From Burkholderiales bacterium (GTDB lineage Bacteria > Pseudomonadota > Gammaproteobacteria > Burkholderiales > JAEUOS01): a stretch of 64,000 bases of DNA. The position numbers and the translations under genes were made by a program. This document shows positions 1 through 64,000 of the stretch, piece after piece; the stretch's first letter is position 1, and every line of letters begins with the position of its first letter. A model generated the notes under the pieces. That model did not search any database. It was not told where the DNA came from and saw only the letters and a list, made by a program, of their open reading frames with translations. The stretch spans positions 1 to 64,000 of the forward strand of contig JAEUOR010000046.1 in the NCBI GenBank assembly GCA_016790635.1, given 5' to 3'.

Positions 1-2
1 TG

Positions 3-650
3 CCCGATGCGCTGGACTTCGCCGTCGGTGCCTGCCTGGGCATCCCCTGCATGACCGCGCACCAGGGCGTCTTCCGCGACGGACCTGTGGCGGGCCAGAC
101 CATTCTCGTCACCGGCGGCGCCGGCGCGGTCGGGCACTACGCGATCCAGCTGGCCAAGTGGGGCGGGGCGCGCGTGATAGCCACGGTCAGTTCGCCGGCC
201 AAGGCTGCCGAGGCGGCGCGTGCCGGTGCGGATGTCGTGATCGACTACCGCACGGAGGACGTCGTCGCGCGGGTCAAGGACGTCACCGACGGCAAGGGAG
301 TCGAGCGCGTGGTCGAGGTCGACTTCGGCGGCAACCTGGACACCAATCTGGAAGTGCTCAAGGTCAATGGCGTGCTGGCGATGTACTCTTCGCTCAAGAC
401 CCGCGAGCCGGTGGTGCCGGTGATCCGTTTCATGCTCAAGGCCGTGACGGTGCACTTTCTGCAACTGGGGCTCTCGCCACTGGCGCTGCGTGCGCAGGCG
501 CAGGAGGACATCGGCCGCTGGATCGCGCAGACACCCGGCGGCGGCGTCCATCGTGTCGCCTCGCGCCATCCCCTGGCCGAGACGGTCGCCGCGCACGAGG
601 CCGTCGAACGCGGCGACAAGAACGGTACGGTCGTCGTCGAGATCGCCTGA
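3..650 (+). CDS. Zinc-independent MDR family quinone oxidoreductase (5' truncated)
   Basis: This is the C-terminal two thirds of a medium-chain dehydrogenase/reductase of the NADPH:quinone reductase type, which reduces quinones or enones with NAD(P)H in the cytoplasm. The frame is open to the window edge, so the true start lies outside; the internal ATG at 51 falls inside the conserved stretch ending GIPCMTAH and is not the start. The nucleotide-binding segment VTGGAGAVG (about residues 36-44 of the visible part) is the MDR glycine-rich loop, followed by the Rossmann strand RVIATVSS. No zinc-ligand cysteine cluster is visible. It stops immediately before the next ATG (TGAATG), so it is probably translationally coupled to the cupin gene. 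The substrate is unknown; neighbours suggest aromatic or ketone catabolism (inference). Confidence 0.85.
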   Translation, partial: PDALDFAVGACLGIPCMTAHQGVFRDGPVAGQTILVTGGAGAVGHYAIQLAKWGGARVIATVSSPAKAAEAARAGADVVIDYRTEDVVARVKDVTDGKGVERVVEVDFGGNLDTNLEVLKVNGVLAMYSSLKTREPVVPVIRFMLKAVTVHFLQLGLSPLALRAQAQEDIGRWIAQTPGGGVHRVASRHPLAETVAAHEAVERGDKNGTVVVEIA

Positions 651-1154
651 ATGACCGCCGCGCCCGCGTTCCAGTCCCCTCCCTGGATGGTCAAGGAGAT
701 CGTGGAAGAGGCCGAGCCGGCCGACGAGCGCGTCTGGGTGCCGCAGGGCGAGCAGATCTGGTTCCGCCCGCTCCTGCTCGACACCGTCACCGGCGTCGTC
801 GCCAATCTGCTGCGCGTGCGCCGCGGCGGCAATCTGGGCCGCCACATCCACAATGCCCCGGTCTACGGCTATGTCATCAAGGGCGCGTGGCGCTACCTCG
901 AGCACGACTGGGTGGCGCGCGCCGGCATGTTCGTCTACGAACCGCCCGGCGAGGTGCACACCCTGGTTGTCGATCACGCCAGCGAGGCCGAGGAAATGAT
1001 CACCTACTTCGTGGTCCACGGCGGGCTGACCAAGATCGGCGAGGACGGCGCGACACTGGGCTACGAGAACGCCTTCACCAAGATCGCCCTCTGCGACGCG
1101 CACTATCGAAGCGTCGGGTTGGGGCCGGACTACATCAAGCGGGTGGTGCGATGA
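651..1154 (+). CDS. Cupin protein of the 2,4'-dihydroxyacetophenone dioxygenase family
   Basis: A 167-residue single-domain cupin resembling 2,4'-dihydroxyacetophenone dioxygenase, a non-haem iron enzyme that cleaves the C-C bond between a carbonyl and a hydroxymethyl carbon on an aromatic side chain. The metal site is visible as H65 and H67 (RHIHNAP) with H103 (GEVHTLVV), the spacing expected for the family. It begins directly after the stop of the upstream oxidoreductase and overlaps the next gene by ATGA, so the three form one translational unit. The family match is good; the exact substrate is not established by sequence, and ChrR-like or other cupin dioxygenases are alternatives. Confidence 0.8.
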   Translation: MTAAPAFQSPPWMVKEIVEEAEPADERVWVPQGEQIWFRPLLLDTVTGVVANLLRVRRGGNLGRHIHNAPVYGYVIKGAWRYLEHDWVARAGMFVYEPPGEVHTLVVDHASEAEEMITYFVVHGGLTKIGEDGATLGYENAFTKIALCDAHYRSVGLGPDYIKRVVR

Positions 1155-1885
1155 GCACTTCCGCGCGCACGGCGATCGTGACCGGCGGCTGCACCGGCAT
1201 CGGGCTCGGCATCGTGCGCGCCCTGCTGGCGGGCGGCTACGCGGTCACCGCGACCGCGCTGACCGAATCCGAGCGCGCCGCAGGCGTCGCTGCCGTCGGC
1301 GCACCCCAGGCAGGCGCGTTCGACGCGGTGCTGCTGGACGTGCGCGACAGCGCCGCAGTGAACGCGCTGGGCGGGCGCTTCGCGCGCCTGGACGCGCTGG
1401 TCAACAACGCCGGCATCGGCCTGGGCTCGCCGGCCGAGCAGGAAGAAACAGGCTTTGCGACCGTGGTGGACGTGAACCTGCACGGCGTCATGCGCATGTG
1501 CTTCGCGTGCCGGCCGGCGCTCGTCGCCGCGCGCGGCGCGGTGGTCAACATCGCCTCGATCCTGTCGATCTTCGGCAGCGGCAACGCGCCCGGCTACAGC
1601 GCATCCAAAGGCGCGGTCGCGCAACTCACCAAGTCGCTGGCCATCGCCTGGGCCGCCGACGGCGTGCGCGTCAACGCGATCGCGCCGGGCTGGATCGAGA
1701 CCGCGCTCACCGACCCGGTGCGTGCCATGCCGGGCCGGAGCGACATGATCCTGGCGCGCACACCCATGCGGCGCTGGGGCACGCCTGCCGACATCGCCGG
1801 GGTGGCGCGCTTTCTGTTGTCGGCGGAAGCGGGTTTCATGACCGGCGCGCTGGTGCCGGTCGACGGTGGCTATTCGGCGTTCTGA
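1151..1885 (+). CDS. SDR family NAD(P)-dependent oxidoreductase
   Basis: A classical short-chain dehydrogenase/reductase of 244 residues that interconverts alcohols and ketones with NAD(P)H. The cofactor motif TGGCTGIG (11-18), NNAG (85-88) and the catalytic Ser136, Tyr149 and Lys153 (GYSASK) are all present, and the C-terminal GALVPVDGGYS ending is typical. The ATG at 1151 was chosen because it overlaps the stop of the cupin gene (ATGA); the reading frame stays open far upstream, but that part is antisense-like and out of frame with real genes. It lies in an operon with a cupin dioxygenase, a Bug receptor and a sugar-type isomerase. Substrate not predictable. Confidence 0.88.
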   Translation: MSTSARTAIVTGGCTGIGLGIVRALLAGGYAVTATALTESERAAGVAAVGAPQAGAFDAVLLDVRDSAAVNALGGRFARLDALVNNAGIGLGSPAEQEETGFATVVDVNLHGVMRMCFACRPALVAARGAVVNIASILSIFGSGNAPGYSASKGAVAQLTKSLAIAWAADGVRVNAIAPGWIETALTDPVRAMPGRSDMILARTPMRRWGTPADIAGVARFLLSAEAGFMTGALVPVDGGYSAF

Positions 1886-1909
1886 AACAGCAACCCAGGG
1901 GAGAGACTC

Positions 1910-2875
1910 ATGAAGATCGCAGCACTTGCATTGGCCGCAGTGTTCACCTCGCTCGCCGGACCGGTCGTCCTTGCGCAGGGCACCTACCCGGATCGACCGA
2001 TCCGCATGGTCGTGCCGTTTCCGCCGGGCGGCGCGCTCGATGTGCTGGGCCGCCAGGTGGCGGACCGCATGGCCAAGAACATGAACGCCCAGTTCGTCAT
2101 CGAGAACCGTCCCGGCGCCACCGGGCACGTCGGCGGCGAGGCGGTCGCCAAGGCGGCCGCCGACGGCTACACCATGCTCTTCGGCGCTTCCTCGACCCAC
2201 GCGGTCAGCCCCAACATCCTGAAGGACCTCAAGTACAACCCCATCGAGGACTTCACGCCGATCTCGCTGGCCGCCACGGTGCACAATGTGCTGGTCGTGC
2301 ACCCTTCCGTGCCGGCCAACAACGTACGCGAATTCATCGACTACGCGCGCGCCAATCCGGGCAAACTGTCCTTCGGCTCCTCGGGCATCGGTTCCAACCT
2401 GCACCTGGCCGGCGAGTTGCTGAAACTCCTGGGCAAGTTCGACATGGTGCATGTGCCCTATTCCTCGCCGCAGGTGATCCCCGACCTCCTCTCCGGACGC
2501 ATCCAGGTGATGGTCGACAACCTGCCGCCGGTGATCCAGCACATCCGTGCCGGCAAGCTCAAAGCCATCGGCGTGGCCAGCCCCGACCCCATTCCCGACC
2601 TGCCGGGACTGCCAATGGTCTCCGAGACCGTGCCCGGCTTCGCGGTCATCGCCTGGGGCGTCATGCTGGCGCCCAAGGGCACGCCACGCCCCATCATCGC
2701 GCGCCTGAACGAGGAGATGAAAAAGGCCATCGAGTCCGCCGAGGTGCGCGAGGCCTTCGCGCGCCTGGGTTTCATCCCGGCCTGGCGCACGCCGGAGGCG
2801 ACGCTGGACTTCATGCGCAATGAATCGGCCAAGTGGAAGCGCGTGGTCAACGAGGCCAACATCAAGGTCGAGTGA
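1910..2875 (+). CDS. Bug/TctC family periplasmic tripartite tricarboxylate receptor
   Basis: A 321-residue extracytoplasmic solute receptor of the Bug family. The N-terminus is a Sec signal peptide (MKIAALALAAVFTSLAGP, cleavage near VVLAQG), followed by the family hallmark YPDRPIRMVVPFPPGG and the segment NRPGATGHVGGEAVAKA. Such proteins bind small carboxylates, amides or aromatic acids in the periplasm. A strong ribosome site (GGGGAGAG) precedes the ATG. No TctA/TctB membrane subunits are nearby, as is common for Bug orphans in Burkholderiales, so its transporter or signalling partner must be encoded elsewhere. Its position suggests it senses or delivers the substrate of this operon (inference). 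Confidence 0.9.
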   Translation: MKIAALALAAVFTSLAGPVVLAQGTYPDRPIRMVVPFPPGGALDVLGRQVADRMAKNMNAQFVIENRPGATGHVGGEAVAKAAADGYTMLFGASSTHAVSPNILKDLKYNPIEDFTPISLAATVHNVLVVHPSVPANNVREFIDYARANPGKLSFGSSGIGSNLHLAGELLKLLGKFDMVHVPYSSPQVIPDLLSGRIQVMVDNLPPVIQHIRAGKLKAIGVASPDPIPDLPGLPMVSETVPGFAVIAWGVMLAPKGTPRPIIARLNEEMKKAIESAEVREAFARLGFIPAWRTPEATLDFMRNESAKWKRVVNEANIKVE

Positions 2876-3663
2876 TGCTGAAATTCGATGCCAACCTGCG
2901 CTGGATGTTCAACGAGTGGCCCATGCGCGAGCGCTACGCCGCGGCGGCGGCCTGCGGCTTTCGCGGCGTCGAGGTCGCTTTCCCCTACGAGTATCCGCTG
3001 CCGGAGGCGCGCGCGCTTCTCGAGGACAACAACCTGTCGCTGGTGCAGGTGCTGACGCCCTCGGACTGGTCCAAGGGCGAGATCGGCATCGGCTGCCTGC
3101 CGGGGCGCGAGGCGGAGTTCCGCGCCAGCGTCGAAAAGGCGCTCGAGTACGCGGTGCCGCTCAAATGCCCGCTGATCCACGCCACCGCCGGTATCGTCCC
3201 GGCCGGCCTTGCGCACGCGCAAGCGCTGGCCACCTTCCATGCCAACCTGGCCTGGGCCGCGGACCAGGCGGCGCCGCACGGCATCGACATCATCATCGAA
3301 CCGGTATCGCATCAGCGCTTCGCCGGCTTCCTGATGTCGCGCATCGACCAAGGGCTTGCCATCATCCAGACCGTGGCCCGGCCCAACGTCAAGCTCTGCT
3401 TCGACCTCTATCATGTCTACATGGAGGAAGGCGCGGTGAGCGAGAAACTCGAAGTCGCCTGGCCGCACATCGGCCACGTGCAGGTGGGCGACCCGCCGCT
3501 GCGCCACGAGCCCGGCAGCGGCGAGATCAACAACGCGTACTTTCTCGAGCTGCTGGAGAGCAAGGGCTGGGATCGCTGGATCGGCTGCGAATACAAGCCG
3601 TCCGGCCACACCCTCGATTCGCTGCGCTGGGCGGAACGCTTCGGCATCCGCGGCCGCGCCTGA
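2875..3663 (+). CDS. hyi: Hydroxypyruvate isomerase family protein (TIM barrel)
   Basis: A 262-residue xylose-isomerase-like TIM barrel close to hydroxypyruvate isomerase, which converts hydroxypyruvate to tartronate semialdehyde. The start MLKFDANLRWMFNEW is the typical beginning of the family; the ATG overlaps the stop of the Bug gene (TGATG), which fixes the start and indicates translational coupling. Metal-binding acidic residues are visible in IIIEPVS and GCEYKPSG, with the FDLYHVYMEEG segment between them. Length agrees with the family (about 260). Related proteins include 2-oxo-tetronate isomerase (OtnI), so the substrate may be a different C3-C4 sugar acid. Confidence 0.82.
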   Translation: MLKFDANLRWMFNEWPMRERYAAAAACGFRGVEVAFPYEYPLPEARALLEDNNLSLVQVLTPSDWSKGEIGIGCLPGREAEFRASVEKALEYAVPLKCPLIHATAGIVPAGLAHAQALATFHANLAWAADQAAPHGIDIIIEPVSHQRFAGFLMSRIDQGLAIIQTVARPNVKLCFDLYHVYMEEGAVSEKLEVAWPHIGHVQVGDPPLRHEPGSGEINNAYFLELLESKGWDRWIGCEYKPSGHTLDSLRWAERFGIRGRA

Positions 3664-3673
3664 GCCACCCGGA

Positions 3674-4879
3674 TTGAGCGCCGGCACTACGGCCAGCGGG
3701 GCCCGGGTTTCGATCGTCTGGCTGGTTTTCGCCGGTGTCTGCTCGCCTCTGGGTTTCAACGTGACGCCGGCCCTGCTGCCGCCGATCCAGGCGGAGTTCG
3801 CCTTGGGCACCGATCGCATGCAGTGGATGGTGTCGCTCTACTCGTTGACACTGGGCTTGGGACAGCTTTTGGGCGGACCGCTCGCCGACGCCCTGGGTCG
3901 GCGCGGCGTGCTCCTGGCGGGGCTCGCGATCTTCATTGCCGGCAGCGCCGCCGCCGCTCTGGCGCCCACCTACGAGGCCTTGCTCGCCGCACGCCTGGCA
4001 CAAGGCCTGGGTGCTTGCGCCACGCTGGTGATTCCGCGCGCGACGGTGAGGGACACCCAGTCTGGCAGCGATGCCGCTCGCGCCATGGCGATGGTGATGC
4101 TTTCACTCGCGTTCACGCCGCCGCTCGCGCCGCTGTTCGGCGCACTCATCGAGACCTGGTTCGGCTGGCGCGCCGCGTTCGTGGCCTGCGCGCTCGTGGG
4201 GATGGCGACCTTTGCAGGCGCACTGCGCCTGCACGCCGAGACGTTGCCGCGCGAGCGCCGCATCCCGCTCCGGGTGCTGCCGCTCGCCTACGGCTACGTC
4301 ATGTTGTTCCGATCATGGCGTTTTTGCGCCTACGCGTGCTCGTTCTCGCTGCTGAACTGCAGCTTCATCGGCCTCATGGTCGTCGGTCCGTCTTACTTTG
4401 CCCGCGCACACGGGCTTTCATCCAACGGCATCGCGCTTGCCATGCTGGCAGCCTATCTCGGCTTTACGTTCGGCAATTTTGCCGCCGCCCGCCGGGTGCG
4501 CCGGTCCGGCGTGGACCGCCTCATCGCAGCCGGCGTGTTCACCTGCACCCTGGGCAGCGTGGGGCTCTTTGCCGCGCTTGCCGCCGGGTCGCTGTCCTTC
4601 ATGCTCCTCGCCTTGTTCCTGCAGGCCTTGGGCACCGGATTCGCGTTCTCGCCCGGCATCGCAGGCGCCACCGCCACCTTGCCCGAGCGTGCCGGGACAG
4701 CTGCGGCGATGACCGGCGCGATTCAGCTCGGCGGCGGCGCCATGTTTGCGTTTGCGACCGGCGCACTCGACGACGGAACCCTGCTGCCCCATGCATGGGC
4801 TTGCCTTGCGGCATGCACGGTGGCCGGCCTTCTGGCCTGGCCCTTGTGGCGCGGCCGCCAGCGGCGCCCCGTCGCCTGA
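3674..4879 (+). CDS. MFS transporter, Bcr/CflA drug-efflux type
   Basis: A 401-residue major facilitator with about twelve hydrophobic segments, of the Bcr/CflA subgroup that exports bicyclomycin, chloramphenicol or related compounds by proton antiport. The loop-2 signature is visible as GGPLADALGRRGVLL, and RATVRDTQ near residue 120 matches the Bcr loop. No ATG fits the N-terminus; the TTG at 3674 puts a normal short N-tail before the first membrane segment (VSIVWLVFAGVC), but the ribosome site is weak. It lies 10 bases after the isomerase gene and is probably in the same transcript, perhaps removing a toxic intermediate (inference). Confidence 0.85.
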   Translation: MSAGTTASGARVSIVWLVFAGVCSPLGFNVTPALLPPIQAEFALGTDRMQWMVSLYSLTLGLGQLLGGPLADALGRRGVLLAGLAIFIAGSAAAALAPTYEALLAARLAQGLGACATLVIPRATVRDTQSGSDAARAMAMVMLSLAFTPPLAPLFGALIETWFGWRAAFVACALVGMATFAGALRLHAETLPRERRIPLRVLPLAYGYVMLFRSWRFCAYACSFSLLNCSFIGLMVVGPSYFARAHGLSSNGIALAMLAAYLGFTFGNFAAARRVRRSGVDRLIAAGVFTCTLGSVGLFAALAAGSLSFMLLALFLQALGTGFAFSPGIAGATATLPERAGTAAAMTGAIQLGGGAMFAFATGALDDGTLLPHAWACLAACTVAGLLAWPLWRGRQRRPVA

Positions 4880-4948
4880 CCCCCCTGCTCCGTGCGCGCC
4901 TGGCGCCGACCGGTCCGGGCGCGCACCGGCAACTTCTAGAATGGCAGG

Positions 4949-5407
4949 ATGACTGATCATTCCCCCCCAGCCCCGGCGAGCGCGCCGCCCCCTGGATTCA
5001 AGCCGCTCGACACCGGGCCGGCCGACATGTTCGTCGCCGCCAACGGCCCCCTGTATCGCGCCCGCGAAGGAGATCACCTGCTGGTCGGCATGCGCGTCGA
5101 GCGGCGCCACTGCAATCCGACCAGCATCTGTCACGGCGGCATGCTCATGACCTTTGTCGACATGGCCATGGTGATGGCGATCCACTATCAGGCCAAGATC
5201 ATCCATTTCATGCCCACCGTGAACCTGACGGCCGATTTCCTGGCTGGCGCGCCCTTGGGGTCGTGGATCCAGGCGCGCACCGACATCCTGCGCGTGACGC
5301 GCAAGCTTGTCTTTGCGCAGTGCCTGGTCAGTGCCGACGGCAGCGCCGCGGTGCGCGCATCGGGCGTCTTCAAGATCGGACCGGCGCTCAAGCGCGGCCC
5401 CGAATAG
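4949..5407 (+). CDS. PaaI family hotdog-fold thioesterase
   Basis: A 152-residue single hotdog-domain protein of the PaaI/YbgC-type acyl-CoA thioesterase family. The motif CHGGMLMTFVDMAM (about 51-64) corresponds to the central helix with the catalytic acidic residue, and FMPTVNLTADFLAGAP is the typical beta-strand segment that follows. Expected role: hydrolysis of a stalled aryl- or acyl-CoA in the cytoplasm. It has its own 70-base upstream gap after the MFS gene and converges on the dehydrogenase gene that follows. An in-frame ATG with a GGCAGG ribosome site sets the start. Confidence 0.82.
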   Translation: MTDHSPPAPASAPPPGFKPLDTGPADMFVAANGPLYRAREGDHLLVGMRVERRHCNPTSICHGGMLMTFVDMAMVMAIHYQAKIIHFMPTVNLTADFLAGAPLGSWIQARTDILRVTRKLVFAQCLVSADGSAAVRASGVFKIGPALKRGPE

Positions 5408-5429
5408 CCAGGCCGCACCCGCTCGGCGT

Positions 5430-6281
5430 TCAGCCCCGCTTCGGCCCTGCAGTGCCGAGTGCCGCAAGCGCCGGGGCGATGGAATCGAGACGGCGCGTTT
5501 CCTTGAAGCCTTCCAGGCGAGCGAACACCTCGGCCGCCGCCTCATGAAACCCGGGCGGCAAGCCGACCGCGGACAGGCTGGCGGCGATCTCCTCCATCTC
5601 CGCAACCCAGCGCCACGCCTTGTAGGCCTGCGTGGTGATCGCCTCCGAACGCCTGGCCAGGCCCGGTTGCGACAACTCCCATTCGTCGATCAGCGCCGCG
5701 TCAACGCCCTCCTGACGGGCCAGCGCGCGGATCGCCGTCAGGAGCGCGATCGACCCCTTGTTCCAGCCGGCATAGCACGCCTTGAGAGCGGAGGCGGCGC
5801 CGGCCTCGCCGTCGAGGGCGATGACGCCCAGGATCTCGTCATTCCAGGCCGCGGCCAATGCGGCGGCGTCAGCGCCGCTAAGGTACAGGCGGGTGGTGCC
5901 GGCCTTCTCCGGCGGCGGACCGATGATGCCGCCGTCGACGAAGCGCGCACCCGCGTTGGCCGTGACGATACGCCCGACTTCGCGCGCGGTGGCGGGGGCG
6001 ATCGCGTTGGCATCCACGTAGATACCGCTGAACCCGACGGCCGCGACCGCACGCGCAAGTTCGAACGCGCCGTGCGGCGGACACACCGACAGGGCAATGT
6101 CGGCCTCGCGGAGCGCGGCAGCGAGCGTGCCGCAGTCGACGATGCCGTGCGCGCGGGCCGCGGTGGCTGCGCTGCGGCCCTGGCTTGCCCACACGCAGCG
6201 CTGCCCGCGCGCGGCGAGGCGTGCGGCGACAGCGCTGCCCATTTCACCGGGATGAAGGATGGCGACGGTGGTGGTCGGCAA
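5430..6281 (-). CDS. NAD(P)-dependent dehydrogenase, 6PGDH/DUF1932 type
   Basis: A two-domain beta-hydroxyacid dehydrogenase-like protein: an N-terminal NAD(P)-binding domain (VAILHPGEMGSAVAARL) and a C-terminal all-helical DUF1932-type domain (SALKACYAGWNKGSIALL, then AWRWVAEMEEIA). The conserved substrate-binding strand reads FVDGGIIGPPP. I prefer the TTG at 6281 because it lies four bases after GGAAAG (6286-6291) and puts the first beta strand at the normal distance, giving 283 residues; upstream in-frame ATGs would add a tail with no family counterpart. The family contains L-threonate, phosphogluconate-like and uncharacterised dehydrogenases, so the substrate is open. Confidence 0.78.
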   Translation of the reverse strand: MPTTTVAILHPGEMGSAVAARLAARGQRCVWASQGRSAATAARAHGIVDCGTLAAALREADIALSVCPPHGAFELARAVAAVGFSGIYVDANAIAPATAREVGRIVTANAGARFVDGGIIGPPPEKAGTTRLYLSGADAAALAAAWNDEILGVIALDGEAGAASALKACYAGWNKGSIALLTAIRALARQEGVDAALIDEWELSQPGLARRSEAITTQAYKAWRWVAEMEEIAASLSAVGLPPGFHEAAAEVFARLEGFKETRRLDSIAPALAALGTAGPKRG

Positions 6282-6422
6282 GTGGCTTTCCTTTGCTGCG
6301 GTGGCTGAGAAAAATGCCATCATGCGGGCTTTCGCGCGCCGCGGCAAGCGCGCTCCAAAAATTTTTCACCCGCAAGTCTGCCGGCCGCCCCGCCGGCGGC
6401 ACTCACCCACCCAAGGAAAAAC

Positions 6423-7040
6423 ATGCTCAAGCTCTACTACGCACGCGGCACTTGTGCGCTCGCCTCGCACATCGCCCTCGAGGAGGCACAGGCCGATTAC
6501 GAGGTCGAACGCCTCGACTTCGCCAAGAACGAGCAGCGCAGCACCGCCTACCTGGCCATCAACGCCAAGGGCCGGGTGCCTTCGCTCATCACCGAGCGCG
6601 GCACCTTGACCGAGACGCCGGCGCTGCTCGTGTATATCGCGCAACTGCATCCGGCCGCGCGCCTGGCCCCGCTGGACGACCCGTTCGCTCTGGCGCGCAT
6701 GCAGGAATTCAACAGCTACCTGTGTTCGACCGTGCACGTCGCGCACGGACACCGCCAGCGCGGCGCGCGCTGGAGTGACGACGAGGCAGCGCACAAGAGC
6801 ATGGCCGCCAAGGTGCCGCAGAACATGCGCGATTGCTTCGCCCTGATCGAACGTGAATACCTGGTCGGGCCGTGGGTCATGGGCGAGGCCTACAGCGTGG
6901 CCGACGCCTATCTGTTCACGGTCGCGCGCTGGCTCGCCGGGGACAGCGTGGACCTGCGCGAGTTTCCGCGCGCGCAAGCCCACTTCGATCGTGTCGCCGC
7001 GCGACCGGCGGTGCAAAAAGTGATGACGCTGCACGCTTGA
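6423..7040 (+). CDS. Glutathione S-transferase family protein
   Basis: A 205-residue cytosolic GST. The N-terminal thioredoxin-like domain begins MLKLYYARGTCALASH, where C11 occupies the place of the beta-class catalytic cysteine; VPSLITERG and the glutathione-binding segment LTETPALLVYI follow. The C-terminal helical domain contains MGEAYSVADAYLFTV, the usual N-capping box (SVADAY). A good AAGGAAAA ribosome site precedes the ATG. It is monocistronic by position, converging on the Res toxin gene. Expected role: conjugation or glutathione-dependent detoxification; substrate unknown. Confidence 0.88.
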   Translation: MLKLYYARGTCALASHIALEEAQADYEVERLDFAKNEQRSTAYLAINAKGRVPSLITERGTLTETPALLVYIAQLHPAARLAPLDDPFALARMQEFNSYLCSTVHVAHGHRQRGARWSDDEAAHKSMAAKVPQNMRDCFALIEREYLVGPWVMGEAYSVADAYLFTVARWLAGDSVDLREFPRAQAHFDRVAARPAVQKVMTLHA

Positions 7041-7051
7041 GCGAAGTGGCG

Positions 7052-7067
7052 GGCCGCGCGCGCGGCC
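7052..7067. terminator. GC palindrome between converging genes, possible terminator
   Basis: A perfect 16-base palindrome lies between the stop of the GST gene and the end of the Res toxin gene, which converge. It is followed on the plus strand by TGGTTT, only a weak U-tract. Position favours a shared terminator; the sequence alone does not prove it. Confidence 0.35.
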
Positions 7068-7097
7068 TGGTTTCCCGCAGACCGAACCGCGCGCGCT

Positions 7098-7793
7098 TTA
7101 AGCGAAATCGAACGAAAACGCCTGTACGCCCGCGCGCTGCCAGACCGCGCCGCGCGCATTGACCGTCAGATACCAAGTTTCCGCGGCCGGCAGCGGGTCG
7201 CGGTTGGCAAGTGCGCGCGCATCGAGCACGGCGGCGCACGCCCCGCTTTCGGGGTCGCGCACCGATTCATAGACCAGCACCTGGACCCCCGCCGCGCGTG
7301 CGCGCCGCGCCAGGGCCTGGGTGGGCGCATAGTCGGCTGATCGGGTCCAGTCGCGCCGGCGCCGCGCCAGTTGGCCGCGCGTCAGGTCCCAGGCCCGGCC
7401 CGCGGCTGCGGCGGGAAACACCGACATCGGGTGCGCGTCCAGTCGCGCCAGTCCGGCGCTGTCGGCAACAAAGCGCCACTTCCAGTAGCCTGCCTCGGCG
7501 CAGGCCACGCGCCTGACCAGACCCGCGTAGAAGACCCCCGGATCGCCGACGGCGCGAAAGCGGCTGCCTCCCGGCGGCGCCGGGTAGCGAAAAGGCGTGG
7601 CGAGCAGCCAGTGCAGGTGCCGGGCATCCTCCGGAACCGGTGGCTTGGCGCTCTCGAGAATGTCTTCCAGGACAGCCTGCGCGGTCAGGTCGTCGCCGAC
7701 CAGTCGCATGGTCGCGATCAGGTGCTGGGATTCGACCGCTCGCCAGACCTGCGCGCGCCAGCGCGCGTCGGCCGACGGCTCAGATGCGGCCAC
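7098..7793 (-). CDS. RES-domain toxin of a Res/Xre toxin-antitoxin pair
   Basis: A 231-residue RES-domain protein. Characterised RES toxins (ParT, Res, MbcT) are ADP-ribosyltransferase-fold enzymes that modify a target or degrade NAD+. Family features are RFRAVGDPGVFYAG with the NAD-binding arginine and aromatic residue, the following glutamate segment VACAEAGYWKWRF, and the later serine-containing strand VLVYESVRDP. It is the second gene of an operon and its ATG lies 14 bases inside the end of the antitoxin gene, so the two are translationally coupled. Length is slightly above the usual 150-230. Toxicity is inferred from the family and the gene pair. Confidence 0.88.
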   Translation of the reverse strand: MAASEPSADARWRAQVWRAVESQHLIATMRLVGDDLTAQAVLEDILESAKPPVPEDARHLHWLLATPFRYPAPPGGSRFRAVGDPGVFYAGLVRRVACAEAGYWKWRFVADSAGLARLDAHPMSVFPAAAAGRAWDLTRGQLARRRRDWTRSADYAPTQALARRARAAGVQVLVYESVRDPESGACAAVLDARALANRDPLPAAETWYLTVNARGAVWQRAGVQAFSFDFA

Positions 7794-8169
7794 GCGCCGC
7801 GTCCAGGTAGTCGACCACGTGCACCAGGCCCTGCACGTCGCCGATCATGTCGACCGGGCGCCGGTTGGCGAACGCGCGATTCTCGCTGTTGAGCCAGAGG
7901 CGCGCATCCGCGGTGCGTCCGGCGACCATCGAGTCGAGCGAGCGGTACAGGCGCACGAACAGGGCAGCCAGCGCCCATTCCTTGCGCGCCTCCTCGAGCC
8001 GATAGGTGCCGCCCTTCATGCGCGACACGGTCGGCGCGGACAGTCCGATCACCTGTGCCAGGCCGGACTGACTGAGACCCAGGATTTCGGCGGCGGCCAG
8101 GGTCGCGCCGGTCAGCACCTGCGCCCGGTCGGGACCGGCCGCGGCGTGCGGCTTGCGCTTGGCGGACAT
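7780..8169 (-). CDS. Xre/MbcA/ParS family antitoxin
   Basis: A 129-residue antitoxin. An N-terminal helix-turn-helix (LSQSGLAQVIGLSAPTVSR, 32-50) is followed by the C-terminal toxin-binding domain with WLNSENRAFANRRPVDMI, the conserved core that blocks the RES active site in MbcA/ParS proteins. It precedes and overlaps the toxin gene, the usual antitoxin-first order. The HTH and the operator-like repeat over its promoter (8192-8215) suggest autorepression. Upstream ribosome site is weak; the ATG at 8169 is the only well-placed start. Confidence 0.9.
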   Translation of the reverse strand: MSAKRKPHAAAGPDRAQVLTGATLAAAEILGLSQSGLAQVIGLSAPTVSRMKGGTYRLEEARKEWALAALFVRLYRSLDSMVAGRTADARLWLNSENRAFANRRPVDMIGDVQGLVHVVDYLDAARGRI

Positions 8170-8199
8170 GTGGCACTCGGAGTTTTCTGTTGAAACTTT

Positions 8200-8228
8200 A
8201 TGGTACGGTTGTTTCTATAGATAGTCAA
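8200..8228 (-). promoter_or_regulatory. Sigma-70 promoter of the Res/Xre operon with inverted repeat
   Basis: On the minus strand TTGACT (8228-8223) and TACCAT (8205-8200) are separated by exactly 17 bases, upstream of the antitoxin ATG at 8169. The inverted repeat GAAAC (8192-8196) / GTTTC (8211-8215) brackets the -10 element and is a natural candidate for the antitoxin operator. The surrounding 50 bases are clearly more AT-rich than the flanking genes. Confidence 0.7.
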
Positions 8229-8322
8229 GGGCCGGTCCCCGGCCGACGCATTGCGCCGCGCATGCGGCCACGCTAACCTATCCCCTTTGCCGCGCGCCCG
8301 CCCGCGGCTGAGAGCCCTTCCC

Positions 8323-9609
8323 ATGAATGCCCCCGATCCCGCCTTTTCCCGCCCGCCCGACTTCGCGTGGCACACCGCCTCGGACGCGCGCGTGCCCTAC
8401 CGTGCCTATACCGACGAAGCGCTGTACCAGCGTGAACTCGAGCGTTTCTTCTACAACGGTCACTGGTGCTATGTGGGCCTGGCGGCCGAGGTGCCCAGGC
8501 ATGGGGATTTCAAGCGCACCTTCGTCGGCGAGCGCCAGGTCATCATGGTGCGCGACGCCGACGGCGCCATCAACGTGGTCGAGAACCACTGCGCGCACCG
8601 CGGCGTGGCTTTTTGTGTGGAGAACTTCGGCAACCGCAAGGACTTCATCTGCCCTTACCACCAATGGAACTACGATCTCAAGGGCAACCTGATCGGCCTG
8701 CCCTTCCGGCGCGGCGTGCGCCAGGACGGGCGCGTCAACGGCGGCATGCCCGCCGGCTTTCGCAACGAGGAGCATGGCCTCACCCGCCTCAAGGTGGCGG
8801 TCAAGAACGGCGTCGTGTTCGCGTCCTTCGACCATACCGTCGAGGACTTCGATACCTACCTGGGTGAACTCAAGCCGTGGTTCGAGCGCGCCTTCGACGG
8901 GCGCGAGCTGACCATCCTGGGCTATTCGCGCCAGCGCATCCCCGGCAACTGGAAGCTCATGCAGGAGAACATCAAGGACCCTTACCACCCGGGGCTCCTG
9001 CACACCTGGTTCGTCACCTTCGGGCTGTGGCGCGCCGACCAGCGCTCGTACATGCGCACCGACCGGCACCTGCGCCACGCGGCGATGATCGGCTTCAAGA
9101 ACGACGGCGGCAAGGGGGAAGTGACGCAAGGCGTTTCGAGTTTCCACGAGGACATGAAGCTGGCCGACGACCGCATCCTCGACGTGGTGCCGGAGGCCTG
9201 GTGGAAGGGCGGCGACCTGGGCATCGACGCCGTGCCGACCGCCTGCATGCAGACCATCTTTCCGTCGCTCATCATCCAGCACAACGTCAACTCGATCTCG
9301 ACCCGGCAGATCGTGCCGCGCGGCGTCGGCAGCTTCGACTTCGTCTGGACCCACTTCGGCTTCGCCGACGACACCGCGGAGATGACGCGCCGCCGCCTGC
9401 GCCAGGCCAACCTGTTCGGTCCGGCCGGCCTGGTCTCGGCCGATGACGGCGAGGTGGTGGAACTGTCCCAGGTGGGCTTCACCCAGCACCAGGGGCACCA
9501 GACCATCGCCGAACTGGGCGGCACCGGCACCGGCAATACCGATCACATGGTCACCGAAACCCTGATCCGCGGCATGTACGCCTACTACCGCAAGGTCATG
9601 GAGGTCTGA
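8323..9609 (+). CDS. Rieske aromatic-ring-hydroxylating oxygenase, large (alpha) subunit
   Basis: The 428-residue catalytic subunit of a ring-hydroxylating oxygenase. The Rieske [2Fe-2S] ligands are C90/H92 and C110/H113 (CAHRG and CPYHQW). The mononuclear iron site is the motif D219-x2-H222-x4-H227 (DPYHPGLLH), with the bridging aspartate intact. Length and motifs resemble anthranilate or salicylate-type oxygenases (inference; the exact substrate cannot be read). ATG 8323 is preferred over earlier in-frame starts because MNAPDPAF begins just before the conserved domain. The beta subunit follows after four bases, but no ferredoxin or reductase gene is near, so electrons must come from components encoded elsewhere. 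Confidence 0.9.
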   Translation: MNAPDPAFSRPPDFAWHTASDARVPYRAYTDEALYQRELERFFYNGHWCYVGLAAEVPRHGDFKRTFVGERQVIMVRDADGAINVVENHCAHRGVAFCVENFGNRKDFICPYHQWNYDLKGNLIGLPFRRGVRQDGRVNGGMPAGFRNEEHGLTRLKVAVKNGVVFASFDHTVEDFDTYLGELKPWFERAFDGRELTILGYSRQRIPGNWKLMQENIKDPYHPGLLHTWFVTFGLWRADQRSYMRTDRHLRHAAMIGFKNDGGKGEVTQGVSSFHEDMKLADDRILDVVPEAWWKGGDLGIDAVPTACMQTIFPSLIIQHNVNSISTRQIVPRGVGSFDFVWTHFGFADDTAEMTRRRLRQANLFGPAGLVSADDGEVVELSQVGFTQHQGHQTIAELGGTGTGNTDHMVTETLIRGMYAYYRKVMEV

Positions 9610-9613
9610 AGGA

Positions 9614-10090
9614 TTGAAAACCGGCATTGAACTCAAGGTCGCGCTCGACGACCTGTACGCGCGCTACATCGCGGCGCTGGATGCGGCCGACTATGTGTCA
9701 TGGCTGGATCTGTTCGTCGAGGACTGCATCTACCGCGTGGTGCCGCGCGAGAACCACGATCGCGGCCTGCCGCTTGCGACCATGGCGGCGGAGTCGCGCG
9801 GCATGCTGCGCGACCGCGTCTTCGGCATCACCACCACGCTCTATCACCAGCCCTATTACCAGCGCCACATCATCTCGGGACTTTTCATCCGCGAGGCCGG
9901 CGCGGATGCCGTGCGTACGCAGGCCAACTACGCGGTCTTTCGCACCAAGCAGAACGAGTTGTCGGAAGTCTTCAACGTCGGCCGCTACCTGGACTGCATC
10001 GTCGAGGAAGGCGGCGCACTCAGGTTCCGCGAGAAGATCTGTGTCTTCGACAGTGAACTGATTCCCAATTCGCTGATTTACCCGATTTGA
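9614..10090 (+). CDS. Aromatic-ring-hydroxylating oxygenase, small (beta) subunit
   Basis: A 158-residue NTF2-like (SnoaL-fold) protein, the structural beta subunit partnering the preceding oxygenase large subunit. The pattern YARYIAALDAADYVSWLDLF followed by DCIYRVVPRENHDRGLP is typical of the family, as is the terminal FREKICVFDSELIPNSLIYPI pattern. Translation starts at TTG 9614 with AAGGA directly upstream; no ATG is suitably placed. The four-base gap implies cotranscription and stoichiometric production of an alpha/beta complex. Confidence 0.88.
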   Translation: MKTGIELKVALDDLYARYIAALDAADYVSWLDLFVEDCIYRVVPRENHDRGLPLATMAAESRGMLRDRVFGITTTLYHQPYYQRHIISGLFIREAGADAVRTQANYAVFRTKQNELSEVFNVGRYLDCIVEEGGALRFREKICVFDSELIPNSLIYPI

Positions 10091-10196
10091 GCCGCGGCGC
10101 GGGCGCTCGCATGGGGACCGGCCAGGCAAAGTGCCGGCATGGGCGGGCGCAACGGCCAGGCAGTACACTTCTGCGGTTTCCTACCCCGTGTTGGCG

Positions 10197-11114
10197 ATGA
10201 GCCCGAACGACGTTTTCCACAAGACCCAGGCCGGCATCGACGCGATGCTCGATCCGCGCGCGCCCTTGTCGGCCTCGTTTCGCCGCCTGCTTTCGGCCGT
10301 CGACGGCACGTTGACGGTCAAGCAGCTCTCTGCCCAGTTGCCGCACCTGTCATTGGACGACATCAAGCCCTGGTTTGCCGAACTGGCCCGCCTGGGCTAC
10401 ATCCGGCCTGCTGCCGGCGGCACGACGACGAAGACGAACACCGCAAGAATCGCCCCGGCCCACGAACCGGTCGAAGCCTCGACGTATGCCTACGAGGGAT
10501 ACGTCGAGATGACCAGCGATCCGCAGTTCAAGGCCACCGTCGCCGCGGTCGGGCAGTGGATGAAGAAAAACTCTTCCACCGCGGCGGCGTTGCCGGACGA
10601 CAGGCTGGCCCAGACCACGCACATGGCGATGATCGAGGCCAAGAGCACCGTCGATACCATCAATCGCGCCGGCTTCTTCATGCAACCGCCCGAGATCGCC
10701 GCCGCCACGATCGCCGCGGAGGCACGCAGCGTGGCCGGCCGCAAGCGACGCATCCTGATCGTCGAGGACGACGATCTGCAAGTCGCGATGCTCAAGACCA
10801 TCGTCGGCAAGGACGGCCACGACATCATCGTCGCGCAGAAGCGCGAAGAAATCATCAACGCCCTGAATGCCAAGCCGGCGCCCGACCTGCTGCTCCTGGA
10901 TGTGGAACTGCCGGACGCGGACGGTTTCACGGTCCTGGAGAAGGTCAAGCAGCACCCGACCCTGAAGGCCATCCGCGTGCTCATGGTGACCGGCCGCACC
11001 GAGCGCGCCGACATTGCCAAGGGCGTGCTGCTGGGCGCCGACGGCTACATCACCAAACCCTACCGGCCCTCGACCCTGCGCGCGGCGGTCATGCAGGCGC
11101 TGGGCGAAGGGTGA
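10197..11114 (+). CDS. Response regulator with N-terminal helical domain and C-terminal receiver
   Basis: A 305-residue protein with an inverted layout: residues about 1-75 form a small helical, winged-helix-like domain (DDIKPWFAELARLGYIRPA), 100-170 a linker or helical region, and 184-305 a CheY-like receiver. In the receiver the acidic pocket E190-D191-D192, phosphoacceptor D235 (LLLLDVELP), T265 and K287 (TKPYR) are intact, so phosphorylation should be possible. No kinase and no recognised output enzyme are adjacent. ATG 10197 was taken because MSPNDVFHK starts the conserved N-domain. Regulated target unknown. Confidence 0.82.
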   Translation: MSPNDVFHKTQAGIDAMLDPRAPLSASFRRLLSAVDGTLTVKQLSAQLPHLSLDDIKPWFAELARLGYIRPAAGGTTTKTNTARIAPAHEPVEASTYAYEGYVEMTSDPQFKATVAAVGQWMKKNSSTAAALPDDRLAQTTHMAMIEAKSTVDTINRAGFFMQPPEIAAATIAAEARSVAGRKRRILIVEDDDLQVAMLKTIVGKDGHDIIVAQKREEIINALNAKPAPDLLLLDVELPDADGFTVLEKVKQHPTLKAIRVLMVTGRTERADIAKGVLLGADGYITKPYRPSTLRAAVMQALGEG

Positions 11115-11127
11115 CGCTTCCGCCCGG

Positions 11128-11157
11128 CGCTGCCGGCAAGTGCCGCGCCCGGCAGCG
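11128..11157. terminator. Hairpin between converging genes
   Basis: A 9-bp stem CGCTGCCGG (11128-11136) / CCGGCAGCG (11149-11157) with a 12-base loop sits between the stops of the response regulator and the RidA-like gene. There is no U-tract on either strand, so function as a bidirectional terminator is only likely from position. Confidence 0.4.
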
Positions 11158-11161
11158 GGTG

Positions 11162-11560
11162 TCAGTCCAGGCGCGCAATGACCTCGACCTCGAGCAGCAG
11201 GTCGGCATGCACCAGCGAAGTCACCCCGACCATGGTCGAAGCCGGCATGTCCAGGTTGCCCAGGTAGCGTGCACGCACCGCGCGGATGCGCGGCGCCATT
11301 TCGGGCGTGAGATTGACCACATAGGTGACGAGCTTGAAGACATTCGCCCAGGTGCAGCCGGCGGCCTTGAGCGCGGCGTCCAGGTTGGCGTAGACCTGCT
11401 CGGCCTGCGCCGACAGGTCGCCGCGGCCCACCACCTGACCCGCGGCGTCGAAGGCCACCTGGCCGGAAATGTGCACCTGCCTGCCGGCCGGCACGATGGC
11501 CACGTGCGAATAGCCGGTCGGCTTGGTGAGGGTGGGCGGGTTGACGTAGGTCTGCGGCAT
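11162..11560 (-). CDS. RidA family protein lacking the catalytic arginine
   Basis: A 132-residue YjgF/YER057c/RidA-fold protein. The beta strands and turn GRQVHISGQVAFDAAGQVV and the segment AQAEQVYANLDAALKAAGC are clear. In true enamine/imine deaminases the strand reads PARS with an arginine that holds the substrate carboxylate; here it is PAST (106-109), serine in place of arginine, so 2-aminoacrylate deaminase activity is unlikely. It belongs to one of the other Rid subgroups, some of which sit in catabolic clusters. ATG 11560 (MPQTYVNPP) is chosen over upstream starts that add a non-conserved tail. Confidence 0.82.
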   Translation of the reverse strand: MPQTYVNPPTLTKPTGYSHVAIVPAGRQVHISGQVAFDAAGQVVGRGDLSAQAEQVYANLDAALKAAGCTWANVFKLVTYVVNLTPEMAPRIRAVRARYLGNLDMPASTMVGVTSLVHADLLLEVEVIARLD

Positions 11561-11619
11561 GGCAGGACTCCGATGCGGTTGCGGGGCGCCGATATTAGCG
11601 CCTGCGGGGCGGCCGGCTG

Positions 11620-12243
11620 ATGAGCTACCGCTTCGACGCGTCACTGCGTGAGCGCCTCGCCGCGCACCTGGCCGCGCATCCCCGGCGGCGCCACACCGAT
11701 CCGGCCTTGCGCCGCGCCGCGGTGGTGTTGATCGCTGCGGATGCCGGCGATGGCAGCGCGGCGCTGCTTCTGACGCTCCGGCCGATGCGCATGCGCCGTC
11801 ACGCCAACCAGTTCGCCTTTCCGGGCGGGCGCCTGGATCAGGGCGAGACAGCCACCCAGGCCGCGCTGCGCGAGACCCGCGAGGAAATCAACCTCGATCT
11901 CGCGCCCGACATGCTGCTGGGGCGCCTGGACGACTTTCCGACTCGCTCGGGCTTTGTCATCACCCCGCTGGTGGCGTGGGCGCCGGGAGAACTGGCACTA
12001 CGCGCCAACCCCGAGGAAGTCGCGCGCATTCACCGCATCAGGTTCCACGACCTCGAACTGCCGGGCTCGCCGCAGTTCGTCGCAATCCCCGAAAGCGACC
12101 GGCCGGTGATCCGCTACCCGTTGCTCGACACACTGATCCATGCGCCGACGGCGGCGCTGATGTACCAGTTCATGGAAGTCGCCGTGCACGGCCGCGACAC
12201 GCGGGTCGCGCACCTGGAGCAGCCCGTATGGGCGTGGCGCTGA
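11620..12243 (+). CDS. nudL: Nudix hydrolase, CoA pyrophosphatase type
   Basis: A 207-residue Nudix protein. The Nudix box runs GRLDQGETATQAALRETREE, with the metal-binding REtrEE glutamates, and is preceded by the CoA-pyrophosphatase signature region RPMRMRRHANQFAFPGG (family form LRxHxGQxAFPGG). Expected reaction: cleavage of CoA or acyl-CoA to 3',5'-ADP and phosphopantetheine. The first base lies 60 bases from the divergent RidA-like gene. The hairpin at 12257-12282 follows its stop. The family match is good; preference between CoA and other nucleotides is untested. Confidence 0.85.
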   Translation: MSYRFDASLRERLAAHLAAHPRRRHTDPALRRAAVVLIAADAGDGSAALLLTLRPMRMRRHANQFAFPGGRLDQGETATQAALRETREEINLDLAPDMLLGRLDDFPTRSGFVITPLVAWAPGELALRANPEEVARIHRIRFHDLELPGSPQFVAIPESDRPVIRYPLLDTLIHAPTAALMYQFMEVAVHGRDTRVAHLEQPVWAWR

Positions 12244-12256
12244 CCGCGCCGCGGCA

Positions 12257-12282
12257 CAAGCCTGGCGCATTCGCCAGGCTTG
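12257..12282. terminator. Perfect 11-bp hairpin, bidirectional terminator
   Basis: CAAGCCTGGCG (12257-12267) and its exact complement (12272-12282) with a four-base CATT loop lie 13 bases after the Nudix stop and 13 bases beyond the end of the converging PEP-CTERM gene. It is the clearest hairpin in the window and is placed to stop transcription from both sides. It lacks a long U-run. Confidence 0.7.
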
Positions 12283-12295
12283 CAGTCATGCCGGA

Positions 12296-15200
12296 TCAGG
12301 CCCGCTCGTCGCGACGCCGCCGCACGACCACGAAGCCCATCAGCGCCAGGCCCGCCAGCATCATCGCGTAGGCGCCGGGCTCGGGCACCGCGGCCACGGT
12401 CAGCGTGACGTTGTTCGCGCCGTACAGCACGTCGATATCCCAGCCGGCTGGGCCTGCCACGCTGGCGAAATTGCCGCTGCGCGTGCCGCCCGTGGTCAGC
12501 ACCACGTAGCTGGTGCCGATGGCCGGGGTATAGCCGAAAGCCAGCGTCAGCGCGCCGTTGAGCGACGCATTGCCGGTGATCGACAGCCAGTCGTGCTGCA
12601 CGCCTTGCAGCGGCCCGTTGATCTCGAGCGCAAGCGTGCCGTTCTCGCCCTGGGTGTAGTTGCCCTGGATGATGAGCGTGCCCGGGCTGGCGCCCGGTGC
12701 CACCGTGCCGCCCGAGTTGTTGAGCGCGCCGATGATGCGCCCACTGCCGCCGACCAGGCCAGCCTGCAAGTCCAGCACCGGCACGGTCAGGGTGCCGTGC
12801 ACCAGAGTCTTGGCCGTCAGATCGTCCTGGACGATGTTGGAACCGGTCACGGTCATGTTGCTGCCGGTCTCGACGCGCAGGGTGCCGCGATTGATCAGGG
12901 CCTCGCTGCCGGTCGGGTTGATCGTCAGGCCGGTCGCCTGGTTGGCGACGATGGTGCCCTCGTTGGTGATGCGCAACTGATTGACGCCGATCTGCCCGCT
13001 CCCGGCGATGGTCTGGCCGGCACCGATGGTCAGTCGCTCGGCCCCGGTGGCGCCATAGATGCGGTTGTTGCCGTTATTGCCCATGAGGATCGAACCATTG
13101 CCGGCCAACGTGGTATCAGCCGTCATGCGCAAGTCGGTGAAAAAGCCCGCCGAAGCCATGCTGAGCGTGCCCTGGTTGGTGATGGTTCCAGCCAGCGACA
13201 CGCCGTTGCCGTTACGCAGGGTGAGCGCGCCTTCGATGGTGGTGTCCACCAGCGTTGCAGCGACCGACCCGGCAAGCCCGGGATTGATACCGGTGCCACG
13301 CAAGGTACCGCCCTCGAAGCGGCCGGACGCGAAATCCAGGAGCGACCCGCCACGCACCTCGAGCACACCGCCGGTGTTGATGAACGAGCCGGCTGCAGAG
13401 GCGAAATTCAGGCGCAAACCGGCACTGCCGTCGGCGGCGATGGTGCCCTGGTTGGTGACCTTGAGGAGGTTGTTCACACCCAGTTGACCGGCACCGGCGA
13501 TGGTCTGGCCGGCGCCGATGGTGAGGCGCAGCCCGTCTGCGGCCGCATAGATGCGGTTGTTGCCGTTGTTGGTGACCAACAGGATCGATCCGTTGCCCAC
13601 GATGCTCGCGTCCTCGTTGACGCGCAGATCGGTGAAAAAGCCCGCCGAGGCCAGGTTCAAGGTCCCGGTGTTGACCAGGTCGCCACCGATGCCGATGCCA
13701 TTGCCGTTGGTCAGTGTCAGGGTACCTTCGATGGTGGTCCCGAACAAGGTCGCTGCGACCGATCCGGCCAGGCGCGCGTCGGCTGTGGTGCCGCGCAACG
13801 TGCCGCCTTCGAAGCGACCCGAGTCGAAGGTCATGATCGAGCCGTTGCGTACCTCGAGTTCGCCACCGGTGTTGATGAACGATCCCGCGGTCGTGGCGAA
13901 ATTCAGGCGCAAACCGGCACTGCCGTCGGCGGCAATGGTGCCCTGGTTGGTGACCTTGAGGAGATTGTTCACGCCCAATTGACCGGCACCGGCGATGGTC
14001 TGGCCAGCACCGACGGTCAGGCGCAATCCATCGGCGGCCGCGAAGATGCGGTTGTTGCCGTTGTTGGACAGCGCGATGGTGCCGCTCCCCACGATGCTGA
14101 CGTCCTCGTTGACCCGCAGGTCCGTGAAAAAGCCGGCCGAAGCGAGGGTCAGGGTGCCGCTGTTGGACATTGCCCCGCCGATGCCCAGACCGTTGCCGTT
14201 GGTGAGGGTCAGCGTGCCCTCGATGTTCGTGCCGACCAGGGTCGCCACGGGCGAGCCGGCGAGGCGCGCGTCGGCCGCGGTGCCACGCAGCGTGCCGCCC
14301 TCGAAGCGCCCGGCGTCGAAGATGAGGATCGAACCACTGCGCACCTCGAGCACGCCGCCCGCATTGTCGAATGCACCGACTGCGTCGGCGAAATTGAGGC
14401 GCAGCCCCGCGCCGCCGTCCGCGGCGATGGTGCCCTGGTTGGTGACGGCGAGCAGGCCATTGACACCCAATTGGCCGGCGCCGGCGATGGTCTGACCGGC
14501 ACCGACGGTCAGGCGCACGCCGGCCGCGTTGCCGTAAATGCGGTTATTGCCGTTGTTGGAGAGGGCGATGGTGCCGTTGCCTCCGATGCTGGCGTCAGCG
14601 TTGACGCGCAGGTCGGTGAAAAAGCCTGCGGAGGCCAGGGTCAGGGTGCCGGTATTGAGCGAGGTGCCGGCGATGCCGATACCCTCGCCGTTGGCGAGCG
14701 TCAGTGCGCCTTCGAGATTGACGCCGTCCAGGGTGGCACCGACCGAGCCGCGCAAGACGCTGGTGGTATTGCCGCGCAGGGTGCCGCCCTCGATGCTGCC
14801 GGCGGAAAAACGCGCGAAGGAGCCGTCGGCCACTTCGATCGTGCCGCCGGTGTTGTCGAACGCGCCGGCCGCGTTGACGATATTGAAGGTGAGTCCGGCG
14901 CCGCCCTGGGCGGCGATCATCCCCTGATTGGTGATGCGCAATTGCCCGAGGCCGATCTGTCCGGCGCCGAAGATCGTCTGCCCGGCGTCGATCGTGAGGC
15001 GTACCGCGGCATTGGCGCCAAAGATGCGGTTGTTGCCGTTGTTGCTAAGCGCAATGAAACCATTGCCCGACAACGTGGTGTCGGCATCGAAACGCAGGTC
15101 GGTGAAAAAGCCGGCCGAATTGAGACCCAGTGTGCCGGCATTGGTGAAGCTCCCGCCGGAAAGGCTCAAAAATGAGCCGTTGCTGACCTGCAGTTGATCG

Positions 15201-15454
15201 CCACCGTCGATGGCCAGGTTGCCGATGGAGGCCGACCCGGTCAGGGTAACGATCGCGTTGTTGCCGAAATTGTCGCCGTCGATGAAGACATTGCCGCCGG
15301 CTGCCGGCACCCCGCCGATCCAGTTACCGCCGGTAAACCAGGAGCCGATGCCGGTATTCCAGGTGAAATCGGCCGCTCGCACGCCGACGGAAGCCCCCAG
15401 CAACGCGGCGGCAACCAGGCAGGAACGGACGGACAGGGGCAGGGACAAGGACAT
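12296..15454 (-). CDS. PEP-CTERM-sorted surface protein with long beta-strand repeats
   Basis: A 1052-residue exported protein. An N-terminal signal peptide (hydrophobic SCLVAAALLGASVGV, cleavage near VRA|ADF) is followed by an autotransporter-like beta-helical passenger rich in Gly, Asn and Thr, made of repeats of about 164 residues each carrying SAGFFTDLR and GNGNNRI-like motifs. The C-terminus is a textbook PEP-CTERM anchor: VPEPGAY, a hydrophobic helix (MMLAGLALMGFVVV) and the basic tail RRRRDERA, recognised by an exosortase (none in this window). ATG 15454 has GAGG seven bases upstream. Likely role: cell-surface or matrix structural protein (inference). There is no beta-barrel translocator domain, so it is not itself a classical autotransporter. 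Confidence 0.85.
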   Translation of the reverse strand: MSLSLPLSVRSCLVAAALLGASVGVRAADFTWNTGIGSWFTGGNWIGGVPAAGGNVFIDGDNFGNNAIVTLTGSASIGNLAIDGGDQLQVSNGSFLSLSGGSFTNAGTLGLNSAGFFTDLRFDADTTLSGNGFIALSNNGNNRIFGANAAVRLTIDAGQTIFGAGQIGLGQLRITNQGMIAAQGGAGLTFNIVNAAGAFDNTGGTIEVADGSFARFSAGSIEGGTLRGNTTSVLRGSVGATLDGVNLEGALTLANGEGIGIAGTSLNTGTLTLASAGFFTDLRVNADASIGGNGTIALSNNGNNRIYGNAAGVRLTVGAGQTIAGAGQLGVNGLLAVTNQGTIAADGGAGLRLNFADAVGAFDNAGGVLEVRSGSILIFDAGRFEGGTLRGTAADARLAGSPVATLVGTNIEGTLTLTNGNGLGIGGAMSNSGTLTLASAGFFTDLRVNEDVSIVGSGTIALSNNGNNRIFAAADGLRLTVGAGQTIAGAGQLGVNNLLKVTNQGTIAADGSAGLRLNFATTAGSFINTGGELEVRNGSIMTFDSGRFEGGTLRGTTADARLAGSVAATLFGTTIEGTLTLTNGNGIGIGGDLVNTGTLNLASAGFFTDLRVNEDASIVGNGSILLVTNNGNNRIYAAADGLRLTIGAGQTIAGAGQLGVNNLLKVTNQGTIAADGSAGLRLNFASAAGSFINTGGVLEVRGGSLLDFASGRFEGGTLRGTGINPGLAGSVAATLVDTTIEGALTLRNGNGVSLAGTITNQGTLSMASAGFFTDLRMTADTTLAGNGSILMGNNGNNRIYGATGAERLTIGAGQTIAGSGQIGVNQLRITNEGTIVANQATGLTINPTGSEALINRGTLRVETGSNMTVTGSNIVQDDLTAKTLVHGTLTVPVLDLQAGLVGGSGRIIGALNNSGGTVAPGASPGTLIIQGNYTQGENGTLALEINGPLQGVQHDWLSITGNASLNGALTLAFGYTPAIGTSYVVLTTGGTRSGNFASVAGPAGWDIDVLYGANNVTLTVAAVPEPGAYAMMLAGLALMGFVVVRRRRDERA
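13134..15110 (-). repeat. Tandem 486-495 bp coding repeats in the PEP-CTERM gene
   Basis: The DNA encoding SAGFFTDLR recurs with the equivalent base at 13134, 13629, 14121, 14613 and 15099, i.e. spacings of 495, 492, 492 and 486 bases. All are multiples of three, so units can be gained or lost without frameshift. The units between 13134 and 14613 are the most alike; the outermost copy diverges most. Confidence 0.9.
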
Positions 15455-15502
15455 GGCGAAACCTCGAGGGCGGAGCACGGCAGAAACCCAAGCAAGAAAC
15501 AT

Positions 15503-15624
15503 GACCGACCCAGCGTTCGGCCAAAAAACAAAAAGTTATTTCAAATCAATTGGTTGCTTTGACCCTCTTCGAATCGACTTACGGCACTGTAAATATTTTC
15601 GACAGAAACTCCGTGCCAAGCCGG
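15503..15624. promoter_or_regulatory. AT-rich intergenic region upstream of the PEP-CTERM gene
   Basis: Between the end of the molybdopterin oxidoreductase gene and the PEP-CTERM start the sequence becomes strongly AT-rich, with runs of A (15524-15537) and palindromic CAATTG and AAATATTT. It must hold the PEP-CTERM promoter, but no -35/-10 pair with correct spacing was convincing. Confidence 0.45.
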
Positions 15625-17679
15625 TCAATCTGCCCGCTTCACCCACACCGCGGTATCGTGAAACGCCGCCCCGCCGTTGGGCCAGCCGGGGTCGGCGCTG
15701 GTGAGCGCATTGATGCCCAGGCCGTTTTCGAAGTGCTTGTTGGGCCAGATGCCTTCGACCACGACCACGTCGCGCTGCTGTCCGGGAGCGGGGCGCACGT
15801 GCACGATGACACAGCCGCGCGCGTTGCCCAGGCGCACCCGGTCCCCATCGCCTACGCCCAGCGCCGCGCACTCGTCCGGGTGGATCAGGACCGTGGGCCG
15901 CACCTCGCGCTTTAGCGAGCTGGGGGTCTCGGTGAAGGTCGAATTGAGGAAGGTGCGCGCCGGCGCGGCCACCAGGCGGTAGGGGGTCGCCGGCGTCGCG
16001 TTGTCGATCACGTCGAAATGATCGGGCAGGACCGGCATTTCCTGCCAGCGTCCGCCGAACCGCTGCCAGTCACCCCGAAAATGAAACTTTCCGTCGGCGG
16101 TGTCGAAACCATCGTGAAAGTGCATTTTCTCGAACGGCAACGCCATGTCCTGCCCGCCGCGCGCGACGTTGGTCGCCACGTCCCACATGCCGGAGGCGCG
16201 CAGGGTTTCGTCCATGATTTCGCGGGCGGAGAGGGTGAAGCCGCGATGTTCCGCACCCAGCCTGCGCGCCAGTTCGCAGATGACATGGTGGTTCTCGCGC
16301 GCTGCGCCCGGCGCCTCGATGAGTTTCAACGAAGCCTGGAACACGCTGTGTCCGGCGGCGGTATAGAAATCGTCGTGCTCGAGGAATGTCGTGGCCGGCA
16401 ACACCACATCGGCGAAGGCCGCGGTCTCGGTCATGAACTGCTCGTGCACGCACAGGAACAGGTCTTCGCGCGCGAGGCCGCGGTGCACCAGGTTCAAATC
16501 CGGGCAGACCATGGCCGGGTTGGTGTTCTGCACCAGCATGGCCGTGACCGGCGGTCCGCCCTTCAAGGCCCCGGCGTCGCCGGTCAGGATCGGTCCGAGG
16601 CGCGACTGGTCGAGTTCGCGGATCGAGGTGTCCAGCGCGTCCAGACCCTCGATCAGGGTTTTGTCGACCGGATACAGGGCCGCGTTGCCGTACAGCGCGC
16701 CGCCGCCCCGGTGGCGCCAGGCGCCGGTGACCGTCGGCAGGCAGGTGACCGCGTGCATGTTGGCCGCACCGTTGCGCGAGCGCGAAAAGCCGTGATGGGC
16801 GCGGATGTAGCTCTTCTTGGTGCCACCATAGAGACGCGCGAAATCGATGATCACCTGTGCCGGCAAGCCGGTGATCGCGGACGCCCACTGCGGCGTGCGT
16901 GTCGCCAGGTGCGCCTCCAGCGCCGCCGGGGCATCGCTGTAGCGCTGCAGGTATTCGCGGTCGGCCAGGCCTTCGGCGAAGAGCACGTGCATGACCGCGC
17001 AGGCCAGAGCGCCATCGGTACCGGGCTTGAGCGCCAGATGCAGGTCGGCCTTCTCGGCCGTGCCGGTGCGGTACGGGTCGACGACCACCAGCGTCGCGCC
17101 GCGCTTCCTGGCTGCCATGGCGTGCGTCATGACGTTGACCTGGGTGTTGACCGGGTTGCCGCCCCAGATCACGATCAGGTCGGAGTGTTCGGCCGCTTCC
17201 AGCATCGACACGCCGCGCTTGCTGCCCACCCCGGCAATCCAGCCCGAATCAGAGAGTGCGACGCAGATCGTCGAATGCCAGCGCGAGTACTTCATCACGT
17301 GGCGCAGGCGCTGGATGCCGTCGCGCTGCACCAGGCCCATGGTGCCGGCATAGAAGTAGGGCCACACCGCCTCGCTGCCGTGGCGCGCCGCCGCGTCAGT
17401 GAATGCCGCGGCGACCCGGTCGAGGGCCTCGTTCCAGGCAATCGGCTTGAAGCGGCCGCTTCCCTTGGGGCCGTCGCGCAGCAGCGGCTGCGTCAGGCGG
17501 CCGGGGTGGTGGACCCGCTCGGCGTAGCGCGCCACCTTTTCGCAGATGACTCCGGCGGTGTAGGCGTTGCGCGTCGAGCCGCGCACGCGGCCGATGGTGC
17601 GTGCATCCTTGACCTCGACGTCCAGCGCGCAGACGCTGGTGCAGTCGTGCGGGCAGACCGAGGGCGCGAGCGTAGTCAT
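15625..17679 (-). CDS. Molybdopterin-dependent oxidoreductase (DMSO reductase family)
   Basis: A 684-residue Mo-bisPGD oxidoreductase. The N-terminal [4Fe-4S] site has C9, C13, C17 (CPHDCTSVC) and C46 (AGVICEKV). The molybdopterin-binding regions are recognisable in IVIWGGNPVNTQ and LVVDPYRTGTAEKADLHL, and the C-terminal molydopterin dinucleotide-binding beta-barrel contains HPDECAALGVGDGDRVRL. No twin-arginine signal is present, so it is probably cytoplasmic. No partner FeS or membrane subunit is adjacent. ATG 17679 is preferred; a TTG nine codons upstream (17706) is possible. The substrate is unknown; many such single-subunit homologues are uncharacterised in Burkholderiales. Confidence 0.85.
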   Translation of the reverse strand: MTTLAPSVCPHDCTSVCALDVEVKDARTIGRVRGSTRNAYTAGVICEKVARYAERVHHPGRLTQPLLRDGPKGSGRFKPIAWNEALDRVAAAFTDAAARHGSEAVWPYFYAGTMGLVQRDGIQRLRHVMKYSRWHSTICVALSDSGWIAGVGSKRGVSMLEAAEHSDLIVIWGGNPVNTQVNVMTHAMAARKRGATLVVVDPYRTGTAEKADLHLALKPGTDGALACAVMHVLFAEGLADREYLQRYSDAPAALEAHLATRTPQWASAITGLPAQVIIDFARLYGGTKKSYIRAHHGFSRSRNGAANMHAVTCLPTVTGAWRHRGGGALYGNAALYPVDKTLIEGLDALDTSIRELDQSRLGPILTGDAGALKGGPPVTAMLVQNTNPAMVCPDLNLVHRGLAREDLFLCVHEQFMTETAAFADVVLPATTFLEHDDFYTAAGHSVFQASLKLIEAPGAARENHHVICELARRLGAEHRGFTLSAREIMDETLRASGMWDVATNVARGGQDMALPFEKMHFHDGFDTADGKFHFRGDWQRFGGRWQEMPVLPDHFDVIDNATPATPYRLVAAPARTFLNSTFTETPSSLKREVRPTVLIHPDECAALGVGDGDRVRLGNARGCVIVHVRPAPGQQRDVVVVEGIWPNKHFENGLGINALTSADPGWPNGGAAFHDTAVWVKRAD

Positions 17680-17725
17680 GGGAGAAGCGGACGGGAAAAA
17701 CCGCAAGCTACCATAGCCGCGCGGC

Positions 17726-18607
17726 TCAGGAGCGGCGCCGCTCCAGCAACAGCATCAATGCGCCGGCACCCAGCATCAGCGCGACCCCCAGCCAGCCGAG
17801 CGCGTTGGGCACCTCGCCCCAGATGAAATATCCCAGCGCCACCGCGACCAAGAGGCTGGAGTAGCGAAACGGTCCGACCACCGACACTTCGGCGCTGCGA
17901 AAACTCACGGTGATCAGGTAAAACCCGGCCGCAACGAAAAACGCAGCCGCGACGATATATCCGGCGTCGCGCGCGCCCACCGCGCTGGTGCCGGTCAGAA
18001 GCATCATCAGAAGGGCCAGAAGCGTACCCACCACGGCGGTGGCCAGCGCCACGACCGTCGAAGGAATCGCGGCTGGAATGCCACGCGTCAGCACGTCGCG
18101 CGTGGCGAAAAGCAGGGTGGACGCCAGGCAAACCAGCGACCAGACGTCGAAGGCCCCGGGATGCGGCTGCACGATGAAGAGCACCCCGACAAACCCCAAT
18201 AGCGCGGCGGCCCAACGCCCGAGGGTGACGCGTTCGCCCAAGAAGAGGGCTGCAAATCCGGCCAGGAACAGGGGCGAGGAAAGGATGATCGCTGCCGCAT
18301 TGGCGATCGGGATGTGCGTGAGCGACCACAGGTAAAGGAGCATCGCCGTCGCCTCGGTCAGCGCGCGCAGTCCGACACGACCGCGGAACATGCCGAGCAT
18401 GACGTCGATCGAGGCGACGCTGCGGGCAGCCGCGAACGTGATCAGCGACACCAGGAGACTGCGCAGGAAGATGAGCTGCCAGACCGGCACGTTGGCAGCG
18501 GCCAACTTGAAGAACGCGTCGTTGATGGTGAAAAAAGTCATCGCCGCGACCATGCAAATGATGCCGCGGCGCGTGGCGCGCGCCTGGGACGAGTCGCCTG
18601 TGGTCAC
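17726..18607 (-). CDS. EamA/DMT family transporter
   Basis: A member of the drug/metabolite transporter superfamily with ten hydrophobic segments in two EamA halves (first half starting near MVAAMTFFTINDAFFKLA, second near FYLITVSFRSAEVSVVGPFRYSS split by a loop). Typical members export amino acids, purines or small metabolites. I place the start at the GTG at 18607, which gives 293 residues, the usual size; upstream in-frame ATGs would add about 80 residues of non-hydrophobic sequence overlapping the divergent Bug gene's control region. Gene ends 46 bases from the molybdopterin gene start, so they may be cotranscribed. Confidence 0.8.
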   Translation of the reverse strand: MTTGDSSQARATRRGIICMVAAMTFFTINDAFFKLAAANVPVWQLIFLRSLLVSLITFAAARSVASIDVMLGMFRGRVGLRALTEATAMLLYLWSLTHIPIANAAAIILSSPLFLAGFAALFLGERVTLGRWAAALLGFVGVLFIVQPHPGAFDVWSLVCLASTLLFATRDVLTRGIPAAIPSTVVALATAVVGTLLALLMMLLTGTSAVGARDAGYIVAAAFFVAAGFYLITVSFRSAEVSVVGPFRYSSLLVAVALGYFIWGEVPNALGWLGVALMLGAGALMLLLERRRS

Positions 18608-18779
18608 GCGAAGCAGCCCCGGCGGCACCACACAAGCCGGGGCGTTGCGCGGATGCGCGAAGAATCGAAGGAAAGGTGCAATGGAGGAACCGCAGGAATC
18701 GCCCGACCGTTTTACCACGGAAGCGCGCGGCACTGGCATGATGCGGGTCTCGCAACAACAATTGATCCACGGAGACAAA

Positions 18780-19793
18780 ATGAGCGATTCATCCTCCCAT
18801 GGCTTGACCATGCCGCGAACCGCGTTGCTTGCCGCGCTGGGCATGGCGGCCCTGCTTGCGGCAGTGCCTGCCGCCTGGGCACAGCCCTATCCGAACCGGC
18901 CGATCCGCATCGTCGTGCCCTTCCCGGCCGGCGGCACCACCGACATCGCAGCGCGTCTGGTGGCACAAAAGATGAGCGATTCGATGGGCCAGCCGGTCAC
19001 GGTGGAAAACCGCGGCGGGGCCGGCGGCTCGCTGGGCGCCGACGTTGTGGCCAAGGCACCAGCGGATGGCTACACGATCCTGATGCACAACATCACCTTT
19101 CCTTTGGCCTCGATCTCGCTGGGCCTGGCCGGGCGCGCGCCCTACAACATCGATACCGATTTCGCCGCGGTGTCCAACGTCGTCAATGTACCGCTGGTGA
19201 TCACCGCCCACCCTTCGGTGCCGGTCAGGGACCTGCGCGAGCTGGTAAGCCTCCTGGCGCGCGACAAGAGCCTCAACTACAACTACGGCTCGACCGGCCC
19301 CGGTTCGTTCATGCACGTGGTTGGCGAAGCCTTGAAGCGCGCGGGCCGCTTCGATATGACCCACATCCCCTTCAAGGGTGCCGCGCCGCTGAAGCTTGAA
19401 CTCCTGGCCGGGCGCGTGCAGGTCGGCGGCGACCAGATTTCGTCTTCGCTGGCGGAGATCCGCGCGGGCAAGCTCAAGGCACTCGCGACCAACTCGACCG
19501 CGCGCGTTCCGGCCTTGCCGGATGTGCCCACGGTGCGCGAATCGGGCTTTCCGATGATCGAAGCAAACGGCTGGAACGGCCTCTTCGCGCCGGCAAAAAC
19601 ACCACGCGAAATCATCGATCGCCTGCACCGCGAGGTGGTGGCCGCAGTACGCCAGCCGGATATCGCGAAGCGCTTCACCGACATCGCCGCCGAACCCTCG
19701 GGTTCGACCCCGGCTGAACTGGAGGCGACGCTCAAGGGTCAGTTGGCGCAGTTTCGGCCGATCCTCGGCGAGATCAAACCGAACATGGATTGA
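18780..19793 (+). CDS. Bug/TctC family periplasmic receptor
   Basis: A 337-residue Bug receptor. Signal peptide residues 14-35 (TALLAALGMAALLAAVP, cleavage after WAQ) are followed by YPNRPIRIVVPFPAGGTTD, the family signature, and ENRGGAGGSLGADVVAKA. The start at 18780 has GGAG (18771-18774) five bases upstream; the ATG at codon 11 is a weaker alternative. It is transcribed divergently from the EamA transporter, sharing an approximately 170-base control region, which suggests paired regulation of an uptake receptor and an exporter (inference). Ligand unknown; no TctAB nearby. Confidence 0.9.
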   Translation: MSDSSSHGLTMPRTALLAALGMAALLAAVPAAWAQPYPNRPIRIVVPFPAGGTTDIAARLVAQKMSDSMGQPVTVENRGGAGGSLGADVVAKAPADGYTILMHNITFPLASISLGLAGRAPYNIDTDFAAVSNVVNVPLVITAHPSVPVRDLRELVSLLARDKSLNYNYGSTGPGSFMHVVGEALKRAGRFDMTHIPFKGAAPLKLELLAGRVQVGGDQISSSLAEIRAGKLKALATNSTARVPALPDVPTVRESGFPMIEANGWNGLFAPAKTPREIIDRLHREVVAAVRQPDIAKRFTDIAAEPSGSTPAELEATLKGQLAQFRPILGEIKPNMD

Positions 19794-19941
19794 TGTCCGC
19801 GGGCGGAAACCGCGGTGTACGCAGCCCGGCGCGCGAACATCACTATTGAAATTCGTTACGGCCCCCGGAGATGAAAGCAGGGCCTCTACTGGCGCGCTAC
19901 CCGTGCGCCGGATTACCACGATCGCTCCCGGCCAGGCGCAC

Positions 19942-19972
19942 TTGACACGCAAATGCGCCTTGCTGGCATGAT
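19942..19972 (+). promoter_or_regulatory. Possible sigma-70 promoter before the VOC gene
   Basis: A consensus TTGACA (19942-19947) is followed after 19 bases by CATGAT (19967-19972), four of six matches to the -10 consensus. The long spacer weakens it. It lies 33 bases before the VOC gene ATG. Confidence 0.35.
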
Positions 19973-20004
19973 GGAGCCCTCATTACAACGACGGGGCGCA
20001 GAGC

Positions 20005-20394
20005 ATGGCTATCGCTGGCATGAATCACTTCACGATACTCACCGACGACGTCGAGGCGACACGCGCGTTCTACTGCGACTTCCTCGATTTCACCGTCGGC
20101 CCTCGACCACCCTTCACGTTCCCCGGTCTGTGGCTGTATGCGGGCGGCGCGCCGGTCCTGCACGTCATCGGCGGGCGCTCGCGCGCGGAGTTGAGGCGCG
20201 GCGTCCTCGACCATATGGCCTTCACCGCGCACGGACTGGCGGCTACCGTCGCCCTCCTCAAGGGCCGCGGCATGCCCTATGAATTGCGCCGGGTGGCCGG
20301 CAGCAAGGACGGGGTCTGGCAGCTCTTTTTCGACGACCCGAATGGCGCGAAGGTCGAACTGGATTTCGACGCGTCCGAAGCGGCGCCAGCCTGA
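20005..20394 (+). CDS. VOC family (glyoxalase/bleomycin-resistance fold) protein
   Basis: A 129-residue vicinal-oxygen-chelate protein with two betaalphabetabetabeta units. The first begins MNHFTILTDDVEATRAFYCDFLDF, the second DHMAFTAHGLAATVALL, ending in the usual metal strand FFDDPNGAKVELDFD. The candidate metal ligands are H8, H71 in the DHMAF strand, and E118. Such proteins include dioxygenases, epimerases and glutathione transferases, so the reaction is not predictable. It stands alone on the plus strand and converges on the nucleotidyltransferase gene. Confidence 0.85.
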   Translation: MAIAGMNHFTILTDDVEATRAFYCDFLDFTVGPRPPFTFPGLWLYAGGAPVLHVIGGRSRAELRRGVLDHMAFTAHGLAATVALLKGRGMPYELRRVAGSKDGVWQLFFDDPNGAKVELDFDASEAAPA

Positions 20395-20423
20395 AGCGCC
20401 GCCTCTCAGCGCCACGCCTGGAG

Positions 20424-20876
20424 TCAACGCGAGTCCGGATCGTCCAGACTCTCGAGGTCCGCCAAATCCTTCGCCCTTCCCGCAGCGCGCTTGTTCGTCT
20501 TGAAGTCGGCAAGGCCGATAAACGGAACGGCAACACCGTCGAGGACGAAAACCTCGCGGCGAGCAATGCAATCGTCGAACTCGACGCCGTCTATCGACGC
20601 GAGCAGATCAATGCGCCGCGGCGGATATCCCAATTGAATGACTGACCCAGGCCGAGTCAAGTCCTCTAAGGAAATTCCAAGCCCGGCAAAGCCGAAGCGG
20701 TCCAGCGCTGCGATGACCCGCTTGGCGTTATCAATCGACGGGCGCAACCAGATATCGAGGTCGCCGGTATAGCGCGGATACCCGTACGCCGCCAACGCGT
20801 ATCCGCCAACGACAAGGAACTCAGCCTTCTCGGAGGCGAGTAACTCGACAAACTCTTTGAAGTCTTTGTTCAGCAT
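20424..20876 (-). CDS. DUF6036-like nucleotidyltransferase
   Basis: A 150-residue nucleotidyltransferase-fold protein. The core motif GGYALAAYGYPRYTGDLDIW (24-43) contains the GG and the D39/D41 pair expected to bind Mg-NTP, and LGYPPRRIDLLASIDGV supplies a third acidic residue (RIDLL). This fold occurs in MNT and AbiEii/MenT-type toxins and in uncharacterised stand-alone proteins. ATG 20876 was chosen because MLNKDFKEF begins the family domain. Its 5' end overlaps the 62-aa gene by 56 bases, so translation is coupled. Function as a toxin is inference from the gene pair. Confidence 0.8.
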   Translation of the reverse strand: MLNKDFKEFVELLASEKAEFLVVGGYALAAYGYPRYTGDLDIWLRPSIDNAKRVIAALDRFGFAGLGISLEDLTRPGSVIQLGYPPRRIDLLASIDGVEFDDCIARREVFVLDGVAVPFIGLADFKTNKRAAGRAKDLADLESLDDPDSR

Positions 20877-21009
20877 CGGGATGCATCGCCAGACGCAGCG
20901 CCTCGACCGCAGCGATGCGCTCGGCAACCGGCCGCGACAACCAATAGCGCAGCGCTTCGCGATCTCGGTCGTGAATACTGGTGCGCCTGACGACTCTGGC
21001 GATGGACAT
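20821..21009 (-). CDS. Small conserved partner of the nucleotidyltransferase
   Basis: A 62-residue basic protein starting MSIARVVRRTSIHDRDREA, then YWLSRPVAERIAAVEALR and RLQRVCRVTRL. The YWLSxPxxERIAAVExLR pattern recurs, in my recollection, in short proteins found directly upstream of DUF6036-type nucleotidyltransferases in many bacteria; no function is assigned. It overlaps the nucleotidyltransferase gene by 56 bases in another frame. A GATAAT hexamer (minus strand, 21021-21016) lies six bases before the ATG but has no matching -35. Antitoxin or antitoxin-like adaptor is the most natural guess. Confidence 0.7.
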   Translation of the reverse strand: MSIARVVRRTSIHDRDREALRYWLSRPVAERIAAVEALRLAMHPDAEQRLQRVCRVTRLREG

Positions 21010-21074
21010 CACTAAATTATCCCCCACCTGCCTGCCCGGCGATAGAACCGGAAGCTGCCTCCAACCATTTTCCG

Positions 21075-22040
21075 CTACTGCGCCTTTGCCCCCGACTCAC
21101 GCGCCACTGTCCCCCATTTGCGCGACTCGGCCGCGATCTGCGCGCCGAGTTCCTCCGCCCCGGCAGGGGTCGGGAACGCGCCCTGCGCATTGAGCGCCTC
21201 CAGCACCGCGGGCTTGGCGAGCATTGCGCGCAGCGCAGCATCCACGCGCGCGATCACGGCGGCAGGAGTGCCCGCGGGTGCAAGCACGAAGGTGCGTGGC
21301 GAGGCGTCGAATCCGGGCAAGGTGTCGGCCAGGGCTGGCCAGTCCGGCGCGCCGGCCAGCTTGACCGGGCTCGTAAGCGCGATGGCGCGCAGTTTGCCGG
21401 CCTTGGCCTGGGCGAGTGCCGGCGGGGCGGAGACGATCGCGATTGGCACCTGGCCGCTGATCAGGTCGGGCAGGATCGCCGAGGCGCCCTTGTAGGGCAC
21501 GTGGACGTAGTCGAGTCCGGCCTGCTTGCGCAGGAGTTCCATCGCCAGGTGGTGCATGGTACCGATGCCGGGCGAAGCGTAGGACAGCTTGCCCGGATTG
21601 GCGCGCGCATGCGCGATCAACTCGGCGGTGTTCTTCGCCGGCACGCTCGGATTGACCACGATGACCAGCGGCAGGGTCGCCACGCCGCCGACGGCCGCAA
21701 AGCTCTTGACCGGATCGAACGGCAGGTTCGCGTAGAGCGCAGGGGCGATCAGGAGGCCGGTCTCGCCTAAGAGCAGTGTGTAGCCGTCGGGCTGTGCCTT
21801 TGCGACCGCGTCTGCCGCAAGGGTACCGCCGGCGCCGGCACGGTTCTCGACCACCACCTGCTGGCCCAGCGCCTCGCCGACATGAGTGGCAGTCATGCGC
21901 GCCAGCGCATCGGCGCCGCCGCCGGCGGCGAAACCGACCAGGAGTCGCAGCGGCCGGCTGGGATAGGGTTGCGCCTGCGCGCTCGGGACAGCGAGCGTGG
22001 CGAATGCCGCGCAGAGCATCAGACAGGCAAGACGGGGCAT
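21075..22040 (-). CDS. Bug/TctC family periplasmic receptor
   Basis: The third Bug receptor of the window, 321 residues. Signal peptide MPRLACLMLCAAFATLAVP with cleavage near AQAQ, then YPSRPLRLLVGFAAGGGADALARM and ENRAGAGGTLAADAVAKA. It is the last gene of a minus-strand operon behind the enolase-superfamily and NagA-like genes, 16 bases after the latter, so its ligand is probably a sugar acid or acylated amino sugar handled by those enzymes (inference). ATG 22040 is set by the signal peptide. Confidence 0.9.
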   Translation of the reverse strand: MPRLACLMLCAAFATLAVPSAQAQPYPSRPLRLLVGFAAGGGADALARMTATHVGEALGQQVVVENRAGAGGTLAADAVAKAQPDGYTLLLGETGLLIAPALYANLPFDPVKSFAAVGGVATLPLVIVVNPSVPAKNTAELIAHARANPGKLSYASPGIGTMHHLAMELLRKQAGLDYVHVPYKGASAILPDLISGQVPIAIVSAPPALAQAKAGKLRAIALTSPVKLAGAPDWPALADTLPGFDASPRTFVLAPAGTPAAVIARVDAALRAMLAKPAVLEALNAQGAFPTPAGAEELGAQIAAESRKWGTVARESGAKAQ

Positions 22041-22056
22041 GGCAGTAGTCCTCGAA

Positions 22057-23109
22057 CTAGGTTTTGGCAGTGGTGAGTTCGAAAGCGCCGTTGGGCGCAG
22101 CGCCGCGCCGAAAGGATACCGTGCAACCATCGACCGGGGCGCGCAACCCGGCGACATCGAGCCCGATCAGCGCCGCCGGCGCATCGCGTGCCGCCGTGAC
22201 GACTTCGTCCTGCGTGAGGAGTCCCCAGGCAAGCGCCTGGTTGGCGCAGCCCAGGAGGCTCATCGACGAACCTGCCAGGTGGCCGTGCGCGGGATCACGG
22301 ATCGCGCCGTCCGGACTCACCTCGACGGTCGCGCCAAACACGCGATGCTGTCCGGGCGCCAGCCCTGCCGCAGGCGAGAGGTCGCTCGTCAAAAGCAGAC
22401 CCCGCGCCCCCTTGACCCGCCGCACGAGACGAGCGAAATCCGCCGTGACATGATGGCCGTCGGTGATCAACATGGCAGCCAAGCCTTGTGCGAGCAATCC
22501 TGCAACGAGCGGGTTGGCGTGACGTGGCAGCGCCAGCGGCACGCCATTGCCGAAATGGGTCAACGCCGCGGCACCAGCCGCGTGCACGCATTCGAGTGCC
22601 GCCGCGTCGGGCCAGGAGTGCCCGATCGCGACAGCGATGCCCTGCGCGCGCGCGACACGGGTCAGTTCGGCAGCGCCGTCGATCTCGGCCGCCAGGGTGA
22701 TGAGGCGCAGCCGTCCGCGCGCGAGGCTTTGCCACTCTTCCAGAAGGCCGGGCTCGGCGGCGCGCACGTGTTCCGGCCGGTGCACGCCGAGGACTCGCGG
22801 ATCGCGCGACAGGAACGGCCCTTCCAGGTGGATGCCGGCGACGCGCCCGACGAATTCAGGCTCCTCGGCCAGTGCGGCCAAGAGCGGCAGGTTTTGCCGG
22901 TAGGTCGCAAGCGGGCTCGAAACCAGGGTCGGCAGAAACGCCGCGGTGCCACCCGCCAGCACGTACCGTGCCGCGCGCCGCGCCGCTTCCAGCGTCAGGT
23001 CCGGCGCGGAGAAGTCGTTGCCCAGCGCGCCATTGACCTGCAGATCAACGAAGCCGACCAACTCCCCGATCGCGGAAGCGCCGGCTGCACCGGCCGCGTC
23101 GGTTCCCAT
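22057..23109 (-). CDS. nagA: N-acetylglucosamine-6-phosphate deacetylase-like amidohydrolase
   Basis: A 350-residue amidohydrolase-superfamily protein resembling NagA, which deacetylates N-acetylglucosamine-6-phosphate. Metal and catalytic positions are visible: E96 (HLEGPF), H164 (GHSWPDA), H185 (LTHFGNG), the ITDGHH strand around D217-H219, and the catalytic D243 (TSDLSPAAG). The N-terminus starts at GFVDLQVNG with almost no preceding beta-sandwich strand, so it is shorter than E. coli NagA (382). No nagB, nagE or kinase is nearby; together with an enolase-superfamily enzyme and a Bug receptor the substrate may be a different N-acyl sugar or sugar acid. Symbol given for family, not proven substrate. 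Confidence 0.75.
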   Translation of the reverse strand: MGTDAAGAAGASAIGELVGFVDLQVNGALGNDFSAPDLTLEAARRAARYVLAGGTAAFLPTLVSSPLATYRQNLPLLAALAEEPEFVGRVAGIHLEGPFLSRDPRVLGVHRPEHVRAAEPGLLEEWQSLARGRLRLITLAAEIDGAAELTRVARAQGIAVAIGHSWPDAAALECVHAAGAAALTHFGNGVPLALPRHANPLVAGLLAQGLAAMLITDGHHVTADFARLVRRVKGARGLLLTSDLSPAAGLAPGQHRVFGATVEVSPDGAIRDPAHGHLAGSSMSLLGCANQALAWGLLTQDEVVTAARDAPAALIGLDVAGLRAPVDGCTVSFRRGAAPNGAFELTTAKT

Positions 23110-23114
23110 GCGAA

Positions 23115-24269
23115 CTACGCCTTGCCCTTGCCGTGCGAGGTCGGCAGGCGGGCAAGCTCGCGCACTCGCTCAGCATTGGGCGCAAAGCCGAGTCCCGGCG
23201 CATCCGGCAGGTCGAGCCAGCCGTCCTTTGGCACGGGCAGGCCGTCGAAAATCTGCTGCAGCACCAGCACAGCGACATAGTGGTACTCGACCAATCCGCC
23301 GTTGGCAAGCCCTGCGTGCAGGTGCATGTTGTGGAAGGGCCAGGCGCCGCCGTTGTCGATGGGGACGTTGAAGGCCTGCGCCATGCCGGCGATCTTGACG
23401 CACTGCGAATAACCGCCGGAGATGGTCACGTTGGGTTGCAGCACGTCGGCGGCGCGTTGCACCAGCAGGTCGCGAAAGCGATACGCCAGGCCCTCGTTCT
23501 GCCCGCAGGCAAGCGGGATCTTCGTGCGGCGCCTGAGTTCGACCATCGAAGGCACATCGTTTTGCGTGATCGGCTCCTCGAAGAAGGTGATGTCGTACTC
23601 CTCGACCGTTTGCGCCAGCCGCGCGGCATGGAACAGGTCCAGCCCGCAGTTGGCATCCAGATAAAGCTGCACGTCCGGACCGACCGCCTCGCGCACGGCG
23701 GCGACGCGGCGCACGTCCTCGCGAATCACTTCCTCCAGCGGCCGCGGCTCGTCACGCCGCGCCAGCGCGTGGTTGCCGACGGTCATCTTGAGGCGGTGGA
23801 ACCCGCGCGCGACGAAGTGCCGGGCAGCCGCAGCCAGCTGCTCACGGTCGAAAAAGCCGAAGCCGAAGGTCGCATACACCGGCACCCTCGCGCGCGCGCC
23901 GCCCAGGAGGCGCCACAGCGGCACCTCGAGGGCACGCGCCTTCAGGTCCCACAGGGCGGTATCCAGCGCCGCGATCGCATGACTCGCGTAACCGGTCTGG
24001 CCGCGCGGAGAGAGCAGCCAGTAGAGCTTGTCCCACAAGGCCTCGGTGGCGAGCGCGTCGGCGCCGATCAGCGCGGGCGCCGCCACCTCGCGGATCACGG
24101 CGGCCACCACTTCCTCCTCGGTGATCGCCGTCATGCCGTGGCCGATGAGCCCGCTGTCGGATTCCACCTCGGTCAAGACCAGGGACAGCGTGGTCTCGCG
24201 CTGCGCTCCAGCCAAGTCGATCCTGACCGGCACGTTGAGCGGTGTGGCTGTGATGCGGGCGATTTTCAC
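23115..24269 (-). CDS. Mandelate racemase/muconate lactonizing enzyme family protein
   Basis: A 384-residue enolase-superfamily protein. Metal ligands are D205 (YLDANCG), E231 (FFEEPITQ) and E259 (ACGQNEG); a basic histidine-rich strand WPFHNMHLHAG lies near the end of the barrel. At the KxK position the sequence is K161-M-T163, so the second lysine, the general base of mandelate racemase and muconate cycloisomerase, is missing; the active base may be the histidine on the opposite face. Translation starts at GTG 24269 with AAGGA eight bases upstream. First gene of an operon with the NagA-like and Bug genes (5 and 16 base gaps). Sugar-acid dehydratase or epimerase are possible activities. Confidence 0.82.
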   Translation of the reverse strand: MKIARITATPLNVPVRIDLAGAQRETTLSLVLTEVESDSGLIGHGMTAITEEEVVAAVIREVAAPALIGADALATEALWDKLYWLLSPRGQTGYASHAIAALDTALWDLKARALEVPLWRLLGGARARVPVYATFGFGFFDREQLAAAARHFVARGFHRLKMTVGNHALARRDEPRPLEEVIREDVRRVAAVREAVGPDVQLYLDANCGLDLFHAARLAQTVEEYDITFFEEPITQNDVPSMVELRRRTKIPLACGQNEGLAYRFRDLLVQRAADVLQPNVTISGGYSQCVKIAGMAQAFNVPIDNGGAWPFHNMHLHAGLANGGLVEYHYVAVLVLQQIFDGLPVPKDGWLDLPDAPGLGFAPNAERVRELARLPTSHGKGKA

Positions 24270-24370
24270 TGGTCGGGTCCTTGTTGTGTCGGCGATCAGA
24301 CCGGCGCGGCCGCGCGCGCCGGCCGCTAGACTAGCAGCGTTGACCCGCGCCATGCCCTGCCGTTACGTCC

Positions 24371-25174
24371 ATGCCATTCGCCGAGATTGCAGACACCTGC
24401 CTTGAATATGAGCGTCACGCCGGCGCCGGCAATCGCTCGCCGATCGTGCTGCTGCACGAGGGCCTGGGGTCGGTATCCATGTGGCGCGACTTCCCGGCAA
24501 GGCTGGCCGCCGCCTCCGCGCACACCGTCGTCGCCTATTCGCGCGCGGGCTATGGCAAGTCCGACCCGCTGCCGGACAGTCTTGACCCGCGCGGCGCGCG
24601 ACGCGGTCTGCGCAAACCGGACTTCATGCATCGCGAGGCCTGGGAGGTGCTGCCCGCACTGCTCGCATCGCTCAACATCGAGCGCCCGGTGCTGTTCGGG
24701 CATTCCGACGGCGCCTCGATCGCCCTCCTCTACGCCGCGCGCCACGCCGCCACGGGCGTGATCGCGATGGCGCCGCACGTCGTCGTCGAGCCGATCTCGA
24801 TCACCTCCATCGAAGCGGCGCGCACCGCCTGGGAGACCACCGACCTGCCCGCCCGGCTGGCGCGTCACCACGATGATGCCGAGGGCGCGTTTCGCGGCTG
24901 GAGCGATGCCTGGCTCGACGCGGCGTTTCGTGACTGGAACATCGAGTCGGAAATGGCCGCGATCACCGCGCCCATCCTCGCCATCCAGGGCGAGGACGAC
25001 CAGTACGGCACCCTCTACCAGATCGAGGAAATCGCGCGCCGCAACCCGCGCACGCGCCTGTTCAAGATCCCCGGCTGCGGGCACGCTCCGCATCGCGAAG
25101 CGACCGACGTCGTGCTTTCGGCCGTGCAATCGTTTCTCGCGACGCTGCCGGAGGTCAAGCGCACCGGCGCCTAG
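24371..25174 (+). CDS. Alpha/beta hydrolase
   Basis: A 267-residue alpha/beta-hydrolase-fold enzyme. The oxyanion segment LLHEGLGSVSMW, nucleophile elbow GHSDG with S112, acid segment GEDDQYGT and catalytic histidine GCGHAPH are in the expected order. The use of HEGLGS rather than HGxxGS is typical of a subgroup that includes MhpC-like C-C or ester hydrolases in Burkholderiales. It is divergent from the enolase-superfamily operon and its stop codon overlaps the stop of the converging CmcJ-type gene (shared CTAG). Confidence 0.85.
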   Translation: MPFAEIADTCLEYERHAGAGNRSPIVLLHEGLGSVSMWRDFPARLAAASAHTVVAYSRAGYGKSDPLPDSLDPRGARRGLRKPDFMHREAWEVLPALLASLNIERPVLFGHSDGASIALLYAARHAATGVIAMAPHVVVEPISITSIEAARTAWETTDLPARLARHHDDAEGAFRGWSDAWLDAAFRDWNIESEMAAITAPILAIQGEDDQYGTLYQIEEIARRNPRTRLFKIPGCGHAPHREATDVVLSAVQSFLATLPEVKRTGA

Positions 25175-26199
25175 TCGTACAGCACCAGGCAGCGCGTCTC
25201 GATGCTCCAGCGATCCGGCGCGTCCGCCGGCGTCGCCGCATCGACGAAGGCGGTGTGGAAACTGAAGGTGCAGGGTGCGTGCGCCTCGCTCGCGTCGCTC
25301 TTGGCGCCCGCGGAGCGAGCCAGGGGACCGGCGGAATCCCATTGCTTGATCAACAGCGCCTCGTCGCGCGTCATTTGCGGGTAGTAGAACCACTGGTGTC
25401 GCGGCGAGTGCTTCGCGAAGTAGTTCTCCCCGATCCGATCCTGGTAGTGGATTTCGAAGACGACCAGGTCTTCCGCAAGGACCGTCTGCGCGTCGCATAG
25501 CGCCAGCGGCAAGGCCTGCACCGGCTCAAGCGCGATACTGCGCCAGACATTGATGATCGCGAAGCGCCCGCCCGGCGCCAGCACCCGCGCCGCGTCATCC
25601 GGGCTGATCAGCGACTGTCCTTCATCCAGCAGGACGCCGCGCAGCGTATCGTTGAGCTTGGGCGCCAGCGCGAGGTCGCGCACCCGTCGCGGCGCGCTGG
25701 TCAGGGTGTAGTCGCCATGCGCCATCAGGGCAGGCCCCTGCACCTGTTGCCCGCCGCTGATGCGTTGCCCGCCGCGCTTGCCGGACGCCGAACGGACATT
25801 GTGATCAAAGGCGAACACCCGCGCGCCAGTGTGCTCGCGCACGATTTCGGCGCATCGCGGGTAGTGGTGCCTGACGACGGCCGCATGGTCCAGGAAATCG
25901 ATGCCGTCGATGTCGCCGGGCCGGTGCAGCAATTCAAACCCGTTGTGCTCGAGCGTCTTCCCCGCCTGCGGCGGGACAGCGCGCGCATCGTGAATCCCGA
26001 GGGCCAGTTTGTTGCGGACGTAGCCCACCCAGCCGGTATCGCTGCCATCGGCATCGCGCCTCGTCAGGACCCGGCCGTTGCGATACAGCGACGACTCGGT
26101 CGATGCGTGCAGATAATTCACCGCGCCGGTCGTGCCGGCGGAACCCGGCGTGCCGTGCGCCGGCGTCGATGGCTGTGGCGCGACTGCGATTTCACTCAT
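25171..26199 (-). CDS. CmcJ/NvfI family oxidoreductase
   Basis: A 342-residue protein of the CmcJ/NvfI family, relatives of iron/2-oxoglutarate enzymes that act in cephamycin (CmcJ) and fungal meroterpenoid (NvfI) biosynthesis. Visible are VFAFDHNVRS, the metal motif H161-x-D163 (AHGDYT), the conserved stretch FAIINVWRSI with PLALCDAQTV, the PDR-like YQDRIGENYF and the C-terminal FSFHTAFVD, whose histidine is the likely third iron ligand. Bacterial members near catabolic genes are uncharacterised. It is cotranscribed behind the EthD gene (21-base gap). Oxygenase activity is inferred. Confidence 0.82.
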   Translation of the reverse strand: MSEIAVAPQPSTPAHGTPGSAGTTGAVNYLHASTESSLYRNGRVLTRRDADGSDTGWVGYVRNKLALGIHDARAVPPQAGKTLEHNGFELLHRPGDIDGIDFLDHAAVVRHHYPRCAEIVREHTGARVFAFDHNVRSASGKRGGQRISGGQQVQGPALMAHGDYTLTSAPRRVRDLALAPKLNDTLRGVLLDEGQSLISPDDAARVLAPGGRFAIINVWRSIALEPVQALPLALCDAQTVLAEDLVVFEIHYQDRIGENYFAKHSPRHQWFYYPQMTRDEALLIKQWDSAGPLARSAGAKSDASEAHAPCTFSFHTAFVDAATPADAPDRWSIETRCLVLYD

Positions 26200-26220
26200 C
26201 GGATACCCCGTATTGGCAAG

Positions 26221-26529
26221 TCAGACCTGGCGCGTCTCGAACATCAACATCTGCACACCGGCCTGGGCGAAATTGCCGACGTCCGCAGCGGCAGCCTGGC
26301 CTTCCTTGGACGCAAAGGCTGCTCCGATCGCAGCCATGTCGTCGAAGGTCAGAGTGGCGATCAGATGGTAGGGCGCCGGGCCCGCAGGGGTGGCCACCGG
26401 CCCCGCGTTGACCTCGTAGGCGCGCAGTCCCGGGATCGTCTTGGCGAGCGGCACATGCTTGTTGAAATAATAGGCATCGAACGCCGCCGGATCGGCAGGC
26501 TGGTTGTAAATCACGACGAGCTTGGCCAC
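26221..26529 (-). CDS. EthD family protein
   Basis: A 102-residue dimeric alpha/beta-barrel (ferredoxin-like) protein of the EthD family. The typical start KLVVIYNQPADPAAFDAYYFNKHVPLA is split here by normal spacing, with the conserved KHVPLAK histidine, and the middle strand YHLIATLTFDDMAA. Translation begins at GTG 26529 with AAGGAG nine bases upstream. EthD was found next to the ETBE-degrading P450, and members often accompany oxygenases; here it precedes the CmcJ-type oxygenase, which supports a shared pathway (inference). Confidence 0.85.
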   Translation of the reverse strand: MAKLVVIYNQPADPAAFDAYYFNKHVPLAKTIPGLRAYEVNAGPVATPAGPAPYHLIATLTFDDMAAIGAAFASKEGQAAAADVGNFAQAGVQMLMFETRQV

Positions 26530-26660
26530 TTGGGTTCTCCTTGTCTCATGTCATTGGTCGGCGCGCTAAGCCCCGCGTGCCCGGCAGCAACACCGCCGGG
26601 GAACATGGAACCTTCTTTGTAGCACGGCACGCGCCGGCGGTGGTGCCCCTTGCCGATTTC

Positions 26661-26689
26661 TTGACCGGGCCGCACGGGCATGGTGGAAT
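26661..26689 (+). promoter_or_regulatory. Probable sigma-70 promoter of the second VOC gene
   Basis: TTGACC (26661-26666) and TGGAAT (26684-26689) are separated by 17 bases, 42 bases before the VOC gene ATG. Five of six and four of six positions match consensus. A second TTGACA at 26693 has no -10 partner. Confidence 0.5.
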
Positions 26690-26731
26690 CGATTGACATT
26701 ACCGCTACGACCACTTGACGGAGAGTCCCGC

Positions 26732-27217
26732 ATGATCGGCATCAACGGCATGGCCCATGTCATCCTGACAGTCAGCCAGTTTGACCGGGCGCGCGCCTTC
26801 TACTCGGCGCTGCTGCCGGAGTTCGGCATGACGCGCGTGCACGATGGGCCGGACTTCTGCTATCACGTCGGCGCGCGCACCGCGATCGGCGTGCGTCGCT
26901 GCGACCCGGAATTCATAGGCGAGCGGTTCCAGCAATACCGGGTCGGGCTGCATCACATCTGCCTGCGCGCCCGCACCACCGAAGACGTCGACAAGACTGC
27001 CGCGCTGGTCGCAAAGCTTGGCGCAACCATCGTGCGCGGACCGGTGCACGGCGACTGGGCCCCGGGCTACTACTACGTGCTGTTCGAGGACCCGGACGGC
27101 ATCCGCCTCGAAGTCAACCACGTGCCGGGTGCAGGCCTCCTGAAAGACGGAGAGAGATTCGGCGCCGGCGAGGATTACGTGCGTGTCGACGGGCAAGACG
27201 TGAAGGGTTCCGGCTGA
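26732..27217 (+). CDS. VOC family protein
   Basis: A 161-residue vicinal-oxygen-chelate protein. Start MIGINGMAHVILTVSQFDRARAF is typical, with GGAGAG just upstream. The first metal histidine is in AHVILTV, the second in the strand VGLHHICLRARTTEDV, and the glutamate in the ending strand FEDPDGIRLEVNHVPG. It is longer than the other VOC protein by a C-terminal tail of about 30 residues. Possible activities include ring-cleaving dioxygenase, epimerase or lyase; no substrate can be assigned. Confidence 0.85.
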   Translation: MIGINGMAHVILTVSQFDRARAFYSALLPEFGMTRVHDGPDFCYHVGARTAIGVRRCDPEFIGERFQQYRVGLHHICLRARTTEDVDKTAALVAKLGATIVRGPVHGDWAPGYYYVLFEDPDGIRLEVNHVPGAGLLKDGERFGAGEDYVRVDGQDVKGSG

Positions 27218-27387
27218 CGCCGCTTGCATGCACCCTGCGCTGGCAGCGTCGGCACGCCGCCCCTTTGCTCCGCGGATTCGCGTGGCCGTGGTGCACAATC
27301 CGACCTGCCTTCCAGCCGACGCGGTCCGCATAGGCCTGCCCGGCCGGACCTTCGCCCGAACACAAGTCCACTCCCACCCACGCACCC

Positions 27388-28365
27388 ATGCAACCCCCCG
27401 CCCGCTACCTGCCGCCCGTTCTCAAGAACCTGAAGTTCCCCGTGATCGGCTCGCCGCTGTTCATCATCAGCAACCCCAAGCTCGTCATCGCCCAATGCAA
27501 GGCTGGCGTGGTCGGGTCGATGCCGGCCCTCAACGCCCGCCCCGCGTCGCAACTCGACGAATGGCTGGCCGAGATCACCGAGGCGCTGGCCGCGCACGAC
27601 CGCGCCCATCCGGATTCGCCTGCCGCGCCCTTCGCCATCAACCAGATCGTGCACAAGAGCAACGACCGGCTCGACCACGACATGCAGGTTTGCGCGAAGT
27701 ACAAGGTGCCCATCATCATCACCAGCCTGGGCGCGCGCGAGGATGTGAACCGCGCCGTGCAGTCCTGGGGCGGCGTGGTGCTGCATGACGTGATCAACAA
27801 TGTCTTTGCCCGCAAGGCCATCGAGAAGGGCGCCGACGGCCTGATCCCGGTGGCGGCAGGCGCCGGCGGCCACGCCAGCGTCAAGAGCCCGTTTGCGATG
27901 GTGGCCGAGATTCGCGAGTGGTTCGGCGGCCCGGTGGCGCTGTCCGGTGCCATCTCGTCCGGCGGCGCGATCCTGGCAGCCCTGGCCATGGGCGCCGACC
28001 TGGCCTACATCGGCTCGGCTTTCATCGCCACCGAGGAGGCGCGCGCGGTGGAGGGCTACAAGAAAATGATCACCGAGAGCAACTCGGACGACATCGTCTA
28101 CAGCAACTTCTACACCGGCGTCCACGGCAACTACCTGAAGGGCAGCATTCGCAATGCCGGCATGGACCCGGACAACCTGCCGCAAAGCGACCCGAGCAAG
28201 ATGAACTTCGCGACCGGCGCTGGGGCTACCGCCAAGGCCTGGAAGGACATCTGGGGCTGCGGCCAGGGCATCGGCGCGATCCGTGCGGTGGTACCGGCGG
28301 CGGAACTGGTGGAGCGCTTCAAGCGCGAGTACGCCGAGGCCAAGGCCAGGGTCTGCGTGGCGTGA
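27388..28365 (+). CDS. Nitronate monooxygenase family flavoprotein
   Basis: A 325-residue FMN-binding TIM-barrel protein related to nitronate monooxygenase (2-nitropropane dioxygenase). The N-terminus LKFPVIGSPLFIISNP, flavin loops SLGAREDV and VVLHDVINN, the catalytic-site AAGAGGHAS (H162 matching the NMO AGGH histidine) and the phosphate-binding SGAISSGGAILAALAMGAD are all present. Family members oxidise nitronates or act as enoyl-ACP/CoA reductases. It stands alone between the VOC gene and the TRAP operon; a 170-base upstream gap shows no recognisable motif. The reaction is probable only at family level. Confidence 0.85.
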   Translation: MQPPARYLPPVLKNLKFPVIGSPLFIISNPKLVIAQCKAGVVGSMPALNARPASQLDEWLAEITEALAAHDRAHPDSPAAPFAINQIVHKSNDRLDHDMQVCAKYKVPIIITSLGAREDVNRAVQSWGGVVLHDVINNVFARKAIEKGADGLIPVAAGAGGHASVKSPFAMVAEIREWFGGPVALSGAISSGGAILAALAMGADLAYIGSAFIATEEARAVEGYKKMITESNSDDIVYSNFYTGVHGNYLKGSIRNAGMDPDNLPQSDPSKMNFATGAGATAKAWKDIWGCGQGIGAIRAVVPAAELVERFKREYAEAKARVCVA

Positions 28366-28371
28366 GGTCGC

Positions 28372-28387
28372 GGGGCGGCTTCGCCCC
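28372..28387 (+). terminator. Hairpin after the nitronate monooxygenase gene
   Basis: GGGGCG (28372-28377) and CGCCCC (28382-28387) with a GCTT loop form a compact stem just after the stop at 28365, followed by a moderately T-rich stretch. It separates this gene from the TRAP operon promoter. Confidence 0.45.
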
Positions 28388-28423
28388 TGTCAATCCTGTT
28401 CAAATCGACCCCGCCTGGCTTGG

Positions 28424-28453
28424 TTGACGCACGCGCCGAGCGACAGATAGTAT
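28424..28453 (+). promoter_or_regulatory. Probable promoter of the TRAP operon
   Basis: TTGACG (28424-28429), an 18-base spacer and TAGTAT (28448-28453) lie 53 bases before the dctP start. It is the only plausible promoter found ahead of eight closely spaced plus-strand genes. Confidence 0.5.
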
Positions 28454-28506
28454 TGATGGTTTCGCAGCGTTTTTGCCCCGAATTCGCGGGGTTTACAGGA
28501 GATGTC

Positions 28507-29508
28507 ATGAGATTTGCCAAGAACACGTGGTGGCTGGCCGCCGCCGTCGGGCTCGTCGCTGCGCAGACCGCAGTAGCCCAGGACAAGATCGCCGCGGTGC
28601 ATGCCTTCCCGGCCAGCTGGGTCTACTCCAAGAGTTTTCTCGAGTTCGTCAAGAAGGCCAACACGGCCGGCAAGGGCGCCTTCGAAATCACGGTGCGCGG
28701 CGGACCCGAGGCGGTTGGCATGTTCGAGCAGCCCGCCGCGGTGCGCGACGGCGTGGTCGACATGGTCTATACGCCCTGCGCCTTTTACGCTGCCGCCGTG
28801 CCGGAGTGCGACGCGGTCAGCGCTTCTTCGATCGACGGCCCGACCGCGCGCAAGAGCGGCGCCACCGCGGCCCTGAACGAGGCGCACGTGCGGCGCATGA
28901 GCACCGTTTACCTGGGCTGGATGGATTCGGGCATCCGCTTTCACCTCTGGTTCAAGAACCAGCCCAAGCTGGACGCGCGCGGCAACCTGGACATCACCGG
29001 TGTCAAGCTGCGCGGCAACCCCATCTACAACGCCTTCTTCACCAACTACCTGAAGGCGCAGGTCATCAACCTGCCTTCCACCGAGGTGTACACCGCGCTC
29101 GAGCGCGGCACCGCGGATGCCACCGGCTGGACCGAGATCGGCCTGATGGATGCCAACTGGGACCGCTTCCTCAAGTTCCGCCTCGACCCGCCCTTCTTCT
29201 CGACCGACCTGGGCGTGATCATGAACGTGCGCAAGTGGAACTCGCTGTCGGACAAGTCCAAGGAGATCCTGACGCGTGTGGCCATCGAGCACGAGGTCTC
29301 CTCGCTCAAGGCGCAGGCAGAGTTGCGCAAGAAGGAATTCGCCGAGCTCGAAAAGCGCGGCATGAAGGGCGTCTCGCTGGGCAAGGAAGCCGCAGCCACG
29401 TTTGCGGATGAAGCACGCAAGGCCAGCTGGGCGCGCATGCGGGACCGCATGGAAAAAGCCGGCGGCCGGCAGGAAGTCGATCGCTTCATCAAGCTCTACG
29501 CGCCCTGA
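28507..29508 (+). CDS. dctP: TRAP transporter substrate-binding protein (DctP type)
   Basis: A 333-residue periplasmic receptor of a tripartite ATP-independent transporter. The signal peptide is MRFAKNTWWLAAAVGLVAAQ with cleavage after AVAQ. Further conserved stretches are VRDGVVDMVYTPCAFY, the ligand-arginine region GNLDITGVKLRGNPIY and ERGTADATGWTEIGLM. DctP proteins bind carboxylates through an arginine, so the ligand is most likely an organic acid. Start ATG 28507 has AGGAG upstream. First gene of the operon continuing with dctQ, dctM and catabolic genes. Confidence 0.9.
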   Translation: MRFAKNTWWLAAAVGLVAAQTAVAQDKIAAVHAFPASWVYSKSFLEFVKKANTAGKGAFEITVRGGPEAVGMFEQPAAVRDGVVDMVYTPCAFYAAAVPECDAVSASSIDGPTARKSGATAALNEAHVRRMSTVYLGWMDSGIRFHLWFKNQPKLDARGNLDITGVKLRGNPIYNAFFTNYLKAQVINLPSTEVYTALERGTADATGWTEIGLMDANWDRFLKFRLDPPFFSTDLGVIMNVRKWNSLSDKSKEILTRVAIEHEVSSLKAQAELRKKEFAELEKRGMKGVSLGKEAAATFADEARKASWARMRDRMEKAGGRQEVDRFIKLYAP

Positions 29509-29555
29509 TTCGCGGCTGAGTTGCACCGACTGCGGCAGCGCGCGGCTCACCGACC

Positions 29556-30071
29556 ATGAGGCTGGTGGGCCGCGCCTATGATGCGTTGCTGTACGGCATG
29601 GCGGCCTTGGCCGGCCTGCTGATGGCAGCCATGATGTTCACCATCACGGTGGACGTGATCCTGCGCAACCTGGGTTACCAGAGTTCCGCACACCTCTTCA
29701 CCTTCACCGAATACGCGCTGCTCATCGTGCCCTGCCTGGGTGCTCCCTGGCTGGTGCGCGAAAAGGGCCACGTCTACGTCGAGATCCTGCTCATGGCGAT
29801 GGCGCCGGCGCTCAGGCGCCGCTGGGCCATCGGCATCGGCATCGCGTGCGTGATTGTCTGCGCCATCCTCGCCTGGTACGGCGTGCAGGTGACCTGGCGC
29901 AATTTCAGCCTCAACGACATCGACGTGCGCTCGATGGACATGCCGCGCTGGATGATCGTGATCTTCATCCCGCTGGCCTTCACGATGATGGCCATCGAGT
30001 TCGCGCGCTTCCTCTGGCGCGGCGAGGATTTCCTGGGCGCGCTGGGCGGACAGGCCGAGGACCGCAGTTGA
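29556..30071 (+). CDS. dctQ: TRAP transporter small permease (DctQ type)
   Basis: A 171-residue membrane protein with four hydrophobic helices, the small subunit of the TRAP membrane complex. The pattern TVDVILRNLGYQSS after the first helix and PWLVREKGHVYVEILL before the third are DctQ signatures. It lies 47 bases after dctP and 29 before dctM, the standard PQM order. It works with DctM in the inner membrane to move the DctP-delivered substrate with sodium ions. Confidence 0.9.
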   Translation: MRLVGRAYDALLYGMAALAGLLMAAMMFTITVDVILRNLGYQSSAHLFTFTEYALLIVPCLGAPWLVREKGHVYVEILLMAMAPALRRRWAIGIGIACVIVCAILAWYGVQVTWRNFSLNDIDVRSMDMPRWMIVIFIPLAFTMMAIEFARFLWRGEDFLGALGGQAEDRS

Positions 30072-30100
30072 ACCCGCCCCGCTCCCGGAGCTGACGCACC

Positions 30101-31417
30101 ATGGATTGGACCTGGGCGGCCATCCTGCTCTTCGGCCTCGGTGTCGGGCTGATGCTGCTGGGGCTGCCGGTGGCGATCGCGTTCTTCGCCACCAACATCG
30201 TCGCGGCCGTTTTTTTCATGGGCGGCGGCAGCGGCATCGCGCAGGTCATCAACAACGGCTTCGGCGCGATGACCTCGTTCGCGCTGGTGCCGATCCCGAT
30301 GTTCCTCCTGATGGGCGAGCTGTTCTATCACACCGGTCTCGCCACCAAGTGCTTCAACGCCGCCGACAAGCTCCTGGGCAACATCCGCGGGCGCCTGTCC
30401 TACGTCACGCTCATCGGCGGCACCGCGTTCGCCGGCCCGGCCGGCTCCAGCATGGGCGCCTGCGCGCTCCTGGGCTCGCTCATGGTCCCGGAGATGATCA
30501 AGCGCGGCTACAACAAGTACCTGTCGATCGGGCCCATCATGGGCGTGGGCGGCCTGGCAGTCATCATCCCGCCCTCCGCGCTGACGGTGCTCCTGGCCAC
30601 GCTGGGCCGCACCGACGTCGGCGACCTGCTCATCGCCGGCATCATCCCGGGCTTCGTGCTGGCGCTCATGTACGGCATCCTCATCTGGGGCTGGACCGTG
30701 ATCGACCCCTCGGCAGCGCCTCCCTACGACCCCGAGCCGGTGCCGCGCGCCGAGAAGCTGCGGCTGTTCTTCTTCGACGTGATCCCGATGGTCGCGATCA
30801 TCGTCTTCTCGGTGGTAGTCATGCTGGTCGGCTGGTGCACCCCGACCGAGGCAGCCGCGCTGGGCGCGGTGTCGGTGATCGTGCTGGCCGCCTGCTACGG
30901 GCGCATGACGCTCAAGGCCTTCATCGCCTCGCTCGAAGGCGCGCTCAAGATCACGGTGATGTCGTTCCTGATCATCTTCGGCTCGGCCACCTTCGCGCAG
31001 GTGCTGGCGTTCACGGGCGCATCTTCCGGCCTCATGAACTGGGCGCTGTCCTTCGACCTGACGCCGATGGGCATGCTCTTCATCATGATCGGCGTGATCC
31101 TCTTCCTCGGCTGCTTCATGGACCAGCTCTCCATGATGCTGCTCACCGCGCCGATCTTCTTCCCGCTGGCCAAGACCCTGGGCTTCGACCTGACCTGGTT
31201 CGGGCTCATCATGCTCCTGACCCTGGAGATCGGCTACACCACGCCGCCCTTCGGCCTGCTGCTGTTCGTCATGAAGGGCGTGGCGCCACCCGGCACGTCG
31301 ATGCGCGACATCTACCTGTCCGCCATCCCCTTCATCGCCTGCGTCCTGATACTGATCGGGCTGGTCATCATCTTCCCGCCGCTGGCCACCTGGCTTCCCA
31401 GTCTCAGCCACACGTAA
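30101..31417 (+). CDS. dctM: TRAP transporter large permease (DctM type)
   Basis: The 438-residue large membrane subunit with about twelve helices. The N-terminal LPVAIAFFATNIVAAVFF, the conserved loop PIPMFLLMGELFYHTG, the GPAGSSMGACALLGSLMVPEM and the substrate/Na+ region MGVGGLAVIIPPSALTVLL are standard. The helix FLGCFMDQLSMMLLTAPIFFP is the second inverted-repeat half. All three TRAP components are therefore intact. Downstream genes follow with gaps of 4-23 bases, tying uptake to catabolism. Confidence 0.92.
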   Translation: MDWTWAAILLFGLGVGLMLLGLPVAIAFFATNIVAAVFFMGGGSGIAQVINNGFGAMTSFALVPIPMFLLMGELFYHTGLATKCFNAADKLLGNIRGRLSYVTLIGGTAFAGPAGSSMGACALLGSLMVPEMIKRGYNKYLSIGPIMGVGGLAVIIPPSALTVLLATLGRTDVGDLLIAGIIPGFVLALMYGILIWGWTVIDPSAAPPYDPEPVPRAEKLRLFFFDVIPMVAIIVFSVVVMLVGWCTPTEAAALGAVSVIVLAACYGRMTLKAFIASLEGALKITVMSFLIIFGSATFAQVLAFTGASSGLMNWALSFDLTPMGMLFIMIGVILFLGCFMDQLSMMLLTAPIFFPLAKTLGFDLTWFGLIMLLTLEIGYTTPPFGLLLFVMKGVAPPGTSMRDIYLSAIPFIACVLILIGLVIIFPPLATWLPSLSHT

Positions 31418-31440
31418 CGCACATTCACCGGAGATCCCCG

Positions 31441-32211
31441 ATGACCCACAAGATCTGGTTCCAGGGCGCCACCGACCGCGTCGCCCACTCCGCCTACATC
31501 TCGCGCCTGGAGCCGCACCTGAACTCCATGCTCGACCCCGGCTTTTCGTGCACCTTCAACACGACCACGCCGCCAGCCACCACCACCCACGCGATCACCG
31601 AGTTCCGCATGGCGCGCAACTTCATCAGGAACGCCGTGAAGGCCGAGCGCGAGGGCTACTCCGCGATCGCGATCACGCACTTCCAGGACGCGGGCTTGGC
31701 CGAGGTCAAGTCGGTGGTCGACATCCCGGTGGTGGGTCTGGGCGAAACCTCGCTCTTCCACGCCTGCACGCTGGGCCGCAAGTTCGGCCTCATCACCATC
31801 AACCCGGTCTTCATCCCCTGGCACGAGGACCAGATCATCCGCTATGCACTCGAGCGGCGCTGCGTCGGTGTGCGCGCGGTCAACGCCCGGGTCAGCGATT
31901 TCATGGACGGCTTTGCCGGCGAGGCCGGCATGGCCAAGCTGCGCCCGCTGTGGGAAGCGGAGTGCCGCGCCCTGCTCGATGCCGGTGCGGACGTGATCGT
32001 CCCGGCCGGCGGCCTGCCGATGCTGATGTTCGGCACCGAAACAGGGGCCAATTTCGAAGGCGCGCCGATTGTCAACGGCCTGGCGGTCGTGGCCAAGGCG
32101 GCCGAGATGGCGATCAAGCTCCACGCACGCGGCCACGGCAAGGTGAGCCGCCGCTCCAATTACGCCAAGCCGCCGGCGCTGGCCTTGACCGAGTTCCTCG
32201 AACAGGGCTAG
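31441..32211 (+). CDS. Asp/Glu/hydantoin racemase family protein without the catalytic cysteines
   Basis: A 256-residue protein of the aspartate/glutamate/hydantoin racemase superfamily. Conserved parts are EGYSAIAITHFQDAGLAEVK, PVVGLGETSLFHACTLGRKF and GADVIVPAGGLPML. In HyuE-type racemases the two segments read IACF and LGCAG, each with a catalytic cysteine; here the first is replaced by H80 and the second by G190, so two-base racemisation is not expected. Its fold and conserved GETSLFHA site suggest it still binds a small carboxylate. GGAG precedes ATG 31441; it sits between the TRAP permease and an acyl-CoA ligase (23 and 4 base gaps). Actual reaction unknown: isomerase, decarboxylase (AMDase-like) or lyase are alternatives. 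Confidence 0.78.
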   Translation: MTHKIWFQGATDRVAHSAYISRLEPHLNSMLDPGFSCTFNTTTPPATTTHAITEFRMARNFIRNAVKAEREGYSAIAITHFQDAGLAEVKSVVDIPVVGLGETSLFHACTLGRKFGLITINPVFIPWHEDQIIRYALERRCVGVRAVNARVSDFMDGFAGEAGMAKLRPLWEAECRALLDAGADVIVPAGGLPMLMFGTETGANFEGAPIVNGLAVVAKAAEMAIKLHARGHGKVSRRSNYAKPPALALTEFLEQG

Positions 32212-32215
32212 CGCG

Positions 32216-33847
32216 TTGGCTGCGACGGTCTTCGAGGCCTTCGCCGCGACCGCGCGCGCGCGCGCCGACGCGCCCTTCCTGCACGTCGAGGAGGTCACCG
32301 CTGCCGCCTACGGCATCGCGGTCGAGACGCTGTCCTATGCGGCGCTGCTGGCCCGCGTCGAGCAGGTCGCGGCGCGCTACCGCGCGGCCGGCGTCGGCCA
32401 TGGCCATCGCGCCGGGCTCCTGACTGAGAACCGGCCCGCGTTCTTCGTGCACTGGTTCGCGCTCAATTCCCTGGGCGCCAGCGTGGTGCCGATCCATCGC
32501 GACATGCGCGCGGCGGAACTCGAGTACCTAGTCGGGCATAGCGAAATCGTCCTCGCGGTGTCCCTGCCCGACCGTGCCGCACTGCTGCGCGATGCCGCGC
32601 GCGCCGCGGGCAGGAAGGTCGCGATCATCGGACTGGAGGATGAAGTCGACCTCCCGCCGCTGTCGACCACCGCACCGCATGCCGGCCGGCTGCCGGGCTC
32701 CGACAGCGAATGCGCCCTGCTCTATACCTCGGGCACCACCGGCCGCCCCAAGGGCTGCGTCCTTGCCAACGACTACTACCTGCGCGCCGGGCGCTGGTAC
32801 GCGGCGGCCGGGGGCGCCTGTGCGCTCGCCCCGGCAGGCGAGCGCATGGCCACGCCGCTGCCGTTGACGCACATGAATGCGATGGCCTACTCGGTCATGG
32901 CCATGATCGTAACCGGCGGCTGCCTGATCCAGCTGGACCGTTTTCATCCCGAGACATGGTGGCAGAGCGTGCGCGCATCGGGTGCGACGGTCGTGCACTA
33001 TCTCGGCGTCATGCCGGCCATGCTTCTGAACGCACCCGTCGCCCCTGCCGACCGGCAGCACGCGGTGCGCTTCGGCTTCGGTGCAGGCGTCGACCGGCGC
33101 CATCACGCGAACTTCGAAGAGCGCTTCGGCTTTCCGCTCATCGAGGGCTGGGCGATGACCGAAACCGGTGCCGGCGCCGTGGTGGTTGCCAACGAAGAGC
33201 CGCGCCTGGTGGGGCAGGCCTCGCTCGGTCGTGCAGGCAGCGCCATGCAGTGGCGCCTGGTCGATGAGGACGGGCAGGACGTGCCGACCGGCAGCAATGG
33301 CGAGCTCCTGGTGCGTGCCGCGGGGCCCGATCCGCGCGCCGGCTTTTTCCGCGAGTACCTGAAGGACGCCGAGGCGACGGCCGCGGCATGGCAGGGCGGC
33401 TGGTTCCATACCGGCGATCTGGTGCGTGCGGATGACCAAGGCAACCTCTTTTTCATTGACCGCAAGAAGAACGTGATCCGCCGCAGCGGCGAGAACATCT
33501 CGGCCGTGGAAGTCGAGAGCGTGCTGGCGACCTTTGCGGGCGTGAAGGCCGTCGCCGTCGCGGCGACCCCGGACGCGTTGCGCGGCGACGAAGTCGCGGC
33601 GCTGGTCGTGACGCAGGAGGCGCTCGATGATGCGGCGCGCGCGGACTTCGCCGCCGCGCTGACGCGCCATGCCCTCCTGCGCCTGTCCTACTTCAAGGCG
33701 CCAGGGTGGGTGGCTTTCGTCGATGCCCTGCCGCTCACGCCATCGCAAAAGATCGCGCGCGGCGATCTGCGATCGATCGCACGCGGGCTGGCCGACCTGC
33801 CGGGCACGATCGACACGCGTGCGCTCAAGAAGCGCCCGGCCGACTGA
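32216..33847 (+). CDS. AMP-dependent acyl-CoA ligase (class I adenylate-forming)
   Basis: A 543-residue ANL-superfamily ligase that activates a carboxylic acid to its CoA thioester via the acyl-AMP. Motifs: P-loop LLYTSGTTGRPKG (169-180), GWAMTETGAG, hinge TGDLVRADDQGNLFFIDR and the C-terminal catalytic lysine in LTPSQKIARGDLR. Overall it resembles crotonobetaine/carnitine-CoA ligase and related enzymes. The start is TTG 32216, four bases after the previous stop. Because it follows a carboxylate transporter in the same operon, it probably activates the imported acid (inference). Confidence 0.88.
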   Translation: MAATVFEAFAATARARADAPFLHVEEVTAAAYGIAVETLSYAALLARVEQVAARYRAAGVGHGHRAGLLTENRPAFFVHWFALNSLGASVVPIHRDMRAAELEYLVGHSEIVLAVSLPDRAALLRDAARAAGRKVAIIGLEDEVDLPPLSTTAPHAGRLPGSDSECALLYTSGTTGRPKGCVLANDYYLRAGRWYAAAGGACALAPAGERMATPLPLTHMNAMAYSVMAMIVTGGCLIQLDRFHPETWWQSVRASGATVVHYLGVMPAMLLNAPVAPADRQHAVRFGFGAGVDRRHHANFEERFGFPLIEGWAMTETGAGAVVVANEEPRLVGQASLGRAGSAMQWRLVDEDGQDVPTGSNGELLVRAAGPDPRAGFFREYLKDAEATAAAWQGGWFHTGDLVRADDQGNLFFIDRKKNVIRRSGENISAVEVESVLATFAGVKAVAVAATPDALRGDEVAALVVTQEALDDAARADFAAALTRHALLRLSYFKAPGWVAFVDALPLTPSQKIARGDLRSIARGLADLPGTIDTRALKKRPAD

Positions 33848-33852
33848 CGCCC

Positions 33853-35019
33853 ATGACGCGCCGAGGTTACGAGGGGGTCGCGGTGGCCGTGCCGGTTACG
33901 GTACCTTACGTGCGTTATTCGACGCGCGGTGCACACTGGTTCATCGGCCGGGCCCTGGCGGCCCTGGTCAAGGAGGCCGGCATCACCAAGGGCGCGATCG
34001 ACGGTCTCATCGTCTCCTCGTTCTCGCTCACGCCCGACACGGCGATTGGCGTCACCCAGCACCTGGGGCTGACGCCGCGCTGGCTGGACCACGTGCCCTT
34101 GGGCGGCGCGTCCGGCGTGGTGGCGCTCAGGCGTGCGGCGCGCGCGGTTCAGGCGGGCGACGCCGAGATCGTCGCCTGCGTCGCCGGCGACACCAACCAG
34201 GTCGATTCATTCCGCCAGATGCTGGGCAGCTTTTCGCATTTCGCGCGCGACGCGACCTACCCCTACGGCTCGGGCGGACCGAACGCGATGTTCGCCTTCA
34301 TCACCGCGCACTACATGCAGTCTGCCGGCGCGACGCGCGCGGACTTCGCGAAAATCTGCGTCGCGCAGCGTGACAACGCGCTGGCGACACCCTGGGCGAT
34401 GTTCAAGAAGCCATTGACGCCCGAGGAGTGCCTGACCGCGCGCGTCATCGCCGATCCGATCCACCTCTTCGACTGCGTCATGCCCTGCGCCGGCGCCGAG
34501 GGCGTGCTGGTCATGTCCGCCGACCGGGCGCACGCTCTGGGTCTGCCCTACGCGCGCGTGCTGGGCGCGATCGAACGCCACAACGCCTACGCGGAGGACC
34601 CCATCATGACGCGCGGCGGCTGGGGCATGGATCGCGACGATCTCTACGCGCAGGCAGGCGTGGGCCCGCAGGACCTGGACTTCGTGCAGCTGTACGACGA
34701 CTATCCGGTCATCGTCATGCTGCAGTACGAGGGCCTGGGCCTGTGCGCCGCAGGCGGCGCGCCTGCGCTGGTGCGCGAGCGGACGCTGACTCGCGACGGC
34801 ACCCTGCCCACCAACACCAGCGGCGGCCAGCTCTCGGTCGGACAGGCGGGCTGCGCCGGCGGCTACCTGGGGCTCACCGAGGCCGTGCGCCAGCTGACCG
34901 GCGCCGCCGCGGGGCGCGCCGTGCCGGATGCGCGCCTGGGCCTGGTGAGCGGCTTTGGCATGGTCACCTATGATCGCTGCCTGGCCACCGGCGCGGCGAT
35001 CCTGGCGCGCGCCGACTGA
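33853..35019 (+). CDS. SCP2/Ltp2-type thiolase-fold protein without thiolase cysteine (probable aldolase)
   Basis: A 388-residue thiolase-fold protein of the non-specific lipid-transfer (SCP2-thiolase) type. At the nucleophile position the sequence is GGAS (84-87), with A86 in place of the active cysteine, and the usual GHP box is QAGCAGG, with Q331 in place of histidine. Such cysteine-less homologues (Ltp2 family) pair with a DUF35 protein and act as retro-aldolases on branched CoA thioesters; the tyrosine segment QLYDDYP (279-285) resembles the Ltp2 catalytic region. The next gene supplies a DUF35 domain. ATG 33853, five bases after the ligase stop. Retro-aldolase function is inference; thiolysis is unlikely. 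Confidence 0.8.
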   Translation: MTRRGYEGVAVAVPVTVPYVRYSTRGAHWFIGRALAALVKEAGITKGAIDGLIVSSFSLTPDTAIGVTQHLGLTPRWLDHVPLGGASGVVALRRAARAVQAGDAEIVACVAGDTNQVDSFRQMLGSFSHFARDATYPYGSGGPNAMFAFITAHYMQSAGATRADFAKICVAQRDNALATPWAMFKKPLTPEECLTARVIADPIHLFDCVMPCAGAEGVLVMSADRAHALGLPYARVLGAIERHNAYAEDPIMTRGGWGMDRDDLYAQAGVGPQDLDFVQLYDDYPVIVMLQYEGLGLCAAGGAPALVRERTLTRDGTLPTNTSGGQLSVGQAGCAGGYLGLTEAVRQLTGAAAGRAVPDARLGLVSGFGMVTYDRCLATGAAILARAD

Positions 35020-35035
35020 GAAGAACGACACTCTC

Positions 35036-36286
35036 ATGTCCATGCCCATGCCCCGCCCGCAGCGCAAGAACCCGGTGCTGCGCACGCGCGCGCCGACCCT
35101 GCCGCCCTGGGCGCGCAGCCGCGTCGCCCTGGGCATGACCACATGGGCGGCGCGTGGACGCTTCGCGCTGCAGACCTGCGCCGACTGCGGCGCCGTGCAG
35201 TACCCGGCGCGCGAAGCCTGCCATGCCTGCCTGTCGCCGCGCCTGGCATGGCGCGCGCAGGACGGAAGCGGCGCGTTGCTGGCCGAAACCACCCTCTCGC
35301 ACAGCAACGACCTGTACTTTCGCGAACGCCTGCCATGGCGCCTGGGCCTGGTGCGGCTGGACGCGGGACCGACCCTGATGGTGCACCTGCACGGCGACGT
35401 TGGCGTCGCGCCGGCGCGCGTCAAGGTCGGCGCGCGCCTGGACCGCGCCGGCCAGGCGGTATTGATCGGCCTTCCCCTTGAGGAGACTCCCCACATGGCG
35501 GACGACAAGATGCTCTACGACATGGGTTGTGATCCGAAATTCCGCAAGGTCCTCGTCACCGACGCCAAGTCGGCCACCGGCCAGGCGCTGGTGCGCGCCT
35601 TGGCCGAGGCCGGCGCCGACATCGTCTGGGCCGGGCACGCCGAGCCGTGGAAAAAGATCCCCGGGTTCGCCGCGGTGGCAGCGCTGCCGCAGGTGACCCC
35701 GGTGGCACTGGACGTGACCGACGGCAGGTCGGTCGCCGAGCTGGCGGGCGAACTGGCCGGCAAGGTCGACATCGTCATCAACAACGCGGAGGTGCACCGC
35801 ACCCACGGCATCGCGGCGCGGCGCGGCACCGATGCGGCGCGCGCCGAGATGGACGTCAATTACTTCGGCCTCCTGCGACTGGCGCAGGAGTTCGGCCCGG
35901 CCTTGCGCGCGCGCGGCGCCGATGGCAAAGCCGGTGCGGTGGCGTGGGTCAACCTCCTGTCGATCTACGCGCTGGCGAACTTTCCGCCGCACGGCACCTT
36001 CTCGGCCTCCAAGGCGGCTGCGCATTCGCTCTCGCAATGCCTGCGCGCCGAGATGCGTCCGGCCGGCATTCGCGTCATCGGCGTCTATCCCGGGCCGGTC
36101 GATGACGAATGGAACCAACTGTTGCCGCCGCCCAAGCTGGCGCCGGCCGCGCTGGCGCGCGCGGTAGTCAAGGCGCTCAAGGACGGCATCGAGGACGTCT
36201 ACCCGGGGGAGGTGGCGCAGGAGTGGCTGGAGCGCTGGCAGGACGACCCCAAGATCCTCGAGCGCGAACTGGCCGCGGGAGCCTGA
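35036..36286 (+). CDS. DUF35 (zinc-ribbon OB-fold) - degenerate SDR fusion protein
   Basis: A 416-residue two-domain protein. Residues 35-150 are a DUF35 domain: a rubredoxin-like zinc ribbon with C48, C51, C62, C65 and an OB-fold ending near QAVLIGLPLEE. Residues 168-416 are an SDR-type Rossmann domain, but the glycine motif reads TDAKSATG (175-182), the NNAG is NNAE (249-252), and the catalytic tyrosine is phenylalanine (F322-S-A-S-K326). The dinucleotide site and proton-donor are thus both impaired, so the domain is probably structural or a CoA/ligand-binding scaffold. DUF35 proteins are obligatory partners of thiolase-fold aldolases (ChsH2-Ltp2), and the thiolase-like gene lies 16 bases upstream. 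A very unusual fusion. Confidence 0.8.
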   Translation: MSMPMPRPQRKNPVLRTRAPTLPPWARSRVALGMTTWAARGRFALQTCADCGAVQYPAREACHACLSPRLAWRAQDGSGALLAETTLSHSNDLYFRERLPWRLGLVRLDAGPTLMVHLHGDVGVAPARVKVGARLDRAGQAVLIGLPLEETPHMADDKMLYDMGCDPKFRKVLVTDAKSATGQALVRALAEAGADIVWAGHAEPWKKIPGFAAVAALPQVTPVALDVTDGRSVAELAGELAGKVDIVINNAEVHRTHGIAARRGTDAARAEMDVNYFGLLRLAQEFGPALRARGADGKAGAVAWVNLLSIYALANFPPHGTFSASKAAAHSLSQCLRAEMRPAGIRVIGVYPGPVDDEWNQLLPPPKLAPAALARAVVKALKDGIEDVYPGEVAQEWLERWQDDPKILERELAAGA

Positions 36287-36287
36287 C

Positions 36288-37130
36288 ATGAGCGATGCCG
36301 TCATGCCCGCCACCGATCCTGTCACCAGCCCCGCAGCTGCCCTCGCGCCGGGCGAACTCCTGGCCGCGCTCGGCGCCGCGCTCGCGCGACGCTCGATCCG
36401 TGTCATCGATCTGACCCAGACCCTGGCGCCCGAGTTTCCGCAGATCGCGCTGCCGCCCGAACTGGGCCAGTGCTGGCCGTTTCGCATCGAGGAAGTGTCG
36501 CGCTACGACGAGCGCGGCCCCGGCTGGTACTGGAACAACTTTTCCTGCGGCGAACACACCGGCACGCACTTCGACGCGCCCATCCACTGGATCTCGGGCC
36601 GCGACCTGCCGGACAACGCGGTCGACACGATTCCCGTCGGGCACTTCGTGGCACCCGCGGTCGTGATCGACTGCAGCCGCGAGGCCGCGGCCGACGCCGA
36701 CTACCTTTTGACGGTGGAGAAGGTCAAGTCATGGGAAGCCACGCACGGCCGCATCCCCAAGGGCGCCTGGGTGCTCATGCGCACCGACTGGTCCAAGCGC
36801 ACCGACCCCGAGGCCTACCAAAACTATGACGAGACCGGCCAGCACACGCCGGGGCCGGCGGCCGAGACCGCGCAATTCCTGGTCGAAGAGCGCGACGTGC
36901 TGGGCTTCGGCACCGAGACGATCGGCACCGACGCCGGCCAGGGCTATCACCTGCGCCCGCCCTATCCGTGCCACTACACGTTCCACGGCGCCGGACGCTA
37001 CGGCCTGCAGTGCCTGACCAACCTCGACCTCCTGCCGCCGACCGGTTCCCTCCTGATCTGCCCGCCGCTCAAGATCCGGCAGGGAAGCGGCAGCCCGCTG
37101 CGGGTGCTCGCGCTGGTTGCAGGCCCGTAG
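36288..37130 (+). CDS. Cyclase family protein (kynurenine formamidase-like metal hydrolase)
   Basis: A 280-residue member of the cyclase superfamily (kynurenine formamidase, isatin hydrolase). The metal site is H90-T-G-T-H94-F-D96-A-P-I-H100-W, followed by VDTIPVGHFVAPAVVIDCS and GAWVLMRTDWSKR, all typical. It hydrolyses amides, lactams or lactones through a water-activating metal. Its ATG is one base after the previous stop. It is the last gene of the TRAP operon and its end is 10 bases from the converging monooxygenase gene. The substrate may be a ring-opened intermediate or lactone in the same pathway (inference). Confidence 0.85.
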   Translation: MSDAVMPATDPVTSPAAALAPGELLAALGAALARRSIRVIDLTQTLAPEFPQIALPPELGQCWPFRIEEVSRYDERGPGWYWNNFSCGEHTGTHFDAPIHWISGRDLPDNAVDTIPVGHFVAPAVVIDCSREAAADADYLLTVEKVKSWEATHGRIPKGAWVLMRTDWSKRTDPEAYQNYDETGQHTPGPAAETAQFLVEERDVLGFGTETIGTDAGQGYHLRPPYPCHYTFHGAGRYGLQCLTNLDLLPPTGSLLICPPLKIRQGSGSPLRVLALVAGP

Positions 37131-37140
37131 CGCCGAGATT

Positions 37141-38628
37141 TCAGGCCTCGAATACCAGCGCTCCGTCGGTCAACGACGCCCGCGGCAGTTCCTTGTTCTC
37201 ACGCTGGTAGTCCTGGTGATGCAGCCAGGGCTCAGCCGTGCCCTGACGCGGCAACAGGTGCATGCCACGCGCGAGGTAACCCGGGTTGAAGTCTTCTTCC
37301 AGCACCCAGGGCTTGAGTTCCATGCCGGCATCCGCATCCCGCAGTCGCGGCACGACCATGGTCGCGCCGGTCGCCTCCATCTGCTTGAAAAGCCGCGCGA
37401 CGAGGTCGCCCAGGAGGTCCACGCGCAGGGTCCAGCTGGCGCGGAAGTAGCCGAACACCCACAGGAGATTGGGCACGCCGGTGAACATGGCGCCACGCCA
37501 GGTGACGGTCTTGTGGAATTCCAGCGGCGCGCCGTCAATGGAAAACGGGATGTCGCCGAGTACGCTCAAGTCGAAGCCGGTCGCGGTGACGATGATGTCG
37601 GCCTCAAGCGTCGCGCCTGACTTCAGCAGCAACCCGCCGGCGACAAAGCGCTCAATCTCGTCGGTGACCACCGAGGCCTGGCCCGCGGCGATGGACTTGA
37701 AGAGGTCGGCATCCGGCACGAAGGCCAGGCGCTGCTGCCAGGGGCGGTAGCGCGGGTTGAAGTGCAGGTCGACATCGACCTTGTCACCGACCAATCCGCG
37801 CAGATTCTCGATCAACTCGCGTCGCACCGCCTCGGGTTCGGCCCTGGCGCGGCGTGCGAACAGGTCCTGCTCGTAGAGCACCTTGCGACGCACAATTTCG
37901 TGCGTCCATTCCTCGGGAATCTCCAGCGCACGCAGCATGTCGGCCAGGTCGTTGACGTTGCGCCCGGTGCGAAAGTAGGTCGGCGAGCGCTGCAGCATGG
38001 TCACGTGCGCGCAGTGCGGGGCCAGCGCCGGAATCAGCGTCGCCGCGGTCGCGCCCGAGCCGATGACCACGACCTTCTTGCCTTTCGTATCGAGGTCGGC
38101 GGGCCAGGTCTGCGGGTGGACGATGCGGCCGCCGAAGTCGGCCATCCCCGGCCACCGCGGTGTATAGCCGCTCTCGTGCCGGTAGTAGCCCTGGCACATC
38201 CACAGGAAGTTCGCGGTCAGCGTGATTTCATCACCGCCGTCGACGCGCCGGACGCGCAGGGTCCAGCGCCGCTCGGGCGTCGACCAACTGGCCGAGACGA
38301 TGCGGTGTCCATAGCGGATGTGCGCGGCGAGGTCGTTCTCCTCGATCACCTCGCCCATGTACTTGAGGATCTCCGCGGCGGTGGCGATCGGCGCGCCGGT
38401 CCAGGGCTTGAAGCGGTAGCCGAAGGTGTAGAGGTCGCTGTCGGAGCGGATGCCCGGAAAGCGGTGCGTGATCCAGGTGCCGCCGAAGCTAGGCTGCGAC
38501 TCGAGGACGACGTAGCGCTTGTCCGCGCACTGGTGCTGCAAGTGCCACGCCGCGCCGACGCCGGAGATGCCGGCGCCGACCACGATGACGTCAAAGTGTT
38601 CGGGTAAAGCGGTCGTTGTCGTGCGCAT
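37141..38628 (-). CDS. Flavin-containing monooxygenase (Baeyer-Villiger type)
   Basis: A 495-residue class B flavoprotein monooxygenase. The FAD motif GAGISG (18-23), the NADPH motif VVIGSGATAATL and the Baeyer-Villiger-type fingerprint FGGRIVHPQTWP are present, followed by ATGFDLSVLG near the C-terminal third. It inserts oxygen into ketones or oxidises soft nucleophiles with NADPH and O2. Last gene of a four-gene minus-strand operon (cupin, ThDP enzyme, ureidoglycolate-lyase-like, FMO), which suggests oxidation of a ketone or aldehyde produced upstream (inference). Confidence 0.88.
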   Translation of the reverse strand: MRTTTTALPEHFDVIVVGAGISGVGAAWHLQHQCADKRYVVLESQPSFGGTWITHRFPGIRSDSDLYTFGYRFKPWTGAPIATAAEILKYMGEVIEENDLAAHIRYGHRIVSASWSTPERRWTLRVRRVDGGDEITLTANFLWMCQGYYRHESGYTPRWPGMADFGGRIVHPQTWPADLDTKGKKVVVIGSGATAATLIPALAPHCAHVTMLQRSPTYFRTGRNVNDLADMLRALEIPEEWTHEIVRRKVLYEQDLFARRARAEPEAVRRELIENLRGLVGDKVDVDLHFNPRYRPWQQRLAFVPDADLFKSIAAGQASVVTDEIERFVAGGLLLKSGATLEADIIVTATGFDLSVLGDIPFSIDGAPLEFHKTVTWRGAMFTGVPNLLWVFGYFRASWTLRVDLLGDLVARLFKQMEATGATMVVPRLRDADAGMELKPWVLEEDFNPGYLARGMHLLPRQGTAEPWLHHQDYQRENKELPRASLTDGALVFEA

Positions 38629-38661
38629 GGAAATTCCGTGGGGCAGATCGATGTCAATTCG

Positions 38662-39162
38662 TCAGGCACTGACCAGCAGCGGTTGGCCGAGCGTGCGTTC
38701 CTCGCAGTCATCCGATCCGCCGCACTGCCATTGCTGCATCAGGAAATCGCCGGCGGCATCGAGTGCCACGAGCGGCGCGTGCCAGACCCCTGCATTCCAG
38801 ACCAGGCCCTGCGTCGACCGGCCCACAAAAGCAGCGAGTCCTTCCAGATCAGGCTCGCCGTCGACGCGCGTCGGGCAGGCGCAAGCCAGAAAGCGCGCTG
38901 CGATGTTCGGAAAAAACAATTGCGGTGAGAGCGAATGGCGTTCCATCACGGTGATCGCAAAGGGCAATGCGCTGGGCGCGATGCGATAGACCGCAGCATG
39001 CAATCGCGTGGCACGCGCGTCGTGTCCGGCCAGATCGCACGCCACGTCGTGGCGCGCCGCGCGGCCCTGGTTGGCCGACACTGCGGCAGCGCCGGCTTCG
39101 ATGACCGTGCCGAAGCGCGCAAATGCCGCCGACTCCAGCGCCACGGCCGCGACTGTACGCAC
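38662..39162 (-). CDS. Ureidoglycolate lyase (AllA)-like protein
   Basis: A 166-residue cupin-fold protein of the AllA/ureidoglycolate lyase family. Typical stretches are FARFGTVIEAGAA, MERHSLSPQLFFPN (HPLSSQ box with R and H) and GLVWNAGVWHAPLVAL (family NRGVWHHPL). Translation starts at GTG 39162 with AGGA seven bases upstream. AllA normally cleaves ureidoglycolate to glyoxylate and urea, but no other allantoin genes are here; the fold also occurs in unrelated catabolic clusters. It lies between the ThDP enzyme and the monooxygenase in one operon. Confidence 0.8.
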   Translation of the reverse strand: MRTVAAVALESAAFARFGTVIEAGAAAVSANQGRAARHDVACDLAGHDARATRLHAAVYRIAPSALPFAITVMERHSLSPQLFFPNIAARFLACACPTRVDGEPDLEGLAAFVGRSTQGLVWNAGVWHAPLVALDAAGDFLMQQWQCGGSDDCEERTLGQPLLVSA

Positions 39163-39169
39163 GGAGATC

Positions 39170-40858
39170 CTAGCGCGCTGCGCGGGACTTCGCGCGCAAG
39201 CCCTCGATGGTCGTCTGCGTGGTGATCGCGTTCGGGTCGATCACGACCTCGATCACCGCGGGCTTGCCGCTGGCGACCGAGCGCTCGAGCGCACCCTGGA
39301 ACTGATCGGTCTCGGTCACGGTCTCGCCGTGCGCGCCGTAGGCGCGCGCCAGGGCGGCGAAGTCCGGGTTGGTGAACGCGGTGCCGTGCACGCGCTCCGG
39401 GTAGTCGCGCTCCTGGTGCATGCGGATGGTCCCGTACATGCCGTTGTTGACGATCACAAAAATGACGCCAAGCTTGTGGTGCACCGCGGTGGCCAGTTCC
39501 TGGCCGTTCATCATGTAGCAGCCGTCGCCGTTGAACGAGACCACGGTGCGTGCGCGGTCGGCGACCTTGGCCGCGACCCCGGCCGGCACGCCGTAGCCCA
39601 TCGAGCCCGCGGTCGGCGCGAGCTGGGTGCGCAAGCCCGTGTAGCGATGGAAGCGATGCAGCCAGCCCGAGAAATTGCCGGCGCCGTTGGTGAAGACCGT
39701 GTCCTCCGGCAGCACGGCCTCCATGACGCGGATCACCTCGCGCAGGTCGACCTTGCCGGGCATGCCCTTGTAGGCGCTGCCCTGCCAGTTTTCGTAGTCG
39801 GCGCGTGCGGTGCGGGTGGCGCCCGCGTAGCGCACGGATGCCGGCCTGCCGAGCGCCCTGGCCGCGGCCGCGAATTCGTTCATGCCGGAGGCGATCAGGA
39901 GTTCGCCCTGATAGACGCGCCCGAGCTCGTCGGGATCGTTGTGCACGTGCACCAGGGTCTGCGTGGTCACCGGGGGCGTGAGCAGGGTGTAGCCCGAGGT
40001 CGTCATCTCGCCCAGGCGCGCGCCGATGGCGAGCACCAGGTCGGCGCCCTTGACGCGCGCGGCCAGCGCCGGGTTGATGCCGATGCCGATGTCGCCCACG
40101 TAGTTGGGCAGGCGATTGTCGTACAGGTCCTGGAAGCGGAAGGAGCAACCGACCGGCAGGTCCCAGGCCTCGACAAAGGCGCGCAGGTCGGCGATGCCCT
40201 GCGCGTTCCAGCCCGCGCCGCCGAGGATGACCAGCGGACGCTCGGCCCCGGCCAGGAGATCCATGAGGCGTCCCATGTCGGCGGCATTGGGCGACGCCTG
40301 CACGACCTTGTAGGGGCGCACGTCGGCGACCGTTGCCATCGCGGTCAGCATGTCCTCCGGCAGGGCCAGCACCACCGGACCGGGCCGGCCCGATACCGCG
40401 GTATGAAAGGCATGGCTCACGTATTCGGGAATGCGGTCGGCGCGATCGATCTGCGCCACCCACTTGGCCATCTGCCCGAACATGCGCCGGTAGTCCATCT
40501 CCTGAAAGGCCTCGCGCTCGACCTGGTCGGAAGCCACCTGGCCAACGAAAAGGATCATCGGATCGGAGTCCTGGAAGGCGGTGTGCACTGCGATCGACGC
40601 ATTGGTCGCACCGGGTCCGCGGGTGACGAAGCAGATGCCGGGCTTGCCGGTCATCTTGCCGTAGGCGCCCGCCATGAATGCCGCGCCGCCGTCCTGGCGC
40701 GCGACGATCAGTTCGATCGCCTCGCGCGCGCCGTACAGCGCGTCGAGCACCGCGAGATAGGACTCGCCGGGCACGCAAAAGGCGTGGCGCACGCCGTGGA
40801 TCTTCAACTGGTCGACGAGGATCTCGCCGCCGGTGCGGGGTTGGGGTGCGGTGGTCAT
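39170..40858 (-). CDS. Thiamine-diphosphate-dependent enzyme (acetolactate synthase-like)
   Basis: A 562-residue three-domain ThDP enzyme. The N-terminal Pyr domain contains VARQDGGAAFMAGAYG with D56 where the family has the cofactor-activating glutamate; the ThDP/metal motif is NGDGCYMMNGQELATAVHHK with IFVIVNNGMYG. The central domain GAERPLVILGGAGW is intact. It could be a benzoylformate- or oxalyl-CoA-like decarboxylase or carboligase. Asp in place of Glu would shorten the contact to the aminopyrimidine but may retain activity. The start ATG overlaps the cupin gene stop (ATGA). Confidence 0.85.
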   Translation of the reverse strand: MTTAPQPRTGGEILVDQLKIHGVRHAFCVPGESYLAVLDALYGAREAIELIVARQDGGAAFMAGAYGKMTGKPGICFVTRGPGATNASIAVHTAFQDSDPMILFVGQVASDQVEREAFQEMDYRRMFGQMAKWVAQIDRADRIPEYVSHAFHTAVSGRPGPVVLALPEDMLTAMATVADVRPYKVVQASPNAADMGRLMDLLAGAERPLVILGGAGWNAQGIADLRAFVEAWDLPVGCSFRFQDLYDNRLPNYVGDIGIGINPALAARVKGADLVLAIGARLGEMTTSGYTLLTPPVTTQTLVHVHNDPDELGRVYQGELLIASGMNEFAAAARALGRPASVRYAGATRTARADYENWQGSAYKGMPGKVDLREVIRVMEAVLPEDTVFTNGAGNFSGWLHRFHRYTGLRTQLAPTAGSMGYGVPAGVAAKVADRARTVVSFNGDGCYMMNGQELATAVHHKLGVIFVIVNNGMYGTIRMHQERDYPERVHGTAFTNPDFAALARAYGAHGETVTETDQFQGALERSVASGKPAVIEVVIDPNAITTQTTIEGLRAKSRAAR

Positions 40859-41505
40859 GGGTCGATGAACTCGTCTGCAAAGATCTGGTACGACTGCGTC
40901 TTGGGCCGCTCCGCGTCTTCCGGGCGGACATAGCGGATCGAACTCTTGCCGTGGCAGCTGCGCGGCAGGATCATGACGCGTGCGAAGGCGGATGGCATGT
41001 CGCGCGCAGCCGCCGCGTACACGGGATCAGGGCCGGCTTCGAACCACGCCTCGCCCGGGCCGTAGGCGTGCGAAGTGCCCTTGGTGTCGATGCGGATCGA
41101 CCCGGCTAGCAGGCAGCGGATGCCGGGCCCCTGGTGCACGTGGGTGAGCGCCTCGCCGCCAGGCGGAAAGTTGACGCGGTCGCAGCGCATCAGGACCTCG
41201 TGAGCGGGCATGTCAAGCGGCGCGTCCAGGGTGCGGCTGCTCGCTGCGCACGGCGCGGGCTGCTCGGCCGCCGCGCTGCCGGCCAGTTCGAAGCGCAGCA
41301 CGCGCGCACCGGCCTTGCCGGCGCTGACCGAGGCGCCGACCGCGCCACACCAGGCGCCGTTCGCGTCCAGCGAGGCGGCGGCACCGCCGCCGCGCACGAC
41401 GATCGAGCCTTCGACGACATAGAGCGCACGCGTTCGCGGCGCCAGGGTGCCGGCCTCGGCGGCGCCGTATCGGTCGGTGAACAGCTGCAGGCGATGGGTC
41501 GACAT
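40855..41505 (-). CDS. Cupin-domain protein (bicupin-like)
   Basis: A 216-residue protein with two weak cupin halves. The second half carries a metal-type pair H122-V-H124 in EALTHVHQGPGIRCLL and the closing strand SHAYGPGEAWFEAG; the first half (ALYVVEGSIVVRGGG) lacks histidines. It is the first gene of a minus-strand operon and overlaps the ThDP enzyme start. It is divergent from the CoA-transferase gene with an 89-base control region. Function unknown; it may be a small-molecule-binding regulator or isomerase. Confidence 0.78.
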   Translation of the reverse strand: MSTHRLQLFTDRYGAAEAGTLAPRTRALYVVEGSIVVRGGGAAASLDANGAWCGAVGASVSAGKAGARVLRFELAGSAAAEQPAPCAASSRTLDAPLDMPAHEVLMRCDRVNFPPGGEALTHVHQGPGIRCLLAGSIRIDTKGTSHAYGPGEAWFEAGPDPVYAAAARDMPSAFARVMILPRSCHGKSSIRYVRPEDAERPKTQSYQIFADEFIDP

Positions 41506-41594
41506 GGTGCGACGTGCCGGAGATGGCGGACCGGCAGTTTATCCGTGCGCGGCCTAGAATCGCCGCCGACCTCAAGCCACCCCATCCGGCAGCC

Positions 41595-42764
41595 ATGCAA
41601 ACCCTTCCCCTGGACGGCATTACCGTCATCGCACTGGAACACGTGATCGCCGCGCCGTTCGCCACCCGCCAGTTGGCCGACATGGGCGCGCGCGTGATCA
41701 AGATCGAGCGCCCCGGCAGCGGCGACTTCGTGCGCGCCTACGACAGCCGCGTGAGTGGGCTGTGCTCCCACTTCGTCTGGGTCAACCGCTCCAAGGAGTC
41801 CCTGGCGCTGGATTTGAAGGACCCGGCCGCAGGCGAGGTGCTCGAACGCCTGCTGGAGAAGGCCGACGTGCTGATCCAGAACCTGGCGCCCGGCGCCACC
41901 GCGCGCATGGGCCTGGACTATGCAAGCCTCAAGGACCGCTACCCGCGCCTGATCGTCTGCGACATCTCAGGCTATGGCAATGACGGCCCGCAGCGCGACA
42001 AGAAGGCCTACGACCTCCTGATCCAGAGCGAGGCCGGTTTCCTTTCGACCACCGGCACGCCGGAAGAACCGGCCAAGGCCGGCATCTCGATCGCCGACAT
42101 CGCCGCCGGCATGTATGCCTACACGTCCATCCTCAACGCACTGATCCTGCGCGGCAAGACCGGGCGCGGCTCCGCCATCGACATCTCGATGCTTGAGGCG
42201 CTCGCCGAGTGGATGAGCTTTCCGATGTACTACGCCTACCAGGGCGCGAGCCCGGCGCCGCGCGCGGGTGCCAGCCACGCCACGATCTATCCCTACGGTC
42301 CGTTTCGCACCGGCGACGGCAACAGTGTGGTGCTGGGCCTGCAGAACGAACGCGAATGGGCGACCTTCTGCACCGCGGTGCTGCGCGACCCCGGCATGGC
42401 CGACGATGCCCGCTTCGACGGCGTCGCCAGGCGCTCGGCCAATCGCGAGGCGCTGCGCGCGCTCATCGAGGCCGCCTTCGCGCCGCTCACCTTGGCCGAG
42501 GTCGAAGCCAGGCTCGATGCCGCCGGCATCGGCTACGGCCGCATGAACGACATGGCCGGGCTGTGGGCGCACCCGCAGCTGGCCGCGCGCCAGCGCTGGC
42601 GCGAGGTCGGTTCACCCGTGGGACCGATCACGGCGCTCTTGCCGCCCGGCAAGTCGTCGGCGTTCGAGGCGCGCATGGACCCGGTGCCGGCGCTGGGCGA
42701 GCACACCGAGGCGATCCTGCGCGAGTTCGGTTGCGATGCGGCGAGCATCGCGCGCTTGACTTGA
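41595..42764 (+). CDS. CaiB/BaiF family CoA transferase (family III)
   Basis: A 389-residue family III CoA transferase, which moves CoA between carboxylates through an aspartyl-CoA intermediate. The catalytic aspartate is D168 in GISIADIAAGMYA; other conserved stretches are ITVIALEHVIAAPFATRQL, GADVIKIE-like RVIKIERPGSGDFVR and FLSTTGTPEEPAKAG. Length matches the family. Start ATG 41595 was chosen as the conserved MQTLPLDGI. Downstream, after 76 bases, begins a complete LIV-type ABC transporter, so the imported compound may be converted to a CoA ester here (inference). Confidence 0.88.
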   Translation: MQTLPLDGITVIALEHVIAAPFATRQLADMGARVIKIERPGSGDFVRAYDSRVSGLCSHFVWVNRSKESLALDLKDPAAGEVLERLLEKADVLIQNLAPGATARMGLDYASLKDRYPRLIVCDISGYGNDGPQRDKKAYDLLIQSEAGFLSTTGTPEEPAKAGISIADIAAGMYAYTSILNALILRGKTGRGSAIDISMLEALAEWMSFPMYYAYQGASPAPRAGASHATIYPYGPFRTGDGNSVVLGLQNEREWATFCTAVLRDPGMADDARFDGVARRSANREALRALIEAAFAPLTLAEVEARLDAAGIGYGRMNDMAGLWAHPQLAARQRWREVGSPVGPITALLPPGKSSAFEARMDPVPALGEHTEAILREFGCDAASIARLT

Positions 42765-42840
42765 GGTAGACTGGTTTTAACGACCCGGTTACAAGCAGGT
42801 CGGGCAGGTTTGGTTCCAAATTCCACTCGAGGAGATGCGC

Positions 42841-44127
42841 ATGTTGCACAAGACCCTGACCTTGGGCGTCGCATTGCTGCTCGCCGCAGCGAGCGTGTCC
42901 GCGCAGCAACGAGAAATCAAGATCGGCGTCATCTACGACCTGACCGGTCCGTTCGCCGGCGGCGGCTCGGAAGCCAACTACCTGGGCACCAAGGCCGTCA
43001 TCGACATGTTCAACGAGAAGGGCGGGGTCGAGGGTTACCGCATCAACCCGGTCTATGTCGACGCGCAGTCCAAGGTGGATGTGGCCATCAACGAGGCAGA
43101 ACGCCTGATCAACCAGGAGAAGGTCGACATGATCATGGGCGTGTATTCCAGCGCCCAGTGCGTGCCGATGTCGGGACGCATCGACGCGGCCAAGAAATTC
43201 ATGTGGGCCAATGTCTGCATCTCCTCGGCCGTGTTCAAGAACAAGAACCTGCAGTACGTGTTCCGCCCGCAGCCGCACTCCGACCAGTTTGGCGAGGCCT
43301 CCTGCGACTATTTGAAGGAACACGCGCAGCGCAAGTTCGGCACCACCCCTGACAAGCTCAAGGTCGCGATCATCTATGAAGACGGGCCGTACGGTGCCGG
43401 GGTGGCGGCGGGCAACGAGTCGCAGTGCAAGAAGAACGGCATCAACATCGTGCTGAAGGAGGGTTACGCGGCCACTGCGCCCGACCTGTCTTCTCTGGTG
43501 ACCAAGCTGCGCCGCGCACAGCCCGACGTGCTGCTGCACACCGGTTACAACCCGGACATCACGCTCTTCCTGCGCCAGTCCAAGGAGCAGAACTTCCAGT
43601 TCAAGGCTCTCATCGGCCACGGCGCCGGGCACAGCCAGATCGACCGGCTGCGCGCCACCTTCGGCGACGACGTCAACTACTTTCACTCGATCGACCCGGT
43701 GGCCGCGCAACTGCTCGACCCCAAGAGCCTGAAACCCGGCATGGGCGACCTGACAAAGGAAATGGTCAAGCGCTATCAGGCCGTCAAGGGCCCAGTTGAA
43801 TTGCCGCCGCACACCTCCATGGGTTTCACCAACACCTGGATCTTCTTGGCCGACGTGCTGCCGCGCGCGATCAAGAAGCATGGCGGCATCACCTCCGAAG
43901 CGCTGCGCCGCGCCGCGATGGAGACCGACATTCCGGCCGGCGGCACGCCCTCGGGCTATGGCGTCAAGTTCTTCCCGCCCGGGCACCCGATGGCGGGGCA
44001 GAACGAGCGTTCCACCCCGGTGATCATGCAGTTCGTCAACGGCCGCACCTACATCGCCTGGCCGTCCGCGATCCGCACCACCGACCCCGTGCTGCCCCTG
44101 CCCAAGGGCCACGCGTTCGCGCGCTAG
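42841..44127 (+). CDS. livK: Branched-chain amino acid-type ABC transporter substrate-binding protein
   Basis: A 428-residue periplasmic receptor of the LivJ/LivK family. Signal peptide MLHKTLTLGVALLLAAAS cleaved near VSAQQ, then IKIGVIYDLTGPFAGGG, the family start; GVYSSAQCVPM and KVAIIYEDGPYGAGVAAGN are the hinge strands. It is longer than LivK (about 345 mature), typical of homologues that bind aromatic acids or amides. Of two ATGs, 42841 is preferred because GAGGAG at 42829-42834 ends six bases upstream, whereas 42835 overlaps that site. The gene is followed by a strong hairpin. Confidence 0.9.
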   Translation: MLHKTLTLGVALLLAAASVSAQQREIKIGVIYDLTGPFAGGGSEANYLGTKAVIDMFNEKGGVEGYRINPVYVDAQSKVDVAINEAERLINQEKVDMIMGVYSSAQCVPMSGRIDAAKKFMWANVCISSAVFKNKNLQYVFRPQPHSDQFGEASCDYLKEHAQRKFGTTPDKLKVAIIYEDGPYGAGVAAGNESQCKKNGINIVLKEGYAATAPDLSSLVTKLRRAQPDVLLHTGYNPDITLFLRQSKEQNFQFKALIGHGAGHSQIDRLRATFGDDVNYFHSIDPVAAQLLDPKSLKPGMGDLTKEMVKRYQAVKGPVELPPHTSMGFTNTWIFLADVLPRAIKKHGGITSEALRRAAMETDIPAGGTPSGYGVKFFPPGHPMAGQNERSTPVIMQFVNGRTYIAWPSAIRTTDPVLPLPKGHAFAR

Positions 44128-44150
44128 CAGACAGACGCTGCGATCGAACC

Positions 44151-44172
44151 AGCCCCGCCTGACGGCGGGGCT
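44151..44172 (+). terminator. Hairpin between receptor and ATPase genes (attenuator-like)
   Basis: AGCCCCGCC (44151-44159) and GGCGGGGCT (44164-44172) with a TGAC loop form a 9-bp GC-rich stem just before the livG ATG at 44182. Such an intra-operon hairpin would stabilise the receptor message and lower expression of the membrane and ATPase subunits. It may also shadow the livG ribosome site. Confidence 0.6.
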
Positions 44173-44181
44173 TGCACGAGC

Positions 44182-44933
44182 ATGCTCAAGGTCCAGGGAC
44201 TGACCAAGAAGTTCGGCGGCTTCACCGCGGTCTCCGCGGTGTCGTTCGACCTCGAGCAGGGCGAGATCCTGGGCCTGATCGGGCCCAACGGCTCGGGCAA
44301 GAGCACGACCTTCAACCTGATCGCGGGCCTGTACGCGCCTACGGCCGGCAACATCGAATTCCTCGGGCGCGAAATCGGTGGCCTCACGTCCGCGGCGATC
44401 TGCCATGCCGGCATCGCGCGCACCTTCCAGATTCCGCGCCCTTTCAAAAAGCTCTCGATCCTGGAGAACGTGACCCTGGCGGCCTACTACGGGCGCGACG
44501 GCGGCATGACCGAGGGCGAGGCGCGGCGCATCGCGGCCGATGCGCTGGACCTGATCGGCCTGCCGCATGCTGCGGGCGAGCGCATCGACGGCCTTGGTGC
44601 CGCGGCGCTCAAGAAGCTCGAGATGGCGCGCGCCCTGGCCACGCAGCCCAAGCTGCTCCTGGCCGACGAATCCCTGGGCGGGCTGGACGAGGCCGAGATG
44701 GAACAGGCGGCCGACATGCTGCGCATGATCCGCAAGGAGCGCAACATCACCATCATCTGGGTCGAGCACATCATGGGGGTCCTGATGCGCGTGGTCGACC
44801 GCGTGCTGGTGCTGGACCATGGCGAGATCATCTCGCGCGGCAGCCCGGCTGAGGTGGCGCGCGATCCCAAGGTCATCGAGGTCTATCTCGGGCGCGATGC
44901 CGCTGAGGTACAGGCGCACACGGAAGCCCGGGC

Positions 44934-44937
<4 letters not shown>
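44182..44937 (+). CDS. livG: LIV-type ABC transporter ATP-binding protein LivG
   Basis: A 251-residue ATPase of the branched-chain type. Walker A GPNGSGKS (34-41) and Walker B LLLADE (158-163) are intact. The signature region reads GLGAAALKKLEMARAL (137-151), so the LSGGQ-like box is degenerate even by LivG standards (which have YGxQRRLE or LPLGxLKRLE). The start ATG 44182 has a poor ribosome site next to a hairpin. The stop overlaps the livF GTG start (GTGA). Confidence 0.9.
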
Positions 44938-45647
<710 letters not shown>

Positions 45648-45732
45648 GCACCCGACCGCTTCCGACAAGCACAGCCCCGGACCTCGCCGCCTCGGACCCC
45701 GCCCCCGCAAGCCGCCCCTTCGGACATCGGAC

Positions 45733-46599
45733 ATGCCCATCTTCGACATCTTTCTCCTCGAGGCCGTGCTCAACGGGATCCTCTTCGGCGGCGTGCTGGC
45801 GCTCCTGGCGCTGGGACTCAACCTGATATTCGGCGTCATCGACGTGGTCTGGATCTGCTACGCCGAACTCATGATGCTCGGCATGTACTGCGTCTTTTTC
45901 CTGCACAAGGTGCACGGACTGCCGCTCTTCGTCGCCTTCGGCGCGGCCGTCGCGCTGGTCTCCGTATTGGGTGTGCTGCTGCACGTGCTGGTGATCCGCC
46001 CGGTCATCAACTCCGAGCCGATCAACCAGCTGCTTGTCACCGGCGGGGTGCTGACCTTCCTGCAGGCGGCGGCGACGCTGGCCTTCGGCATCGAGTTCCG
46101 CAACCTGGGCGTATCGATGCCCAGCCTCCTGATCGGCGACATCTCGCTGCCCTGGTCGCGCATTTCGGCCGCGCTGACCGCGCTGGTGGCGATGGTCGCG
46201 ATGTGGGCCTTCCTGCGCCACACCTACCTGGGCACGGCGATCCGCGCCATCAGCCAGGATCGCGCCATCATGCCGCTCATGGGCGTGAACCCGGCGCGCG
46301 TCTACCTGACCACCTCGGCCATCGGCGGCGGCCTGGCAGGCCTGGGCGCCTGCCTGCTGGTGCTGCAGTACGACGTGCACCCGGCCATCGGGCTTTCCTT
46401 CGGGCCTCTGACCTTCATGGTCTGCGTCCTGGGCGGGCTGGGCAACATGCTGGGCGGCTTCATCGCCGCATTCATCTTCGCGCAGTTGATCGCCATCGGC
46501 GGCTTCTATTTCCACATCGAGTGGGGCTACGTGATGGCCTTCGCGTTCTTCATCGCCATGATGTTCGCGCGCCCGCAGGGCCTCCTGGGCGCGAGGTAG
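45733..46599 (+). CDS. livH: LIV-type ABC transporter permease LivH
   Basis: A 288-residue inner-membrane permease with about eight helices. Family segments are GGVLALLALGLNLIFGVI, the loop AIRAISQDRAIMPLMGVNP (coupling EAA-like segment for the ATPase) and FIFAQLIAIGGFYF near the end. Gap of 85 bases after livF contains no other gene. Works as heterodimer with LivM. Confidence 0.92.
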   Translation: MPIFDIFLLEAVLNGILFGGVLALLALGLNLIFGVIDVVWICYAELMMLGMYCVFFLHKVHGLPLFVAFGAAVALVSVLGVLLHVLVIRPVINSEPINQLLVTGGVLTFLQAAATLAFGIEFRNLGVSMPSLLIGDISLPWSRISAALTALVAMVAMWAFLRHTYLGTAIRAISQDRAIMPLMGVNPARVYLTTSAIGGGLAGLGACLLVLQYDVHPAIGLSFGPLTFMVCVLGGLGNMLGGFIAAFIFAQLIAIGGFYFHIEWGYVMAFAFFIAMMFARPQGLLGAR

Positions 46600-46602
46600 G
46601 CC

Positions 46603-47568
46603 ATGTCATCGCGCTGGCTCATCCCGCTCGCCATCCTCGCGGCCCTGCCGTGGGTGGCGCCGTCGGCCTACATCGTGCACCTGATGATCCAGGTGCTGCT
46701 CTGGTCCTTCATCTACACCGGCTGGTCCCTGATGGGTCGTTTCGGCCTGGTGTCTTTCGGCCATGGCGCCTTCATGGGCATCGGCGCCTATGTCACGGTG
46801 CTGCTGTGGAACCTGGGCGGGATCACGCCCTGGATCGGCATCCCCCTGGGCATCGTCTGCGCGGTAGGACTGGCCGTGCTGATCGGCTACCCCTGCTTTC
46901 GCTTCGGCATCACCGGCCACTATTTCGCGCTGGTGACCCTGGCGTTGACCGAGGTGGTGCGCTCGATCATCGTCGCGCTGCGGGATCAGACCGGCGGGTC
47001 GCTCGGCATCACGCCGACTTCGGTGCTCAAGGACGGTACCACCTGGTCGATCAGTGCCATCCAGTTCGCCGACAAGACGGTGTTCTTCTACATTGCAGCG
47101 GCGACATGGCTCTTCGGCATCTGGGTATGGCATCGCATCGACCGCAGCATGATGCGCTACGCGATGGAGGCGATCGGCACGGACGAACAGGCCTCCGCCT
47201 CGGTAGGCGTCAACGTGACGCGCACCAAGCTCACCATCACCATGATCTCGGCCGCGCTCACCGCGCTGGGTGGTGCGCTCTTCGGCCAGTATCAGCAGTA
47301 CATCAACCCGGACACGGTGGCCGGCATCGGCGTATCGCTGCAAATCGTCTTCGCGGTCATCGCCGGCGGCATGTTCGTGCGCTTCGGCCCGACCGTGGGC
47401 GCGGTCTTCACCCTGCTCCTGACCGAGTCGCTTCGCGTAGGCATCGGCAACAAGATCAACGCATTGGATTCGACCATCTACGGGCTGATGCTGGTGCTGT
47501 TCATCATCTACATGCCGACCGGCATCCTGGGCAAACTCAGCGAGAAGCTGCGCGGCACTGCCCGGTAG
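46603..47568 (+). CDS. livM: LIV-type ABC transporter permease LivM
   Basis: A 321-residue permease with about nine helices. The start of the conserved core is FGLVSFGHGAFMGIGAYV, with the coupling loop RYAMEAIGTDEQASASVGVN and the final ADDxVAGIGVSLQIVFAVIAGG-like stretch PDTVAGIGVSLQIVFAVIAG. It is three bases after livH. Last gene of the operon; converges with selO (6-base gap), with no terminator visible there. Confidence 0.92.
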   Translation: MSSRWLIPLAILAALPWVAPSAYIVHLMIQVLLWSFIYTGWSLMGRFGLVSFGHGAFMGIGAYVTVLLWNLGGITPWIGIPLGIVCAVGLAVLIGYPCFRFGITGHYFALVTLALTEVVRSIIVALRDQTGGSLGITPTSVLKDGTTWSISAIQFADKTVFFYIAAATWLFGIWVWHRIDRSMMRYAMEAIGTDEQASASVGVNVTRTKLTITMISAALTALGGALFGQYQQYINPDTVAGIGVSLQIVFAVIAGGMFVRFGPTVGAVFTLLLTESLRVGIGNKINALDSTIYGLMLVLFIIYMPTGILGKLSEKLRGTAR

Positions 47569-47574
47569 CCGCCT

Positions 47575-49098
47575 TCAGGTGCCGCAAAAGGTCTGGTAGC
47601 CGGCTGTCACCGCCAACGGCGCCGGCTCTCCATAGGTAGCGAGGTCAGGCGTCTCCTCGAACGGGCGACGCACGGCCGCGAGCAGATTCTCGAACGGGCC
47701 GAGGTCGTCGTTGTCGGAAGCGGCGCTGAGCGCCTCCTCGACGCGGTGATTGCGCGGGATCACGAACGGATTGACCTTGCGCATGCGCTCAGCGCGCGCA
47801 GGCGAGGCCTCGCCGACGGCCATGCCGGACGCGGCGTCGTCGGCCGCGCAACGCGCCCGCCACCGGATGAGCCAAGCCGCTAGCGCATCGCCATCGGCAA
47901 CCAGCATGCGCAGCGGTGCGTCGCTGCCACCTGCCGCATCGGCCAGGCGTCGCCAGGCCAGCGTGAAGTCGACGCGCTCGCGTTCCAGGAGCGCCAGCCA
48001 GTCCTCCACCAGCGCGCTGTCGGTCGCATCGTCGGCGGGGGTAGCGTTCGTCAGCCCCAGCTTGGCGCGCTGCCCGGTGAGCAGCGCAGCGGCAAACTGG
48101 CCCGGGAAGGCGTCGATCACCGCGGTCGCCTCGGCCACCGCGCGGTCGACGGAAGCCTTGTCGTCGCCGTCGGCCACCAGCGGCAGGAGCGCCTCGGCCA
48201 GCTTGGCCAGGTTCCAGCGCGCAACGTGCGGCTGGTTGGCGTAGGCGTAGCGGCCGCCGTGGTCGATGCTGCTGAAGACGGCGCCCGGGTTCATCGCCTC
48301 CATGAAGGCGCAGGGCCCGTAGTCGATGGTCTCGCCCGAGATGGTCATGTTGTCGGTGTTCATCACACCGTGGATGAAGCCGACATTCATCCACTGCGCG
48401 ATCAACGCGGCCTGGCGCGCGGCCACGGCACGGAAAAAGCCGAACACCCGGTCGGGCGCGCCGGCAAGCGCGGGGTCATGGCGCGCAATGGCGTATTCGA
48501 GAAGCTGGCGCAGCTTGTCGATCTCGCCGCGGGCGACGAAGTACTGGAAGGTGCCCACGCGCAGGTGGCTGGCTGCCACGCGCGTCAGCACCGCGCCGGG
48601 CAAGGGCAGTTCGCGCATCACGTGTTCGCCGGTGGCGGCGACCGCAAGCGCGCGCGTGGTCGGGATGCCCAGCGCATGCATGGCCTCGCCGATGATCACC
48701 TCGCGCAGCATCGGCCCGACTGCGGCCTTGCCGTCGCCGCCGCGCGAAAACGGCGTGCGCCCCGAGCCTTTGAAGGCGATGTCGCGGCGCCGGCCCGAAC
48801 GGTCGATCACCTCGCCCAAAAGCAGCGCGCGACCGTCGCCCAATCGCGGCGAGAAGCCGCCGAACTGATGGCCGGCATAGGCCTGTGCCAGCGGCTCGGC
48901 ACCGTCTGGCAGGCGATTGCCGGCGAAGAGCTGCGCCAGTTCCGACGGCGCCGGCAATTCCGCGGGCAGGCCCAACTCGGCCGCCAGTTCGCTGTTGAAG
49001 TACATGAGCCGTGGCGCCGGCGCCGGCGCGGGCTTCCACGCAGCGTAAAAGCCGGCGAGCTCGCGCGCGTAGGTGTTGTCGAAGTCGAAGGTCAGCAT
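47575..49098 (-). CDS. selO: Protein adenylyltransferase SelO (YdiU)
   Basis: A 507-residue pseudokinase-fold AMP transferase that AMPylates Ser/Thr/Tyr residues of redox proteins. Diagnostic segments are AQAYAGHQFGGFSPRLGDGRA, FKGSGRTPFSRGGDGKA with the nucleotide-binding lysine, GEAMHALGIPTTRALAV, and the metal-binding NTDNM-type segment GVMNTDNMTISGETIDYGPCAF. The C-terminus YQTFCGT carries cysteine where some SelO proteins have selenocysteine. Length matches. Monocistronic by position. Confidence 0.93.
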   Translation of the reverse strand: MLTFDFDNTYARELAGFYAAWKPAPAPAPRLMYFNSELAAELGLPAELPAPSELAQLFAGNRLPDGAEPLAQAYAGHQFGGFSPRLGDGRALLLGEVIDRSGRRRDIAFKGSGRTPFSRGGDGKAAVGPMLREVIIGEAMHALGIPTTRALAVAATGEHVMRELPLPGAVLTRVAASHLRVGTFQYFVARGEIDKLRQLLEYAIARHDPALAGAPDRVFGFFRAVAARQAALIAQWMNVGFIHGVMNTDNMTISGETIDYGPCAFMEAMNPGAVFSSIDHGGRYAYANQPHVARWNLAKLAEALLPLVADGDDKASVDRAVAEATAVIDAFPGQFAAALLTGQRAKLGLTNATPADDATDSALVEDWLALLERERVDFTLAWRRLADAAGGSDAPLRMLVADGDALAAWLIRWRARCAADDAASGMAVGEASPARAERMRKVNPFVIPRNHRVEEALSAASDNDDLGPFENLLAAVRRPFEETPDLATYGEPAPLAVTAGYQTFCGT

Positions 49099-49149
49099 GG
49101 GAGTCCCAGTCCAGGATCGCGAGTATGCCGCAGACCCGCGGCGTTGCCA

Positions 49150-49929
49150 TCAAAGTTCGACGACAAACCCGGGATCGAAGTGGGGGTTCTCCCAGCGAAT
49201 CGCCTCGATCGTGTCGACCTTTTTCAGGTTGAACGCGTAGCCGCGCGGATTGGCCACCACGCGCGTCCCGGCCACCGCATAGTCGAAACTGTTGTGCACA
49301 TGCCCGTGCACCCACAGCGCCGCCGGGCCCATCAGGTGCGTGAGGTCGCTGATGAATCCCGGGTTCATCGCGTCGCTGGCGTACTGGGCATGGATCGAAC
49401 CGACATGCGGCCCATGGTGGGTCACGACCACCGTCTTGCCGGCAAACGGCTCAGCGAGCTTGGCCTCAAGCCAGGCACGCGCGGCGCGGTGCCGTTGCAA
49501 CGCATGTTCCGGCAAAAACATGCCGTCGCCGACGCGAATGGCCTTGTGGTCCATGAGGATTCGCCCGCAGGCGAGCATGGACTCAACCGGGTTGCCGGTG
49601 AGCGCATAGTCGGTCCACAAGCATGTGCCGAGAAAGCGCACCCCGCCGATGATCGCTTCGCCCTGCTCCAGGAACGTGACGCTGCCTTGCGAGCACGCAC
49701 GCAGCTGGGCATCCATTTCGGCCGCATCCGCGCCGTACAGCTCGTGGTTGCCGTGGATCAGGAACACCGGGCAGGGCCAGTCGCGAAACGCGACCGCGGC
49801 CTGCGCATTGCGGTGGATGTCGCCGGCCAGGACGAGCACGTCCGCGTCGGTTGGCACGACGGCGCGAAAGTCGGGAAAGCGTTGCTCGAAGAACTCGAGG
49901 TGCAGGTCGGAGGCGACTTGGACTTTCAT
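49150..49929 (-). CDS. Calcineurin-like metallophosphoesterase
   Basis: A 259-residue metallophosphoesterase. The five motifs are in order: SDLHLEF (8-14), GDIHRN, GNHELY, VTHHGPH and GHVHNSFDY. The second metal-binding histidines and aspartate are present, so a di-metal phosphodiesterase or phosphatase is expected. It resembles small stand-alone enzymes of unknown substrate rather than DNA-repair Mre11. It lies between selO and the periplasmic hydrolase gene, both on the same strand, with 50-base gaps. Confidence 0.88.
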   Translation of the reverse strand: MKVQVASDLHLEFFEQRFPDFRAVVPTDADVLVLAGDIHRNAQAAVAFRDWPCPVFLIHGNHELYGADAAEMDAQLRACSQGSVTFLEQGEAIIGGVRFLGTCLWTDYALTGNPVESMLACGRILMDHKAIRVGDGMFLPEHALQRHRAARAWLEAKLAEPFAGKTVVVTHHGPHVGSIHAQYASDAMNPGFISDLTHLMGPAALWVHGHVHNSFDYAVAGTRVVANPRGYAFNLKKVDTIEAIRWENPHFDPGFVVEL

Positions 49930-49975
49930 GCCCGAATCATCGCGGGCGCGCAGACCTTGGTCGACGCGCCAGGTT

Positions 49976-50740
49976 TCACTTGAGCACTACCTCGCGCACA
50001 AACGCGTCGATGGCCGCGGCGAGTTCCTTCTCGCGCTGCGCATAGTGATGGTCCGCGCCGGCGATCTTCACCTGCCGTGACCCGTTTCCGGCATCCAGCG
50101 CGCCGCGCCGCCGACTCTCGGCCTTGAGGACCGGCTCGATGTCCTTCTCGCCCAGGAGGTCGAGGATCGGGAAGCGGTAGCGGCGCATGCCCCACGAGTA
50201 GCCGCCGGTAAGCCCCATGACGACCCAGGCCTGGTAAGGCGTGCTGGCATGGGCGCGATCCAGGTATTCGTTGGCCATCCATGCACCCATGCTGTGCGAC
50301 ACTAGGACCAGCTTGCCCGGCCCCTTCGCACGCAGCCACACGGCGGCCTGGCCCAGACGGTCGGCCGCCTCCGGGAACACCTTGGGGTAATAGTCATCCA
50401 CGGTCGCCTCCTTGGATGCGACCGGCATCTGGATCGAGAGCGTGGAGTAACCCAGGTCGGTCAGGCGCGTACGCAGGTCGCCGATGACGCCGAAGTCCGG
50501 GTGCACACCCACGCCGTGGGCCAGGACGAGCAGCGCGCGCGGTGCCTTGGCCTCGGTGTAGATGCCGAGGAATTCGCGGCCCGTGCCGGTCTTGAGCATG
50601 ACCGCGTCACCCACCACCAGAGCGGGCACCACCTCGGCGGCCCAGCGCTTTTCGCGTTCGTAGTCCTGCGCCTCGGCAGCAGCGGCCACTGTCAGGAGCA
50701 TGGCGCCCAGCAGGGCACGGGCGAGGGTTGTGGTGGGCAT
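49976..50740 (-). CDS. Periplasmic alpha/beta hydrolase, DUF3530-like
   Basis: A 254-residue exported alpha/beta-hydrolase. N-terminal signal ARALLGAMLLTVAAAAEAQ, then LLVLAHGVGVHPDFGVIGDL (oxyanion loop), DLGYSTLSIQMPV, nucleophile elbow SHSMGAWMANEYL and a late KIAGADHHYA with a possible catalytic histidine. The pattern resembles DUF3530 proteins of Gram-negative bacteria, whose substrate is unknown. ATG 50740 (MPTTTLARAL) is favoured; an ATG eight codons upstream is possible. Divergent from the giant exoprotein with a 180-base gap. Confidence 0.78.
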   Translation of the reverse strand: MPTTTLARALLGAMLLTVAAAAEAQDYEREKRWAAEVVPALVVGDAVMLKTGTGREFLGIYTEAKAPRALLVLAHGVGVHPDFGVIGDLRTRLTDLGYSTLSIQMPVASKEATVDDYYPKVFPEAADRLGQAAVWLRAKGPGKLVLVSHSMGAWMANEYLDRAHASTPYQAWVVMGLTGGYSWGMRRYRFPILDLLGEKDIEPVLKAESRRRGALDAGNGSRQVKIAGADHHYAQREKELAAAIDAFVREVVLK

Positions 50741-50920
50741 CGCTGGCTCCGTCGAAGAGGTCACGTTGCAGCAGTCTATCCAATCGGCTGGAAACTTCGG
50801 GCTACCGCAGGACGTGCAGGCACCGGTTGGCCCCGGTCCACCGTCATGACACTGGAATAATCGGTCGGTTGATTCAGTGGCGGGTTAATATTCTCGGCCG
50901 GGCAAGCTCACATCATCGGC

Positions 50921-53900
50921 ATGAGCGGCTACCTGACCTTCGGCGGCAGCTACACGAACAACGGGACGTACTACGACTCGTTTGGGGACACGTACGTCGG
51001 TACCGTGTCGGGTACGAGCAGCGGGCTGCAGGTCGATCGATTCGGCAACACGACCGGGTCGGTGTACACCACGTACAGCGGGTCACTGGTTGCGAGCGGG
51101 CCGCGGTTTCCGACGCCTGTCACGTACCCCATCAGCGGCAGCGAGACGGAATACCTGGGCGGGAGCATCGAGTACGAGATTGGCCGCACTTACCGTTCGT
51201 TGGGCGGGTCGGTCAACGTCAGCTATTCCTTCACGCAGTCGGGCAGCCTGGTCACCCTGGTTGTGTCAGGGTCGGCAATCGTCTCGGACTATCCGGTCGC
51301 CGCCGGAGTCACCATCAGCGGCAGCGAAACCGCCTACGGGACGTACTACGCGACGACCACGAACCGGGCGCCGACCGCGGCATCGAACAACGTCGGCCTG
51401 GGCGTAGGGTCGACGGTGTCCGCGCAATCGATCGTGACGGTCGCCGACCCTGACGGCGATGGGCTGATCAGGTACAAGTTCTGGGACAGTGCGGGGGGCG
51501 GGTACTTCAGCCTCAACGGTGTGCGCCAGGCGGAGGCTACCTATGTCACGGTCAGCGACCTGTCGGCGTTGAGTTACACGGCCGGCAGCGTGGCTGGGGG
51601 CGATCGCATCTGGTTTTCGGTCTACGATGGACTTGCCTGGAGTCAGGAGATCAACTGGGTTCAGCGCGCCAACCGGCTGACCAACGTCCTGCCGACGGTG
51701 AGCGCGCCCAACCGCAACATCGCCAGCGGGCAGTGGATCAAGGCCAGTGACCTTGGCATCGTGGTGACCGACGGCGACGGCGATAGCCCGACCCAATACC
51801 AGATCACCGACGGCAACGCCAACGCCGGCAGCACGCAACTCTGGTACAGAGGTTCCCACCTGGCGCAGGGTGGGACCCTCACCGTCAGCGCCGGGGAACT
51901 GGGCAATGTCTGGGTCCAGGGCGGGGCCAACAACGGCACCGACACCTTCAGCGTGCGGGCTCACGACGGCTTCGGCTGGAGTGACGCCGCCAGCTTCAAC
52001 CTCATCACACGGGCGCCCAACCGGGCGCCGAGCATCGCCGGCGCCGGCCTCGGCGTGGCCATCAACACCGGCGTCGCCGCCACCAGCCTCATCACGGTGA
52101 ACGACCCCGACGGCGACAGCCCGACCCTGTACCGCTTCTGGGATGCGGCCGGCGGCGGCAGCTTCAGCCTGAATGGCCAGGTGCAGGCCGCCGGGCAGGC
52201 CATCGATGTGTCGGATGCCAACATTGCCAACCTCAGCTACCTGGGCGGCAACCGGGCGGGCAGCGAAGTCCTGTGGGCGCAGGTCTACGACGGCCAGGCC
52301 TGGAGTGCCTGGGCGAGCTGGAACCAGCAGACCACGCGGGCCAGCAATGTCCTGCCGACGGTGAGTGCACCGAACCGCAACATCGCCAGCGGACAGTGGA
52401 TCAAGGCCAGCGATTTGGGGCTGGTGGTGACCGACGGCGACGGCGATAGCCCGACCCAATACCAGATCACCGACGGCAACGCCAATACCGGCAGCACGCA
52501 ACTCTGGCACGGGGGTTCCCACCTGGCGCAGGGCGGGACCCTCACCGTCAACGCCGGGGACCTGGGCAATGTCTGGGTGCAGGGCGGGGCCAACAACGGC
52601 ACCGACACCTTCCACGTGCGGGCCCACGACGGCTTCGGCTGGAGTGACGCCGCCAGCTTCAACCTCGTCACACGGGCGCCCAACCGAGCGCCTGTGGTAA
52701 CGACACAAAATCAATCTATCAGTATTGGGGACGAGACCGATCCACGCGACTTCTTTTCTGTCAGCGATGCGGACGACGATGCGCCGACCATTTACCGATT
52801 TTGGGACGCGGTTGCAGGTGGAGGATATTTCGCAATAAACGGAGTGCAACAAGCCGCAATGCGGAACATCGACGTACAGGCAGGCAATATCTCGACACTC
52901 CGTTTTCATGCTGGCGACGACATCGGCGAGCCAGAAGTGATCTGGGTTCAGGTGTACGACGGTACGGCCTGGAGCGAATGGAGAACTTTCACAATTACGA
53001 CTACGATTCCCGTGCCAGGGCAATTCGTGTTCGGAGACGAGTTTCACAATGTCTATACGAACGCCGAGAATGCGATTTACTTCAGTAGTAGAGGCCCGGA
53101 CAAGCTGGTCGTAGATGAACCGAATTCGTATCAATGGCTTGTTGGTGGAGACGGCCGCGATACCTATGTGGTCACAGAGCGGGCACGTGGCTCGCTGACA
53201 GTCGTTCTTGACAATGTCGACCGGGAAAACCCAAGCGCACTGAACCACGGCCTTGTTATCTTCGAACTTTCCAGCATGCCGTTTGGTCGCATGGCAGCAG
53301 CCTGGATTGATGATCGACACCTGCTGATCGCAGATCTCGCGTTGGATAGGTACATTGTTTATGTGAACTACAAGCGCGGTGAAACTCAGATCGAAATGAG
53401 AAGAGACGAGGGCGAAAATGGCCATCCTTTCTACGGTCTGTATTCAATCGACAGTCGAATTGTCCCGCGAGACCCTGATGGCGAGCTTGTCGAGAATTTC
53501 TGGGAAGTCACACCGGACTATTGGTTTGACAGTTACTTCGTTCTGGATTTCACATCCGAGGACTTCGGTTTCGAGCCCGGACTCTTTGATTCAGGATTGG
53601 AGAAACTCCAACTCGCCTCGTCGTTCAACGAATCGTTCGGGGATTTCACGCGGTCCATAGGCGAGAGGATTGCCTGGCGCACGGATTCGCCGTTTCAGCT
53701 CCTCGAACGCGTGACCACACCTGGCACCTATGCGCCTGGCGGCTACCATCGGTGGGCGGAGTTCGGGCGTGAAGGAAACGATTCTCTCGGGAGCTGGTGG
53801 GGCTCTTCCTCCGGCCACTACGCCGCCTGGGGCCACGGTAACTACACTACGACCAGCGCCACAAACGTCGCGCTTCTGGGTGGCGCTGGCATGGACACTT

Positions 53901-55390
53901 ACTCGGTAGGTGCACCCGCAGTTATTATTGAACGAGGAGCAGGGGGCGATGACACCCTGCAACTTTGGCGCACTCCATCAGGTAGTCAGCGACCTCGCTT
54001 CGACAGCGCTGATACAGCGATCATCGATGGCAGGCACTTGTGGATTCGTGACCCCATCGCGCCCGTTCTACTGGTTGACTGGGAACATTCGGCAAATCGA
54101 ATCGAGTTTTTCACGGAGTATTATTTGAATCAGTTCAACTCCGTTTCCAGCAGAACCTATACCTGGTCGGAGGTAGCAACGCGCATCGCGGCGGCGAATG
54201 TCCCACACTACGGGTGGAGCGACTTGGCGGTTTCCGCAGCGGATTGGAATGCTCAAATCGCAAGGCTGTCCAGCCGTGAGGACGCGCTCGCCGCGAATCG
54301 CGCGCCGACCGTTGTCGGTCTTACGAGCACCCTTCAGGCTGGCGCGTCGGTTTCAGTAGCGGACCTCATAAGCGCGACTGACCTCGATGGCGACGGCATA
54401 GAAAAGTTCTGGGTCAGCTTCGGCGGCCAATACGGGCGCGGCACGATGGTCCTGCGCGGACAGCCCGCCGGGTGGTCTGTGTTTGTGGACAATGCAAGCC
54501 TAAGCGAACTCGAAGTAATTCCCTGGAACCACCCAAACAACATTCACAGCTTGGAAGTAAGGGCTTTCGATGGTCTCGACTGGGGGCCGTTAACGCGTGT
54601 TGAGTATGTAACCGTTGGCGGTTTGAACAACGCACCCGAGTTCGCAGCCGGCTCGGGACAACCCCTCATATTTTCCAACCCCTCGGTTGATAGCCTGCCT
54701 GTTGCGAGTGCCTGGAACCTCGGTACGTGGATAGACCGTGACGACGATGCGATCATCGCTATCGAGATTCGTGACCTTGATCTGTCTCCCGAGAGTGCCC
54801 GGATCAGCATGGGTCGGTCTGGGGAATCGTTAGCTTCTGTCGTGGTTGGTGCAGGCGGGGCCAACCTGGCCGACCTCTGGGTGCATCGCAACCAAGGCAT
54901 TCCAACGGCGGACGTCTTTTCGGTACGCGCTTACGATGGCATCGATTGGAGCCCGTGGGCAGATGCGATAGTCGCACACCTGCCTGAAGATCCAGGCGCC
55001 GGCGGGCATCTATTCGTTGGTGGCAGTCCGGTCATCCTGGTTGATCAAATGACCCCCGGGTCCTCGCGAATGTTTTCCAACTGGGTAGGAAGACTTGACA
55101 GCCACGATTTCTACGCGCTCGAATCGTGGAATGTCGCCAGCACCGCGACGGCTCGCCTTACCATCAGCGAGGTATCTGGCCCCTTAAGCGTGACTGCTCG
55201 TTACTACGATTCGGGCTATCGGGACTGGGCAAGTGGCCAGGTTGAATCGGGAGGCAGCTTTAGTCTCGATCTTTCATTGCCTTCACCTGGAAATTTTGCG
55301 CCTTGGCTCGATGTGGCATGGGCAGGTCCCGACAACGCGTCACTGACCGCTGGGACCAACTACCGCATGGAACTGGCCTTGCTGCCTTGA
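50921..55390 (+). CDS. Giant cadherin-like/RTX-like exoprotein A (probable T1SS substrate)
   Basis: A 1489-residue secreted protein. Residues 1-145 are a Gly/Tyr/Ser-rich N-domain; 147-690 are alternating beta-sandwich modules of two types, NRAP-FWD-AGGG and NVLPTVSAPNRN, with acidic DPDGDSPT loops likely to bind calcium; 691-1120 an RTX-like region (VGGDGRDTYVV, LLGGAGMDTYSV); 1128-1360 further modules; 1370-1489 a PPC-like C-terminal domain (NWVGRLDSHDFYAL). There is no Sec signal peptide, and a HlyBD exporter is adjacent, so type I secretion is likely. It has the same layout as the exoprotein at 59733-64000. Probable adhesin. No ribosome site is evident before ATG 50921. Confidence 0.8.
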   Translation: MSGYLTFGGSYTNNGTYYDSFGDTYVGTVSGTSSGLQVDRFGNTTGSVYTTYSGSLVASGPRFPTPVTYPISGSETEYLGGSIEYEIGRTYRSLGGSVNVSYSFTQSGSLVTLVVSGSAIVSDYPVAAGVTISGSETAYGTYYATTTNRAPTAASNNVGLGVGSTVSAQSIVTVADPDGDGLIRYKFWDSAGGGYFSLNGVRQAEATYVTVSDLSALSYTAGSVAGGDRIWFSVYDGLAWSQEINWVQRANRLTNVLPTVSAPNRNIASGQWIKASDLGIVVTDGDGDSPTQYQITDGNANAGSTQLWYRGSHLAQGGTLTVSAGELGNVWVQGGANNGTDTFSVRAHDGFGWSDAASFNLITRAPNRAPSIAGAGLGVAINTGVAATSLITVNDPDGDSPTLYRFWDAAGGGSFSLNGQVQAAGQAIDVSDANIANLSYLGGNRAGSEVLWAQVYDGQAWSAWASWNQQTTRASNVLPTVSAPNRNIASGQWIKASDLGLVVTDGDGDSPTQYQITDGNANTGSTQLWHGGSHLAQGGTLTVNAGDLGNVWVQGGANNGTDTFHVRAHDGFGWSDAASFNLVTRAPNRAPVVTTQNQSISIGDETDPRDFFSVSDADDDAPTIYRFWDAVAGGGYFAINGVQQAAMRNIDVQAGNISTLRFHAGDDIGEPEVIWVQVYDGTAWSEWRTFTITTTIPVPGQFVFGDEFHNVYTNAENAIYFSSRGPDKLVVDEPNSYQWLVGGDGRDTYVVTERARGSLTVVLDNVDRENPSALNHGLVIFELSSMPFGRMAAAWIDDRHLLIADLALDRYIVYVNYKRGETQIEMRRDEGENGHPFYGLYSIDSRIVPRDPDGELVENFWEVTPDYWFDSYFVLDFTSEDFGFEPGLFDSGLEKLQLASSFNESFGDFTRSIGERIAWRTDSPFQLLERVTTPGTYAPGGYHRWAEFGREGNDSLGSWWGSSSGHYAAWGHGNYTTTSATNVALLGGAGMDTYSVGAPAVIIERGAGGDDTLQLWRTPSGSQRPRFDSADTAIIDGRHLWIRDPIAPVLLVDWEHSANRIEFFTEYYLNQFNSVSSRTYTWSEVATRIAAANVPHYGWSDLAVSAADWNAQIARLSSREDALAANRAPTVVGLTSTLQAGASVSVADLISATDLDGDGIEKFWVSFGGQYGRGTMVLRGQPAGWSVFVDNASLSELEVIPWNHPNNIHSLEVRAFDGLDWGPLTRVEYVTVGGLNNAPEFAAGSGQPLIFSNPSVDSLPVASAWNLGTWIDRDDDAIIAIEIRDLDLSPESARISMGRSGESLASVVVGAGGANLADLWVHRNQGIPTADVFSVRAYDGIDWSPWADAIVAHLPEDPGAGGHLFVGGSPVILVDQMTPGSSRMFSNWVGRLDSHDFYALESWNVASTATARLTISEVSGPLSVTARYYDSGYRDWASGQVESGGSFSLDLSLPSPGNFAPWLDVAWAGPDNASLTAGTNYRMELALLP
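51686..52688 (+). repeat. Near-identical 663-bp tandem repeat in exoprotein A
   Basis: The module beginning GTCCTGCCGACGGTGAG recurs with its gccgacg at 51691 and 52354, 663 bases (221 codons) apart. By my count the two copies of about 340 bases differ at roughly 25 positions. The spacing keeps frame, so unequal crossing-over could add or remove one dyad. Confidence 0.88.
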
Positions 55391-55748
55391 GGAAAAGAAC
55401 CGAAGCAGCAGCGCCGACACCTGGCGGAAGTCCAACTCGATGGCCAGTTTGTGTATAGCCAGACTTGTTGATGGCGATGCGATCAGCTCGTATGAGTTCT
55501 GGGACAGCGCGGGCGCGGGGTATTTTGCGATCAACGGCGTCGCGCAGGCAGCCGGGCAGGCGATCCCGGTGACTGGCACCGGCTTGGGCAACCTCCGGTA
55601 CGTCGGCGCGCCCAGCCCGCAAAGCGAGACCCTGTGGGTGCGCGCCAACGACGGCCAGGCCTGGAGCCCCTGGGCTGGCTGGAGCCAAGCGACCATCGCT
55701 TAGCCGGCCCGCGCCAGGTGGTGCTGTGATGCGGAAGGCTGCCCGCTT
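55391..55748. other. Gene-free convergence zone between exoprotein A and HlyD
   Basis: Between the stop of exoprotein A and the stop of the HlyD-type gene there is no complete gene. It contains only the orphan module at 55440-55703 and about 50 bases on either side of it; no hairpin terminator was obvious. Confidence 0.7.
55440..55703 (+). pseudogene. Orphan exoprotein repeat module (gene remnant)
   Basis: An 87-codon open frame whose translation from about codon 9 (LVDGDAISSYEFWDSAG) matches the NRAP-FWD module of exoprotein A: AGYFAINGVAQAAGQAI, NLRYVGAPSPQSETLWV and NDGQAWSPWAGWSQ. The first strand of the module (the NRAP start and VxVxDPDGD) is missing or altered, there is no signal or flanking domain, and it lies 50 bases after the exoprotein stop. 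It is best read as a remnant left by deletion or recombination, or as a silent donor cassette. Expression as a separate peptide is unlikely. Confidence 0.75.
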
Positions 55749-57137
55749 TCAATACCGCCGGATGCTTTCGTCAAACGCCTTGATCAGCGGGTAGAGGAAG
55801 TAGGAAATCACCGAGCGCCGGCCGATCTTGATCTCGGCGGTCAAGGTCATGCCCGGTGTCAGCCGGGTGTCCGGCGGCACGCGGATCAGGGTGTTGCTGA
55901 AGCCCGCCACGCGCCCCGGGAAAAAGGCACGGTTGCCGGCGCGGGCGTTGCTGGCCGCCGCCGCGCCGCCGGTGCCGCCTTCGGCCAGGAAGGAATCGGC
56001 GCCGACGACGATTAGCGTGCCGTCGATGCTGCCGTGCTTCTGGAACGGAAAGGCGTCGATCTTGACGCGCACGACATCGCCCTTGCGCACGAAGCCGATG
56101 TCGTCGGCGGCGATCTGGATTTCCGCTTCCAGCGGACTGTCGGCGGGCACCAGGGTCAAGAGCGGCTCGGCCTCCTTGGCGACCGAGCCTGCCGAGCGGC
56201 GGTGGATCTCCAGCACGGTCGCGTCCAGCGGCGAGGCCAGTTCGACCAGCGTATTGCGGCGCTCCGCCTTTGTCAGCTGCTCCTGCAGGGCATCGCGCTC
56301 GCGCTGCGCCTTGACCAGGTCCTCGAGGATCTTCTGGCGCCACTGCTTGACGAAGGCTTCCTGGTTGTGCCGAGCCTGGGCGAGCTGCTCGCGCAGCTGC
56401 TGCGACTTGTTGACCGAGTCTTCATAGGCCGTCTCGACCTCGAGGCGCTTCTCGCGGCTTTCCAGCACCGCCATCGGCGAGACGAACTGCTTTTCCTTGA
56501 GGTCGTCCTTCATCTTCTCGATCTGGCGCACGCTGTCCAGGCGTGCCTTGAGCGCCTCGCGGGACTTGATGGTGCCGCGCAGGTCGGCATCGAGCCGCGC
56601 GATATCGGCCTGGAAGGACTTGATGCGCGAGCCGTACTCGGCGGCGCGCTTGTCGTACATGTCGGCCTGCAGCGCGGCGTCGGCATTGCCCGCAGCCGCG
56701 ACGTAGCGCCGCTCGCGCGACTCGGCCTCGAGGCGCGCGATCTCGGCGCCCAGGCTGTCGCGGCGCTGGCGGATCTGCGCGGCGTCGGCAGAGGAGAACG
56801 TCGGGTCGAGGGTGGCGACGATCTCGCCCTTCTTGACGTTCTGCCCGACCCGCACGCGCAGTTCGCGGACCACCGCCGTCTCCAGCGGCTGGATCACGAT
56901 GGTCTGCGCGGAGGTGACGATGCGTCCCTGGGCGATGACGATCTGATCGACCTGCGCCAGGCTCGCCCAGACGATGAGGGCCACGATGAACGCGAGCAAG
57001 GCGAAAAGCACGGCGCGCGCAATAAACGGCGGCGGCCGCTCCTCGATCGCGGCCGCGGCCGAGCGAAAGCCGGCGAAAATCGCCTCGTCGCCGACGGCGC
57101 GACGGATCAGGCGACGAAGCTGGTCTGCTGCCGCCAT
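55749..57137 (-). CDS. HlyD family type I secretion periplasmic adaptor
   Basis: A 462-residue membrane fusion protein linking the ABC exporter to an outer-membrane TolC-type channel. A cytoplasmic N-tail and one transmembrane helix (about 40-60, FIARAVLFALLAFIVALIVW) are followed by lipoyl-half IVTSAQTIVIQPLETAVVREL, a long alpha-helical hairpin (about 110-300), the second lipoyl half VELASPLDATVLEIHRRSAGS, and a beta-barrel ending FFPGRVAGFSNTLIRVPPDTR with TPGMTLTAEIKIGRRSV, the HlyD signature. It overlaps the exporter gene by 31 bases. No TolC gene is in the window. Confidence 0.92.
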   Translation of the reverse strand: MAAADQLRRLIRRAVGDEAIFAGFRSAAAAIEERPPPFIARAVLFALLAFIVALIVWASLAQVDQIVIAQGRIVTSAQTIVIQPLETAVVRELRVRVGQNVKKGEIVATLDPTFSSADAAQIRQRRDSLGAEIARLEAESRERRYVAAAGNADAALQADMYDKRAAEYGSRIKSFQADIARLDADLRGTIKSREALKARLDSVRQIEKMKDDLKEKQFVSPMAVLESREKRLEVETAYEDSVNKSQQLREQLAQARHNQEAFVKQWRQKILEDLVKAQRERDALQEQLTKAERRNTLVELASPLDATVLEIHRRSAGSVAKEAEPLLTLVPADSPLEAEIQIAADDIGFVRKGDVVRVKIDAFPFQKHGSIDGTLIVVGADSFLAEGGTGGAAAASNARAGNRAFFPGRVAGFSNTLIRVPPDTRLTPGMTLTAEIKIGRRSVISYFLYPLIKAFDESIRRY

Positions 57138-59338
57138 AGTTCCTGGTAGAGCCCCGGGCGTTGCACGAGCTCGGCGTGGCTGCCGTAGCCGACGATGCGG
57201 CCGCGATCCATGACGAGGATGGCGTCGGCGCCGGTCAGCGAGGTGAGACGGTGGGTGATCATGACCACGGTGCGGCCCTGGCGCATCGCGGCCAGGTTGC
57301 GGCGCACGACGTTCTCGGATTCCGGATCGAGCGCGCTGGTGGCTTCATCGAAGATGAGGATGCGCGGATCGCGCAAGAGAGCGCGCGCAATCGCCAGGCG
57401 CTGCTTTTGTCCGCCGGAAAGATTGGTCGCTCCTTCCTCGAGCACGGTGTCCATCCCCTGCGGCAGGCGTTCGACGAATTCGGCGGCGCCGGAGGCATGC
57501 GCCGCAGCCAAGATCTGCTCGCGCGTCGCGTCCGGCCGCGATACCGCGATATTGTCGCGCACCGTCCCCTTGAAAAGGAACGTCTCCTGCAATACGACGC
57601 CGATCGAGGAGCGCAGGTGTTGCTGATCGATCTCGCGCGCATCCTGGCCGTCCAGCCGGATCACGCCCTCCTGCACCGGATAGAGGCCCTGGATCAGACG
57701 CGCCAGCGTGGTCTTGCCACTGCCGCTCCGGCCGACGACGCCGATCATCGTTCCGGGCGGGAGGTTGAACGAGACGTTGTCGATGACGCGCTGCCCGGGA
57801 ACGTAGGAGAACACGACGTTTTCGAACATGATGCCCCCGGCCAGCGGAACGCGCAGCCCGCGTGCGCCGGCAGGCGTTTCCGGCGGCCGGTTCATGACCT
57901 CGCCCAGCATGCGCACCGAGAGCGCGGTCTCCTGGTATTCGTGGATCAGCGACACCAGTTGCACCAGCGGGCCCGAGACCCGGCCGGACAGCATCTGGAA
58001 AGCGACCAGCGCGCCGACCGACAGCGCGCCGGCGAAGACGTCGATCGCGCCGACGACGATGATGGCCACCAGCATCAGCTTGTCGAGCAGGGAAGTGGCG
58101 CCGTGCGCGAGCGCCGAGATGCGGCCGACGCGGAAGTGCAGGTCGACCGCCTGCGCGGTCTTCTCCTCCCAGTCGCGCCGCTGGCGCGGCTCCAGCGCCA
58201 GCGCCTTGATGGTCCCCATGCCGTGGATCGACTCCACCAGCAGACCCTGGCGCGCCGCCTCGGCCTGGTACAGGCGCAACAGCCGGTTGCGGAAGGGAAC
58301 GATGACCAGGCCGATCGCGCAGGCGATCGCGAGGCAGAAGGCGAGCAGGATGCCGGTCAGCTTGGGGCTGTAGAAGAACAGCACCGGGATGAAGACCACC
58401 AACACCGAGGCGTCAAGCAGCGTGACGAACAGGCGCCCGGTAAGGAATTCGCGCACCCTGCGCGCCTGTTGGACGTGCTGCACCAGTACCCCGGCGGCCA
58501 CACGTTCGAAGAAGACGACCGGGAGCGCCATCAGGTGCGAGAACACCCGCGCCGACAGGCGCATGTCGATCTTGCTGGTCGCGTAGAGCAGAAGGTACTG
58601 GCGCAGAAAGCCGAAGACCGCCTCGAACAGCAGGCACAACACGACGCCGGCAGCCAGGACGTAGAGCGTCGAATAGCTCTGGTGAGCGAGCACCTTGTCG
58701 ATGACGATCTGGAAAAAGATCGGTAGCCCGAGCGCGACCACATGCAGGGCCAGTGCCGCCAGCGCGACATCGCGCAGCACGCTGCGCTCACGCAGCAGCG
58801 CAGGTACGAACCAGCGCAGACCAAAAGGCTGGCTTTCGTCGCTGAGCGCGAATGCGCGGCCGATCAACACCGCCTCGCCTGCCCAGGCCGAGCCCAGCCG
58901 TTCGCGATCGAGCGGCAGGTGCTTGCCACCGTCGGCCAGCGGATCGGCGACGACGAGTTCAGGGTCGGCGCCAGGCGCGGAGGCACTGCCCGGCGGAGCC
59001 GCACCCGACCCTGCCACACCAACAGGAGCCACAGATCCTGCGGACGCTGCGATCGACCGAAAACCAAGGGCGACGACGCAGTTGCCATTGGCCAGGCGCA
59101 ACAGCAGCGGAAACGCGCCGGCTGGCTGCCGGCGCAATGCATCCCAGTCAAGCCTGACCGCGCGCGCCTTGAGGCCACGTTCGTGAGCGATGCGAACCAG
59201 GGTGTCGGTCGACGGCTCACCTTCGGCCAACGCAAAGTCATGACGCAGGCGATCAGGCGCCAGGTCGATGCCATGATGGCGCGCGACCGCGCTCAGGCAT
59301 TCGAGGGCAGTGCTGCGGCTCGCCGACGTTGCGCTCAT
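57107..59338 (-). CDS. Type I secretion ABC exporter (HlyB type, with C39-like domain)
   Basis: A 743-residue exporter. Residues 1-165 are a C39 peptidase-like domain: ALECLSAVARHHG aligns with the peptidase start, but the catalytic cysteine position, 13 residues before the HHG glycine, is T10, so it should bind the substrate without cutting it (as in HlyB). A Gly/Ala/Pro-rich insert (about 98-127) interrupts it. Six membrane helices follow (about 180-440), then the ATPase: Walker A GRSGSGKTT (536-544), signature LSGGQ (640-644) and Walker B ILIFDE (660-665). It probably exports both giant exoproteins, whose processing is not expected. Confidence 0.92.
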   Translation of the reverse strand: MSATSASRSTALECLSAVARHHGIDLAPDRLRHDFALAEGEPSTDTLVRIAHERGLKARAVRLDWDALRRQPAGAFPLLLRLANGNCVVALGFRSIAASAGSVAPVGVAGSGAAPPGSASAPGADPELVVADPLADGGKHLPLDRERLGSAWAGEAVLIGRAFALSDESQPFGLRWFVPALLRERSVLRDVALAALALHVVALGLPIFFQIVIDKVLAHQSYSTLYVLAAGVVLCLLFEAVFGFLRQYLLLYATSKIDMRLSARVFSHLMALPVVFFERVAAGVLVQHVQQARRVREFLTGRLFVTLLDASVLVVFIPVLFFYSPKLTGILLAFCLAIACAIGLVIVPFRNRLLRLYQAEAARQGLLVESIHGMGTIKALALEPRQRRDWEEKTAQAVDLHFRVGRISALAHGATSLLDKLMLVAIIVVGAIDVFAGALSVGALVAFQMLSGRVSGPLVQLVSLIHEYQETALSVRMLGEVMNRPPETPAGARGLRVPLAGGIMFENVVFSYVPGQRVIDNVSFNLPPGTMIGVVGRSGSGKTTLARLIQGLYPVQEGVIRLDGQDAREIDQQHLRSSIGVVLQETFLFKGTVRDNIAVSRPDATREQILAAAHASGAAEFVERLPQGMDTVLEEGATNLSGGQKQRLAIARALLRDPRILIFDEATSALDPESENVVRRNLAAMRQGRTVVMITHRLTSLTGADAILVMDRGRIVGYGSHAELVQRPGLYQELWRQQTSFVA

Positions 59339-59411
59339 GGCCTATTGTCTAACGACCAGGCTCCGGCCGGAGAATCTTCGGCCGCCGCGCGGGCCTACGC
59401 CGCCGCGTCGG

Positions 59412-59705
59412 CTACTTGAAGTTGGGCGACTGCGCCGCTGCAGCGGGCGACGTCGGCCGGACCTCACCTGGCGCCGCGTTGCGCGTCACCAGGCCCTGCT
59501 TTTCGAGTTGTTGCATCACCTGGGCCATCAGGCCGAAGGACTGCACGAAACCGTCGATGGGCATGACCACCCGCTGCCGCAGCACGGGCTTGGGCTTGCC
59601 TTCCGCGTCCTTCTCGGTCGCCGACAGGCTCACCAGGTCGAGCCGCGCCAGCGGCCCGGTGAGGGTAATTTCGCCGATACGGTCGGAGAAGATTTCGTCA
59701 TGCAT
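59412..59705 (-). CDS. Small protein between exoprotein and exporter genes
   Basis: A 97-residue cytoplasmic-looking protein, MHDEIFSDRIGEITLTGP then LARLDLVSLSATEKDAEG, RVVMPIDGFVQSFGLMAQVMQQL and a Pro/Ala-rich tail. It has no signal peptide or membrane helix. I do not recognise a named domain; from memory similar short proteins (starting with EIFSDRI and containing RVVMP.DGF) occur next to type I secretion genes. Operon position, 28 bases after the exoprotein stop and 73 bases before the exporter, suggests an accessory or quality-control role for secretion. Confidence 0.7.
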   Translation of the reverse strand: MHDEIFSDRIGEITLTGPLARLDLVSLSATEKDAEGKPKPVLRQRVVMPIDGFVQSFGLMAQVMQQLEKQGLVTRNAAPGEVRPTSPAAAAQSPNFK

Positions 59706-59732
59706 GTCGCTGTCCTTTGCGGGAACGGTTCG

Positions 59733-62700
59733 CTACTGGAAGGTGACGTCCATGCGGTAACGCGTATTGCCCAGCGGCGACATGTACACGGGGTCGAGCG
59801 GGGCACTGAGCGTGAGCTGGTAGTCGCCGGGGGTCAGATTGTAGGTGGCCGAGCCCCCCGCCGCGAGAGTGGCAGCGCTCGGGTGGCCAGGTATGACCGG
59901 AAAACCCGGGAACCCGCCGGCGAGCGAGACCGAGGCCGCACCGCTGTAGGAAGAACTCGACACTGCTTGAAAATTGCCACCACCCAGGTCGCGTGAAAGA
60001 CCGATGCGCACCGCATCGTCAAGGTTCGAAAAATCCAGGTGCAGGGATCCGGACGTTCCCACGGAGAACCGATACGCATCGGAGTCGCCCCTGCCCACCC
60101 AGTCGACGTAGGTGGCCGGCGCGGCACCGACAACGATCGGTCGAACCGAAACCGCAAAGTCGGGCGGCAGATAGTCCGCGGTCCCCGGGCCCGTAACGAC
60201 GCTGAATGAAGTCCAGTCGCTCCAGGTTGAGTTGACAAGTACGCGTACTCGCCAAGCCTCGGTATCGTTGGTGTAGTTACGGCCACGCAAATAAATGGCC
60301 TGATCCAGGTTCGCAGTAAACAAATCCAGCGGCGCCTCGGTAGAGCCGTATGCGGTGAGGATGGTCGAGCCCGCCTGCAGGTAGGCGCCGTGCGGCCAAC
60401 CCGCATTCGAACCGAGGGCCTGGAACTGGAATCCCGCGATCGACGCTTCCGACCCCGGATTGATGCGCACGAACGAGTCCAGCCGGAACGCCTCGAGCCC
60501 ATTCTGGGTGCGCGGGATCACAACCGTCGACGCCACGGTGGCGACGCTGCCGACCGCGTTGAAAGGTCCGGTCGGTCCGAAGGCATGCACGCTCGAAGGA
60601 GGTACGGGGTTGTTGATGGTTGCCTGCACCGCCGTCAACGCACTCGACCCATAACCATCGCCGGCGCTTATCGACACGGTCATCGCTGTCGAGTAGCCAT
60701 CCCCGGACACCTCGAAGAGCGGCAACTCGGCGGCATTGAAGACAATGGAGGATTCGGAGCGAACGGCACCCCGATACCAGAGCAAGCCGCCGTTGGGTGC
60801 TTCGACCCTGTAGCTTGTCATCGCATCGCCGTTGGCATCGCTGACGCTGAACAATGTCGCCAGCGGTACGCGCGATGCGCCTTCGATGGTCCGGTTCGCG
60901 GATGTCACCACCGGCACGCTGTTCCGAACCGCGCCGACCGTCAGTCTTTCCGGGGTACTCCATCCATAGCCATCGTACGCGCTCACGTTGAACGCGATGG
61001 CATCGACATCTCCATTCGACGAGAATCCGTAGGAAAACAGGGCGTCCGCGCTCACGAAGACGCCGCCTTGTGGAACACTGAAAACCCTGGCGCCGTCGTA
61101 CCAGAGCAGCGTGCCGGGCCCGGCGGGCTCGACACGATATTGGGTGATCGCGCGCCCTTCCGGATCGCTGGCCACTATCAGGGCCCCAAGCCCCCCAGGA
61201 CTCCGATAGCCGACCTGTAGGCCAGTGGTTGTGACGGTGGGGAGCGCGTTGACCGGCGCCGCTGCAGTCAACGTGGTCGGATTGCTCCAGCCATATCCGT
61301 CGGATGCGCTCACAGCGAGTGAAATGCTGGTCGCGAAACCGCCCGACGAGATGCGGTACGAGTCCAGGTCCGCGGCGGAGATCTCGATTCCTTCACTGGG
61401 CACATGGACCGGGATGCCGGCACGCCACAGGCGGGCGTCGCCGCTCAGGCCGCCAACACGATAAGCCGTCGTCACGTGACCTTCAGGATCGCTGACCGTG
61501 AACAGCGACGACAGGGGCGAGCGCGTCGCGTAGCCGACCGCCGCGCCTGTGCCCGCGACTGTCGGAACCATGTTGATGGGCGAGGCAGCCGTCAATGTCA
61601 CCGCAGCGCTCCACCCGAATCCGTCGAAGGCGCTTATGGACAGCGAAATACTTCCGGTCGATCCGTCGGAGTAGACCCGGTACGAGTTCAGCTCCACGGC
61701 CGTGATTACGAACTCACCACTGTTTGCAACGGGGAATCCGTAATCATCGCGCCACAACCTGGCACCGCCAGTCAGATTGGTGACGCGGTAGGTGGTCATC
61801 GCCTGACCTTCCGGGTCGCTGACCGAGAACAGCGAAGACAAGGGAGTGCGTGTCGCATAGCCTACGCCGATGCCGGTACCGGTGATCGTCGGCACGGCGT
61901 TGACGGCCGCCATCACGGTAAATGGCGTTGCACCGCTCCAGCCGTAGCCGTCGAACGCGTCCATCGCAAACGAGACGCTGGCAGCGTTGCCGTCTGAGGC
62001 CAGGCTATAGAAGGGCAACTGCTCGGCAGTTATCCATGTGCCTTCATTCAAATTCGGGCTGGGGCCTTCGTTGTACCGCAGTCGACCACCCGCGCTCAGG
62101 TCGGTAAGGCGATAGGTGACGATCGGCTGACCATCCGGATCGCGGACCGAAAAGAGGGAAGACAGGGGCGTGCCCCTCAGGAAGCCGATAGACGCGCTCG
62201 TACCAATGACGATGGGAACGACGTTGATCGGGGCAGCCGCAGTCAGCGTGATTTCGCTGCTCCAGTCGTAACCGTCGAAGGCTCGAATCGACAAGGTAAC
62301 GCTGCTGGCCAGACCATCCGACGACACCTGGTAGGACGCCAGGCCGGAGGCGCTGATTTCGAGCCCGCCGCCGGGTACAGCCACGGACGCGCCGTTGCTC
62401 CACAAGCGTCCCCCGGCGCTCAGATTGCCGACGACGTAGGTGCTCATCGTCTGGCCATCGTCATCGCTGACGCTGAACAGGGAACTCAGTGGCGTGCGTG
62501 TTGCGAACCCGATTGCCGCACCCGTGCCTGCGATGGTCGGCACCCTGTTGCTGGTCGCGGCAGCTTCTGCGGCCTGTGCCTGGGTGATGAAGTTGTTCCA
62601 CTGCGTCGTGACCCCGTCGATCCGCTCCCAGGTCACGCTTGGCAAAGTCAAACCGTCGATCAAGGCGGCGAACTGGTCAAAGCTGTAGTCGGTGATCGAA

Positions 62701-64000
62701 GTAGGCGTCTGGCCCACATAATTCGTGCTGACAGTCCAGGTCTCGATCCGGTTTTCCGCGGCGCGCCAGTCCAGGATCAGTGTTGTCCCGTAACGGGCGA
62801 TGCCGGAAGCGGAGAAGTTGCGGACCATCAAATGACGGCCATCGACGATCGTCGCCTGGCCGCGCAGGTCGTCGACGAACAGGCGCATGCGGTCGCCCGA
62901 CGATGCGCCATGCTCCAACACGACGCGGTGCCCCTGGCCATCGCCGACGTATTCGTCGTCACCAACCCCGCCCAGCGCTACGACTTTGTAGTTGTTCCCC
63001 AAGCTGCTGCCGAAGGTATCGTTGCCTTGACGGCCGACATGGACCGTCTGGTCGCGCCATGTCCCGCCCGACAAACTGTCGTCGCCGCGGCCGAGTACCT
63101 TGGTGGCGTATGCCAAAGGAGCGGTCGCTCCCGATCGATACAGGTCGCGGAGCGCGCTGTCGCGCATGGCCGCATCGATATTGGCGCTGCTCGCCGATAC
63201 GTCACTGAAGAACTGACGCACTTCCGAGGACTTGTAGCCGAGATCTTCCCAGGAAAGGTACTCGATATAGTCGGCGTATTGACTGAGCAGGCCCTGCACG
63301 CCGGCACGGTCCCACGTCTGGCTGCCGTTGGAGAAACTGTCGATACCGCCGCGTGCCGAGTCCAGCCAGTAAGGCAGGACGACGAGGCGATTGGTCGCAA
63401 GGTCCCCCAGGATCAGCGTCGTGCCGTCGATGACGCCGATGGCCGAATAGATACTCGGGATTGCGAATCCGGGAAAATACAAAGTGTCGCCGCCGCCAGA
63501 GTCCGCGTCGTAAATGAAATTGACCCCGGGGCCCGATCGAGCCGTCACGGTGTAGGTATCGGCGCCCGCACCGCCAACAAGGACCGCTCCGGACGCGGGG
63601 AAGTCGATATATAACTGGTCGTTGCCGGCAGCGCCGAAATAGGTCGTGAAACTGTCCCCGACCAGGACGTCTCCGGCCGATGTCCCAAAAACGTCTTGGT
63701 CGGCCAGCGGCAAGAAAGATGTCGTATCGATGGTGGCCCAGTTGCTCCATGCGGAGCCGTCGAAGACCTGCACCTGGAAACTGTCGGGGACTCCCGGACT
63801 CCCGTTGCCGACGAAACTGACACTGCCGATCTCGGCGGCGGGCACATCGATATTGACGCGCGTCTGCTGCCAGTTGCCATCGCGCGTGAAGCCGCCAGCA
63901 CCGGTTGTCGGATCCCAGAAACGATAGATGGTCGGTCGGTCGCCGTCCGCGTCAGTCACCGTAAAGAGCGTGGTCGGATCGAGGCTGCTGTACAGGCGCA
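59733..64000 (-). CDS. Giant cadherin-like/RTX-like exoprotein B (5' truncated)
   Basis: The C-terminal 1400-odd residues of a giant secreted protein; the frame is open to the window end (RLYSSLDPTTLFTVTDADGD), so the start and N-terminus are outside. From N to C: one FWD module (DGDRPTIYRFWD), an RTX-like part (VFGTSAGDVLVGDSF, VLVGGAGADTYTV, LGRGDDSLSGG, ALGGVGDDEYVGDG), then six cadherin-like repeats of about 110-120 residues each (start NxVPTIxGTGxxxGYATRTPLSSLF, end AFDGYGWS) and a C-terminal PPC-like domain (YVDWVGRGDSDAYRFSV). It is the first gene of the operon with the small protein, HlyB and HlyD, and a natural substrate of that exporter. Probable adhesin or matrix protein. Confidence 0.85.
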   Translation of the reverse strand, partial: RLYSSLDPTTLFTVTDADGDRPTIYRFWDPTTGAGGFTRDGNWQQTRVNIDVPAAEIGSVSFVGNGSPGVPDSFQVQVFDGSAWSNWATIDTTSFLPLADQDVFGTSAGDVLVGDSFTTYFGAAGNDQLYIDFPASGAVLVGGAGADTYTVTARSGPGVNFIYDADSGGGDTLYFPGFAIPSIYSAIGVIDGTTLILGDLATNRLVVLPYWLDSARGGIDSFSNGSQTWDRAGVQGLLSQYADYIEYLSWEDLGYKSSEVRQFFSDVSASSANIDAAMRDSALRDLYRSGATAPLAYATKVLGRGDDSLSGGTWRDQTVHVGRQGNDTFGSSLGNNYKVVALGGVGDDEYVGDGQGHRVVLEHGASSGDRMRLFVDDLRGQATIVDGRHLMVRNFSASGIARYGTTLILDWRAAENRIETWTVSTNYVGQTPTSITDYSFDQFAALIDGLTLPSVTWERIDGVTTQWNNFITQAQAAEAAATSNRVPTIAGTGAAIGFATRTPLSSLFSVSDDDGQTMSTYVVGNLSAGGRLWSNGASVAVPGGGLEISASGLASYQVSSDGLASSVTLSIRAFDGYDWSSEITLTAAAPINVVPIVIGTSASIGFLRGTPLSSLFSVRDPDGQPIVTYRLTDLSAGGRLRYNEGPSPNLNEGTWITAEQLPFYSLASDGNAASVSFAMDAFDGYGWSGATPFTVMAAVNAVPTITGTGIGVGYATRTPLSSLFSVSDPEGQAMTTYRVTNLTGGARLWRDDYGFPVANSGEFVITAVELNSYRVYSDGSTGSISLSISAFDGFGWSAAVTLTAASPINMVPTVAGTGAAVGYATRSPLSSLFTVSDPEGHVTTAYRVGGLSGDARLWRAGIPVHVPSEGIEISAADLDSYRISSGGFATSISLAVSASDGYGWSNPTTLTAAAPVNALPTVTTTGLQVGYRSPGGLGALIVASDPEGRAITQYRVEPAGPGTLLWYDGARVFSVPQGGVFVSADALFSYGFSSNGDVDAIAFNVSAYDGYGWSTPERLTVGAVRNSVPVVTSANRTIEGASRVPLATLFSVSDANGDAMTSYRVEAPNGGLLWYRGAVRSESSIVFNAAELPLFEVSGDGYSTAMTVSISAGDGYGSSALTAVQATINNPVPPSSVHAFGPTGPFNAVGSVATVASTVVIPRTQNGLEAFRLDSFVRINPGSEASIAGFQFQALGSNAGWPHGAYLQAGSTILTAYGSTEAPLDLFTANLDQAIYLRGRNYTNDTEAWRVRVLVNSTWSDWTSFSVVTGPGTADYLPPDFAVSVRPIVVGAAPATYVDWVGRGDSDAYRFSVGTSGSLHLDFSNLDDAVRIGLSRDLGGGNFQAVSSSSYSGAASVSLAGGFPGFPVIPGHPSAATLAAGGSATYNLTPGDYQLTLSAPLDPVYMSPLGNTRYRMDVTFQ
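60600..62560 (-). repeat. Cadherin-like coding repeats in exoprotein B
   Basis: Six related units of about 330-345 bases encode PTIxGTGxxxGYATRTPLSSLF...AFDGYGWS domains. The DNA of the units is only moderately conserved, unlike the near-identical copies in exoprotein A, so this array is older. Confidence 0.75.

Follow-up and report, generated by a model that had tools for sequence, protein, structure and literature searches.

Gene layout and domains of the fusion

The window (the whole stretch of 64,000 nucleotides analyzed here) carries on its plus strand a module of genes for a CoA ligase (32216 to 33847; PF00501/PF13193), a thiolase-fold protein (33853 to 35019), a protein joining a DUF35 half to an SDR half (35036 to 36286), and a predicted isatin hydrolase (36288 to 37130; PF04199). 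The ligase was 63% identical to the one encoded upstream of the fusion in Variovorax. The start of the thiolase-fold gene was set from its orthologues (a GTG at 33706 opens a longer mechanical ORF). The last gene product matched isatin hydrolase A (5nna/5nnb) with an E value of 3.1e-109, and its homologues elsewhere are annotated as cyclase or kynurenine formamidase.

The fusion gene translates into 416 aa followed by a stop codon, in an intact frame. A preliminary description of this DNA had placed DUF35 and SDR in one frame, and this single ORF agrees, with three Pfam domains that all exceeded their gathering cut-offs: zf-ChsH2 (PF12172) at residues 38 to 70 (36.1 bits; cut-off, 23.2), OB_ChsH2_C (PF01796) at residues 72 to 136 (41 bits; cut-off, 27.1), and adh_short (PF00106) at residues 171 to 359 (E value of 2.7e-25). 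The N-terminal part has the organization of a DUF35 protein, that is, a four-Cys zinc ribbon (residues 37 to 70, positions 35144 to 35245, with C48, C51, C62, and C65) and then an OB fold (residues 71 to 146, positions 35246 to 35473). The latter matched the sequences of ChsH2(DUF35) (6ok1_B) and 9myr_B, and its strands were present in the AlphaFold2 model. The C-terminal part (residues 169 to 414, positions 35540 to 36277) has an SDR-type Rossmann fold according to both Pfam and a structural match. The AlphaFold2 prediction for the protein gave an SDR fold with a mean pLDDT of 77.9 (low at residues 1 to 27, 357 to 365, and 407 to 416), and the nearest solved fold was 5u4s (Z of 28.1 and rmsd of 2.5 over 230 residues, at 39% identity), in Foldseek and VIA-align rows that span essentially the SDR half and are uninformative on the DUF35 half. 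An antisense ORF (34964 to 36487) and other overlapping ORFs were discarded as shadows of high-GC coding DNA.

The SDR half has none of the motifs of an active classical SDR (TGxxxGxG, NNAG, and YxxxK). At T175 to G182 (35558 to 35581), the cofactor motif reads TDAKSATG, with two of the three glycines gone; N249 to E252 (35780 to 35791) read NNAE; and F322 stands at the tyrosine position of YxxxK, within FSASK (35999 to 36013). All of these lie where the preliminary description had put them. Within the SDR tetrad, K326, S309, and N275 are retained, and Tyr alone is replaced.

The order ligase-thiolase-fusion-cyclase, with a ligase of the AMP-forming type, was conserved in about 77 to 82 of 89 loci. 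In Variovorax, the wider order was indolepyruvate oxidoreductase, reductase, Rieske alpha and beta, ligase, thiolase, fusion, cyclase, SDR, and solute-binding protein. From the reductase onward, this corresponds to the auxin degradation locus of V. paradoxus CL14, described as iadC-D-E-F-G-H-I-J-K2 (PMC12633357; PMC10374108). Because the Variovorax gene order equals the published one, and the fusion lies between IadG and IadI as Variovorax IadH does, we identify it as IadH of the iad pathway, by way of gene order and orthologues in V. paradoxus strains other than CL14. The ligase, the thiolase-fold protein, and the hydrolase are the corresponding orthologues of IadF, IadG, and IadI.

Unlike the Variovorax locus, the module in the window is limited to F-G-H-I, and a search beside it found neither iadCDE nor iadJ. 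A second full-length IadH copy, 64% identical to that in the window, is encoded elsewhere in the source genome (contig C46, L121:13869-15137, plus strand), in a locus running F-G-H-I and then D and E, with the (indolepyruvate) oxidoreductase pair divergent upstream. The nearest IadD (49 to 51% identity) and IadE are those beside this second copy, near which no IadJ is encoded. The best IadJ-like protein of the genome (43%) is on contig C6.

Directly upstream of the window module lies a TRAP transporter (28507 to 31417, plus strand; solute-binding protein and small and large permeases) that may import an indolic acid; the Roseibium and Sulfitobacter loci are also flanked by TRAP genes. On the minus strand, a flavin-containing monooxygenase-like gene (37141 to 38628) converges on the module, and a further gene nearby (39170 to 40858) encodes a thiamine-diphosphate enzyme of the PRK08199 subfamily. 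Since isatinate is a 2-oxo acid, this enzyme could be an isatinate decarboxylase.

Family-wide loss of SDR motifs

The DUF35-SDR architecture, for which the preliminary description had suggested a search, was shared by at least 97 fused homologues. At 72 to 79% identity, the full-length fusion was present in at least 80 genome records, mostly of Variovorax, Pseudacidovorax, and other Burkholderiales (the orthologues of V. paradoxus and other Variovorax were ca. 74 to 79% identical to the window protein over the full length). More distant fused homologues (37 to 61% identity) were encoded by Alphaproteobacteria and in other genomes. The fusion was also found on plasmids of Sulfitobacter, Roseibium/Labrenzia, Paracoccus, Neorhizobium, and Azospirillum, where any annotation given was “SDR family NAD(P)-dependent oxidoreductase.” The full-length fusion reads as a continuous frame in 97 sequences, which discards a sequencing error or split genes as its origin.

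In order to count motif residues, the 97 fused homologues, which are of beta-, alpha-, and other proteobacterial origin, were aligned in one run with 18 unfused relatives that the same search had found. All four zinc cysteines, described beforehand as intact in the window protein, were present in 97/97 fused proteins. The glycines of TGxxxGxG were kept in 0 (first), 1 (second), and 91 (third) of the 97, the first position being Asp in 93 and otherwise Asn or Ala, and the NNAG glycine remained in a single fused protein. The tyrosine position held F in 84 sequences, Y in 6, H in 3, A in 2, E in 1, and T in 1. The Lys of YxxxK persisted in 84 sequences, the other 13 having Q, N, C, G, H, or A instead. 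In contrast, Tyr, Lys, and the NNAG glycine were each found in 18/18 of the unfused relatives aligned. Leu occupies the Tyr position in 5u4s and in another unfused protein (L011), so that the loss of Tyr alone is not unique to the fusion. Most betaproteobacterial copies kept the counterparts of K326, S309, and N275, while alphaproteobacterial copies had another residue at the Lys position as well (Q, N, C, G, H, or A), with the operon still intact. Nearly invariant in the alignment were W198, H201, E203, W205, D356, D357, W359, and N360.

A local mutation, which would have shown itself in numerous close homologues having TGxxxGIG and YxxxK intact, can thus be dismissed: the motif losses are common to the 97 fused homologues, none of which has the first glycine and only two of which have a complete YxxxK. 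These two, the second copy of the source genome (YSASK restored, with SDGKSAVG and SNAE) and one from a Paucibacter genome bin, also lack the first glycine and the NNAG glycine. As to conservation of the particular residues, F predominated at the position of F322, and the exact TDAKSATG string is specific to the window copy, the consensus of the fused family being TDGKTxxGQ.

In a maximum-likelihood tree, fused and unfused proteins were separated with 100/97 support and, therefore, the fusion needs only one origin. The dN/dS ratio over 3,402 pairs was 0.206 for the SDR part and 0.226 for the DUF35 part (mean identities of 79% and 75%), which rejects random decay. One fused homologue at 37% identity (L119, minus strand) had lost all SDR motifs, had a long branch in the tree, and adjoined IadG and IadF homologues. 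The different replacements of Tyr and Lys across branches indicate that catalysis was relaxed at the level of the family. Given the family-wide motif loss, the single origin of the fusion, and a purifying selection similar to that of DUF35, the sequences identify the SDR half as a conserved pseudoenzyme in which catalysis was lost or relaxed and the domain is needed. This is what the preliminary description had proposed in place of random decay, and binding or assembly, its suggestion for a positive function of the SDR part, is what we also infer.

Predicted partner chemistry and related assemblies

At the position of the nucleophilic thiolase Cys, IadG has a Gly (GGASG), nearly throughout its 82 orthologues. 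GHP is replaced by GQAG, and a YDDY motif was found in 82/82. The best solved match was 9myr_A (E value of 9.7e-45), followed by 6ok1_A (Ltp2), and the aligned stretch of 9myr_A reads GGASS, YDCY, and GQSG. The code 9myr is given to the Sal-Shy(DUF35) structure of Comamonas testosteroni, and CtSal has a Gly at the Cys position and uses Tyr302 of YDCY as the base of the retro-aldol reaction (PMC12329534). IadG thus shares with the Ltp2/Sal-type aldolases both the replaced Cys and the Tyr of the YD motif, while the third motif residue was Asp in all orthologues rather than His (Ltp2) or Cys (Sal). We predict that IadG works like these aldolases, a statement about function and not about membership of either clade. 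The invariant YDDY differs from the YDHF of Ltp2 and the YDCY of Sal, and its Asp may be the catalytic acid in IadG.

IadI matched the isatin hydrolases 5nna, 5nnb, 5nmp, and 4j0n with E values from 3e-109 to 6e-81 and is, as judged by these matches, an isatin hydrolase. The substrate of isatin hydrolase is isatin, not dioxindole. Dioxindole-3-acetyl-CoA, whose alcohol is tertiary, belongs to the beta-hydroxyacyl-CoAs and, therefore, by established chemistry, its retro-aldol cleavage would be expected to release isatin and acetyl-CoA without using a redox cofactor.

DUF35 proteins are known partners of such aldolases. In ChsH2 and Shy (6ok1 and 9myr), as in IadH, DUF35 shares its chain with a second domain, and the gene accompanies that of a thiolase-fold aldolase. 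The thiolase-fold dimer is bound on both of its sides by DUF35 domains (PMC12329534), and Shy DUF35 by itself copurifies with Sal (PMC11321319). The partner domain of ChsH2 is catalytically inert (PMC11321319), as that of IadH would be. However, ChsH2 and Shy have a MaoC hot-dog fold where IadH has an SDR fold, and the zinc ribbon is of the four-Cys type in IadH and ChsH2 and Cys3His in Shy. A second parallel comes from anaerobic toluene degradation, where one operon encodes BbsA (DUF35), BbsB (a thiolase), and, in BbsCD, an inactive SDR subunit that pairs with an active SDR. BbsABCD are four separate genes, while IadH has DUF35 and a dead SDR in one chain, and BbsB, unlike IadG, keeps the Cys and His of true thiolases (GH where IadG has GQAG). 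BbsC was absent among the best 60 sequence matches listed. By analogy, IadH would unite in one chain the theme of ChsH2 (DUF35 with an inert domain) and that of BbsCD (an inactive SDR). As for 5u4s, it is an SDR of Burkholderia cenocepacia solved with NADP that lacks the Tyr (Leu in its place), as the SDR half of IadH does, and differs from that half in being unfused, having TGADRGLG and NNAG, and binding NADP. Since NADP is bound there despite the missing Tyr, IadH may likewise bind a cofactor.

Proposed role of the SDR half in auxin degradation

We consider it likely (probability of roughly 0.7) that IadH is a component of an IadFGHI system in which IadG is the retro-aldolase, DUF35 docks IadG, and the SDR part is structural and non-redox. 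IadF would convert dioxindole-3-acetic acid to its CoA thioester, IadG would cleave the C-C bond by a retro-aldol reaction, releasing isatin and acetyl-CoA without the nucleophilic Cys of thiolases, and IadI would open the isatin ring to isatinate. The DUF35 part would sit on the IadG dimer as ChsH2 and Shy do on Ltp2 and Sal. The SDR domain would perform no redox reaction and would serve as an oligomerization or docking platform that keeps IadG and IadH assembled, and it may also bind a pathway ligand.

In the published work, IadH is annotated as an alcohol dehydrogenase and IadG is proposed as a ketothiolase; deletion of iadH blocked or reduced the formation of anthranilate, with accumulation of C10H9NO4 (PMC12633357), as expected if IadG needs IadH. 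The metabolite after IadFGH was C8H7NO2, which builds up when IadI is missing and was taken by the authors as the product of a reductive step by IadH (PMC12633357). Its formula fits dioxindole, with two hydrogens more than isatin. In our reading, it arises from isatin through other reducing enzymes when IadI is lacking, and it is the main point against a non-redox IadH, which therefore requires another reductase for the conversion of isatin to dioxindole. The downstream metabolites C8H7NO3 and C7H7NO (PMC12633357) would fit, by formula, isatinate and 2-aminobenzaldehyde, respectively, and isatin, isatinic acid, and dioxindole have all been detected in cultures of V. paradoxus CL14 (PMC9613470).

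One alternative to a structural role is that IadH is still an oxidoreductase, with a noncanonical active site, that reduces isatin to dioxindole after acetyl removal. Besides the reductive removal and dehydrogenase annotation proposed for Variovorax and the build-up of C8H7NO2 (PMC12633357), it draws on features that also count against a non-redox IadH, namely, the NADP carried by 5u4s although Tyr is absent, the Lys, Ser, and Asn of the tetrad mostly retained in betaproteobacteria, and the YxxxK of two homologues. Nevertheless, of the 97 fused proteins, 91 lack Tyr, all 97 lack the first glycine, and 96 lack the NNAG glycine; the alphaproteobacterial copies also lack Lys within an intact operon, and IadI belongs to a family that acts on isatin rather than dioxindole. 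We therefore regard this reading as unlikely, and the sequences indicate that the published alcohol dehydrogenase role is probably wrong.

An inactive SDR could also pair with an active one, in the manner of BbsC and BbsD (a precedent taken from the title of an article by von Horsten et al. in the references of PMC10818641). The most likely partner would be IadJ, which IadH would bring to the aldolase; IadJ is encoded beside IadI in the Variovorax, Roseibium, Sulfitobacter, and Paracoccus loci, and that of V. paradoxus has intact TGGSAGIG, HNAG, and YSATK motifs. This appears unlikely, given that IadJ is of a different SDR subfamily (PRK07577/FabG-like), aligns with the SDR part of IadH over only 80 residues (29%), and is not encoded near the module in the window or near the second copy. 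We hold it improbable, too, that the pseudo-SDR, rather than being a scaffold, binds or senses a ligand such as a dinucleotide, a CoA ester, or an indolic acid and in this way regulates the aldolase or feeds it. The near-invariant residues listed above would suit such a site, and the steroid rings of the ChsH1 substrate are held by the inert MaoC domain that ChsH2 carries beside DUF35 (PMC11321319), while a calorimetry and thermal-shift screen of IadF to IadJ gave no binding of IAA (PMC10374108), the likely ligands lying outside that screen.

Within the preferred structural reading, the SDR part might also be made separately. Met154, in the linker at the domain boundary, is kept in 94/97 fused homologues, and its ATG (35495 to 35497) is preceded by a candidate Shine-Dalgarno sequence, GAGGAG (35480 to 35485, plus strand). 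In most homologues, Met154 is encoded by ATG with a GGAG-like sequence ca. 7 to 9 bases upstream, even at 45 to 50% identity. The anti-Shine-Dalgarno pairing energy averaged −7.7 at Met154 versus −1.8 at the remaining internal ATGs in these genes. Among 27 diverse sequences, it was −7.85, versus −5.88 (sd, 0.43) after synonymous reshuffling, with 0 of 500 reshufflings as low, a comparison that gives no clean probability because the sequences are related and the surrounding amino acids are partly conserved. This pattern suggests that an SDR-only product of 263 aa is also made from Met154. More tentatively, and with the odds rather against it, full-length and SDR-only chains could coassemble into a dead SDR core from which DUF35 arms extend, with a YDDY-type retro-aldolase bound to each. 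If true, this would be a class of scaffold derived from a dead dehydrogenase that performs C-C cleavage in bacterial auxin degradation.

Plant roots gain protection from Variovorax-type bacteria through the degradation of auxin. The gene name of IadH and its genetic requirement for this degradation were already known (PMC12633357), while its architecture and dead SDR are undescribed in the literature searched. Neither the DUF35 half nor the dead SDR motifs is mentioned in the portions of the published iad texts available, and nothing on the mechanism of IadH or on a DUF35-SDR fusion was found beyond that preprint in a search of mostly open-access literature. We call IadH a DUF35 partner of a thiolase-fold aldolase in which a pseudo-SDR replaces MaoC. 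Because IadG is devoid of the thiolase Cys and IadH of the dehydrogenase machinery, the sequences point to removal of the acetic acid side chain in one non-redox step, giving isatin and acetyl-CoA, followed by the adjacent isatin hydrolase. If true, the SDR would join the domains that DUF35 carries to aldolases.
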